37,247 nucleotides of DNA from Chthoniobacter flavus. Lineage in GTDB: Bacteria > Verrucomicrobiota > Verrucomicrobiia > Chthoniobacterales > JACTMZ01. Location: contig CAMBUL010000019.1 of the NCBI GenBank assembly GCA_945871065.1, forward strand, positions 1-37,247, written 5' to 3'. The position numbers and the translations under genes are program-made. Every line of letters begins with the position of its first letter. Position 1 is the stretch's first letter. This document shows positions 1 to 37,247 of the stretch, in pieces. The notes beneath the pieces were generated by a model, which did no database searches, had not been told where the DNA came from, and saw nothing but the letters and a program-made list of their open reading frames with translations.

Positions 1-2
1 GC

Positions 3-83
3 CTGGTCTCAGCCATCCTCATGGAAATCTCCGAGGCTTGGGAAACTTCCACAGCTTACCTCAGCCCAGAACTGCTCAAATAA
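3..83 (+). CDS. IS256-family (mutator) transposase, C-terminal end only
   Basis: The window opens inside an open frame that ends at a TAA at 81-83 and encodes about 26 residues. The visible tail (ILMEISEAWET, then TAYLSPELLK) resembles the extreme C-terminus of IS256/mutator-type DDE transposases, which commonly end with a segment of the kind LLMEISEEW followed by RYL. The rest of the gene lies outside the window. About 30 nt downstream, 119-146 reads TCCACTTTTACAGAAAAACTGTTG, which has the TTTACAxAAAA character of IS256-family terminal inverted repeats, so the element probably ends there. The match rests on a very short peptide recognised by eye, so it is moderate at best. Confidence 0.5.
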   Translation: MVSAILMEISEAWETSTAYLSPELLK

Positions 84-111
84 TCCTCAACCATAACAAC
101 CAACCACATCA

Positions 112-146
112 CCCAATTCCACTTTTACAGAAAAACTGTTGCTTAA
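112..146. mobile_element. possible right end of an IS256-type element
   Basis: This AT-richer stretch directly follows the transposase tail and includes CTTTTACAGAAAAACTG, similar in style to the terminal inverted repeats of IS256-family elements. The left end is outside the window, so the inverted repeat and target-site duplication cannot be compared. Confidence 0.3.
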
Positions 147-251
147 CCACGAATGATTGGAGTGCTCGGTCTGCCATGGGCTTGATCTAGCCGCTCATGG
201 TCAGAGGGTTGCAAGCTTTCGCGCGGCTGAGGCAGGGACAATTGACAAAGT

Positions 252-269
252 GTGACACGCGTGACACGC
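252..269. promoter_or_regulatory. tandem 9-bp direct repeat upstream of a toxin-antitoxin operon
   Basis: Two perfect adjacent copies of GTGACACGC occupy 252-260 and 261-269 and end 7 bp before the antitoxin ATG. A TTGACA hexamer lies just upstream at 242-247. Type II toxin-antitoxin operons are usually repressed by the antitoxin bound to short repeats over the promoter, so this is a candidate operator. The role is inferred from position only. Confidence 0.4.
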
Positions 270-276
270 TTATTCT

Positions 277-567
277 ATGCTTCCGGCTATTACTATCTCC
301 ATCCGTGATCTCCACGCCCGCACGGGGCACTTTGTGCGCAAGGCGGCGGAGATGCCGGTGATTGTTACGGATAATGGGAAGCCGGTGGCGGAGATTCGCG
401 AATTGGCCGCTTCTTCTAAGGCGGACGCCAAGCGCCCTTATTTTTCGCGCCGCAAGTTGCTACCTGGATTCAAGAAGCTGATGGAGAGCGGCGCTTTGCG
501 TCCGAAGCCCGGAGACAAGTCCATTGACGAGATTCTTGATGAGATCCGGGCTGACAGCACGGCATGA
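277..567 (+). CDS. Phd/YefM-like type II antitoxin
   Basis: A 96-residue protein with the layout of prevent-host-death antitoxins. The N-terminal DNA-binding half (about 5-45) has SIRDLHARTGHFVRKA followed by PVIVTDNGKPVAEI, the typical Phd/YefM strand where a residue such as 'G-K/R-P-V-A' is conserved. The C-terminal half is charged and probably disordered until it wraps the toxin. It should neutralise the PIN-domain toxin encoded next and autorepress the operon, possibly through the GTGACACGC tandem repeat just upstream. The stop overlaps the toxin start as ATGA, indicating translational coupling. Family call is by eye; the pair as a whole makes it convincing. Confidence 0.8.
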   Translation: MLPAITISIRDLHARTGHFVRKAAEMPVIVTDNGKPVAEIRELAASSKADAKRPYFSRRKLLPGFKKLMESGALRPKPGDKSIDEILDEIRADSTA

Positions 568-1001
568 TATTCTGCGACACGAGTTATCTCGTCCGCATTT
601 ATCTTGAAGATACCGGATGGGCGGAGGTGCGCGATCTGTGCGCGGCAGACGATGTTGCCGCGGCAGCTCATGCGGAGGTTGAAATTGCCGCAGCTTTGCA
701 TCGGGCCTACCGCGAGAGCAGCATATCCGCCGAGCATTTTGCTGATCTCTTGGCTCAGTATGAAGAGGACTGCGCTGAGGGCGCTTATGCCTGGCAGTCC
801 ATTTCTGCAGATACTTACCTGAGTGTTCGGCGGGGCTTTGGCCTGGTTCCTAAAGACTGTTTCCTCCGCGCGGCCGACGCTCTGCATCTCGCTTGTGCAC
901 GGGATCACGGATTTAAGACGGTTTACTCGAACGACAAGAACTTGCTGGCGGCGGCGCGGCACTTCGGAGTGCGCGGGCGGAATGTGATTGGGAAAAAGTA
1001 G
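564..1001 (+). CDS. PIN-domain ribonuclease toxin (VapC-like)
   Basis: A 145-residue PIN-domain protein, the usual size for VapC toxins, which are Mg-dependent ribonucleases that cut tRNA or rRNA. The acidic metal-binding residues can be placed: D5 in the opening IFCDTSYLV, E38 or E40 in HAEVEIAAAL, D105 in AADALHLACA, and D124 in VYSNDKNLL. The start overlaps the antitoxin stop in an ATGA, so the two are co-translated. The RNA target cannot be told from the sequence. The antitoxin partner is Phd-like rather than a classic VapB, a mixed pairing that is common in genomes. Confidence 0.87.
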   Translation: MIFCDTSYLVRIYLEDTGWAEVRDLCAADDVAAAAHAEVEIAAALHRAYRESSISAEHFADLLAQYEEDCAEGAYAWQSISADTYLSVRRGFGLVPKDCFLRAADALHLACARDHGFKTVYSNDKNLLAAARHFGVRGRNVIGKK

Positions 1002-1010
1002 GACGGCGGC

Positions 1011-2072
1011 TCAATAGCGCAGCGAGAAAACTACCGAAATCATGACGATGAGTAAGAGATAGACAACGGGGAACGCCACTTTGCAACGATTGTCCAGCGT
1101 GTCGGCTTTTGCCCCCCGGCCGCTGCGGTTCAGCTCTCCCACGATCAGGTTCACCACGATGCTGGCGCACATAAGCATGAAGCTGAGATTGACGAAGACA
1201 TTGATCGGGGTGAGGTAAGCAATGTGCGGGAGGATGTCCCCGAGGATGATCTGGTAAGCCACCGCGGTGAGAAGGCCGACGAAGGAGACGCTCATACGGT
1301 CGCCCACCGAGGCGCGATCCATCCAGAAAACAGACCAGGACAGGACGACGACCAGGAAAAGTGGTCCGACGACAAGGCGGAGGACAAACATGGGGCCACG
1401 TTGGACGTCCATTTCGACGAGGAGCGTCGAGGTTGGCTGGTTGCTGCCGGGACTGGTGGGCAGGATGGTTGCGGGGGTTGTGCGGACATCGAGCAGGCTC
1501 CACTGCGGCAGGTGGATTTCGCCGGGCGAGGACTCCGGCATGGGCAGCGGCTCCACCAGCAATTCGGAATCGGTGTAGCCGGGGATGCCGAAGACAAGAC
1601 GCAGAGCATGCCAGTCGAAGGGATAATGCACGAGCTTGAGCGAGGTTTTGGCGCGGGCATTGATCGAGGAGACCAAGGTGCAGGTGCCATCCGGCCGAAC
1701 GCGGCAGAGGGGTTCGCCCTTCTCGAGCATGCCGGCCACGTTGAGTACAGAGACATCCGGGTACCACGCCGGTGAGATCTCGTTAAATTGAAAATTGCCT
1801 TGGTAAAATTTCTCGCTGACCCCCTCGGTGGCGGGGTCAAAGGCCTGCCGTGGGTCGACCCATTGGACGGTGAGTACCCCGCTGAACTCGAATGACTCGG
1901 TCTGCTCGTCGATCGAATTGATGTCGAGCAGTTGAAAACCGACGCGGACGACCACAGGTCCATCGGATTGGGGCGGGCTAAGCAGGACGGTTTGACTGGG
2001 CCCTGCGGCACCGGCCGCGGTTGCCGCGAAGAAGAAGAAAACAAGCCCGACGGTTTGGAAAATCGAATGCAC
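1011..2072 (-). CDS. pentameric ligand-gated ion channel homologue (GLIC/ELIC-type)
   Basis: A 353-residue protein with the layout of prokaryotic Cys-loop-receptor relatives: signal peptide (about 1-22), a beta-rich extracellular ligand-binding domain (about 38-225), then four membrane helices at about 229-251, 258-280, 288-312 and 331-350. Hallmarks are DINSIDEQTESFEFSGVL and WVDPR in the early strands, WYPDVSVLN, and YPFDWHALRL at 150-159, which matches the conserved FPFDxQ loop. The loop between helices 3 and 4 is short, as in bacterial channels. Two cysteines (C123, C131) lie in the extracellular domain but do not have the 13-residue spacing of animal Cys-loops. Expected to form a ligand-gated ion pore in the inner membrane; the ligand is unknown. 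It stands alone, convergent with the upstream toxin gene. Confidence 0.85.
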   Translation of the reverse strand: MHSIFQTVGLVFFFFAATAAGAAGPSQTVLLSPPQSDGPVVVRVGFQLLDINSIDEQTESFEFSGVLTVQWVDPRQAFDPATEGVSEKFYQGNFQFNEISPAWYPDVSVLNVAGMLEKGEPLCRVRPDGTCTLVSSINARAKTSLKLVHYPFDWHALRLVFGIPGYTDSELLVEPLPMPESSPGEIHLPQWSLLDVRTTPATILPTSPGSNQPTSTLLVEMDVQRGPMFVLRLVVGPLFLVVVLSWSVFWMDRASVGDRMSVSFVGLLTAVAYQIILGDILPHIAYLTPINVFVNLSFMLMCASIVVNLIVGELNRSGRGAKADTLDNRCKVAFPVVYLLLIVMISVVFSLRY

Positions 2073-2166
2073 GTGTACCTCCTAGCCGGTCTGTGCCCAG
2101 GCCGCGATGGAAAAGAGGGACTGAGGCGGTTTTGGTCGCTCGGCCAGTCCCTCGCGCGGCGTTTGG

Positions 2167-3108
2167 TCAGGCGGTGACTTGGTCCAAAGCCCGGCGCATG
2201 ACCTCCAATGGGGCGGGTCGGTTGAGCCAGATTTCGAGGGAGAGAGCCCCTTGGTGGAGGAGGAGGGAGAGTCCGTTGGCGGTGCGGGCGCCGGTGGATT
2301 TGGCGTCTTCGAGGAGACGGGTCACCGATGGGCGGTAAATCATGTCATAGACCATGAGGTCGGGGGTGAGGATGGCGGCGGGGATGAGGCGGGGGTCGGT
2401 GCGTTTCATGCCGAGGGAGGTGGCATTGATCACGAGGTCGGTGCGGGTGAGTTGCTCGCGCAGAGCGGATGCTTCGAGTGGGATGACGGTGACGGGATCC
2501 TCGGGGCCTTCGAGGCGGTCGGTGTGGAGGAGTTCGGTGGCGCGCTGGGCGATGTCGTGGGCTTTGTTTTCGGTGCGGTTGACGAGCACGAGGCGCGGGC
2601 ATTTTTCCAAGGCGCATTGCAGGGCGGCGGCGGAACCGGCACCGCCGCCGGCGCCGAGGACCATGACGCGAAGGTCGCGGAGGTCGAAGGAGAAGACCTC
2701 ACGGATGGCGCGGACGAGGCCGGGTCCGTCGGTGTTGAAACCGGCGGTGCGGGAACCGTCGAAGAGGAGGGTGTTGACCGCACCGAGTTGGCGGGCGGTG
2801 TCGTCGAGTTCGGTGCAGAGTTCGAGGGCGGCGAATTTGTGGGGTATGGTGAGGTTGAGTCCGAGGAAGTTGGCGCGACGGGCACAATCGACGGCTTCGG
2901 CGAGGTTCTCCGGCGGGCACTCCACCTTGGCGTAGCGGAGGTCGGAGCCGAGGGCTTCGAGGGCCGCGTTGTGCATGGCGGGGGAAAGCGAGTGCTCGAC
3001 GGGGGAGCCGAGGACGGCGAGGCGGACTTCGGGTGGGAGCGGTCCACGGCCATCGGCGCGGGCGCGGAGGTCGTCGAGGGTGAAAGTGGTTTGTTGGAGG
3101 TCGGGCAT
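2167..3108 (-). CDS. aroE: shikimate dehydrogenase
   Basis: Reduces 3-dehydroshikimate to shikimate with NADPH in aromatic amino acid synthesis. Of 313 residues, the first 25 or so are an extra N-terminal stretch relative to the usual enzyme of about 275. Shikimate-binding residues are clear: SPVEHSLSPAMHN at 35-47, LTIPHK at 86-91 with catalytic K91, and NTDG at 125-128 with catalytic D127. The NADP-binding fold follows with GAGGGAG at 152-158 and NRT at 177-179, the usual mark of NADP preference. It lies downstream of gltX on the same strand, but about 170 bp of hairpin-rich DNA separates them, so shared transcription is uncertain. Confidence 0.95.
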   Translation of the reverse strand: MPDLQQTTFTLDDLRARADGRGPLPPEVRLAVLGSPVEHSLSPAMHNAALEALGSDLRYAKVECPPENLAEAVDCARRANFLGLNLTIPHKFAALELCTELDDTARQLGAVNTLLFDGSRTAGFNTDGPGLVRAIREVFSFDLRDLRVMVLGAGGGAGSAAALQCALEKCPRLVLVNRTENKAHDIAQRATELLHTDRLEGPEDPVTVIPLEASALREQLTRTDLVINATSLGMKRTDPRLIPAAILTPDLMVYDMIYRPSVTRLLEDAKSTGARTANGLSLLLHQGALSLEIWLNRPAPLEVMRRALDQVTA

Positions 3109-3190
3109 TGGGGAGAAATTAAGCCACGAACGGGGAGGATGGGAAGAGGCGAGGGATGAGGCTGGAGTTTGAGTGTGAGTGGTGAAGTGG

Positions 3191-3270
3191 CATCGGCACC
3201 TTGCCGATGGGGTGGGTTCGTCATTGGCAGGATGCCAATACTACGTGTGCGGTCCGCTAGGCCAGCGGAC
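3191..3270. repeat. cluster of three perfect hairpins (REP-like) between gltX and aroE
   Basis: Three perfect inverted repeats follow one another: CATCGGCA/TGCCGATG with a 3-nt loop (3191-3209), ATTGGCA/TGCCAAT with a 3-nt loop (3223-3239), and GTCCGCT/AGCGGAC with a 5-nt loop (3252-3270). None is followed by a T-run, so they are not ordinary terminators. The first two arms are related (TCGGCA and TTGGCA), as in families of repetitive extragenic palindromes. Whether copies exist elsewhere in the genome cannot be seen here. Confidence 0.6.
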
Positions 3271-3278
3271 GCTACCGA

Positions 3279-4607
3279 TCAGGAGGAAAACTTCTCTCGG
3301 GTGCGGGTGAGGCGTTGGAGGACGCGGTCACGGCCGAGGAGTTCGAGGAGGTGGTAGAGGCTGGGACCGACGCTGCGGCCGGTGGTCGCGACGCGGGCGG
3401 GGTGGACGAGGGCGGCGGTCTTGACGCCGAGCGTGGTGGCGAGGTCTTTGAAGGCGGACTCGAGGCTTTCGGCAGTCCAGGGTTCAAGGCGAGTCAGGCG
3501 GTCGCCGAGGACGTGGAGGCGTTCGAGGGCTCCGTCGGCGCGGAGGGCTTTCTCGACACTGGCTTCGTCGTAGGCGTAATCGTGGTTGAAGAAAAATTCG
3601 ATCCAGGCGGGGACGTCGGTGAGGTGTTTGACTTTTTCTTTGACCAGCGCGAGCGCGGGGAGGAGGGCCTCGCGGGTGCCGTAGTTGATGCCGGCCTGGT
3701 CGATGAAGGGGAGGCTCAGGTCAGCAAAGCGTTCGAGGGGCATTTGGATGAGGTACTGGCCGTTCATCCAAAAACATTTGTCGAGGTCGAAGCCGGCGCT
3801 GCGGCGGTTGATATTTTTCAGCTCGAAGATGTTGATGATTTCTTCGATGGGGAGGATTTCGCGGTTGTCCTTCGGCGACCAACCGAGGAGGCAGAGGTAG
3901 TTGCGCACGGCTTCCGGGGCGTAGCCTTGTTCGATGTAGCTTTGCACGCTGGCGCCGGTGTCGCGCTTGCTCATCTTGGAGCCGTCCGGATTGAGGATGA
4001 GCGGGAGGTGGGCGAACTTGGGCGGCTCGACGCCGAAGGCTTGGTAGAGTTCGACGTGCTTGGGGGTATTCGAGAGGTGGTCTTCGCCGCGGATGACATG
4101 GGTCATTTTCATCTCGATGTCGTCGACCACGTTGACGAAGTGAAAAATCCACGAGCCGTCCGGGCGGCGGACGGTCATGTCGGGATGGGTGCCGGGGTTG
4201 GAGAGATCGAACGGGATCGAGCCGCAGACTTCGTCATGCACGGTGACGGTTTCCCGGGGCGATCGGAAGCGCAGGGCGCCGGCGTCTTCGTAGATCATGC
4301 CTTTGTCCTGCAGAATCTTGAGGTAGCGCTCGTAGATGGGGCCGCGTTCGCTCTGGTAATAGGGGCCGTAGTCGCCACCCTTTTCGGCGCCCTCGTCCCA
4401 GTCGAGTCCCAGCCAGCGAAGGCCTTCATAAATGGCGCGGACCGCTTCTTCGTTGTGGCGTTCGCGGTCGGTGTCCTCGATGCGCAGGACAAAGGTTCCG
4501 CCGGTGTGCCGGGCATGGAGCCAGTTGAAGAGGGCGGTGCGGGCGCCGCCGACGTGGAGGAAGCCGGTGGGGGACGGAGCGAAACGGACGCGGACGGGTG
4601 AGGACAT
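3279..4607 (-). CDS. gltX: glutamyl-tRNA synthetase
   Basis: Charges tRNA-Glu (and possibly tRNA-Gln, if the organism uses the amidotransferase route). The class I signatures are intact: PSPTGFLHVGGARTALFNW at 11-29 contains the HIGH-type motif, and KMSKR sits at 211-215. The catalytic core is typical (RIEDTDRER at 42-50, VIRGEDHLSNTPKH at 171-183), followed by the helical anticodon-binding part. At 442 residues it is somewhat shorter than the common 465-490, with a compact C-terminus but no sign of truncation. It lies 15 bp downstream of the pseudoprotease gene on the same strand. The ATG start directly precedes the conserved VRVRFAPSPTG strand. Confidence 0.96.
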   Translation of the reverse strand: MSSPVRVRFAPSPTGFLHVGGARTALFNWLHARHTGGTFVLRIEDTDRERHNEEAVRAIYEGLRWLGLDWDEGAEKGGDYGPYYQSERGPIYERYLKILQDKGMIYEDAGALRFRSPRETVTVHDEVCGSIPFDLSNPGTHPDMTVRRPDGSWIFHFVNVVDDIEMKMTHVIRGEDHLSNTPKHVELYQAFGVEPPKFAHLPLILNPDGSKMSKRDTGASVQSYIEQGYAPEAVRNYLCLLGWSPKDNREILPIEEIINIFELKNINRRSAGFDLDKCFWMNGQYLIQMPLERFADLSLPFIDQAGINYGTREALLPALALVKEKVKHLTDVPAWIEFFFNHDYAYDEASVEKALRADGALERLHVLGDRLTRLEPWTAESLESAFKDLATTLGVKTAALVHPARVATTGRSVGPSLYHLLELLGRDRVLQRLTRTREKFSS

Positions 4608-4622
4608 AAAAATGGGCGGGCG

Positions 4623-6245
4623 CTATTCGGCGCCGTCGAGTTGGCGCAGCGAGGGCAGACGGTAATCGCGTTTGATGCGTTCTTCCTCGGCCTTGCTGCC
4701 CTCGACATCGAGGACGACGAGGCCGGGGTCCTCGGCGAGCTTGATGCGGTGGAACTGGCCGGTAGGGCTATCGACGGCGGTGGCGAGGTCGGCGAGGCTT
4801 TTGATCGGGCGGCCGTTGACTTGCTCGACCACTTCGTGGCTGAGATTTTCGTAGCCCACGGTGTTAGGCCCGGGCAGCACGCTGCTGACAAAAACAATCT
4901 TTCCGCGGTCGCCCGGCAGCTCGCTTTGGTATCGGTCGAGGTAGACGAGGTGCAGGGGTGCCTCCCGCGGCCAGTCCGGGCCCCACTCACGAAGGTACTG
5001 ACGGGACAACTCGGAAAAAACGAGACCGCCGACAATGACGAATTTGGGCGGGGCGTCGAAAATGTAGGGCTGGCTGATCATGCTTGGGCGGTCGCGCGGC
5101 GCGAGGGTGCCCTCGAGTTGGACTTCCGCCCCTTCGCGCCAAACAACGACGGGAAGTTTTTGTCCGGCCTGCATGACGGTCGAAACGTAGTGGGCCAGGG
5201 AGATTTTACCGAACCGCGGGTCTTCGTAGTTGCCGTCTTGGTCGATGGTCTTGCCATCGACGCGGAGCAGGACGTCACCGAGTTTGAGTCCGGCGGCTGC
5301 GGCGGGCGAGCCGGGCAGAACCTTGGTGATGTAAGCGCCGCCGGTACCATTGGGCAGTTTGGCGTACTGGCGCAATTGCGGGTCGCGCGTGTCGGAGAAA
5401 GTCAGGCCGGCCCGCGGGAATCCGGCATAAGGTTGGCGTCCGGCAGCGTCGAGGAAATGCTGGATAACCGGTGACGGCACCACATCGGCTGTCTGGCTGC
5501 GGGGGTCGTAACGCATGACCAGGCCGACGAGACTGTCATCCTTGAAAACCGGAACAGTGAAGCTGTTTTCGCGTGATTGCAGCGGTGCGCTGAGCTTGAA
5601 GAGGAGGAACGCGTTTTCATCCACTGGATAGGCACCGACTTCGATCGTGGTGATGGTGGCCGGGGTACGCACGGGGGTGCCGTTGCTCTCGAGCTGCAGG
5701 ATTTCCACGCGATCACCAACCGCCGCGGTCTCGTCGAGGCGCGCGCCGTTGATGCTTTGCAGAAACTCGGCAGCAGGTGCGGCCAGAAGCGCAAGATTGG
5801 CGTCGTAGTCGACGACCTCGACTTGGGCGGCGGCTTTGAGCGCGGTCTCCGGTTTTTCCAATTCAACGTAGGTGTGGTTGTTGACCAGCTCGGCCGTGAC
5901 AAGGATGCGTCCGTCCGTGAGGACCACGCCCAAACCTTGGCGCAGCACCGGCGGGTTTTTGCGCCATGGCTGGCTGAAGTTGTAGGATTGGCTGGCCACA
6001 TTGACCCGGACCACGGGCGGGAGTGGTCTGGCCTCGGTCGCCGGGGCAATGCCAGGTGAGGCCTCGGTTGCGGATGCAGTTTGGTCGGTCGGCGCTGCCG
6101 TGGCCCCAGCGTTGGGGAGGTATGGCTTGAGGGTTTCCATGCCTTGGCCGAGGGAAGCGGAGACGAGGAGGGCAGCAAAGATGGCCGCGGCCCGACGGGG
6201 CCAGCGGGCCCAGACGGGGAAAAAAGAAGGAGAGGATGAGTGCAT
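4623..6245 (-). CDS. HtrA-like pseudoprotease with PDZ domain
   Basis: A 540-residue secreted or membrane-anchored protein (hydrophobic segment about 18-33) with a trypsin-like fold followed by a PDZ domain (about 285-375, containing GAYITKVLPGSPAAAAGLK and GDVLLRVDG) and a C-terminal region. The fold can be aligned with the active neighbour, but the catalytic triad is gone. The His motif NAHVV is replaced by TAELVNN, and the GNSGG serine motif by KDDSLVGLV; only the DANLALL aspartate region is retained. The C-terminal FVIVGGLVFSELSRQYL matches FVLVGGLLFQPLSRDFL in the neighbour, so the two are paralogues. Its start overlaps the neighbour's stop (TGATG), implying equimolar expression. A scaffold or regulatory subunit of the active protease is an inference. 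Confidence 0.8.
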   Translation of the reverse strand: MHSSSPSFFPVWARWPRRAAAIFAALLVSASLGQGMETLKPYLPNAGATAAPTDQTASATEASPGIAPATEARPLPPVVRVNVASQSYNFSQPWRKNPPVLRQGLGVVLTDGRILVTAELVNNHTYVELEKPETALKAAAQVEVVDYDANLALLAAPAAEFLQSINGARLDETAAVGDRVEILQLESNGTPVRTPATITTIEVGAYPVDENAFLLFKLSAPLQSRENSFTVPVFKDDSLVGLVMRYDPRSQTADVVPSPVIQHFLDAAGRQPYAGFPRAGLTFSDTRDPQLRQYAKLPNGTGGAYITKVLPGSPAAAAGLKLGDVLLRVDGKTIDQDGNYEDPRFGKISLAHYVSTVMQAGQKLPVVVWREGAEVQLEGTLAPRDRPSMISQPYIFDAPPKFVIVGGLVFSELSRQYLREWGPDWPREAPLHLVYLDRYQSELPGDRGKIVFVSSVLPGPNTVGYENLSHEVVEQVNGRPIKSLADLATAVDSPTGQFHRIKLAEDPGLVVLDVEGSKAEEERIKRDYRLPSLRQLDGAE

Positions 6246-7693
6246 CAGAGATTTTGTTCGGTGGTCACACCATAGCGCTGGCGGATGCGTTCGCTGGCCT
6301 CGGCAAGAACGGAGCGCTCGAGAACGATGGGCCGGCCTTCGCCGAGAAGTTCGATCACGTGGAATTCTCCAGGTTGCTCGAAGGCGGCTGCGACATCTTG
6401 CAACGAGCGGATCCGCTGGCCGTTGATTTTCTCGACAATGCCTCCCTTGAAAGGGGCGACGTAAGTGTTGACCGGATCCTTGAGAATCTCGCTGAGCACG
6501 ACAACTTCGGGGTATTCGCGGTAAAGGTGGTCCGTGACGTAGTAATCAAAAAAGTAACGCAAACGCGTGTCGACATCCTTCTGCGAGTCAAGGAAGTCGC
6601 GGCTGAGAGGCTGGAAAAGCAGGCCGCCGACGAGGACGAAACGCGGACGTTTGTCATAAGAACGCGCCTGCATCTCAAAGGGCCAGGGGCGGTCGAGTTC
6701 AAGCGCGATGTCTTGTTTGGACCCATCGCGCATGACCTCCAGCTTGACTTGGTCGCCTTTGAATTTGCGTTCGAAGACTTCGGCCATTTCGGTCCGCTCG
6801 CCATCAAGGTCGATTTTTCCGTCCGAGTAAACCTTGAGACCATCGACCGAAAGAATGACGTCGCCGGGTTGGAGTTTTCCGGCGGAAGGACCGCTGTCGA
6901 AAACGCTGCCGATGAGCACACCGGCGTCAGGTTCCTCCACGCCAAGGGCGGCGCGCTGTGCCGGGTTGAGCATGGGAAAATAGGTCGCGGCCAGGTCCAT
7001 GTACCGATCGTAGGTCCCGTCCTCGACGTCCTTGAGGAAGCGGCGAACAACCGGTGTCGGAATCATGTAGCCGACATTCTGAGCCACGGCGCCGCTGAAT
7101 CCTTGGAAAGCGACGCCGACAACCTTGCTGTCCTGCATGACCGGACCCCCGCTGTTGCCCGGGTTGATCGCGGCGTCGATCTGAATGGCAAGATGGCTGT
7201 CGACTTCGGAGTGGCTGTAGGGTTGGAAGTCGATCCGGGAGACCACGCCGGTGGTGACGGAAAGGCGGTTGCCGCCGATGGGGTAGCCGTAGGCGCTGAC
7301 CGTGGATTCCAAGGCGGGGATGCCGCCGAACTGGAGGGGTTTGGTCCCCTCGAAAAACCTTTCGTCATAAACGCCGAGGATGGCGAGGTCGCAATCGTGG
7401 GCCACATGCAACACGCGAGCCTCCCAGGGGGTGGGATCACCCTCCTTGACCACGGTGATGAAGGTGGCGTTGCTTACCACGTGGGCGTTGGTCATGATGC
7501 GTTTTCCTGCGATGACAAAACCTGCTCCCACCCCACTGCCGACGTTGCCGGGATTCCAGGGTCCGGAATAATCGGGCTGTTGCGCGGTGGTGCTGATGCG
7601 CACCATGCTGGCGGCCGGACCCGGGGCGGCCTGTGCCGCCGTGACGAAGAAGGCGGCAATGAGCAAAAACCAGGGAAGTAGCGCGATGGGCAT
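6245..7693 (-). CDS. HtrA/DegP-like serine protease with PDZ domain
   Basis: A 482-residue exported serine protease. A signal peptide (about 1-22, ending AQA) is followed by a trypsin-like domain with an intact triad: H71 in MTNAHVV, D102 in DCDLAIL, S181 in NPGNSGGPV. A PDZ domain follows (about 265-335, with GVLIGSVFDSGPSAGKLQPGD). The C-terminal region, from FVLVGGLLFQPL to the end, is shared with the pseudoprotease downstream and resembles plant-type Deg proteases more than E. coli DegP. Expected to degrade or refold damaged proteins in the periplasm. It is the first gene of a coupled pair and is divergent from the cardiolipin synthase gene, so its promoter should lie in 7694-7776. Confidence 0.92.
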   Translation of the reverse strand: MPIALLPWFLLIAAFFVTAAQAAPGPAASMVRISTTAQQPDYSGPWNPGNVGSGVGAGFVIAGKRIMTNAHVVSNATFITVVKEGDPTPWEARVLHVAHDCDLAILGVYDERFFEGTKPLQFGGIPALESTVSAYGYPIGGNRLSVTTGVVSRIDFQPYSHSEVDSHLAIQIDAAINPGNSGGPVMQDSKVVGVAFQGFSGAVAQNVGYMIPTPVVRRFLKDVEDGTYDRYMDLAATYFPMLNPAQRAALGVEEPDAGVLIGSVFDSGPSAGKLQPGDVILSVDGLKVYSDGKIDLDGERTEMAEVFERKFKGDQVKLEVMRDGSKQDIALELDRPWPFEMQARSYDKRPRFVLVGGLLFQPLSRDFLDSQKDVDTRLRYFFDYYVTDHLYREYPEVVVLSEILKDPVNTYVAPFKGGIVEKINGQRIRSLQDVAAAFEQPGEFHVIELLGEGRPIVLERSVLAEASERIRQRYGVTTEQNL

Positions 7694-7776
7694 GAGTCTC
7701 GAAGGTTAACGCGCCGGGTCTTTTTGGCAAATCGGGAAACTGGTCAAAGCCACGAGAGATATTATCCTCCGGGATC

Positions 7777-8943
7777 ATGGATTCAAAATCGCTCCTTGAT
7801 CCGGCGACTATTATCGAGTTGTCCCGGTGCGTGTCCACCCCGGTGCGGCCGGTGAAGGAGGCACGTGCCCTACGCGACGGGAGCGAGGCTTTTCCGGTCA
7901 TGCTCGACTTGATCGGCTCCGCCACCAAGTCGGTGTGGTTCGAGAATTTCATCTTTGCCGGCGATGCGACGGGTCAACGTTTTGCCCGGGCGCTGGGGAA
8001 AGCGGTGCGGCGAGGGGTGGAGGTGCGCGTCCTTTACGATCCGGTCGGCACCATGATGGTGAAGGGTGGCTCGATCGCCAGCGCTCTGGCCGCGGAAAGG
8101 GTGACGGCGCGGGCGTTCCGTCCGGTCTCGCTCTTGAAGCCGTGGACGTGGCCGCGGTTGCGTCACCGAGACCACCGCAAGACGATGGTGGTCGACAGCG
8201 AGGTTGCGGTGGTTGGTGGGCTTTGTATCAGCGACAATTGGGTGGGGCACGACGAGGGCGGGCACAATTGGCGCGATACTGCATTGCTGGTGCGGGGAGC
8301 GCTGGTTGGCGATGTGGAGATTGCTTTCGACATGATGTGGAAGCGAGCCGCGGGGGAGGAGGCGCCTCCGGCCATGGTTGTCACGGAAACGGCGCCGCCC
8401 GTGCCTTGCGGTATGGTGGCGGCGGACCGGCCCGGTGCGCACCGCGTGGCTTTGGTCTACATATGGCTCGCCCAGCATGCGCAACGCACGCTGGAGATCA
8501 CTGATGCGTATTTGGTCACGCCGGAGCCCGTGGTGGCGGCGTTCGAGGCGGCGGCCAAGCGCGGGGTGGAAGTGCAATTCCTTCTGCCGGGCAGCAACAA
8601 CCATCCGCTGGCGGCGGCCTCGGCCCGTCGCCGTTATGCGCGACTGATGGCGGCGGGCGCCTGTATCCACGAGTGGTGCGGCATGATGGTGCATGCCAAG
8701 ACAGCGGTGGCAGACAGTGAGATCGTGCTGGTTGGTTCAAGCAATCTCGACCCGCTTTCGATGACCCGGAATTATGAACTCAACTTTTTGCTGGCCGATG
8801 CGGCCACTGGGCAGGTCATGAGTGAGATGTTCCGCCGGGATCTGGAGGGAGCCCGCGAGGTCCACCCGGACACATGGTCGCGTCGCCCGCGCTGGCAAAA
8901 AGTGGCTGAAGCATTGGCGGGGGCCTTTGACGACAACCTTTGA
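7777..8943 (+). CDS. phospholipase D family protein, cardiolipin synthase-like
   Basis: A 388-residue PLD-superfamily enzyme with two HKD motifs: H133, K135, D140 (HRKTMVVD, followed by VAVVGG) and H306, K308, D313 (HAKTAVAD, followed by IVLVGSSN). Two HKD halves in a protein of this length, with WFENFIFAGD near the N-terminus, fit the ClsB-type cardiolipin synthases that join phosphatidyl groups in the inner membrane. There is no N-terminal membrane hairpin as in ClsA. Other PLD-type phosphodiesterases remain possible. The gene is monocistronic and divergent from the HtrA operon. Confidence 0.88.
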   Translation: MDSKSLLDPATIIELSRCVSTPVRPVKEARALRDGSEAFPVMLDLIGSATKSVWFENFIFAGDATGQRFARALGKAVRRGVEVRVLYDPVGTMMVKGGSIASALAAERVTARAFRPVSLLKPWTWPRLRHRDHRKTMVVDSEVAVVGGLCISDNWVGHDEGGHNWRDTALLVRGALVGDVEIAFDMMWKRAAGEEAPPAMVVTETAPPVPCGMVAADRPGAHRVALVYIWLAQHAQRTLEITDAYLVTPEPVVAAFEAAAKRGVEVQFLLPGSNNHPLAAASARRRYARLMAAGACIHEWCGMMVHAKTAVADSEIVLVGSSNLDPLSMTRNYELNFLLADAATGQVMSEMFRRDLEGAREVHPDTWSRRPRWQKVAEALAGAFDDNL

Positions 8944-9110
8944 GTTACGAGCGGCGGTCGATGGCCGGCCCCCGGAAAAAATGAGTGGGACTGGGTTGGT
9001 TTCGCTGGGCTCAACCTGTCTTGTTACGCTGGGATCGAACGACGAATTTTGCTTGCGGTTCTGGGCTTAAGCTTCTTTGCGGCACTCCCACCAAAGCGGC
9101 AAGAAAGATA

Positions 9111-9193
9111 TGGGCGGGACAGGATTCGAACCTGTGAAGGCATAAGCCAGCAGATTTACAGTCTGCCCCGTTTGGCCACTCCGGAACCCGCCC
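9111..9193 (-). tRNA. tRNA-Tyr (GTA)
   Basis: On the minus strand the acceptor arms GGGCGGG and CCCGCCC pair, with discriminator A at 9111. The anticodon loop CTGTAAA carries GTA (plus-strand 9157-9159). A long variable arm, typical of bacterial tRNA-Tyr, precedes the T arm ACAGG-TTCGAAT-CCTGT. Length is about 83 nt and the 3' CCA is not encoded. Confidence 0.97.
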
Positions 9194-9199
9194 TGTATG

Positions 9200-9802
9200 T
9201 CACGACGCGGGCGGCTCCGTGCCGGCGCGAGGTTCAAGCACTATGCGTTTGATGACGACTTTTTCCAAGGGAAAGTTGTTCCGGTCGGTGGGCAGGCGGC
9301 TGATCTCCTCGAGATATTCAAGGCCCTCCAAGATGCGGCCGAAGACGGTGTATTGGCCATTGAGTGCGGAGACGGGTTCGAGTGTGACGTAGAACTGGCT
9401 GCCGTTGGAAACGCGGGCGGGATTGATTTTGTTGTCGAGGCGCGCGGCGGCCACGGAGCCGCTTTTGTGGGGCAGGCGGATTTCGGCCGGAATGGTCCAA
9501 CCCGGTCCACCGGTCCCGGTGCGTATGCTGGGGCCGCGCCGGCTATAGGGGTCGCCGGTTTGCACCAAGGTGCCGGGGAAGGCGCGGTGGAATTGCATGC
9601 CCCGGTAATAGCGGGTGCGGACCAGCTCCTTGAAATTCTCGGCGTGCAGCGGGGCAGCGCCATCGTACAACCCGATGACGACACGGCGGAGGTCGCGTTC
9701 TTTCCCGACTTTGAGATCCATGACGACGACATCCGGTCCCAGCGTCTGCGCGTGGAGCGCGGGGGCGAGCAGGAGGCAGGCAAGGACGGCGAGAAATTTC
9801 AT
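9200..9802 (-). CDS. secreted cyclophilin-type peptidyl-prolyl isomerase
   Basis: Catalyses cis-trans isomerisation of prolyl bonds during folding of exported proteins. The start at 9802 is chosen because it places a clean signal peptide (MKFLAVLACLLLAPALHAQ) at the N-terminus; an in-frame start 12 codons upstream would add residues unlike a leader. Cyclophilin signatures are present: NFKELV, then YYRGMQFHRAFPGTLVQTGDP, containing the catalytic Arg, and SQFYVTLEPVSALNGQYTVFGRI near the end. The mature protein has about 180 residues. It lies next to tRNA-Tyr on the same strand. Two other genes downstream-to-upstream on this strand encode a dehydrogenase and another folding factor (a parvulin). 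Confidence 0.92.
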   Translation of the reverse strand: MKFLAVLACLLLAPALHAQTLGPDVVVMDLKVGKERDLRRVVIGLYDGAAPLHAENFKELVRTRYYRGMQFHRAFPGTLVQTGDPYSRRGPSIRTGTGGPGWTIPAEIRLPHKSGSVAAARLDNKINPARVSNGSQFYVTLEPVSALNGQYTVFGRILEGLEYLEEISRLPTDRNNFPLEKVVIKRIVLEPRAGTEPPAS

Positions 9803-9872
9803 CGGGGGAATGATTTGTGGAATGAGGGCGGGAGGCAAGAGTGGAAGGAAAGTTTACAGTTTTCAGTGTTGG

Positions 9873-10772
9873 CTAAGGCCTGTCTCGAAGACTCGGCTCA
9901 GTTTTCAGCGGGGCGGAAGATTCTGTGGCGGGGGAGCGGACTTTGATGATGGTGGCGAAATCTTCGTCGGCGAGGCCAGACTGGCAGGCTTGTTCGTAGA
10001 GGGAGAACATGGTGTCGGTCAGGGTTCGGTGCTCCGGCGCGGCGGCCGCGCTGGCGAGGCGCAGGTCCTTGCGCATGTTGCGGGCGGAGAAGCGCGGGGC
10101 AAAATCGTGGCCAAGCATACAAGGGAGCTTGAGATCGGTGACGCCGGAACGGGCCGCATTGTTATCGAGGGCGGCGACCAGCCTTTGGGGGTCGACTCCG
10201 TTGGCCTCGAGCAGGTGGATAGCTTCGGCCAGGGAGACCGCGGCGGCGGCGGCCATGATGTTGGTGGCCAGCTTGACCGCGCTGGCCTGGCCGACCTCGC
10301 CCACGGGCAGAATGGCTTTGGCGCTGGCGGCGAGGACGGGACGGGCGCGTTCCAGCGCGGCGGCCTCGCCACCGATGTAGTAGGTGATTTGTCCTTGTGC
10401 GGCGGCGTCACGGCTGCCGGTGAAGGGGGCGTCGAGAAAGGCGGCGCCGGTCGCGGTGACGTCGGCCGCGAGTTCGCGCACGGTTTGCGGTGCCACCGTG
10501 GCGTGGCTCAGGACGACGTGGCGGGGTCCGAGGGCGGGGATGAGCGCGCGCACCGTATCGTGCAGGGCCTGGTCATCGGCGACGAAGATTTGCAGGATGT
10601 CCGCATCACGGGCGACACTGGCGGGGTCCGGAGCTGGGACCGGGAGTCCCTCGAAACGGCGATCGGTACGGTTCCAAACGGCGAGCGGAAAGCCGGCCAA
10701 CTGGACCCGGTCCGCGACACGGGAACCGATGAGTCCGAGGCCGAAAACCCCGGCGCGCAGGCCGGAAGACAT
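9873..10772 (-). CDS. NAD(P)-dependent beta-hydroxyacid dehydrogenase (HIBADH family)
   Basis: A 299-residue two-domain oxidoreductase of the 3-hydroxyisobutyrate / tartronate semialdehyde / 6-phosphogluconate dehydrogenase-like family. The Rossmann motif GLGLIG is at 11-16. The substrate-binding loop DAPFTGSRDAAAQG is at 114-127. The catalytic lysine is K167 in QASAVKLATN, with N171 four residues on. WNRT at 33-36 after the second strand is often seen in glyoxylate/succinic semialdehyde reductase members. The substrate cannot be told. The last 15 or so residues are low in similarity to the family. It lies 8 bp downstream of the parvulin gene. Confidence 0.87.
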   Translation of the reverse strand: MSSGLRAGVFGLGLIGSRVADRVQLAGFPLAVWNRTDRRFEGLPVPAPDPASVARDADILQIFVADDQALHDTVRALIPALGPRHVVLSHATVAPQTVRELAADVTATGAAFLDAPFTGSRDAAAQGQITYYIGGEAAALERARPVLAASAKAILPVGEVGQASAVKLATNIMAAAAAVSLAEAIHLLEANGVDPQRLVAALDNNAARSGVTDLKLPCMLGHDFAPRFSARNMRKDLRLASAAAAPEHRTLTDTMFSLYEQACQSGLADEDFATIIKVRSPATESSAPLKTEPSLRDRP

Positions 10773-10780
10773 GGCAGGGT

Positions 10781-11824
10781 TTAACCGTCAGCCGGGGTCG
10801 GGTCAGCCGGGGTCGGGGTGGCCGGCGCGGCGGGGAGCTTGGTTTCGACTTTGGCTTCGCCGCGGAGGGTGTCGATCACGTTGCGGACTGCTTCGCGGCG
10901 TTTCCCGCCCTCGAGGTAGGAGACGACCTGATCCTTCACCTCTTCGAAGGGCATGCTGCCGGAGTCTTTGCGGTCAGTCACGTTGATGACGTGCCAGCCG
11001 AATTTGGAACGGACGGGTTCCTTGCTGATGTCGCCCTTTTTCATGGCGAAGGCGGCGTTGGCGAATTCGGGGACCATGCGGTCCTTGGGGAAGAAGTTGA
11101 GGTCGCCGCCGGATTCTTTGGCGCCGGGTTCTTCGGACACTTCTTTGGCCACGGTGGTGAAATCCTCTTTTTTCGAGGTGACGCGCTCGAGGGCACTTGC
11201 CGCGGCTTTTTTCTTCTCGGCCACGACATCATCCGTGGCGTCCTCGGGGACGAGGATCAGAATGTGGCTGGCCCGCACCATTTCGGGGTGTTCGAATTCC
11301 TTTTTGTTCTCGTCGTAGAATTTTTTGACGTCGTCTTCCGAGACGGTTGCCTTGTCGCCGATTTGCCCTTCCATCCATTTCTGCTGCTGCATCATTTTTT
11401 TGACGCTGTCGCGGAAGGAGGATTCGGTTTCGCCGGCTTTGGTCATTTCGGTTTGGAAGACATCCTCGCTGGGAAATTGGCCTTTGACCCGTGCGAGTTC
11501 CTTTTCGAGGTCGGTGTCTTTGATTTCCACCGAGGACGCTTTGCGCGAGATGAGTTTGTCGACGATGAGTTCGTCGAGAATTTCGCGGTATCCCGCCATT
11601 TTCTGGTCGGCGGTGAGGTCGTCGGCATTGATCCCCGAGGAGGCGAGGGCGCTGGTGAAAGTTTCCTCAAGGTCGGCGCGGGAGATTTTTTCGCCCTCGA
11701 CCACGGCGACCGGGTCGGGGAGTTCGGGGGCGGCGGCCGGTTTGGCTTCTTGTGCGGTTAGGGTCAAGGGAAGGAGCGCGGCGAGGGCGGCAAAGCCGCT
11801 GAGGCGGCGGAAGATGGATTTCAT
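10781..11824 (-). CDS. secreted parvulin-type peptidyl-prolyl isomerase (SurA/PrsA-like)
   Basis: A periplasmic folding chaperone of 347 residues. The start at 11824 is chosen because it gives a proper signal peptide (MKSIFRRLSGFAALAALLPL onward, cleavage near AQA at 24-26); the open frame continues 81 codons upstream into the neighbouring gene, which looks spurious. A SurA-N-like helical chaperone region (about 38-170, beginning DPVAVVEGEKISRADL) is followed by one parvulin domain at about 183-283 (VRASHILI, then GGDLNFF, then SKFGWHVINV). The tail is Pro/Ala-rich. The gene is co-directional with the dehydrogenase and cyclophilin genes, which may form one unit. Confidence 0.91.
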   Translation of the reverse strand: MKSIFRRLSGFAALAALLPLTLTAQEAKPAAAPELPDPVAVVEGEKISRADLEETFTSALASSGINADDLTADQKMAGYREILDELIVDKLISRKASSVEIKDTDLEKELARVKGQFPSEDVFQTEMTKAGETESSFRDSVKKMMQQQKWMEGQIGDKATVSEDDVKKFYDENKKEFEHPEMVRASHILILVPEDATDDVVAEKKKAAASALERVTSKKEDFTTVAKEVSEEPGAKESGGDLNFFPKDRMVPEFANAAFAMKKGDISKEPVRSKFGWHVINVTDRKDSGSMPFEEVKDQVVSYLEGGKRREAVRNVIDTLRGEAKVETKLPAAPATPTPADPTPADG

Positions 11825-11870
11825 AAAAGGCGAAACATGCCAGCAGGTGTGGCGGGGGGCGAGCGATTTT

Positions 11871-12326
11871 TTAGCCGGTGCGGCGGGCGAACGAATCCCG
11901 TGTCGCGGCATGCCGGGCGGCGAACAGGCGGGGGAAGACAAGGAGTCGGCAGACGAGATCGCCCGCCGGTCCGCCCAGGTGCCAGGGGAGACGGAATTCC
12001 ACCCGGTCAGTGAGCAAGGCCCCTTCGGGATGGGGTTCGAAAAGGTGGTGGTGGCGCCAGAGGGCAAACGGGCAGCGCAGGCCGGTGTCGATGAGCAGGC
12101 GCGGGCGGTCGACAGTCTCCCAACGGCCCGTCCAACGCAGGGTGATCGGTCCCTGCTTCACCGCGATGGTAAATTCCTCGCCGGGTTGCGCGCTTTGATC
12201 TGCGCGGATTTCCAGGATGTGCATCCCGGGTGGGGAGATGTGCCGCAGGTTGTGCGGATTCTCATGAAAAAGGAAAAGTTCCTCCACTGTGGCAGGCAGC
12301 AGGCACGAGCGGGTGAAAATGGGCAT
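11871..12326 (-). CDS. SRPBCC-fold protein (cyclase/dehydrase-like)
   Basis: A 151-residue protein with the pattern of SRPBCC ligand-binding domains. The N-terminal [17 protein letters not shown] and [12 protein letters not shown] match the usual 'P.e.vf.f..d..n...i.P' entry. It is followed by antiparallel strands such as [15 protein letters not shown], and by [18 protein letters not shown] before the long C-terminal helix. Proteins of this type sit in polyketide cyclase, START and CoxG-like families or in SDR-linked lipid functions. The ligand is not predictable. It is divergent from acpP. Confidence 0.75.
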
Positions 12327-12429
12327 GAGGTCAGTTGAGAAGGAAGGCTTGCCGTCAGGCTACGATTTTCGTTATTGCATTGGATTCGGTTCGCCAATAA
12401 GCGTTTCCCCTCCAAACCAACCAAATCTT

Positions 12430-12675
12430 ATGTCCGACAAACCCATCGAAGAAAGAGTCAAAGAAATCATCGTCAAAGAACTTAGCGTCAATCCCGAGCA
12501 GGTGACGTCCACTGCCTCGTTCATCGAGGACCTCGGAGCCGATTCGCTCGACACCGTCGAGTTGGTCATGGCGTTCGAAGAAGAGTTCGGCGTCGAAGTG
12601 CCCGACGAAGAGGCTGAGAAGCTTCAGACAGTCGGCGACGTGGTGAAATACATCGAGGCCAACTCCTCGAAGTAA
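12430..12675 (+). CDS. acpP: acyl carrier protein
   Basis: Carries growing acyl chains as thioesters during type II fatty acid synthesis. The 81-residue acidic protein has the phosphopantetheine site DSL at 38-40 within [18 protein letters not shown], so S39 is the modified serine. The ATG at 12430 gives the standard short N-terminus [18 protein letters not shown]. The gene stands apart from fabD/fabG/fabF, which are usual neighbours in many bacteria, and ends in a strong intrinsic terminator, so it appears to be transcribed by itself. Confidence 0.97.
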
Positions 12676-12703
12676 ACGCCATTCGCAGCTAGTTTTCAAA
12701 GCG

Positions 12704-12737
12704 ACCCCGGGGCGATTCGTCCCGGGGTTGTTTTTTT
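12704..12737 (+). terminator. intrinsic terminator after acpP
   Basis: A perfect 8-bp GC-rich stem (ACCCCGGG at 12704-12711 and CCCGGGGT at 12721-12728, 9-nt loop) is followed by TG and seven T residues (12731-12737). It begins 29 bp after the acpP stop. Confidence 0.92.
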
Positions 12738-12780
12738 GGGGAGGTTGCGGTGGTCGGCGGCCATCGCTACAAAGGGCGAG

Positions 12781-13908
12781 ATGTTTCCGGCGGAAGAAGG
12801 GCAGAGGTATGCGCGGCAGATGGCCCTGCCGGAATTCGGGGTGGCCGGGCAGGAGAAGTTGCGGGCCGCCCGGGTGCTCCTCATCGGGGCGGGCGGCTTG
12901 GGCTCGCCGGCGGCGCTTTACCTGGCGGCGGCAGGCGTGGGCACCTTGGGGATCGTTGATCCGGACGAGGTGGAGCTTTCCAATCTGCACCGCCAAATCT
13001 TGCACGGCAGCGCGGATCTCGGGAGGGCCAAGGTGGACTCCGCGGTGGAGCGCCTGGCTGGGGTCAATCCTCACGTGCGGGTCGAACCGATCCGCGGGCG
13101 CTTCACGGCGGCCAACGCGCTGGAGTTGGCCCGCGGGTGGGATGTGGTGGTCGACGGGTGTGACAATTTTCCGACCCGCTATGCCTCGAACGATGCCTGC
13201 GTGGCCTTGGGGATTCCGAATGTCTATGGATCCGTCTGGCGTTTCGAGGGGCAGGTTTCGGTCTTTGCCCCGCATCGCGGTGGTCCGTGTTACCGCTGCG
13301 TGAATCCGCGCGCCCCGGAACCGGGCGCAGTGCCTTCTTGCGCGGAGGCAGGGGTGCTCGGGGTCATGCCGGGTTTGATCGGCACGCTGCAGGCCCTGGA
13401 GGCGATCAAGCTGCTCACCGGCATCGGTGAACCCATGATCGGACGTCTCCTGCATGTCGACGGCGCGGCGATGAAATTCCGGGAATTCAAACTGCGGTGC
13501 GACCCGCAATGTGCGCGCTGCGCGGAGGGGCGGAGAGATTTACCGGTTGAGGAAGAAGGGGTGTCATGTGCAGTCTCGGGAGCAATGAACGACGAGGAAA
13601 TTTCGGTCCAGGACTTGGCCGCTGCTCGGAGCGGCGGCGTCCCGCATGTGCTGCTTGATGTGCGTGAAGCTTGGGAGTTGGACGTGGCGAAGCTTGAGCC
13701 CTGTCTCCATGTTCCGCTCGGCGAGGTGGTGGCTCGGGTCGAGGAGATCCCGCGGGATGTGCCGGTTTACGTGCTGTGTCACGGCGGCGTGCGGAGCGGT
13801 CGCGCCGTGGAGTTTTTGCGCGGGGCGGGCTTCGGCCAGGCGAGAAGTGTGCACGGCGGGATCGCGGCATGGTCGGCAGAGGTGGACGACAAGGTGCCGA
13901 CCTACTAA
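12781..13908 (+). CDS. MoeB/ThiF-type adenylyltransferase fused to a rhodanese domain
   Basis: Activates the C-terminus of a ubiquitin-like sulfur carrier (MoaD, ThiS or CysO type) by adenylation, with the rhodanese part supplying or transferring sulfur. Of 375 residues, 1-250 are the E1-like domain: ATP loop GAGGLG at 36-41, D60, NLHRQ at 68-72, zinc cysteines C170, C173, C244 and C247, and candidate catalytic cysteine C187. Residues about 272-368 are the rhodanese, with C333 in the loop LCHGGVRSG. This is the architecture of MoeZ/MoeBR and Uba4. The ATG at 12781 is used because the frame upstream runs into the acpP terminator. Which pathway it serves (molybdopterin, thiamine, tRNA thiolation, cysteine) is not shown by its neighbours. 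Confidence 0.9.
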   Translation: MFPAEEGQRYARQMALPEFGVAGQEKLRAARVLLIGAGGLGSPAALYLAAAGVGTLGIVDPDEVELSNLHRQILHGSADLGRAKVDSAVERLAGVNPHVRVEPIRGRFTAANALELARGWDVVVDGCDNFPTRYASNDACVALGIPNVYGSVWRFEGQVSVFAPHRGGPCYRCVNPRAPEPGAVPSCAEAGVLGVMPGLIGTLQALEAIKLLTGIGEPMIGRLLHVDGAAMKFREFKLRCDPQCARCAEGRRDLPVEEEGVSCAVSGAMNDEEISVQDLAAARSGGVPHVLLDVREAWELDVAKLEPCLHVPLGEVVARVEEIPRDVPVYVLCHGGVRSGRAVEFLRGAGFGQARSVHGGIAAWSAEVDDKVPTY

Positions 13909-13917
13909 GTTTTCCGG

Positions 13918-14403
13918 ATGCATGCGATGTTGCGAGGTGACGAAGGTTTGAAATTGGCCCTGGGGCGGATTCCCAGCGGGCTCTATGCCGTCGGGGCCGG
14001 GCATGGGGGAGAACGGATCGGAATGCTTTGTAGTTTTGTCGAACAGGCGGGGTTCGAGCCGCCGATGATTTCGATCGCGCTGGGGGCGGACCGTCCGTTG
14101 CGGCAGGTCTTGGAGCGGGGGGAACTTTTTTCGGTCAACATTCTCGGGACCGAGGACAAAGCGTTGTTGGCGGCCTTTGCCGCTGCGCGGGAGGAAGATC
14201 CGTTTGCGCAGTTCGAGCTGATCGAAAACGGGCACGGACTGCCGCAGTTGGCCGGTGCGCTCGCCTGGCTGGCCTGCCGTCCGACTGGTTCGGTCGTCGC
14301 CGGGGATCACGTCGTCTATGTCGCGGAGGTGGTGGAAGGCTGCTTGCACCGCGAGGTCGGGGAGCCGATGATCCGCGTTCGCAAAAATGGGCTCGGTTAC
14401 TGA
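13918..14403 (+). CDS. flavin reductase-like FMN-binding protein
   Basis: A 161-residue protein with the split-barrel fold of the flavin reductase / flavoredoxin family. GRIPSGLYAVGAG near the start, GMLCSFVEQAGFEPPMISIAL (in two parts, residues about 35-55) and LFSVNILG at about 72-79 match the family pattern 'G.V.V.T......g.t.s...s.s..Pp.v...l'. The C-terminal half (GDHVVYVAEVVEG) is the usual last strand. It probably binds FMN and reduces flavin with NAD(P)H or passes electrons to a partner. It starts 9 bp after the MoeB-like gene and sits next to a Trm112-like gene, suggesting one operon through thrS. Confidence 0.82.
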   Translation: MHAMLRGDEGLKLALGRIPSGLYAVGAGHGGERIGMLCSFVEQAGFEPPMISIALGADRPLRQVLERGELFSVNILGTEDKALLAAFAAAREEDPFAQFELIENGHGLPQLAGALAWLACRPTGSVVAGDHVVYVAEVVEGCLHREVGEPMIRVRKNGLGY

Positions 14404-14404
14404 C

Positions 14405-14563
14405 ATGGATTTTCTTTTGAGCGTCGTGCGCTGTCCGCGCACGGGTCAGAAACTGCACGAGGAGGGCGGACGCCTGGTTACGACAGACGGCGCGCTGGCC
14501 TATCGTCTGGAAAACGGAATCCCGGTGCTGCTGGCCGGTGAAGCGGTGGAGGTGGCGCCATGA
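14405..14563 (+). CDS. Trm112/YcaR (UPF0434)-like small protein
   Basis: A 52-residue ORF starting MDFLLSVVRCPRTGQKL and ending LAYRLENGIPVLLAGEA plus a short tail. This matches the Trm112/YcaR pattern, in which an N-terminal 'LL.ilvCP..k..L' and a C-terminal 'l.YpI.dGIPvLL..EA' flank a small zinc-ribbon-like core. Only one cysteine (C10) is left of the zinc pairs, which is common in bacterial YcaR-type members. Its stop overlaps the thrS start (ATGA at 14560-14563), and it starts 1 bp after the flavin reductase stop, so it is a genuine operon member. Eukaryotic relatives activate methyltransferases; the bacterial role is not settled. Confidence 0.8.
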   Translation: MDFLLSVVRCPRTGQKLHEEGGRLVTTDGALAYRLENGIPVLLAGEAVEVAP

Positions 14564-16395
14564 CCGAACTCGAGACATTGCGTCACTCGTGCGCGCACGT
14601 ACTGGCCGAGGCGATCCTGCGCATCTGGCCCGAGGCGCAATTCGCGGCGGGCCCGCCAGTTGAGCAGGGGTTTTACTACGACGTCGATTTGCCGCACCGC
14701 ATTTCACCGGAGGATTTCGCCAAGATCGAAGCCGAGATGCAGAAGATTATTGCGGCCGACCAGCCGTTCGAGCGGAAGGTGGTCTCGCGCGCTGCGGCGA
14801 TGGAATTGGGACGGGCCGGCCAGTTGGCTGCACTGGGGGAACGCGGGGTGCCGAGCCGTTACAAGTTGGATATTTTGGAGAACATTGCGGAAGGCGAGGA
14901 AATCAGCCTTTACCGCAACGGTGCCTTCACCGATTTGTGCGCGGGCCCGCACGTCGCCTCGACGGGCCAGATCGGGGCCTTTGCCCTCACAGCGGTGGCC
15001 AGCGCCTACTACAAGGGCGACGAGAGCAACCCGCAGTTGCAGCGCATTTACGGCATCGCTTTTGCCGCGCCGGAGGAACTGGCCAAGTGGCGCGAGATGA
15101 TGGAAGAAGCGCGCAAGCGCGATCACCGCAAGCTGGGCAAGGAGTTGCAATTGTTCCATGTCGATGAGGCGGTGGGGGCGGGGTTGATCCTTTGGACGCC
15201 GAAGGGTGCGGTGGTGCGGCAGGAGTTGCAGAATTTCATCAGCGAAGAATTGCGGCGCCAAGGGTACGAGCAAGTCTTCACCCCGCATATCGGGCGGCTC
15301 GAACTTTTCCGGACGTCCGGCCACTACCCGTATTACGCCGACTCGCAGTATCCGCCGTTGGTGGAGCGCGAAACTTTGCACCGGTTGGCGGAGGAGGGCT
15401 GCACGTGTGCGGATCTGGCCCACCGGCTGGAGAAGGGCGAGGCCGAGGGCTACCTGCTCAAGCCGATGAATTGTCCGATGCACATCAAGATTTTCGCCTC
15501 GCAGCCCCGCAGCTACCGCGACTTGCCGGTCAGGTTGGCGGAGTTCGGGACGGTTTACCGTTGGGAGCAATCGGGTGAGTTGAACGGCATGACGCGGGTG
15601 CGCGGGTTTACCCAGGACGATGCGCACTTGTTCGTCACGGAGGACCAAATGGGAGCCGAGATCCAAGGCTGTCTCGATCTGGTGAAAAAAGTTTTCCGCG
15701 CCTTCGACATGCAGGATTACCGCGTGCGCCTCGGGCTGCGCGAGCCGGGGTCGGACAAATACGTGGGCCAGGCGGAGGATTGGGACCGCGCCGAGGAGGC
15801 CTGCCGTCAGGCGGCCCGGACGCTCGGGGTGCCTTACAGCGAAGAGCCGGGTGAGGCCGCGTTCTACGGACCGAAGATCGACTTTGTGGTCCGCGACGTG
15901 ATCGGCCGCGAGTGGCAACTCGGCACGGTGCAGGTCGACTTCCAGTTGCCGGAACGTTTCGATTTGCAGTACACGGGGGCGGACAACAAACCACACCGGC
16001 CGGTCATGATCCACCGTGCGCCCTTCGGTTCGATGGAACGATTCGTCGGCCTCTTGATCGAACATTTCGCCGGGGCCTTCCCCGTGTGGCTGGCGCCCGA
16101 GCAAGCGCGGGTGCTTCCGGTTTCGGAAAAAGTGGCGGACTACGCGCAGGAAGTGGCCGCAGAGTTGCGCAAAGCCGGGGTGCGCGTCGGAGTGGACACC
16201 TCGCAGGATAAACTTGGGGCCAAGATTCGTCTTGCTCAGGTCGAGAAAGTGCCTTACATGATTGTCGTTGGCGGTAAGGAAGCCGAGTCGCGGCAAGTTT
16301 CGGTAAGGAGCCGAAAAGCGGGCGACGAAGGTGCCCACCCCATCGACAGTTTCGTTGAGCGCATCAAAACAGAAATCAGTGAACGAGTCCTGTAG
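14560..16395 (+). CDS. thrS: threonyl-tRNA synthetase lacking the TGS domain
   Basis: Charges tRNA-Thr. The 611-residue protein begins directly at the editing domain (LRHSCAHVLAEAI at about 6-18), so the roughly 60-residue N-terminal TGS domain found in E. coli ThrRS is missing. The class II catalytic core is intact, with the three zinc ligands C305 (MNCPMH), H356 (QDDAHLF) and H485 (MIHRAPFGS), spaced 51 and 129 residues apart, close to the E. coli spacing. The anticodon-binding domain occupies about the last 110 residues (LAPEQARVLPVS onward). The start overlaps the Trm112-like gene in ATGA, which supports the short N-terminus being genuine. infC follows after 39 bp. Confidence 0.95.
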   Translation: MTELETLRHSCAHVLAEAILRIWPEAQFAAGPPVEQGFYYDVDLPHRISPEDFAKIEAEMQKIIAADQPFERKVVSRAAAMELGRAGQLAALGERGVPSRYKLDILENIAEGEEISLYRNGAFTDLCAGPHVASTGQIGAFALTAVASAYYKGDESNPQLQRIYGIAFAAPEELAKWREMMEEARKRDHRKLGKELQLFHVDEAVGAGLILWTPKGAVVRQELQNFISEELRRQGYEQVFTPHIGRLELFRTSGHYPYYADSQYPPLVERETLHRLAEEGCTCADLAHRLEKGEAEGYLLKPMNCPMHIKIFASQPRSYRDLPVRLAEFGTVYRWEQSGELNGMTRVRGFTQDDAHLFVTEDQMGAEIQGCLDLVKKVFRAFDMQDYRVRLGLREPGSDKYVGQAEDWDRAEEACRQAARTLGVPYSEEPGEAAFYGPKIDFVVRDVIGREWQLGTVQVDFQLPERFDLQYTGADNKPHRPVMIHRAPFGSMERFVGLLIEHFAGAFPVWLAPEQARVLPVSEKVADYAQEVAAELRKAGVRVGVDTSQDKLGAKIRLAQVEKVPYMIVVGGKEAESRQVSVRSRKAGDEGAHPIDSFVERIKTEISERVL

Positions 16396-16434
16396 TCACT
16401 CCTGACATCCCGCACGCTCACGGGATTACCATCA

Positions 16435-17061
16435 ATGCCTCGCCCCGCTTTTTCACGCGCACCCCAGCCGCCCGCCATCCGGGTCAACCATCGCATCCGC
16501 GCCCGCGAGGTTCGCGTCATCAATGGCTCGACCAACGAGCAACTCGGGGTCCTCAAGTTGCCCGATGCGCTGCGCAGGGCGGAAGAGTTGGGGCTCGATC
16601 TGGTCGAGGTGGCGGCCAATGCCAACCCGCCGGTCTGCCGCATCGTCGACTTTGGCAAATACCGTTACGAGCTGGCCAAGCAGGAAAAAGACAAGAAATC
16701 CCATGCCGGCAAAGTCAAAGAGGTCAAATTTCGGGTCAACATCGACAGTCATGATTACATGACGAAAATCCGCCACGCCGAGGAGTTCCTCGACAAGGGC
16801 AACAAGTTGAAGGTGCAACTCCAGTTCCGCGGCCGCCAGATGGCCCACCAAGAGCTTGGCATGGCGGTCGTGCTGCGGGTCAAAGAAGACCTCGCCACGA
16901 TGGGCCATGTCGATATGGAACCCAAGCTGGTGGGGCGAGCGATCAACATGGTTTTGAGCCCGCTGCCGGCCAACAAACGCAAACGGCGCTTCAAGCCGAT
17001 GGAAATCGAACCGGAAGACGACAGCGCGGAGCCGGACGAAGCGGACGACGAGGAGAATTAA
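16435..17061 (+). CDS. infC: translation initiation factor IF-3
   Basis: Binds the 30S subunit, prevents premature 50S joining and checks start-codon pairing. The 208-residue protein has the IF-3 N-domain (IRVNHRIRAREVRVI at 15-29, then GLDLVEVAANANPPVCRIVDFGKY in two conserved runs), a Lys-rich linker (KQEKDKKSHAGKVKEVKFR) and the C-domain (HDYMTKIRHAEEFLDKGNK, LQFRGRQMAH). The last 20 residues form an acidic extension beyond the usual end. The start used is ATG, whereas many infC genes use AUU or other rare starts for autoregulation. The usual downstream partners rpmI and rplT are absent; the next gene, queG, is convergent. Confidence 0.95.
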   Translation: MPRPAFSRAPQPPAIRVNHRIRAREVRVINGSTNEQLGVLKLPDALRRAEELGLDLVEVAANANPPVCRIVDFGKYRYELAKQEKDKKSHAGKVKEVKFRVNIDSHDYMTKIRHAEEFLDKGNKLKVQLQFRGRQMAHQELGMAVVLRVKEDLATMGHVDMEPKLVGRAINMVLSPLPANKRKRRFKPMEIEPEDDSAEPDEADDEEN

Positions 17062-18116
17062 GCTAGGGGTGCGGCCGTGGCTTCCGCTGCTGGCCGCGGG
17101 GAAAGATTTTGGCGAGCGGAGATGCGGTCGATCGACCACGCCGCGTGTTCACGGATGAGAGGTTCTGAGTCCTGTGCCGCCTTTTGTAGGGCGGGGAGAT
17201 CGTCCGTGGTGCCGACATTACCCAGCGCCACGCAAACATTACGGAGGAATCCGCGCCGCTTGGCCCTCAGGATAGGCGAGTTGCGGAAGAGGTCTTTGAA
17301 CTGGCGCTCGTCGAGCGCGAGGAATTCACGCAGGGGCTTGGCCAGCAGGTCGGCACGCGATTGCAGGGCGGCATCGCGCGAAGACCGGGCGAAGCGGTTC
17401 CACGGGCAGGCGTCCAGGCAGTCGTCACAGCCGAAAATTCGGTCGCCCATCGCCTCGCGGAATTCCTCGGGAATGGGCCCCTTGTTTTCGATGGTGAGGA
17501 AGGAGAGACAGCGGCGGGCATCGAGCTGGTAAGGCGCGGTGATCGCCTGGGTGGGACAGGCATCCAAGCAGCGGGTGCAGCGACCGCAGCGGTCGGGCAG
17601 GGGAGGGTCGGGCGTGAATTCGAGGGTGGTGAGAACGATCGAGAGAAAGAACCAGGTCCCCAGCTCCGGATGGATCCCCATCGTGCTCTTGCCATGCCAG
17701 GACACGCCGCAGGCTGCGGCCCAGTCGCGTTCGAGGACTGGTCCACTGTCGACGAAGCACCGCTGTCGCCCGCCGGCCTGCGCGAGGCGTGCGGCGAGGG
17801 TTTCGAGGCGCGGGGCGATCACCTCGTGGTAATCGTCGCCCCAGGCGTAGCGGGCGATGCGGCCGGTCCCGGTTGCCGGGGTGCCGTCGCGGAGATAATT
17901 TGTGGCCAGGACAATGACCGATTCGGCCCCGGCCAGGACTCGTCGCGGATCGCGGCGGTCCTCCTCGGTGCGCCGCATCCATTCCATGGTGGCTTGGCGC
18001 CCGTCGTCCAACCACGCGCCGAGCGCCTCGGCATGCGGTGCCGGTCCGGCCTGCGCGAATCCGCAGAGGGCGAATCCCAGATCCTGAGCGACTCCGCGGA
18101 TTTCTTCCTTGGTCAT
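17058..18116 (-). CDS. queG: epoxyqueuosine reductase
   Basis: Cobalamin- and iron-sulfur-dependent enzyme that reduces epoxyqueuosine to queuosine in tRNA. The start at 18116 is chosen because MTKEEIRGVAQDLGFALCGFA is the normal N-terminus; the frame remains open for 100 codons upstream, overlapping another gene. Conserved parts: VDSGPVLERDWA at 122-133, WHGKSTM at 140-146, and the two [4Fe-4S] motifs CGRCTRCLDACP (C177, C180, C183, C187) and CDDCLDACP (C230, C233, C237, with C203 before). A short HEAT-like C-terminus follows. The 352 residues fit the short QueG form. Its stop shares the TTAA tetranucleotide with the convergent infC stop, and its start overlaps the stop of the GNAT gene upstream. 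Confidence 0.94.
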   Translation of the reverse strand: MTKEEIRGVAQDLGFALCGFAQAGPAPHAEALGAWLDDGRQATMEWMRRTEEDRRDPRRVLAGAESVIVLATNYLRDGTPATGTGRIARYAWGDDYHEVIAPRLETLAARLAQAGGRQRCFVDSGPVLERDWAAACGVSWHGKSTMGIHPELGTWFFLSIVLTTLEFTPDPPLPDRCGRCTRCLDACPTQAITAPYQLDARRCLSFLTIENKGPIPEEFREAMGDRIFGCDDCLDACPWNRFARSSRDAALQSRADLLAKPLREFLALDERQFKDLFRNSPILRAKRRGFLRNVCVALGNVGTTDDLPALQKAAQDSEPLIREHAAWSIDRISARQNLSPRPAAEATAAPLA

Positions 18117-18481
18117 GACCGCAGGTCGCGCACGTAAACCCGGAAGGCGGTGTCCTCCCGGTAACCGTGCTTGGCGTAGAGGGCTTGGGCGGCGGTGTTT
18201 TGGTGCGCGGTGCTCAGGACCACCTCGCAAGCCCCCGCCGCCGCGGCGCGTGTGTGGACTGCGCCGAGGAGGGATCCGGCCACGCCGTGACGCCGGTGCG
18301 CGGGTGAAACAAACAAGTCGTGAAGAATCCACGCGGGGGCGAGGCGCAGGGAGTTGTGGGTATGATGGCAGAGGGCGAACCCGGCCAGTTCCCCGCCCGC
18401 GAAAGCGCCCAGGCAAGTGGAGTCATCGGCCTCGAGGCGTTGGGCGAGAAAGTTGTTTTCCGTCTCCAGCGCCCGCGGCAC
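18113..18481 (-). CDS. GNAT-family N-acetyltransferase (start uncertain)
   Basis: Acetyl-CoA-dependent acyltransferase. From the GTG at 18481 the product has 122 residues and contains the GNAT core: LHDLFVSPAHRRHGVAGSLL with the acetyl-CoA loop RRHGVA, then AAGACEVVLST and TAAQALYAKHGYRED. The same frame stays open upstream for 27 more codons that read like a genuine GNAT N-terminus (TITIRPLLPADLPRLSPLF, then AYLDFYG), back to a TAA near 18606. No ATG, GTG or TTG lies in that stretch; the only options are CTG at 18589 or ATC/ATT near 18553-18559. The start is therefore unusual or the gene has lost its start codon. The stop overlaps the queG start as ATGA. Confidence 0.75.
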   Translation of the reverse strand: MPRALETENNFLAQRLEADDSTCLGAFAGGELAGFALCHHTHNSLRLAPAWILHDLFVSPAHRRHGVAGSLLGAVHTRAAAAGACEVVLSTAHQNTAAQALYAKHGYREDTAFRVYVRDLRS

Positions 18482-18589
18482 GCCGTAGAAGTCAAGGTAG
18501 GCGCCGAAGAGCGGAGAGAGCCGGGGGAGGTCGGCGGGGAGGAGAGGGCGAATGGTGATGGTGTTGCGGGTGTAGTGCTTCGGGCTCAG

Positions 18590-18842
18590 GCAAAAGGCGC
18601 GATGTAGGCGTTAGCAGGTCTTGCCGCTGCTGTCGATGCTTAGAAGCCAGCAACAACCCGCGCGGACCAAGCAGGCTGACAAGCTGCTACTGCTTGCCGA
18701 GTCGTGAGCTGATTTCTGGGTGCGAACGACGTTCGCGGGGCGCGGGCGTGGTGGGGGGCTGAAACGTGCGATTTATTTGCGCGAGGATGGCCTGTGGTGG
18801 GCTTTCCACCTCACGACAGGCAGGCGGGCAAATGGCCAAAGA
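18590..18842. other. intergenic stretch without recognisable genes
   Basis: No convincing coding frame, RNA gene or terminator was seen between the GNAT gene and the PEP-CTERM gene. A run of poor-quality frames only. The promoter of the queG/GNAT unit probably lies near its left edge. Confidence 0.4.
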
Positions 18843-19781
18843 TTAAAGGGAAGCCTTCCGGCGCTTCCAAAGCAGCCACCCCGCTCCGGCCATGAGAAGC
18901 AAAGCGTAAGTCGAGGGTTCAGGGACACTCGCGACACGAAAACCGATGCCGCCGTCCTCGAACGTCGGATCGAGGAAGCTCCGGAACGAGGAGCGCAAGT
19001 TGAGCTCGGTGTTGAGAAAGTCGCCACCGCGGACCGCGCGGGCATCGGACGAAGAGCTGTTTGTGCCAGCAAAGGCACTCTCGTTCCACTCATACACATT
19101 GCCGCCTTGGCCCATCGTTCCATAGGGGCTCAAGCCTCCAGCGCTGTCCACTATGGCCGGAACCGAGGCAGCGTTATTGTAAACCGCACTGCCCGCATTG
19201 GTCCCGCTGGCCACCGGCGTCGGGGCCGTGTCGCTGCCCGTCGGATAAAGAAAGTAGTTTGTCCCAGCCGCGTTGTAATACGCAGATTTGTACCACTCGT
19301 TCTCGCTGGGCAGGAAATAGAAGGCATCTTTGTTGCGGTAGAGATTGGTTCCTCCCGCCGTCCACGCCTGATCGCTGCTCCACAGAGCCATGCTCCAGTT
19401 GGTGGTGAAGGTCAGATTATAGGCTGCCGTCTTCCCCGAGTTCGTGTTGAGGAAATTGACGAAGGCCGCCGCCTCGTACCAGGTGATGTTGGCCGCCGGT
19501 TGGCTTCCCGTCCACGCCCCCGCCGTGACATTCGCCATCCCGCTGGCCGTGGCCTTGTCGATGGCGTTCTGCGAAATCTCGTGAATGCTCGCGCGGTATT
19601 CGTAGGGTACGGCTCCGTAGCTGGTCGTATCGGCCGCATTGCCCGTGTTGCCGATATTAACGAAGTCGATGGTGAACTCGTTGCTGCTTGTGCCAAAGGT
19701 GTCGGCTTGAGCGGAGGGTTGGATGATGAGGGTGAACGCGGTAAAGAACACCGCGACAATTGAGGGAAACATTTGATTCAT
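18843..19781 (-). CDS. PEP-CTERM protein with formylglycine-generating-enzyme-like (SUMF1) domain
   Basis: A 312-residue exported protein: signal peptide (about 1-26, ending SAQA), then an FGE-sulfatase-type domain, then a PEP-CTERM sorting tail. Family marks are ITWYEAAAFVNFLN at about 99-112, FYFLPSENEWYKSAYY at about 154-169, GGNVYEWNES near 227-236, RAVRGGDF and the terminal GIGFRVAS. The sorting signal is VPEPSTYALLL followed by a hydrophobic segment and KRRK. PEP-CTERM tails are recognised by exosortase, which fixes the protein in the envelope or releases it with exopolysaccharide. Real FGE activity (Cys to formylglycine) needs conserved cysteines that are not apparent, so this is more likely a structural or binding use of the fold. 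Confidence 0.87.
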   Translation of the reverse strand: MNQMFPSIVAVFFTAFTLIIQPSAQADTFGTSSNEFTIDFVNIGNTGNAADTTSYGAVPYEYRASIHEISQNAIDKATASGMANVTAGAWTGSQPAANITWYEAAAFVNFLNTNSGKTAAYNLTFTTNWSMALWSSDQAWTAGGTNLYRNKDAFYFLPSENEWYKSAYYNAAGTNYFLYPTGSDTAPTPVASGTNAGSAVYNNAASVPAIVDSAGGLSPYGTMGQGGNVYEWNESAFAGTNSSSSDARAVRGGDFLNTELNLRSSFRSFLDPTFEDGGIGFRVASVPEPSTYALLLMAGAGWLLWKRRKASL

Positions 19782-20032
19782 GAGCTACGCTTGAGGCGAC
19801 CACTCGCCCTTAACAACCATAAACAAATCCCCGATTCGCGATATTCCACGCTTGTCCCTGCCGGTCAACCTGTTGCTCTACCAGCACTCACGCTCTGACC
19901 TGTTTCCCGACCGCGTTTGAGATGGGGGACGCGCCAGAAGGTTGCTGACCGCCATTTGAGGCTGGCTGGTTTGTGCGTCATAAGCGCGGGATGGTCTTGC
20001 TTTGGTTAAGTAGGACATGAGATAGAGCAATC

Positions 20033-20383
20033 ATGACCCCCGTCTTGCGACTTGCTGTTCTTGCCGCCCTCTTTCTTTCTGGCTGCGCCACGGATGTCGC
20101 TAATCGCTACTACGCCCCCGTCAAGTATCCGCCTAAAGATCCCAGTCAAGTTCAGATCCTCCGAGCCGCACCCAGCCGCCCGTATGAGGTGATTGCCGAC
20201 TTTCAGTCCCGCGGAGAAAGCCCGAAGTCCGTTGCCAAGAAAGCCGCCAAGATAGGGGCGGATGCGGTGATCATTGCCACGCTGGGTGGCTACTATGAAG
20301 TCGGGACGCAATGGGCATCGCAAGATAACCAGTCACACACCTATACCCGCATCGTCGGTACGGCGATCCGCTACAAGCAATGA
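20033..20383 (+). CDS. small putative lipoprotein (paralogue 1)
   Basis: A 116-residue protein with a lipoprotein signal: hydrophobic leader ending in the lipobox LSGC at 15-18, so C18 would be lipidated. The mature part has VQILRAAPSRPYEVIADF and KKAAKIGADAVII. These two patterns recur in the next gene (VQILKTLPDRKYIELG and ALGADAAIL), so the two are tandem relatives. The 'GADAVI' motif recurs in small outer-membrane lipoprotein families with a beta-alpha-beta core. No function is assigned. Confidence 0.7.
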   Translation: MTPVLRLAVLAALFLSGCATDVANRYYAPVKYPPKDPSQVQILRAAPSRPYEVIADFQSRGESPKSVAKKAAKIGADAVIIATLGGYYEVGTQWASQDNQSHTYTRIVGTAIRYKQ

Positions 20384-20387
20384 TTCT

Positions 20388-20729
20388 ATGAAGCACATCA
20401 AAACCACCATCACCGCAATTCTCGCTGCCGCTCTTGTGAGCGGCTGCGCGGTTGTTGACGTCACCAAAACAGCCGCTGGGTTCCACGCCCCGACAAACCC
20501 CAACACCGTGCAGATTCTAAAGACTCTGCCGGATAGGAAGTATATCGAATTGGGCACAATCACCGTGACGGGCTTTGCCGCCAACGCCACTGCCAAAATG
20601 CACAACGCCGTCAGAACCAAGTCTGCCGCACTCGGGGCAGACGCAGCCATTCTCACGGAGGAGGGCGTTTTGGACGGTGGGTGGGCAATGGAAAAGTGGG
20701 CCACAGGCGTGGCGATTAAGTTCCAGTAG
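20388..20729 (+). CDS. small putative lipoprotein (paralogue 2)
   Basis: A 113-residue protein from the ATG at 20388, chosen because it starts a standard lipoprotein signal (MKHIKTTITAILAAALVSGC; lipobox VSGC, C20). An in-frame start 38 codons upstream would lie inside the preceding gene. The mature sequence resembles the upstream gene product (NTVQILKTLP, ITVTGFA, SAALGADAAIL). It begins 4 bp after the preceding stop, so the pair is an operon created by duplication. The function is unknown. Confidence 0.72.
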   Translation: MKHIKTTITAILAAALVSGCAVVDVTKTAAGFHAPTNPNTVQILKTLPDRKYIELGTITVTGFAANATAKMHNAVRTKSAALGADAAILTEEGVLDGGWAMEKWATGVAIKFQ

Positions 20730-20789
20730 CCCTCGTCAACGAGCGCTGAGTGCCGATGCCTGTCACTCGCGCTAAGAACCAGAAGGCGC

Positions 20790-21068
20790 GTGAGCCAGAC
20801 ATCATTGCTGTGTCTGCACTGCCTCTTGACCACTATTACTGCACCGCCGGCGCGACGCTTTAAGAGCGAGGCCGAGGCAGCGGAAATCCTCTCGATGGCT
20901 CTGCGCCGCTACTACGATGACGCCTTGGTGCGCTACAACTTGGCTTGCTACTGGTGCGTGATGGGGCGCGTCGAGGAGGCCAGAGAGATGCTGGAGACGG
21001 CCTGCAAGAAGGACGAGAGCCTGCGGGAACTGGCGGAGACGGATGAGGATTTGGTGGGGTTGAGGTAG
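20790..21068 (+). CDS. TPR-repeat protein fragment
   Basis: The frame ends with a tetratricopeptide-like unit: DDALVRYNLACYWCVMGRVEEAREML, then ETACKKDESLRELAETDEDLVGLR. This reads like the last repeat of TPR proteins in which 'YNLACY...G..eeA...L..A' is followed by an acidic closing helix. The part upstream of about residue 24 has no such character, and the start would be a GTG. It is probably the surviving C-terminus of a longer TPR gene rather than an intact gene. Confidence 0.45.
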   Translation: MSQTSLLCLHCLLTTITAPPARRFKSEAEAAEILSMALRRYYDDALVRYNLACYWCVMGRVEEAREMLETACKKDESLRELAETDEDLVGLR

Positions 21069-21080
21069 GGCTTGGGGCGA

Positions 21081-21182
21081 GTGGCGTTGGAGGTGGTCAA
21101 GGCTGGGCAAGTGGATGATGCGAAGAGGGTTCTGAGGGTAGCTTTCGAGGTAGATCCGGCCTGCGGCTGGTGCGTGGGATAG
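21081..21182 (+). pseudogene. TPR-like remnant
   Basis: A short open frame just after the previous one reads VALEVVKAGQVDDAKRVL followed by RVAFEVDPACGWCVG and a stop. The 'G.vddAkrvL..A.e.DP' pattern is that of a TPR helix pair. No start codon context or leader is apparent, so it looks like decayed sequence from the same former TPR gene, lying directly upstream of the cas operon. Confidence 0.35.
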
Positions 21183-21330
21183 CATTTAGCCGGCCAGCGA
21201 TCTGCCTGGGCTGAGACACCTGTAGCAATGCTGGATCAAGCGCAGATGGCGGTTTATGACAGGAAGACCGCTCAAATCTCCTTTCCGATTCTCGTGAGCG
21301 AGTCTTAAATCTCGGGAAAGAAAACACCCT

Positions 21331-24300
21331 ATGAACAGAATCTACCAAGGCCGCGTTGGAAAAATAGAAGTCAAGCTTGAGGACGGAAGTTACCAGCCCG
21401 TCCCTTTTTCTGGAGGGGGCCATGGCGGAGACCAGTCCACATGTCCTCTCTGGTTACATCATCAGATCTTCCAAGACGCGGTAAATTATTACCTCCTTGC
21501 TATGGCGTCTCTCGCTAAGCAGCCGGTGCAGGGAGCTGGGAGACTGATGGGCGATCTTCCTGCCAGAGTCGCTGAAGCTTGGGAGGTTTTCCCAAGACAG
21601 GATGCTGCTCGGGCGGGGGCACGTTCGCTTAGAGAATCCGTCGGACCATGGCTGGGGTTGGATCAATCGGCTACGCTTCAGCAGGCTTACGAAGCGATCC
21701 TGAAGGACAACGCTGCGGTCGGTAAGGAGTTGTCTCTGGCCCTTGCCCTTGTTTTGGATCAATGCTCCGGCGAGAGCGGAATTCAGCAAGGAGGGCGCGA
21801 GTACTTGCCCAAGCTGTGCGACTCAAAATCTAAAGCAACCTACAGCTACAGCTCATCCACACTTGAATCAGGGAAGGGCAAGGAGCAGTTGGCCCACGTT
21901 CTACATGGCGAACCTACCGACAAAGATCTCAAGGAGCTTGCCGCAAGCATGGAGCTTTCTTGGACTGTTAAGGTCTCTCCAGGGAAATTTTATGAAGGAC
22001 CCGAAGCCATCGCGCGGCTTTCCGAAGCAATCTCGCATGTGGAAACGATGCTTTCCTTGCCATCCCCTAGGCTCGCAGAGTCCTTGTTAGGTGTCTCTGA
22101 TTGGGTCGGTGAGATCGCTCAGATTAAATCAAACCTCAAGACACGACCGGAAGGCTACAAAATTGCTCGCAACCGAAAGGCTGCCAAGGATCTGACATTT
22201 TCCTCAATCGCCTTCATGGCGTTTCCTTGCCAACTGACAAGACACTGCCTCCGACTTGGCCTAAAAGCCCCAAAGAAAGAGCCTAATAAAGCGTCTACCA
22301 ATGACGTCGATTATTCTACCCTCGGCGATGATCCGGTGAACCTCTCCCGAGGTTCGCGGGGTTACGTTTTTCCTGCCTTTACGTCGCTGCCCTCATGGAA
22401 TCCCAAAAACCCCGGAGAACCTGTCTGGAAAGAATTCGACATAGCGGCCTTCAAGGAAGCCCTCAAAGCCCTTAACCAGTTCCGTCTCAAAACCGAGGAG
22501 CGGGAGGAGCGGAAGAAAAACTTGGAGGGTCTAATCGCGCACCTCATTGGCGCACCCATCGAAGGGTGGAAACCCCTTAAAGAGGATTCGGGCGAGGAGG
22601 GCGAATTACCTGACCCGTTGGATTTGAACTTACTGAAACTCGCGTGGGAACTGGAAGAGGAGATGACCCGCGGTCTCTCCGAGAGCATCGTCGGCGAATC
22701 CAATTTTCTCGCATTCGGCAAGGGGGCCATTCCTGTCAGGGATGGCGGGTGGACGGTGACTCGCGCCTCGCTCAGGGGGCTGCGTGACATCGTCGAGGAT
22801 TGGATGAGGATCATCGCAAAGAATTCTAACGCACCAAGGGAGGAGTTTGTTGAAGCCGTAAAAGCTCACCAACGAAAGGAAGGTAAGGCTGGGGCTATCG
22901 GCTCAGTTGGCCTCTTTTTTACCCTCTGCGAACCCAAGTTCCATCCCCTTTGGATGAATACGAGTTCAACCGACGATGAAGCCGATGCTGGATCCAATCG
23001 CTTTCTTAACCGCTTGGCTGACCTCCACGAGTCAGTCGCCGAGCACACGCGCTGCAAGGAACCGGTCAACCTCACCCCCGCGGAGCCGAGGCACTCTCGC
23101 CGGGCCTTCATGTTCAGCGACCTAAATGGTCGCTCTGCTGCCAAGTACGTCGCAGGGGATATGGTCGAGGTTTCCATAGCGCACCCCATTGCAAAGATCG
23201 TTAAGGAGACGCGATGCCGGCTTCATTTCTCCTCGCCCCGTCTGCGCCGCGATGGGCTGCTAGACAGCGAGGAGGGATGGCTCCAACCCATGACCAAAGC
23301 ACTTGGCCTTAAGTTGGACCAACCCAAGCTCAAAACCTTCGACTCCGCCCTCTCGCTCATGCCCGACTGGGACTCCTCGGGGGGCCTTCGCTACTTGATA
23401 AATTTCGCCGCCTCGATCGATGCAGAGCCCCTGCGATCAGCAATTGGCAAGTTCTCCCTTTGGGGTCGCCAGTTCAACGGAACAAAGGACAAAAACATTC
23501 ACCTCCATTGGCCTGGTACAGCTGACGTGGCAAAGATGAAGGTCACTCCGTGGTGGAATAATCCAGAAATCATCGAAAGTGGTTTCACAGTTCTCTCAAC
23601 TGACCTAGGGCAGCGCACAGCGGGAGCATGGGGCCTTCTGCGGATCACATCATCAAGGCCGGAGACTCCGCGGCCTGTACGATCCATTGGCAACGATGGA
23701 GCCCGCGAATGGTTTGCAGAGGTTCTTAAGACCGGCATGCACCGCCTTCCGGGTGAGGACGCTGTTGTTCGGGGCAAAGACGGCCAAATGGCGCAAGAAC
23801 TCTCCGGCAAGACGGGGCGCATGGCTTCGGAAGGCGAGTGGGCTGAAGCTCTCGAACTCGCCGCCAAACTTTTGGCCGATGACCCAAAGTCGTGGGTTGG
23901 GTCTAGTCGTACGGAAAAATCCTACCCTGAGCAGAATGGTTCCCTCGTTGTGCTGGCAAATAGACGCCTCAGCCGTCTTGCCACTTTTCACCGATGGTCC
24001 TGCTTCGATCCCGACAAAGAGAGTGATCCCAAACGGCGCGAGTCGATGGTCGCAAAGCTCGTAGCAGAACTCACCCAGTGGGAGGATACCGATGTTACCT
24101 CTTGGGCAAGCAAGCTGGGGGAAGGCGATGTCGTTGCCTTCAAAAGATCAGCCGGAGAGGCATTTGCTAAATATCGACGCGACCTGCTCCCCCTGCTCGT
24201 GAAGCTTGCCAACCGGGTGTGCCCGCTGAGGAATGATCTTTGGGCATGGAAAGGACGTGGCGATGCCTCTCCGTACGGGGACCTCGTCCGCGTAGCTAGG

Positions 24301-25515
24301 GATCAAGGGACGACGCCACCCATTCGCGGACAGCGAGGCCTCTCATTGGCAAGGATTGAGCAGCTGGAAGGGCTCAGAAAACTGTTCCTTCGATACAATC
24401 GTGCCCTCGACCGCTCCCCTGGCACCCCAGCTAAGTTCGGGCGTGCCGACGAGGGGAGAGCATCGGGCGAGCCATGCAGTGATCTGCTCAAGAAGATCGA
24501 CAACATCAAGGAGCAGCGTGTTAACCAGACAGCGCACCTCATTCTAGCTCAAGCACTGGGAGTGAAGTTAGCCCCCCATTCTCTTGACGCAGCAACTCGT
24601 CGGAATGGCGATCATCATGGCGAGTACGCCAAAATCACCGGACGGGAACCAGTTGATCTGGTTGTGATCGAGAACCTTGACCGCTACCTCACATCCCAAG
24701 GCCGTTCCCCATCTGAGAATTCTCGGCTGATGAAGTGGTCGCATCGTGCGATCAGGGACAAGGTCAAGATGCTCATCGAGGAACCCTTCGGTATTCCTGT
24801 CCTTGAGGTTCCTGCCTCCTACTCGTCCCGTTTCTGCGCCGTCACCTCTGAGCCCGGCTCGCGGTGCGAGGAGCGCGCATTTCTCGACGACTATCTAAAG
24901 GAGATGCTCAATCGCCGTGCTAATACTGCACCCTCAGCACATCAATCTGACATGAGGCCGTGGCACAACAAGATCCTTGGGCAGTTTGAAAAACTTGCTG
25001 AGATTAATGCCAAAAGGAGTGCAGATGGTAAGCCGCCTAAGACGCTCCTTCTCCCCAAGACCGGCGGGCCGCTCTTTCTGGGTGCCATTGAGTCTCCAGT
25101 CGTCCAGTCCGACATGAATGCAGCCATCAACCTCGGCTTCCGGGCTGTTGCGGCACCCGAAGCACTCCATCTTCTACACAGAGTCCGAAGCCAAACCGAT
25201 GGCCAAGAGATAACCACTGTCGCGAAGAATGCCCGTGAGAGGGCAGCCTATGGCAAAAAGGGAGCCTCCATATCAATGAAGGGAACCCGTTCGTCAAAAC
25301 TCTCAAAATCGGCTAACTTCTTTCACGATGTTAAGGGCATCGCCCGATTTGACAGGGGGGAAATTACGATCGCTGGAACTACCATCGCCGTTGCTTCTAG
25401 CATTGGTATCTGGCACGCCGTCAATGAGTCCATCCTCCCAAGGATCGTCGCGATTAATGAGCAACGCCTGGGGTTGCCTGCATTATTCGACGACAAGGAC
25501 GAGCTTCCCATGTGA
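21331..25515 (+). CDS. cas12b: Cas12b (C2c1) RNA-guided nuclease, long form
   Basis: Effector of a type V-B CRISPR system: with crRNA and tracrRNA it recognises a 5' T-rich PAM and cuts double-stranded DNA with a single RuvC site. All three RuvC parts are present: D758 in STDLGQRTAG, E1114 in VVIENLDRY, and D1261 in QSDMNAAINLGF. The segments SENSRLMKWSHR and PASYSSRFCAVTSEPGSRC are Cas12b hallmarks, as is the opening MNRIYQGRVGKIEV. At 1394 residues it is about 250 longer than the Alicyclobacillus enzyme (1129 aa; D570, E848, D977): the part before RuvC-I is about 190 longer and the RuvC-I to RuvC-II interval about 80 longer. From memory, Opitutaceae C2c1 proteins are of similar length and end with a similar acidic tail. 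First gene of the operon; the stop overlaps cas4-cas1. Confidence 0.95.
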   Translation: MNRIYQGRVGKIEVKLEDGSYQPVPFSGGGHGGDQSTCPLWLHHQIFQDAVNYYLLAMASLAKQPVQGAGRLMGDLPARVAEAWEVFPRQDAARAGARSLRESVGPWLGLDQSATLQQAYEAILKDNAAVGKELSLALALVLDQCSGESGIQQGGREYLPKLCDSKSKATYSYSSSTLESGKGKEQLAHVLHGEPTDKDLKELAASMELSWTVKVSPGKFYEGPEAIARLSEAISHVETMLSLPSPRLAESLLGVSDWVGEIAQIKSNLKTRPEGYKIARNRKAAKDLTFSSIAFMAFPCQLTRHCLRLGLKAPKKEPNKASTNDVDYSTLGDDPVNLSRGSRGYVFPAFTSLPSWNPKNPGEPVWKEFDIAAFKEALKALNQFRLKTEEREERKKNLEGLIAHLIGAPIEGWKPLKEDSGEEGELPDPLDLNLLKLAWELEEEMTRGLSESIVGESNFLAFGKGAIPVRDGGWTVTRASLRGLRDIVEDWMRIIAKNSNAPREEFVEAVKAHQRKEGKAGAIGSVGLFFTLCEPKFHPLWMNTSSTDDEADAGSNRFLNRLADLHESVAEHTRCKEPVNLTPAEPRHSRRAFMFSDLNGRSAAKYVAGDMVEVSIAHPIAKIVKETRCRLHFSSPRLRRDGLLDSEEGWLQPMTKALGLKLDQPKLKTFDSALSLMPDWDSSGGLRYLINFAASIDAEPLRSAIGKFSLWGRQFNGTKDKNIHLHWPGTADVAKMKVTPWWNNPEIIESGFTVLSTDLGQRTAGAWGLLRITSSRPETPRPVRSIGNDGAREWFAEVLKTGMHRLPGEDAVVRGKDGQMAQELSGKTGRMASEGEWAEALELAAKLLADDPKSWVGSSRTEKSYPEQNGSLVVLANRRLSRLATFHRWSCFDPDKESDPKRRESMVAKLVAELTQWEDTDVTSWASKLGEGDVVAFKRSAGEAFAKYRRDLLPLLVKLANRVCPLRNDLWAWKGRGDASPYGDLVRVARDQGTTPPIRGQRGLSLARIEQLEGLRKLFLRYNRALDRSPGTPAKFGRADEGRASGEPCSDLLKKIDNIKEQRVNQTAHLILAQALGVKLAPHSLDAATRRNGDHHGEYAKITGREPVDLVVIENLDRYLTSQGRSPSENSRLMKWSHRAIRDKVKMLIEEPFGIPVLEVPASYSSRFCAVTSEPGSRCEERAFLDDYLKEMLNRRANTAPSAHQSDMRPWHNKILGQFEKLAEINAKRSADGKPPKTLLLPKTGGPLFLGAIESPVVQSDMNAAINLGFRAVAAPEALHLLHRVRSQTDGQEITTVAKNARERAAYGKKGASISMKGTRSSKLSKSANFFHDVKGIARFDRGEITIAGTTIAVASSIGIWHAVNESILPRIVAINEQRLGLPALFDDKDELPM

Positions 25516-27188
25516 TGTCTGCCGAGGAGATGCCGCTAATGCCGGTCCGCCGGCTCCATAACTATGCGTATTGCCCAAGGCTTTTTTACTACCAGTGGGT
25601 CGAGGGAATTTTTGTCGAGAATGCGGACACGCTAGAGGGAACTATCCTGCACTCCCGCGCCGACAAGCCAGGACGGTTGACGGCCGAACTGCAGGGAATG
25701 GATCTTCCCGATGGTGCAGTGCTGAGGAGCCTGCAGCTTGAGAACGTTTCCTTAGGCCTTACCGGAAAGATCGATATCTGTGAGCAAGGGGCGAACGGTA
25801 TTGAAATCATCGACTACAAGAAGGGGAGTGCCCGCCGAGATGGAGACGGATCCAGGGTAGCCAAGCATGCGGATGCTATCCAAGTGGCCGCCTACGCGCT
25901 CCTGCTTGAGGGCGAGGGAATCAAGCTTGCTGGTGCTTCGATTTACTACGCCGCGGAAAGGAGAAGGGTATCCGTGGAGTTGAGCGAGGCACTCTTTGCG
26001 GAGGTGCGATCTCTTCATGAAGCTGCCCTCAAAACTGCACAAGCGGCGATCTGCCCACCCCCGCTCAAGGGAGATCCGAGATGCCTGCACTGCTCAGCCT
26101 ATCCCGTCTGCTTGCCGGAGGAGAGTGCATGGTGGGCTGATGACGGAAAAATCCCCCCACATCCTTCAGTCGCTCCGCGCCCTGAATCGGGCGATGGTGA
26201 GGTTCTCGTTGTTCAGGATTCTAGGGCGCATGTCGGGCTGCGAGGTGAGCAGGTTGTGGTTACTCGAGATGGAGAGGCAATCGCCAAGCTGCCACTAAAT
26301 CAGCTCCGGCATCTCTTCCTTTACGGGGTGCCGCAGGTTAGTTCCCAACTAATCCATGCCCTTTTAGAGCGCGAAATTGGGGTCGGCTATTTTTCGGCAG
26401 CCGGTCGTTTCTTAGGACTGCTCGGAGGTCTTCCCGCAAGTGGAGTAGATGCTCGCAGGGGGCAGTACAGAATGTTTGACCAGCCTGCCATAAGGCTCAT
26501 TTTGGCGAAGGAGTCACTCCGAGCAAAGATCCACAACCAGCGCGTCATGTTGATGCGCAACGGCGATGTACCAGAGGGTGTGCTGCAGACAATGGCGAGC
26601 TACCGCTCAATGGTTGAGGAAGCTGCCGACCTAGATACCGCTCGTGGCATTGAAGGCGCAGCCGCCGCCCTCTACTTCTCGCAGTTTCCAACGATGATTA
26701 AGGAGTGCTCATGGGCAAGGTTTGCATTTGAGGGGAGGAACAGGCGACCCCCAAGGGATCCGGTCAATGCCATGCTTTCCCAAGGATATAGCATCCTCTC
26801 CAAAGAGGCCGCGGGGGTCTGCTGTTCTGTGGGTCTTGATCCATTCCTCGGATTCCTTCATCAACCTCGCTACGGCCGGCCGGCTCTTGCCTTGGACCTC
26901 ATGGAGGAATTTCGTCCGTTGATCGCTGATAGTGTGGCAATCTCGCTTCTCAACCGACGAGAGATTGTCTCATCAGACTTCTTGTCCACGACCACGGGCA
27001 CTTTTTTGAATGCGCACGGGCGAAAGATTTTTTGGGAGGCCTGGTTCCGGCGTATGGACACCGAGGTTTCTCACCCAGAATTTGGGTACAAAATGTCGTA
27101 CCGCAGGATGCTTGAAGTCCAAGCCAGGCAGTTGTGGCGTTTCTGCAAAGGGGAATCGTCGCGATACCACGGCTTTACGACACGCTAG
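25515..27188 (+). CDS. cas4-cas1: Cas4-Cas1 fusion (spacer acquisition)
   Basis: Acquires new spacers: Cas4 trims and selects prespacers with the right PAM, Cas1 integrates them with Cas2. Numbering follows the 558-residue frame from GTG 25512; the ATG at 25515 is equally good and overlaps the cas12b stop (TGATG). Cas4 part (about 10-205): C21 in YCPRLFYY, H47, D88 in GKIDIC, E98 and K103 in IEIIDYKKG, Q124/Y128, and iron-sulfur cysteines C191, C194, C200. A Pro-rich linker (about 212-228) leads to Cas1 (about 230-545) with E381 (GIEGAAAALYF), H450 (FLHQPRYGRPALALDL) and D462/E465. Every expected active-site residue is present. The fusion is typical of type V-B, and also occurs in some type I loci. 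Confidence 0.94.
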   Translation: MSAEEMPLMPVRRLHNYAYCPRLFYYQWVEGIFVENADTLEGTILHSRADKPGRLTAELQGMDLPDGAVLRSLQLENVSLGLTGKIDICEQGANGIEIIDYKKGSARRDGDGSRVAKHADAIQVAAYALLLEGEGIKLAGASIYYAAERRRVSVELSEALFAEVRSLHEAALKTAQAAICPPPLKGDPRCLHCSAYPVCLPEESAWWADDGKIPPHPSVAPRPESGDGEVLVVQDSRAHVGLRGEQVVVTRDGEAIAKLPLNQLRHLFLYGVPQVSSQLIHALLEREIGVGYFSAAGRFLGLLGGLPASGVDARRGQYRMFDQPAIRLILAKESLRAKIHNQRVMLMRNGDVPEGVLQTMASYRSMVEEAADLDTARGIEGAAAALYFSQFPTMIKECSWARFAFEGRNRRPPRDPVNAMLSQGYSILSKEAAGVCCSVGLDPFLGFLHQPRYGRPALALDLMEEFRPLIADSVAISLLNRREIVSSDFLSTTTGTFLNAHGRKIFWEAWFRRMDTEVSHPEFGYKMSYRRMLEVQARQLWRFCKGESSRYHGFTTR

Positions 27189-27190
27189 AA

Positions 27191-27481
27191 ATGGCCCGCC
27201 GTAGATATATCATCACGTACGACATTTCTGATCCCAAGCGGCTACGCGGCGTTGCCAAAACCTTGGAGGGATACGGAGCGCGTCTCCAATTCTCTGTATT
27301 TGAATGCCTGCTCGATCGAATGAGGCTTGCTGCAGCTAAAGCTGCGCTCCAAGACATCATAGACACTTCAGAGGACCAAATCCTGTTTATCTACCTGGGG
27401 CCCGAAGCAACGGATGTGGGACTCTCAATGGAGTCCCTTGGAAGACCCTATCGCCAACGGACCATGGTGACGATTGTCTGA
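27191..27481 (+). CDS. cas2: Cas2
   Basis: Small dimeric partner that joins two Cas1 dimers into the integrase complex. The 96-residue product from ATG 27191 opens with RRRYIITYDISDPKRLRGV, the Cas2 ferredoxin-like strand with the conserved aspartate, followed by LEGYGARLQFSVFECLL and the closing strand ILFIYLG. A longer frame from 27134 would overlap cas1 and add a non-Cas2 N-terminus, so the short start is preferred. It follows the cas4-cas1 stop after 2 bp, completing a tightly coupled three-gene operon. Confidence 0.95.
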   Translation: MARRRYIITYDISDPKRLRGVAKTLEGYGARLQFSVFECLLDRMRLAAAKAALQDIIDTSEDQILFIYLGPEATDVGLSMESLGRPYRQRTMVTIV

Positions 27482-27487
27482 TTTTGT

Positions 27488-27600
27488 GTTGCAACCTTTG
27501 CAACCTGTTGCACTATGAGGGTGGCCACGTTGCCAGCGACCTCTTTTCTTCCGCCCTCGGAAAAGCATTTTCTTTGAAATTGCGACGACTGCGGTTTGCG
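27488..27600 (+). ncRNA. candidate tracrRNA for the type V-B system
   Basis: Type V-B needs a tracrRNA, and the 298 bp between cas2 and the array contain a clear anti-repeat at 27571-27592: TCTTTGAAA, then GCG and CGACTGCG, pairing with the 5' two thirds of the repeat with three mismatches in 22. Upstream is a folded core: GAGGGTGG (27517-27524) can pair over 8 bp with CCGCCCTC (27551-27558), enclosing a small GGC/GCC hairpin. CCGCC could instead pair with GGCGG at the repeat 3' end. A perfect 7-bp hairpin (GTTGCAA/TTGCAAC, 27488-27504) lies at the 5' side. This order, hairpin stem then anti-repeat, is that of known Cas12b tracrRNAs and implies transcription in the same direction as the array. 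Exact ends and promoter are not determined. Confidence 0.7.
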
Positions 27601-27779
27601 AGCACCCCAAGTGGTGCGAGCCCTACACTAGGACGCTCGCGCTGCCATCGGACAGTTGGTTCCCGCCCACTCATAGGTCGTAAGAGATACAGCAACACCA
27701 AGGCAGCATAACGCCCCCTAAGTCGCGCTCGCGGACTAGAGTTTCCTTCTCTATCCAAGGCACTCTTTTGGGGGAGTGG
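27601..27779 (+). promoter_or_regulatory. probable CRISPR leader
   Basis: This 179-bp non-coding stretch lies between the anti-repeat and the first repeat, on the cas side of the array, where a leader with the array promoter and integration signals is expected. It begins with a small hairpin (GCACC/GGTGC, about 27602-27617) that might end the tracrRNA. Its last 19 bp contain CACTC (27761-27765) and GAGTG (27774-27778), an inverted repeat touching repeat 1. The leader role is inferred from position. Confidence 0.5.
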
Positions 27780-29946
27780 GACGCAGTCGCCGCTGTTTCA
27801 AAGAGATTGAGGCGGGGATCGCTTGTTCACGAACTTTATCACGTCACGGGACGCAGTCGCCGCTGTTTCAAAGAGATTGAGGCGGGAGGTAGACCTCGGT
27901 GCCGTCTGGTCGCTTGACCGGACGCAGTCGCCGCTGTTTCAAAGAGATTGAGGCGGTTCGTCATGCCCATGTCCAGCAGCACGCCGGAGAGACGCAGTCG
28001 CCGCTGTTTCAAAGAGATTGAGGCGGGCCGCGGCCAACGCCCGCCTCGAGCACGCCCACATCGACGCAGTCGCCGCTGTTTCAAAGAGATTGAGGCGGAA
28101 CTCCTTTTTATCCTGCTCTATAGAAATCCCCTCGACGCAGTCGCCGCTGTTTCAAAGAGATTGAGGCGGGAGCGCCCCGTGCTCTCCGACTCCTTCTTCA
28201 GGCGGACGCAGTCGCCGCTGTTTCAAAGAGATTGAGGCGGACGTCGGCTGCTCCAAAATTGCTTTGCGGCGAGGCGGACGCAGTCGCCGCTGTTTCAAAG
28301 AGATTGAGGCGGGTCGGGATCTGGGACAAAGCGTTCGTCCCGCTCGGGACGCAGTCGCCGCTGTTTCAAAGAGATTGAGGCGGCTGCCCGCCCAGGTATT
28401 CCTCATAATCCCGCAGCGGACGCAGTCGCCGCTGTTTCAAAGAGATTGAGGCGGCAAGCCTCGGGCGGCGATATAAGCGCGGAGGGATTCGACGCAGTCG
28501 CCGCTGTTTCAAAGAGATTGAGGCGGAGCACCACCACATGAGCAAAGGCCGAGCGGCAGGGACGCAGTCGCCGCTGTTTCAAAGAGATTGAGGCGGGCAG
28601 GGCATTGCCGGTGTTACTTAGGGTGGAGAAGGACGCAGTCGCCGCTGTTTCAAAGAGATTGAGGCGGATACGAAACGCAATCAAACTCCTGATCGCTCAA
28701 AGACGCAGTCGCCGCTGTTTCAAAGAGATTGAGGCGGTGCGGCAGGGTGTCTTCGTCGCTCTCGTCGGCGCGACGCAGTCGCCGCTGTTTCAAAGAGATT
28801 GAGGCGGGTGACCTATCTGAACGAGGCCAAAGGCAATAAGACCGACGCAGTCGCCGCTGTTTCAAAGAGATTGAGGCGGCACTGTCGCCCGCCACCAAAA
28901 GACGCCCCTGCCTCCGACGCAGTCGCCGCTGTTTCAAAGAGATTGAGGCGGGTCTCAGCGCTGCTGTTCAGCAGCCAAATGACCCGACGCAGTCGCCGCT
29001 GTTTCAAAGAGATTGAGGCGGCTTAACACGACCAAAACCGAAACACTCGCCGCCGTGACGCAGTCGCCGCTGTTTCAAAGAGATTGAGGCGGAGTCTTTC
29101 CTCGTTGCCCGCGATCATGCAGATCGCGACGCAGTCGCCGCTGTTTCAAAGAGATTGAGGCGGCTCACCCACTTCGTCATTCACACGACAGGCTCGCTGA
29201 CGCAGTCGCCGCTGTTTCAAAGAGATTGAGGCGGCACTGTCGCCCGCCACCAAAAGACGCCCCTGCCTCCGACGCAGTCGCCGCTGTTTCAAAGAGATTG
29301 AGGCGGTCGCGGCTCATCTTACTCGTTCCTCCCTCCAAATTCGACGCAGTCGCCGCTGTTTCAAAGAGATTGAGGCGGATCGAGTGAGCGCGCTCTTGGA
29401 ACGCGAAAACCGGACGCAGTCGCCGCTGTTTCAAAGAGATTGAGGCGGTTGAGGAAGCGGTCGAGGTCCTCCCCGCCAATGCCGACGCAGTCGCCGCTGT
29501 TTCAAAGAGATTGAGGCGGAAAAGCCTGTTCAGCAATCCGAGCGCGGCCAAGCAGGACGCAGTCGCCGCTGTTTCAAAGAGATTGAGGCGGTGCAAACAC
29601 GTTGCCATTGACGGCGACTTTTTTGGGACGCAGTCGCCGCTGTTTCAAAGAGATTGAGGCGGATCGTCCCCACCTTCCGGTAAAACTCCGGCGTCGTGAC
29701 GCAGTCGCCGCTGTTTCAAAGAGATTGAGGCGGCGCCGCTGGCAGCCAATTTACGGACAGCAGAAATTGACGCAGTCGCCGCTGTTTCAAAGAGATTGAG
29801 GCGGAATCTGATGGCGTGTGAAGAATCAAAGGGGTTTAACGACGCAGTCGCCGCTGTTTCAAAGAGATTGAGGCGGGATGCGCCGTGCCTCGTTGAGTTG
29901 CCTGTTAAATGACGCAGTCGCCGCTGTTTCAAAGAGATTGAGGCGG
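27780..29946 (+). CRISPR. type V-B CRISPR array, 31 repeats, 30 spacers
   Basis: Thirty-one repeats of 36 bp, starting GACGCAGTCGCCGCTG and ending GAGATTGAGGCGG; I found no variant copy. The thirty spacers are 34-36 nt. Short arms in the repeat can pair (CCGC with GCGG, TCAA with TTGA). Orientation is taken as plus because the anti-repeat upstream, transcribed with the operon, would pair with the plus-strand repeat RNA, leaving the GAGGCGG end next to the spacer as in Cas12b crRNAs. The spacer at 28880-28915 is identical to that at 29235-29270. After the last full repeat, 23 nt later, GACGCAG (29970-29976) repeats the first 7 bases of the unit, a possible decayed repeat. Some spacers read as open frames in one strand, but no target can be named without a search. 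Confidence 0.99.
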
Positions 29947-30075
29947 GTGACGTTTGCTCTCTCCGCTGTGACGCAGCGAAAGATCTCAGCGCAGCACGTT
30001 TGACGGCCCCGACGCTGTCATCCTTGGACAACGCAGACTTCTTGCTGAGCTTCTTAGCTGGCTAGGCTTTTAACT

Positions 30076-30471
30076 CTAGATCGGCTTGCCCCCGAGAGTC
30101 GGCACGAAGCCGGACTCTCTCGCCTGCGCCAAGATCTCGGCCCTGGTTGGCGGATTCTTCAAGGCGTAGAAGCGTGCTTCGTAGGTATCCCTGTCCTGTT
30201 GTCTCTCGCGGTCGTCCTCGAAGCTCTCCTTCGGAATCTTGGTAGACGAGATTGAGGCTGGCACCGAGGAGTCCTCAAGAGAGTCATGCGGCTCGCGCTT
30301 GGTCCGCAGTCCTTGGGCTTTCATCTCCTCTAAAGTTCCGGGTCGTTGCCTTCGCAACGCCTCGGACGCTTCCTGGGCCTCGCGCAGGATTACCGCGATT
30401 GATTCCTGCTTGGACATAGATGAACGGGATGTCGCTCTTGGCGAGGGCGCGACTTTCGGTGAGGTTTTCAT
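30076..30471 (-). CDS. hypothetical protein, charged and probably largely helical
   Basis: Not recognised. The 131-residue product is hydrophilic, rich in Glu, Arg and Ser, with no signal peptide or membrane segment. An internal ATG at 30417 (MSKQESIAVILREAQEASEALRRQ) begins a convincing amphipathic helix and may be the actual start; the 18 residues before it are Ser/Pro-rich. The C-terminus NPPTRAEILAQARESGFVP is also helical. It follows the next listed gene after 3 bp on the same strand, so the two form a unit running toward the distal end of the CRISPR array. A link to the CRISPR system is not supported by anything seen. Confidence 0.55.
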   Translation of the reverse strand: MKTSPKVAPSPRATSRSSMSKQESIAVILREAQEASEALRRQRPGTLEEMKAQGLRTKREPHDSLEDSSVPASISSTKIPKESFEDDRERQQDRDTYEARFYALKNPPTRAEILAQARESGFVPTLGGKPI

Positions 30472-30474
30472 CGG

Positions 30475-30669
30475 TTAGACCTGTTCGTTCTTGAAGAGCC
30501 CTTTGTCCCGGAACATCTGCACGGCCCGGTCCTCGAATTCCTGCCAGGATTCCGTCTCTCGTTTCCCTAAGAGTCCGAGCGAGAGCTTGGAGGTCAAAGC
30601 CCTCGCCTCCCGCTTGAAGTTTTCTTCCCAATCCGGCGGTAGATCCTGACTGTTTGTGGCGTCTTTCAT
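30475..30669 (-). CDS. hypothetical small protein
   Basis: Not recognised. A 64-residue soluble, charged protein (MKDATNSQDLPPDWEENFKR at the start; ESWQEFEDRAVQMFRDKGLF near the end) with no membrane segment. The ATG is preceded by GAGGG at a suitable distance, a credible ribosome-binding site. It is the first gene of a two-gene unit. Its size and charge resemble accessory genes of mobile elements, but that is only an impression. Confidence 0.55.
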   Translation of the reverse strand: MKDATNSQDLPPDWEENFKREARALTSKLSLGLLGKRETESWQEFEDRAVQMFRDKGLFKNEQV

Positions 30670-30920
30670 CGTAGTCCCTCTACCCTAGGGCGAGTTGTCA
30701 ACCCCCTCGACGGTTCAGTGGGTCATAGGTGCCCATGCGTGTCCCGGCCTGAACAAAGGAAAAAATTTTTAAGCCTTCATATCTATCATTTGGGCGCAAA
30801 TCGTGGGGTAGGGGGCTATCGTGGTGGGGCGTGGTGGTCGTTTTACGCCTCCCTCGCTGCCAAAAATCGACGCCTTTTAGTGCTTTTTGCCGCTGTTGCG
30901 TGCCGCTCGGTGCAACTAAC
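30670..30920. other. intergenic stretch, no gene recognised
   Basis: A region upstream of the two hypothetical genes and downstream of tRNA-Gln. It is locally AT-rich around 30760-30785 and otherwise holds no convincing frame. The minus-strand TTGACA at 30696-30701 could be a -35 element for the small operon, but no matching -10 was found. Confidence 0.35.
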
Positions 30921-30964
30921 AAAAAGCCCGCGAAGCTCGTATTTAAGAAGATTCGCGGGTTTTT
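30921..30964 (-). terminator. terminator downstream of tRNA-Gln
   Basis: Inverted repeat CCCGCGAA (30927-30934) and TTCGCGGG (30952-30959) with a 17-nt loop. In the tRNA direction the stem is followed by a T-run (A5 at 30921-30925 on the plus strand). A T-run also follows on the plus strand, so it may act in both directions. Confidence 0.75.
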
Positions 30965-30969
30965 AAGAG

Positions 30970-31043
30970 TGGCTGGCCCGCATGGACTCGAACCATGAAC
31001 AACGGCTCCAAAGGCCGCTGTGTTACCATTACACCACGGGCCA
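30970..31043 (-). tRNA. tRNA-Gln (TTG)
   Basis: On the minus strand the acceptor arms TGGCCCG and CGGGCCA pair, the anticodon loop CTTTGGA carries TTG (plus 31009-31011), and the T arm is CATGG-TTCGAGT-CCATG. The discriminator is G and the 3' CCA is encoded (30970-30972), unlike in tRNA-Tyr. A terminator follows directly. Confidence 0.96.
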
Positions 31044-31273
31044 GTAATGATGGTGAACAGAGTGGCTCAAGCGGGGCGCAGGTGCAAGTCCGGGGATCTT
31101 TGGCTGGGAAATTTTGCATTTTTCCGGAGCCAGTTGGGGCTCCCCCGACAAAAGGACAGGGGTGGGCCTGTTGCCTTCCGCGGGCGGGAGGTCGCGGTAT
31201 GCCAAGAAAAGGCCCGGAGAGTTGCCTCTCCGGGCCTCGGTTTGGTGCGCGAAATTCGCGCAGCGCAATTGGT

Positions 31274-34200
31274 TCAGCTGCAGCCTTGGCTCGTGCCGCA
31301 TTCGGTGCAGACGCCGCAGGCTCCGGCCCGGATCACTTTGCTGCTGCCGCAGTGGGAGCAGGTGGTGTCCATGAACATCGTACCGAGGGCGCCCTGGATG
31401 CGTTCGGCGTGGGTCGCGGTGCCGGCCATGACCACCGGGGTGCCTTCGCTGTTCTGGGTCTGGGTGATGACGTCGATGATTTCACGCTCGCCGGTGCGCG
31501 GGAGGTCGGTGACCGGGCGGTTGACCGCACGGCGTTCCATTTCCGGGATTTCCTTCATGGGAAGTTCCGGTTGGTTGCGGTTGGGCGAGGTGGCTTCTTT
31601 GTAGCCCTTGATGAATTGGCAACCGAGCCAGCGGAACACGTAGTCGGTGATGCTGCTGGCGTTGCGGATGTCGGGGTTCTTGGTGAAGCCGCTGGGTTCG
31701 AAGCGCTGGAAGGCGAACTTCTTGACCAGGCTTTCGAGCGGGACGCCGTATTGCAGCGAGATCGAGGTGAGGGTCGCCACGGTGTCCATGAGGCCGCCGA
31801 TCGTGCTGCCCTCTTTGGCCATTTGGATGAAGAGTTCACCGGGTTGGCCGTTCTCGAAGAGACCGACGGTGACATAACCTTCGTGGCCGGCGATATCGAA
31901 CTTGTGGTTGAGCGCGACACGGGTGTCCGGCAGGCGGTTGCGCGACGGTTGGTCGAGCTTGGCCCGAAGGGAACGGAGATCATTTTCCAGTTCGATGATC
32001 CGCTCCTCGAGTTCGTTCTTGGTCGAGAGTTCGGCCTCGAGCTCGCCATTGCCGGTGCCGTGTTTTTTCTTGTCGGTGACCACCGGCGCGGAGCGCTTGG
32101 ATCCGTCGCGGTAGATGGCAATGGCTTTGAGACCGAGCTTCCAACCGTCGACGTAAGTATCAACGATGTCGTCGATCGTGGCGTGCTCGGGCAGGTTGAC
32201 CGTCTTGGAGATGGCGCCGGAGAGGAATGGCTGCGCGGCGGCCATCATGTGGATGTGCGCGCGGTAGCTGAGGCTGCGTTGCCCGCGCATGGGCTTAAAG
32301 GCGCAATCAAAGACGCTGATGTGTTCGGCGCGGAGCCCACTTTCGATCGTCTGACCGTCCGCTTCGACGTCTTCGATGGTGTCGTATTTGTCGATGTGGC
32401 CGATGATCGCTTCGATCTCCGTCTCGCTGTAGCCGAGCTTTTGCAGGGCGGGGCGGACGGTCTGGTTGACGATTTTCAGCATGCCGCCGCCGGCGAGGAG
32501 CTTGTATTTGACCAAGGCGATGTCGGGCTCGATGCCGGTCGTGTCGCAGTCCATGAGGAACCCGATGGTTCCGGTCGGGGCGAGCACGGTAACTTGGGCG
32601 TTGCGGTAACCTTGTTTTTTGCCGAGTTGCAGGGCGGCGTCCCAGACTTGGCGGGCCTCTTTGAGAAGGTACCCGAACTCATCGGAGGCCTGGATGTCCT
32701 CGACCGCGTCACGGTGGAGTTGGATGACCTCAAGCATGGAATCCATGTTGTCAGGGGCGACGGTCTTTTTCACGCCGCTGGCCCGGGAGTCTTCGTAGCC
32801 GGGGAAGGGCCCGGTGATGCCGGAGATGCGGGCGCTCTGTTCGTAGGCGTGTCCGGTCATGATGGCGGTGATCGAACCGGCGAGGGCGCGGCCCTCGGGA
32901 CTTTCGTAGCCGTGGCCGTAGCTCATGATGAGCGCGCCGAGGTTGGCGTAGCCGAGGCCGAGGGTGCGGAAGATGTGGCTGTTTTCCGCGATGTGCTTGG
33001 TCGGGTAACTGGCGTTGTCGACGAGGATTTCCTGCGCGGTGATGTAAATGCGCACGGCGGCTTTGAATTTCTCGACGTCGAAGGTGTTGTCTTCGCGCTT
33101 GAACTTCATGAGGTTGAGCGAGGCAAGGTTGCAGGCCGTGTTGTCGAGGAAGAGGTATTCGGAGCACGGGTTGGTCGAGTTCTGCCGGGCGGTGCCTTTG
33201 CAGGTGTGCCACTTCTGGATGGTCGTCTCGAACTGCATGCCGGGGTCGCCACAGACGTGCGTGCCTTCGGCGATTTTGCGCAGGAGGTGGCGGGCGTCTT
33301 TTTTCTCGCAGGGCTTGCCGTCGGTTACGCGGACAGTAGTCCATTCGCGTCCCTTGATGGCGGCGTCCATGAATTCATCAGTCACGCGGACGGTGAGGTT
33401 CTCGTTTTGATACATGACCGAGCCGTAGGCTTCGCCATTGAACGAGCCGTCATAACCTTGCTCGATGAGAGCCCAGGCTTTGCGCTCCTCGCGCATTTTG
33501 GCTTCGATGAATTCCTCGATGTCGGGGTGCCAATCCTTGAGCGTGTTCATCTTGGCCGCGCGGCGGGTTTTGCCGCCGCTTTTGACCACGCTGGCCACTT
33601 GGTCGTAAACTTTGAGGAAGGAAAGCGGACCGCTCGGTTTGCCGCCGCCGCTTAATTTTTCACGGGTCGAGCGCAGGGTGGAGAGGTCGCTGCCCGTGCC
33701 GCTGCCGTATTTGAAAAGCATGGCTTCGCTCTTGGCCAGATCGAGGATGCTTTCCATGTTGTCCTCGACGGACTGGATGAAGCACGCGCTGGCTTGCGGG
33801 TATTCGTATTGGGTGGCAGCGCGCTCGGCTTCGCCCGTCAGGCGATTGTAGAAGTAATTGCCCTGACCGGCGTCCTGGCCGATGCCGTATTGCTGGGCGA
33901 GGCCGACGTTGAACCAAACGGGGCTGTTGAAGGCGCCGTGCTGGTGGAGACAGAGCCAGGTCAGGTCATGGTAAAAGGCCTCGGCGCTGGCCTTGTCGGC
34001 AAAGTAACCATCGGCTTGGCCGAAGTCGGTGATGGTGCGGGTGACGCGGTGGATGAGCTGGCGGATGGAGGATTCGCGTCCGCCTTTGTGCGGGTCGGTG
34101 CCATTGGAGATGTCGCCGTAGAAATATTTCGAGACGGCGATCTTGGTGGCGAGCGGACTCCAGCTGCTGGGGACTTCCACGTTTTCTTGTTTGAAGATGA

Positions 34201-34426
34201 CCTTGCCCGAATCGTCATTGATCTCGGCCGTGCGCTTGTCCCATTCCACGTGGTCGAAGGGCGAGCCGGCTTGGGTGTGGAAACGTTGTTCGAATTTGAG
34301 GCCCTTCGACTTGGGGTCGGTGATGCGGGGGCGACCGGCGGCTGGTTTAGTGCCGCGGGCGGGTGCCGGGCGCGTGGCGGCCGGTTTGCTGGTCTTGGAA
34401 CGGAAGGACGATTTTGTTGCGATCAT
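31274..34426 (-). CDS. nrdJ: class II (adenosylcobalamin-dependent) ribonucleoside-diphosphate reductase
   Basis: Makes deoxyribonucleotides using a cobalamin-derived radical, without oxygen dependence. The 1050-residue length is that of NrdJ forms with an extended N-terminus and a C-terminal zinc-ribbon. Active-site residues: N419, C421 and E423 in NPCSE, with the redox pair C215 (SACFIQ) and C432 (NTACNLASLNL). SGGKTRRAAKMNTL at 283-296 and the downstream APTGTIGFLMDCDTTGIEP are class-typical. The last 28 residues have paired cysteines (CSHCGSS, CGVCTECG), the thioredoxin-facing tail. The first 40 residues are Lys/Pro/Ala-rich and low in complexity. The gene appears monocistronic. Confidence 0.96.
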   Translation of the reverse strand: MIATKSSFRSKTSKPAATRPAPARGTKPAAGRPRITDPKSKGLKFEQRFHTQAGSPFDHVEWDKRTAEINDDSGKVIFKQENVEVPSSWSPLATKIAVSKYFYGDISNGTDPHKGGRESSIRQLIHRVTRTITDFGQADGYFADKASAEAFYHDLTWLCLHQHGAFNSPVWFNVGLAQQYGIGQDAGQGNYFYNRLTGEAERAATQYEYPQASACFIQSVEDNMESILDLAKSEAMLFKYGSGTGSDLSTLRSTREKLSGGGKPSGPLSFLKVYDQVASVVKSGGKTRRAAKMNTLKDWHPDIEEFIEAKMREERKAWALIEQGYDGSFNGEAYGSVMYQNENLTVRVTDEFMDAAIKGREWTTVRVTDGKPCEKKDARHLLRKIAEGTHVCGDPGMQFETTIQKWHTCKGTARQNSTNPCSEYLFLDNTACNLASLNLMKFKREDNTFDVEKFKAAVRIYITAQEILVDNASYPTKHIAENSHIFRTLGLGYANLGALIMSYGHGYESPEGRALAGSITAIMTGHAYEQSARISGITGPFPGYEDSRASGVKKTVAPDNMDSMLEVIQLHRDAVEDIQASDEFGYLLKEARQVWDAALQLGKKQGYRNAQVTVLAPTGTIGFLMDCDTTGIEPDIALVKYKLLAGGGMLKIVNQTVRPALQKLGYSETEIEAIIGHIDKYDTIEDVEADGQTIESGLRAEHISVFDCAFKPMRGQRSLSYRAHIHMMAAAQPFLSGAISKTVNLPEHATIDDIVDTYVDGWKLGLKAIAIYRDGSKRSAPVVTDKKKHGTGNGELEAELSTKNELEERIIELENDLRSLRAKLDQPSRNRLPDTRVALNHKFDIAGHEGYVTVGLFENGQPGELFIQMAKEGSTIGGLMDTVATLTSISLQYGVPLESLVKKFAFQRFEPSGFTKNPDIRNASSITDYVFRWLGCQFIKGYKEATSPNRNQPELPMKEIPEMERRAVNRPVTDLPRTGEREIIDVITQTQNSEGTPVVMAGTATHAERIQGALGTMFMDTTCSHCGSSKVIRAGACGVCTECGTSQGCS

Positions 34427-34498
34427 AGAATCTTGTCTCGTAGGGGAAGGTTTGGCGCCATCCAGTCAATCCTTGGGGGGAGATCACTGGTCGACCCG

Positions 34499-34514
34499 AC
34501 ACCACTATATGTGG
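34499..34514. promoter_or_regulatory. possible NrdR-like palindrome upstream of nrdJ
   Basis: The 16-bp stretch ACACCACTATATGTGG lies 73 bp upstream of the nrdJ start. Its outer arms and TATA centre resemble the NrdR box (ACAC...TATA...GTGT) that represses ribonucleotide reductase genes, but the centre is off-consensus and a second box at helical spacing was not clear. Confidence 0.3.
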
Positions 34515-34679
34515 GCGAGTTGTCCTATAAAGCCACAATCGCTGGGGGGCGAAAAGAGTTTTTTTCGGGCAGGGGTGATAAATTTTTATTGCCTGTGCCA
34601 CAACAGTTTATGAGGGTGCATGCGGGTCTGAAAGTTGCTTTTTGGCGACTTATTTGCGGGCCTGGCTCCCGCGAGGCCT

Positions 34680-35345
34680 TTATTTATCGGACTTCGCGAA
34701 GGCCTCGGCCCGCGAGGCGAGAATTTGAGCCAATTCGCGCTTGGTCGGATAGTGACAGGGTGGTTGTTTGTCCTCCAGCAGGGCAAAACCGGGTCCGTAG
34801 GCCGCCCCGTTCAGCACGGTGGCGTCGCAGTGACTCTGCTTGAGCTGCGCACGGGCGAGGTCGGCCGCCTCTTCACGACTGCCGGAGAGCTCGTATTTCC
34901 AACCGACAATCCAGGCTTGGGGAAACCATCCGCGGAGGAGCGGGAGAATTTTGGCGGCGGGCTCGAGGACAAGATGGAGGCGCGGGAGGTGGCCGGGGAT
35001 TTTGGGCGAATTGAGGAGGGAGCCGTCGGGCCCCTGCACCGACGTGACGGCGTAGTCGGTCAGGGCGGCGGCGTGGAAAATGGCGCGGATGTCGGCGGCG
35101 CGGGTTTCGGCGAGATTTTGGAGGGACACGGCGAGATCTTGGTTGGTGGTGAACTCGTGGAGGACCACGCCGTTTGGCACGTGGGTGTGGGTGGCACCGT
35201 GTGCACGGAGGAGAATGGGCTGGAAGCCGCGGGCGGCCAGTGCTTCGGCGAGGAGTGCACCGATTTCGCCGGTGGCGAAGTTGGTCATGCGGCGCACCTC
35301 GTCAATCGGGGCGGAGGACGGTCCGGTGGTGATGACGGCAATCAT
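34680..35345 (-). CDS. CoaB-like phosphopantothenate-cysteine ligase domain protein
   Basis: A 221-residue protein matching the CoaB half of the bifunctional CoaBC (Dfp) enzyme, which joins phosphopantothenate with cysteine in coenzyme A synthesis. The opening MIAVITTGPSSAPIDEVRRM and TNFATGEIGALLAEALAARG give the nucleotide-binding fold, and IFHAAALTDYAV and the closing VLNGAAYGPGFALLEDK (with later KRELAQILA) match the family. There is no CoaC decarboxylase domain, so the organism must supply it elsewhere or this is a divergent stand-alone member. A 254-bp gap separates it from nrdJ. Confidence 0.8.
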   Translation of the reverse strand: MIAVITTGPSSAPIDEVRRMTNFATGEIGALLAEALAARGFQPILLRAHGATHTHVPNGVVLHEFTTNQDLAVSLQNLAETRAADIRAIFHAAALTDYAVTSVQGPDGSLLNSPKIPGHLPRLHLVLEPAAKILPLLRGWFPQAWIVGWKYELSGSREEAADLARAQLKQSHCDATVLNGAAYGPGFALLEDKQPPCHYPTKRELAQILASRAEAFAKSDK

Positions 35346-35393
35346 GTCGAGGCGGCGGGTTGAAAGCCGGAAGTGTAGCGGACGCGGTGTTCG

Positions 35394-36353
35394 TTAGGCG
35401 ATGATTTCGCGGACCGCGGCAAACATGTCGCGGGCCGCGACATAGCCAAAGTGGCCTTGCGGGCTGATGATCAGGCGGGTGCCGTTCCAGGCCCGGGCGA
35501 GGGCCTCCACACGGTCGGGTGGCGCGATGCGGTCGTAGGCACCCACACCGAGGACGATACGGTCGGGCGGCGTGGCGGGGCGGGTGTGGAGCGGGCAGGT
35601 CAGATGCGCGTGGCGGTTGGTCATCGCGGCGTCGATGCCATTGCGGCGGAGAAGATGGCGGATGGTGGCTCCGGCCGGGCTTTGCCAGATGGCATGTTCG
35701 GTGTCGGTGATGGGCTGGAGAAGGGCGATGAACGAGATGTCATCCTCGAGGGAGGCGAGAAGGGCTCCGGCCCATGCTCCGTAGCTTGTGCCGTAAAGGC
35801 CGAACTCGCGGCAACCGCGGGCGCGGAGCCAGGACATGAGTTGGCGGAGTTCGCTCACCGCCTGGCGCAGCCCTTCGCCATTGCGGATGAGGTCGGCGGT
35901 GATGGCGAGTTCGCCGTTGAGGTAACCGCGCGGGCGGCGGGCGTAATGGAAGGGGAGGTAAAGGAGCGCGGCGTTCCAGCCAAGGGCGTTGAATTTGGCG
36001 GCCAGGCGGCGGTAGCCGGTGTCATCGACCGACATGAGGGCGTGGAGGATGAGGACGGTTGGCGCGGCGTATCCGCGGGGACAAAGCTGGAGCCAGGCCG
36101 CCGCGCGGTCGTTGTGGTCAAGGCCGCTGGGGTGGGGAGTGGGCCAGGCGAGCATGGTATCGGACTCTTCGGTCGGCTCGAGCGGTGGGGAGGAGTAAAA
36201 GGCATGGCGGTCGAGGAGCGCGCACGCGTCGAGGTAAGCCCCGAGATTTTCGCGTGTCGTGGCCTGATGCCGGTGGCGCCATTGGGCGAGGTTGAGGAGG
36301 GCGCAGGTCGTGGTGTCGGTGACCCGGGACCAAGGACGTCGGAGGAATGTCAT
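35394..36353 (-). CDS. alpha/beta hydrolase
   Basis: A 319-residue alpha/beta hydrolase-fold protein. The start at 36353 overlaps the plsC stop as ATGA; the frame is open 71 codons further upstream, but that part only mirrors plsC. PTVLILHALMSVDD at about 144-157 is the strand with the oxyanion region, GLYGTSYGAWAGALLASL carries the nucleophile elbow GTSYG, and IISPQGHFGYVA near the end carries the catalytic His. VLGVGAYDRIAPPD supplies the acid region. The substrate is unknown; membership in the operon with plsC makes a lipid or ester substrate plausible, as inference only. Confidence 0.78.
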   Translation of the reverse strand: MTFLRRPWSRVTDTTTCALLNLAQWRHRHQATTRENLGAYLDACALLDRHAFYSSPPLEPTEESDTMLAWPTPHPSGLDHNDRAAAWLQLCPRGYAAPTVLILHALMSVDDTGYRRLAAKFNALGWNAALLYLPFHYARRPRGYLNGELAITADLIRNGEGLRQAVSELRQLMSWLRARGCREFGLYGTSYGAWAGALLASLEDDISFIALLQPITDTEHAIWQSPAGATIRHLLRRNGIDAAMTNRHAHLTCPLHTRPATPPDRIVLGVGAYDRIAPPDRVEALARAWNGTRLIISPQGHFGYVAARDMFAAVREIIA

Positions 36354-37051
36354 AGCGCGCGCCCTTTGCGTTTTTGCGGGGTCTGCGGGAGGGAATCCTC
36401 GGGGATATGCTCCTCGCGCACCGTGCGGGCGTACAGTTCGCGGATTTTCTGTCCGAGGAGATGCTCGAAGGATTCGCGGGCGGCGGACTTGTTGCCGCCG
36501 GCGAAAGGCGGCGCGAGCGGGGGTCCGAAGGCGATCCAGATTGAGGTATGGCGCCAGGGGAACCAACGGCTGGGATTGTAAAGTGCATCGGTGCCGATGA
36601 CGGCGCAGGGAATAACGGGGGCCTGGGTCATTTGCGCGAGAGCGGCGACGCCGGGTTTGAGCGGGGCGCCTTCGAGCACGGAGGTCGGGCCGGTGCGGAG
36701 TCCACCTTCGGGGAAGACGCCAACCAGGCGTCCGCGTTTGAGGCGGTCGATGGCCGTGCGCACGGCGGCGTAGTCCATTTTGCTGCGTCCCACGGGGAAA
36801 GAACCCATCCAGCGCAGCACGGCGGCGAGGACGGGATGGGCGAAAAGTTCCTCCATAGCCATCCAGTCGATCTGCCGGTCGGTGCTAATGCCGAGGAGGG
36901 GCGGGTCGAAGTGGCTGATGTGATTGGGTGCGATGATGGCGGGTCCGGTCGGCGGGATGTTCTCCCCTCCAAAGACACGGCGGCGCGTGAAGGGGGAGAG
37001 GACGATGCGGAAGAAATGCGAACCGAGGCGGTAGCCGAAAGCAGAGAGCAT
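36350..37051 (-). CDS. plsC: 1-acyl-sn-glycerol-3-phosphate acyltransferase
   Basis: Acylates lysophosphatidic acid to phosphatidic acid at the inner membrane. The 233-residue protein has the PlsC/LPLAT motifs in order: NHISHFDPP at 43-51 (NHx4D catalytic pair), a motif II region around MGSFPVGR, FPEGGLRTG at about 123-131 for substrate binding, and VIPCAVIG as the last motif. A short hydrophobic N-terminus precedes the catalytic pair. The stop overlaps the hydrolase start, and the gene follows a uracil-DNA glycosylase gene by 13 bp on the same strand. Confidence 0.93.
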   Translation of the reverse strand: MLSAFGYRLGSHFFRIVLSPFTRRRVFGGENIPPTGPAIIAPNHISHFDPPLLGISTDRQIDWMAMEELFAHPVLAAVLRWMGSFPVGRSKMDYAAVRTAIDRLKRGRLVGVFPEGGLRTGPTSVLEGAPLKPGVAALAQMTQAPVIPCAVIGTDALYNPSRWFPWRHTSIWIAFGPPLAPPFAGGNKSAARESFEHLLGQKIRELYARTVREEHIPEDSLPQTPQKRKGRAL

Positions 37052-37064
37052 GGGGCGGCTTTTA

Positions 37065-37247
37065 TTACGATGCGGAGAGAAAGAAGCCGCGCTGTTTTTC
37101 CGAAACGGGCATGCCGAGCTTTTCCATGACCAACATCATGTCTTCCCACACTTTGCGTTTTTCCGCGTTGGATCCGTTGCGCAGGAGATACGATGGATGA
37201 TAGGTGGGGAGCAGGGGGATATTTTCGAAGGTCAACCAGCGGCCGCG
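37065..37247 (-). CDS. uracil-DNA glycosylase family 4-like, C-terminal end only
   Basis: The last 60 codons of a gene that starts beyond the right edge. The visible part, RGRWLTFENIPLLPTYHPSY followed by LLRNGSNAEKRKVWEDMM, matches the C-terminus of type 4/5 uracil-DNA glycosylases, where PTYHPSYLLRN is the DNA-intercalation/active-site loop with the conserved HP. These enzymes remove uracil from DNA and usually bind an iron-sulfur cluster, whose cysteines would be outside this window. It lies 13 bp upstream of plsC in the same direction. Confidence 0.85.
   Translation of the reverse strand, partial: RGRWLTFENIPLLPTYHPSYLLRNGSNAEKRKVWEDMMLVMEKLGMPVSEKQRGFFLSAS

Follow-up and report, generated by a model that had tools for sequence, protein, structure and literature searches.

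A putative tracrRNA with a two-part anti-repeat at a long-form type V-B CRISPR-Cas12b locus

The locus and its relatives

The window, that is, the whole analysed stretch of 37,247 nt from Chthoniobacter flavus, carries a Spartobacteria-like type V-B locus with a long-form Cas12b, in which cas12b, a cas4-cas1 fusion, cas2 and a CRISPR array all lie on the + strand (Table 1). The effector scores 699.9 bits against the NCBIfam Cas12b model NF033949 (cut-off 150) and is by that measure a type V-B effector; its RuvC residues D758, E1114 and D1261 are invariant in alignment A1, and the cas4-cas1 fusion and cas2 adjoin the effector gene as in a type V-B locus. The nearest relatives of this Cas12b are found in uncultured Spartobacteria MAGs at 66% identity, and a search of viral contigs for relatives returned none. 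The cas2 product begins with MARRRYIITYDIS, an N-terminus common to the window and loci L019 and L021, and the fusion passes the NCBIfam model cas4g_cas1g (586.7 bits, cut-off 560), a model of the adaptation type that takes its name from type I-G. The array is built on the repeat GACGCAGTCGCCGCTGTTTCAAAGAGATTGAGGCGG; one spacer, CACTGTCGCCCGCCACCAAAAGACGCCCCTGCCTCC, is present twice (28880-28915 and 29235-29270), and the array matched none of the phage records searched for protospacers and a PAM.

Table 1. Features of the type V-B locus (positions are those of the window)
Feature	Position	Strand	Basis or remark
cas12b, long form, 1394 aa, frame intact	21331-25515	+	NCBIfam NF033949, Pfam C2c1_RuvC-like
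cas4-cas1 fusion	25512-27188	+	Pfam Cas4 + Cas1, NCBIfam cas4g_cas1g
cas2	27191-27481	+	Pfam CRISPR_Cas2; start is the ATG common to relatives
Candidate promoter: TTGCAA 27489-27494, 16 nt, CACTAT 27511-27516	27489-27516	+	weak in the window
8-bp stem of the sequence-only reading; present here, not conserved	27517-27524/27551-27558	+	
Putative tracrRNA, at least its core; both ends predicted	27522-27593	+	covariance model R1, 67.5 bits
Hairpin 1: UGGC 27522-27525 with GCCA 27532-27535	27522-27535	+	
Hairpin 2: stem 27543-27549/27559-27565, 7 pairs, the last U-G	27543-27565	+	covariation
Short anti-repeat CCGCC, pairs with GGCGG (repeat positions 32-36)	27551-27555	+	25/25 loci pair
Long anti-repeat, pairs with repeat positions 3-30	27566-27593	+	complementarity, shuffles, covariation with repeats
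Inverted pair CGAG (27599) / CTCG (27636), 37 nt apart	27599-27639	.	
Leader CTCG, -52 from first repeat	27728-27731	.	position in relatives
CRISPR array, 31 identical 36-nt repeats	27780-29946	+	

Co-variation of the long anti-repeat with the repeat

An earlier, sequence-only reading of this DNA had placed a tracrRNA with a split anti-repeat between cas2 and the array, and had counted 19 of 22 positions at 27571-27592 as complementary to the repeat. A recount reproduces that figure exactly, and the complementarity extends over the 28 nt of the long anti-repeat, which comprise 23 Watson-Crick pairs, 2 G-U pairs and 3 mismatches (predicted duplex energy with the repeat, -35.5 kcal/mol). Neither 1000 dinucleotide shuffles of the cas2-array interval nor 1000 shuffled repeats gave a single score as high. 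An anti-repeat to the locus's own repeat is encoded near the array, and no better one lies elsewhere in the genome (2.53 Mb, 120 contigs), where matches with at most three mismatches occur only here and in the array. An Rfam scan of 27100-30200 returned nothing above the gathering score.

More than 60 Cas12b loci were gathered for comparison, from the same order and from GTDB contigs. Nearly every related locus with a readable array has a same-strand anti-repeat that precedes the array by 146-236 nt, and more than 30 related loci with differing repeats carry the tracrRNA element in the same position and orientation. These repeats end in (U)GAGGCGG or close variants and differ widely over their 5' two thirds, a divergence that makes a real test of covariation possible. 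In a fixed register, with anti-repeat base i set against repeat base 31-i, anti-repeats form 14.21 pairs with their own repeat vs 11.94 with foreign repeats, and the observed sum was reached by 0 of 20,000 reassignments. Covariance of the segment with the repeats of related long-form V-B loci had been proposed as a check on the earlier reading, and anti-repeat and repeat do co-vary. Across a gap-free alignment of 25 distinct loci, 90.6% of the cells of the whole structure are paired, against 39-46% in slid controls; the same loci hold 112 double-changed cells vs 34 in shuffles, controls that leave relatedness among the loci in place. The long duplex alone has 84.8% of its cells paired and 65 double-changed cells. 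Additionally, a covariance model built from 31 loci matches loci outside its building set (among them L027, at 89.5 bits, L077, L050, L084 and L030), and within the genome model R1 finds a single real match, the segment listed in Table 1, the next best scoring 14.6 bits.

These comparisons bear on two other accounts of the segment. Anti-repeats do resemble inverted repeats, and one relative, L067, has a nearly exact inverted repeat copy, as might be expected if the segment were an array remnant or a degenerate repeat copy in inverted orientation, lacking any RNA function; however, neighbourhood, hairpins and spacing are conserved and the compensatory changes track each species' own repeat, which makes such a remnant very unlikely. 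A scoutRNA, as in types V-C and V-D, would likewise be a short RNA encoded close to a type V array, but scoutRNAs are known to pair with the repeat over a very short stretch only, whereas 28 + 5 nt pair here and the effector is Cas12b, and we therefore give that identity almost no credence beside a tracrRNA.

Several relatives depart from the common arrangement. In L046 (12338-12606), from Lentisphaeria, three tandem tracrRNA-like copies lie approximately 95 nt apart, and a partial second copy follows the first in L083 (2939-2983) and L032 (5633-5686). An insertion of approximately 30 nt appears to split the long anti-repeat of L033 (9298-9369) and L068 (14949-15021), which would give a three-part pairing. 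The anti-repeat of L067 (13261-13288) is almost the exact complement of its own repeat, as though a repeat had not long ago been copied into its place.

The short anti-repeat, its hairpin and the strand

The short anti-repeat pairs with the spacer-proximal end of the repeat in all 25 long-form loci compared, which gives the structure a pseudoknot. CCGCC and GGCGG hardly vary within the long-form clade (CCGUC in one locus, still paired), and the pair is for that reason uninformative by itself, support for the pairing coming from change between clades only. Such change is found in Bacillota V-B loci, where GUGCC accompanies a repeat end GGCAC and GUGCU accompanies AGCAC, so that short anti-repeat and repeat end change together across V-B; some Bacillota loci combine GUGCA with AGCAC, at the cost of one mismatch. 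The split anti-repeat proposed from the sequence is borne out by this pairing and its compensatory change between clades, and published V-B guide RNAs contain two repeat/anti-repeat duplexes, a long one and a short one of 5 bp, together with a pseudoknot (PMC11246509).

For the structure around CCGCC, the sequence-only reading had offered an 8-bp stem ahead of the long anti-repeat, with CCGCC either engaged in that alternative pairing or forming the second part of the anti-repeat. The stem does exist in the window (7 Watson-Crick pairs and 1 G-U), but it is not conserved in relatives: it is already broken in the two closest, L025 and L026, and over 31 loci 48.8% of its cells are paired, a level also reached by slid controls (29-50%), and we rejected it as a conserved element. 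The stem of hairpin 2, in contrast, has 99.4% of its cells paired and 47 double-changed cells, a result reached in 0 of 500 shuffles, and the five highest-ranking of 2346 column pairs all belong to this stem. CCGCC is held in the 9-nt loop of this hairpin; of the two alternatives it is the second anti-repeat that stands, in the loop of a strongly co-varying stem, and the unconserved stem that falls. A stem enclosing the short anti-repeat characterises V-B tracrRNAs, the V-B1 layout being the same. Relatives also have a short hairpin at the site of hairpin 1, with varying letters (UGGC/GCCA, AUGCC/GGCAU, GUUCC/GGAAC) and in a register that is not uniform.

Folding the window RNA alone fails to give the conserved structure, which is why the comparison of loci was used. 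For an isolated RNA beginning at 27517 the 8-bp stem is the predicted minimum-energy fold, at -12.8 kcal/mol vs -8.0 kcal/mol for hairpins 1 and 2 together. When the tracrRNA is folded with the repeat, as had also been suggested, the predicted complex loses that stem, while CCGCC and the long anti-repeat pair with the repeat. The energies leave room for a species-specific off-state or switch, in which the tracrRNA would fold with the 8-bp stem and hide CCGCC until the crRNA binds. Against it, the stem is lost in the two closest relatives and sits at control level elsewhere, and its 5' arm overlaps the likely -10 box or start site and may consequently not be transcribed; we consider the switch improbable and retain hairpin 2 as the structure that presents CCGCC. 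The candidate promoter itself draws on the relatives: over 35 loci, TTG was counted 25 times at a distance of 61-64 nt upstream of CCGCC. TTGCAA at 27489-27494 fits that position, though the window's own promoter match is weak, and a scan of the window for a consensus promoter and terminator found neither.

The earlier reading had further held that the tracrRNA fixes the direction of the array. Complementarity alone is symmetric and does not do so, and to that extent it would equally suit a functional RNA on the - strand with the array read the other way; direction follows only once the G-U bias of the stem and the orientation of V-B1 loci are added. Among the substitutions in hairpin 2 are 19 U-G and 0 A-C, a bias expected only for a + strand RNA and hence favouring one. 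The long duplex shows a weaker bias (58 G-U vs 32 A-C). Orientation, repeat end and layout agree with V-B1 loci as well, and a - strand RNA is accordingly most unlikely.

A type V-B guide RNA of simpler build

It is highly probable, in our judgement, that the interval encodes a + strand type V-B tracrRNA, running from approximately 27522 to at least 27593, that pairs with the repeat in two places and carries CCGCC in the loop of hairpin 2. The original proposal, a tracrRNA between cas2 and the array, draws support from position and strand, from covariation with the repeats (25-29 distinct loci) and from the covariance model. The position of the RNA, the strand preference, both pairings and the hairpin are results of the computation. 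The RNA would start near hairpin 1 and reach at least the end of the long anti-repeat, which would pair with positions 3-30 of the transcribed repeat, while CCGCC, from the loop of its 7-bp hairpin, would bind the last five repeat bases, GGCGG, beside the spacer to form the pseudoknot. By analogy with characterised V-B systems, the RNA would be transcribed with ends close to these and processed, and the dual RNA loaded and trimmed to serve as the guide for a presumably active Cas12b.

The leader downstream carries short motifs of its own, compared across the window, L025-L083, L086, L087 and L120-L136. In 30 of 33 long-form loci, against 0.4 expected, the leader has CTCG between -51 and -53, counted from the first repeat; the Bacillota V-B1 arrays examined carry it at about -52, and the CGAG/CTCG pair lies just behind the tracrRNA, at a spacing of 35-37 nt, in 29 loci. 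Both V-B clades have CTCG at about -52 and at -130 to -144, with CGAG approximately 36 nt before the latter. A terminator hairpin for the tracrRNA was considered and rejected for this pair, as the flanking bases do not co-vary in long-form loci; in that clade, protein-binding DNA sites are, judging from the sequences, more likely than an RNA hairpin. The leader motifs are possibly binding sites for adaptation proteins or for a regulator. According to one study, Cas4/1 and Cas2 suffice for spacer acquisition in V-B, and a term search of that paper found no leader motif of this kind (PMC9419969).

The layout of the tracrRNA matches that of the Bacillota V-B1 tracrRNAs (Alicyclobacillus/Bacillus Cas12b): both lie between the cas genes and the array on the same strand, with a first short hairpin, a stem holding the short anti-repeat and a long anti-repeat directly after it, and both have a pseudoknot besides their long and short duplexes (PMC11246509). 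Types V-F and V-G share that duplex arrangement and pseudoknot (PMC11246509), but they have other effector families and the likeness is one of duplex layout. The short pair differs, being CCGCC:GGCGG in long-form loci vs GUGCC:GGCAC or GUGCU:AGCAC in V-B1, and so does the linker from the short anti-repeat to the 3' arm of its stem, which measures 3-4 nt in 37 of 37 long-form loci examined (3 nt in the window) vs 22-38 nt, with a foldable inner hairpin, in 17 of 17 V-B1 loci. The window tracrRNA, having no inner hairpin, falls outside the Bacillota V-B1 subgroup, and a branch of full support (FastTree, 100) sets the long-form effectors apart from the V-B1 clade. Together, the linker and the separate effector branch mark the window tracrRNA as one of the V-B kind in a simpler variant.

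The long-form clade includes Verrucomicrobiota, Lentisphaerota, Elusimicrobiota, Omnitrophota, Myxococcota and others. With Elusimicrobiota loci among its members, the clade may also contain EbCas12b, if Eb stands for Elusimicrobia bacterium. In four V-B systems, small-RNA sequencing located a tracrRNA in the interval separating Cas12b from the array, and the tracrRNA of EbCas12b was seen by this method in E. coli (PMC6342934). We rejected 'V-B2' as a name for the clade: in a published table the V-B2 reference is a Planctomycetes locus (PMC8036902), and the single Planctomycetota Cas12b in our tree groups outside the long-form clade. In the searchable literature we found no guide described for the long-form clade.

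The comparison gives the guide RNA of the long-form Cas12b clade a secondary structure tested by covariation; it names a tracrRNA segment for functional testing, replaces a stem that was plausible but wrong, and shows that V-B systems retain the short pseudoknot duplex despite its changing letters. We think it likely that the clade uses a minimal pseudoknot scaffold, in which a 7-bp hairpin lies directly against the long duplex, has the short anti-repeat as its apical loop and contains no inner hairpin, and that its enzymes would accordingly have an RNA recognition of their own, with guides not interchangeable with those of V-B1. Guides can be swapped among eight Cas12b orthologs (Teng et al., PMC6476878); given the different scaffold, a swap of this kind is predicted to fail with the long-form enzymes.
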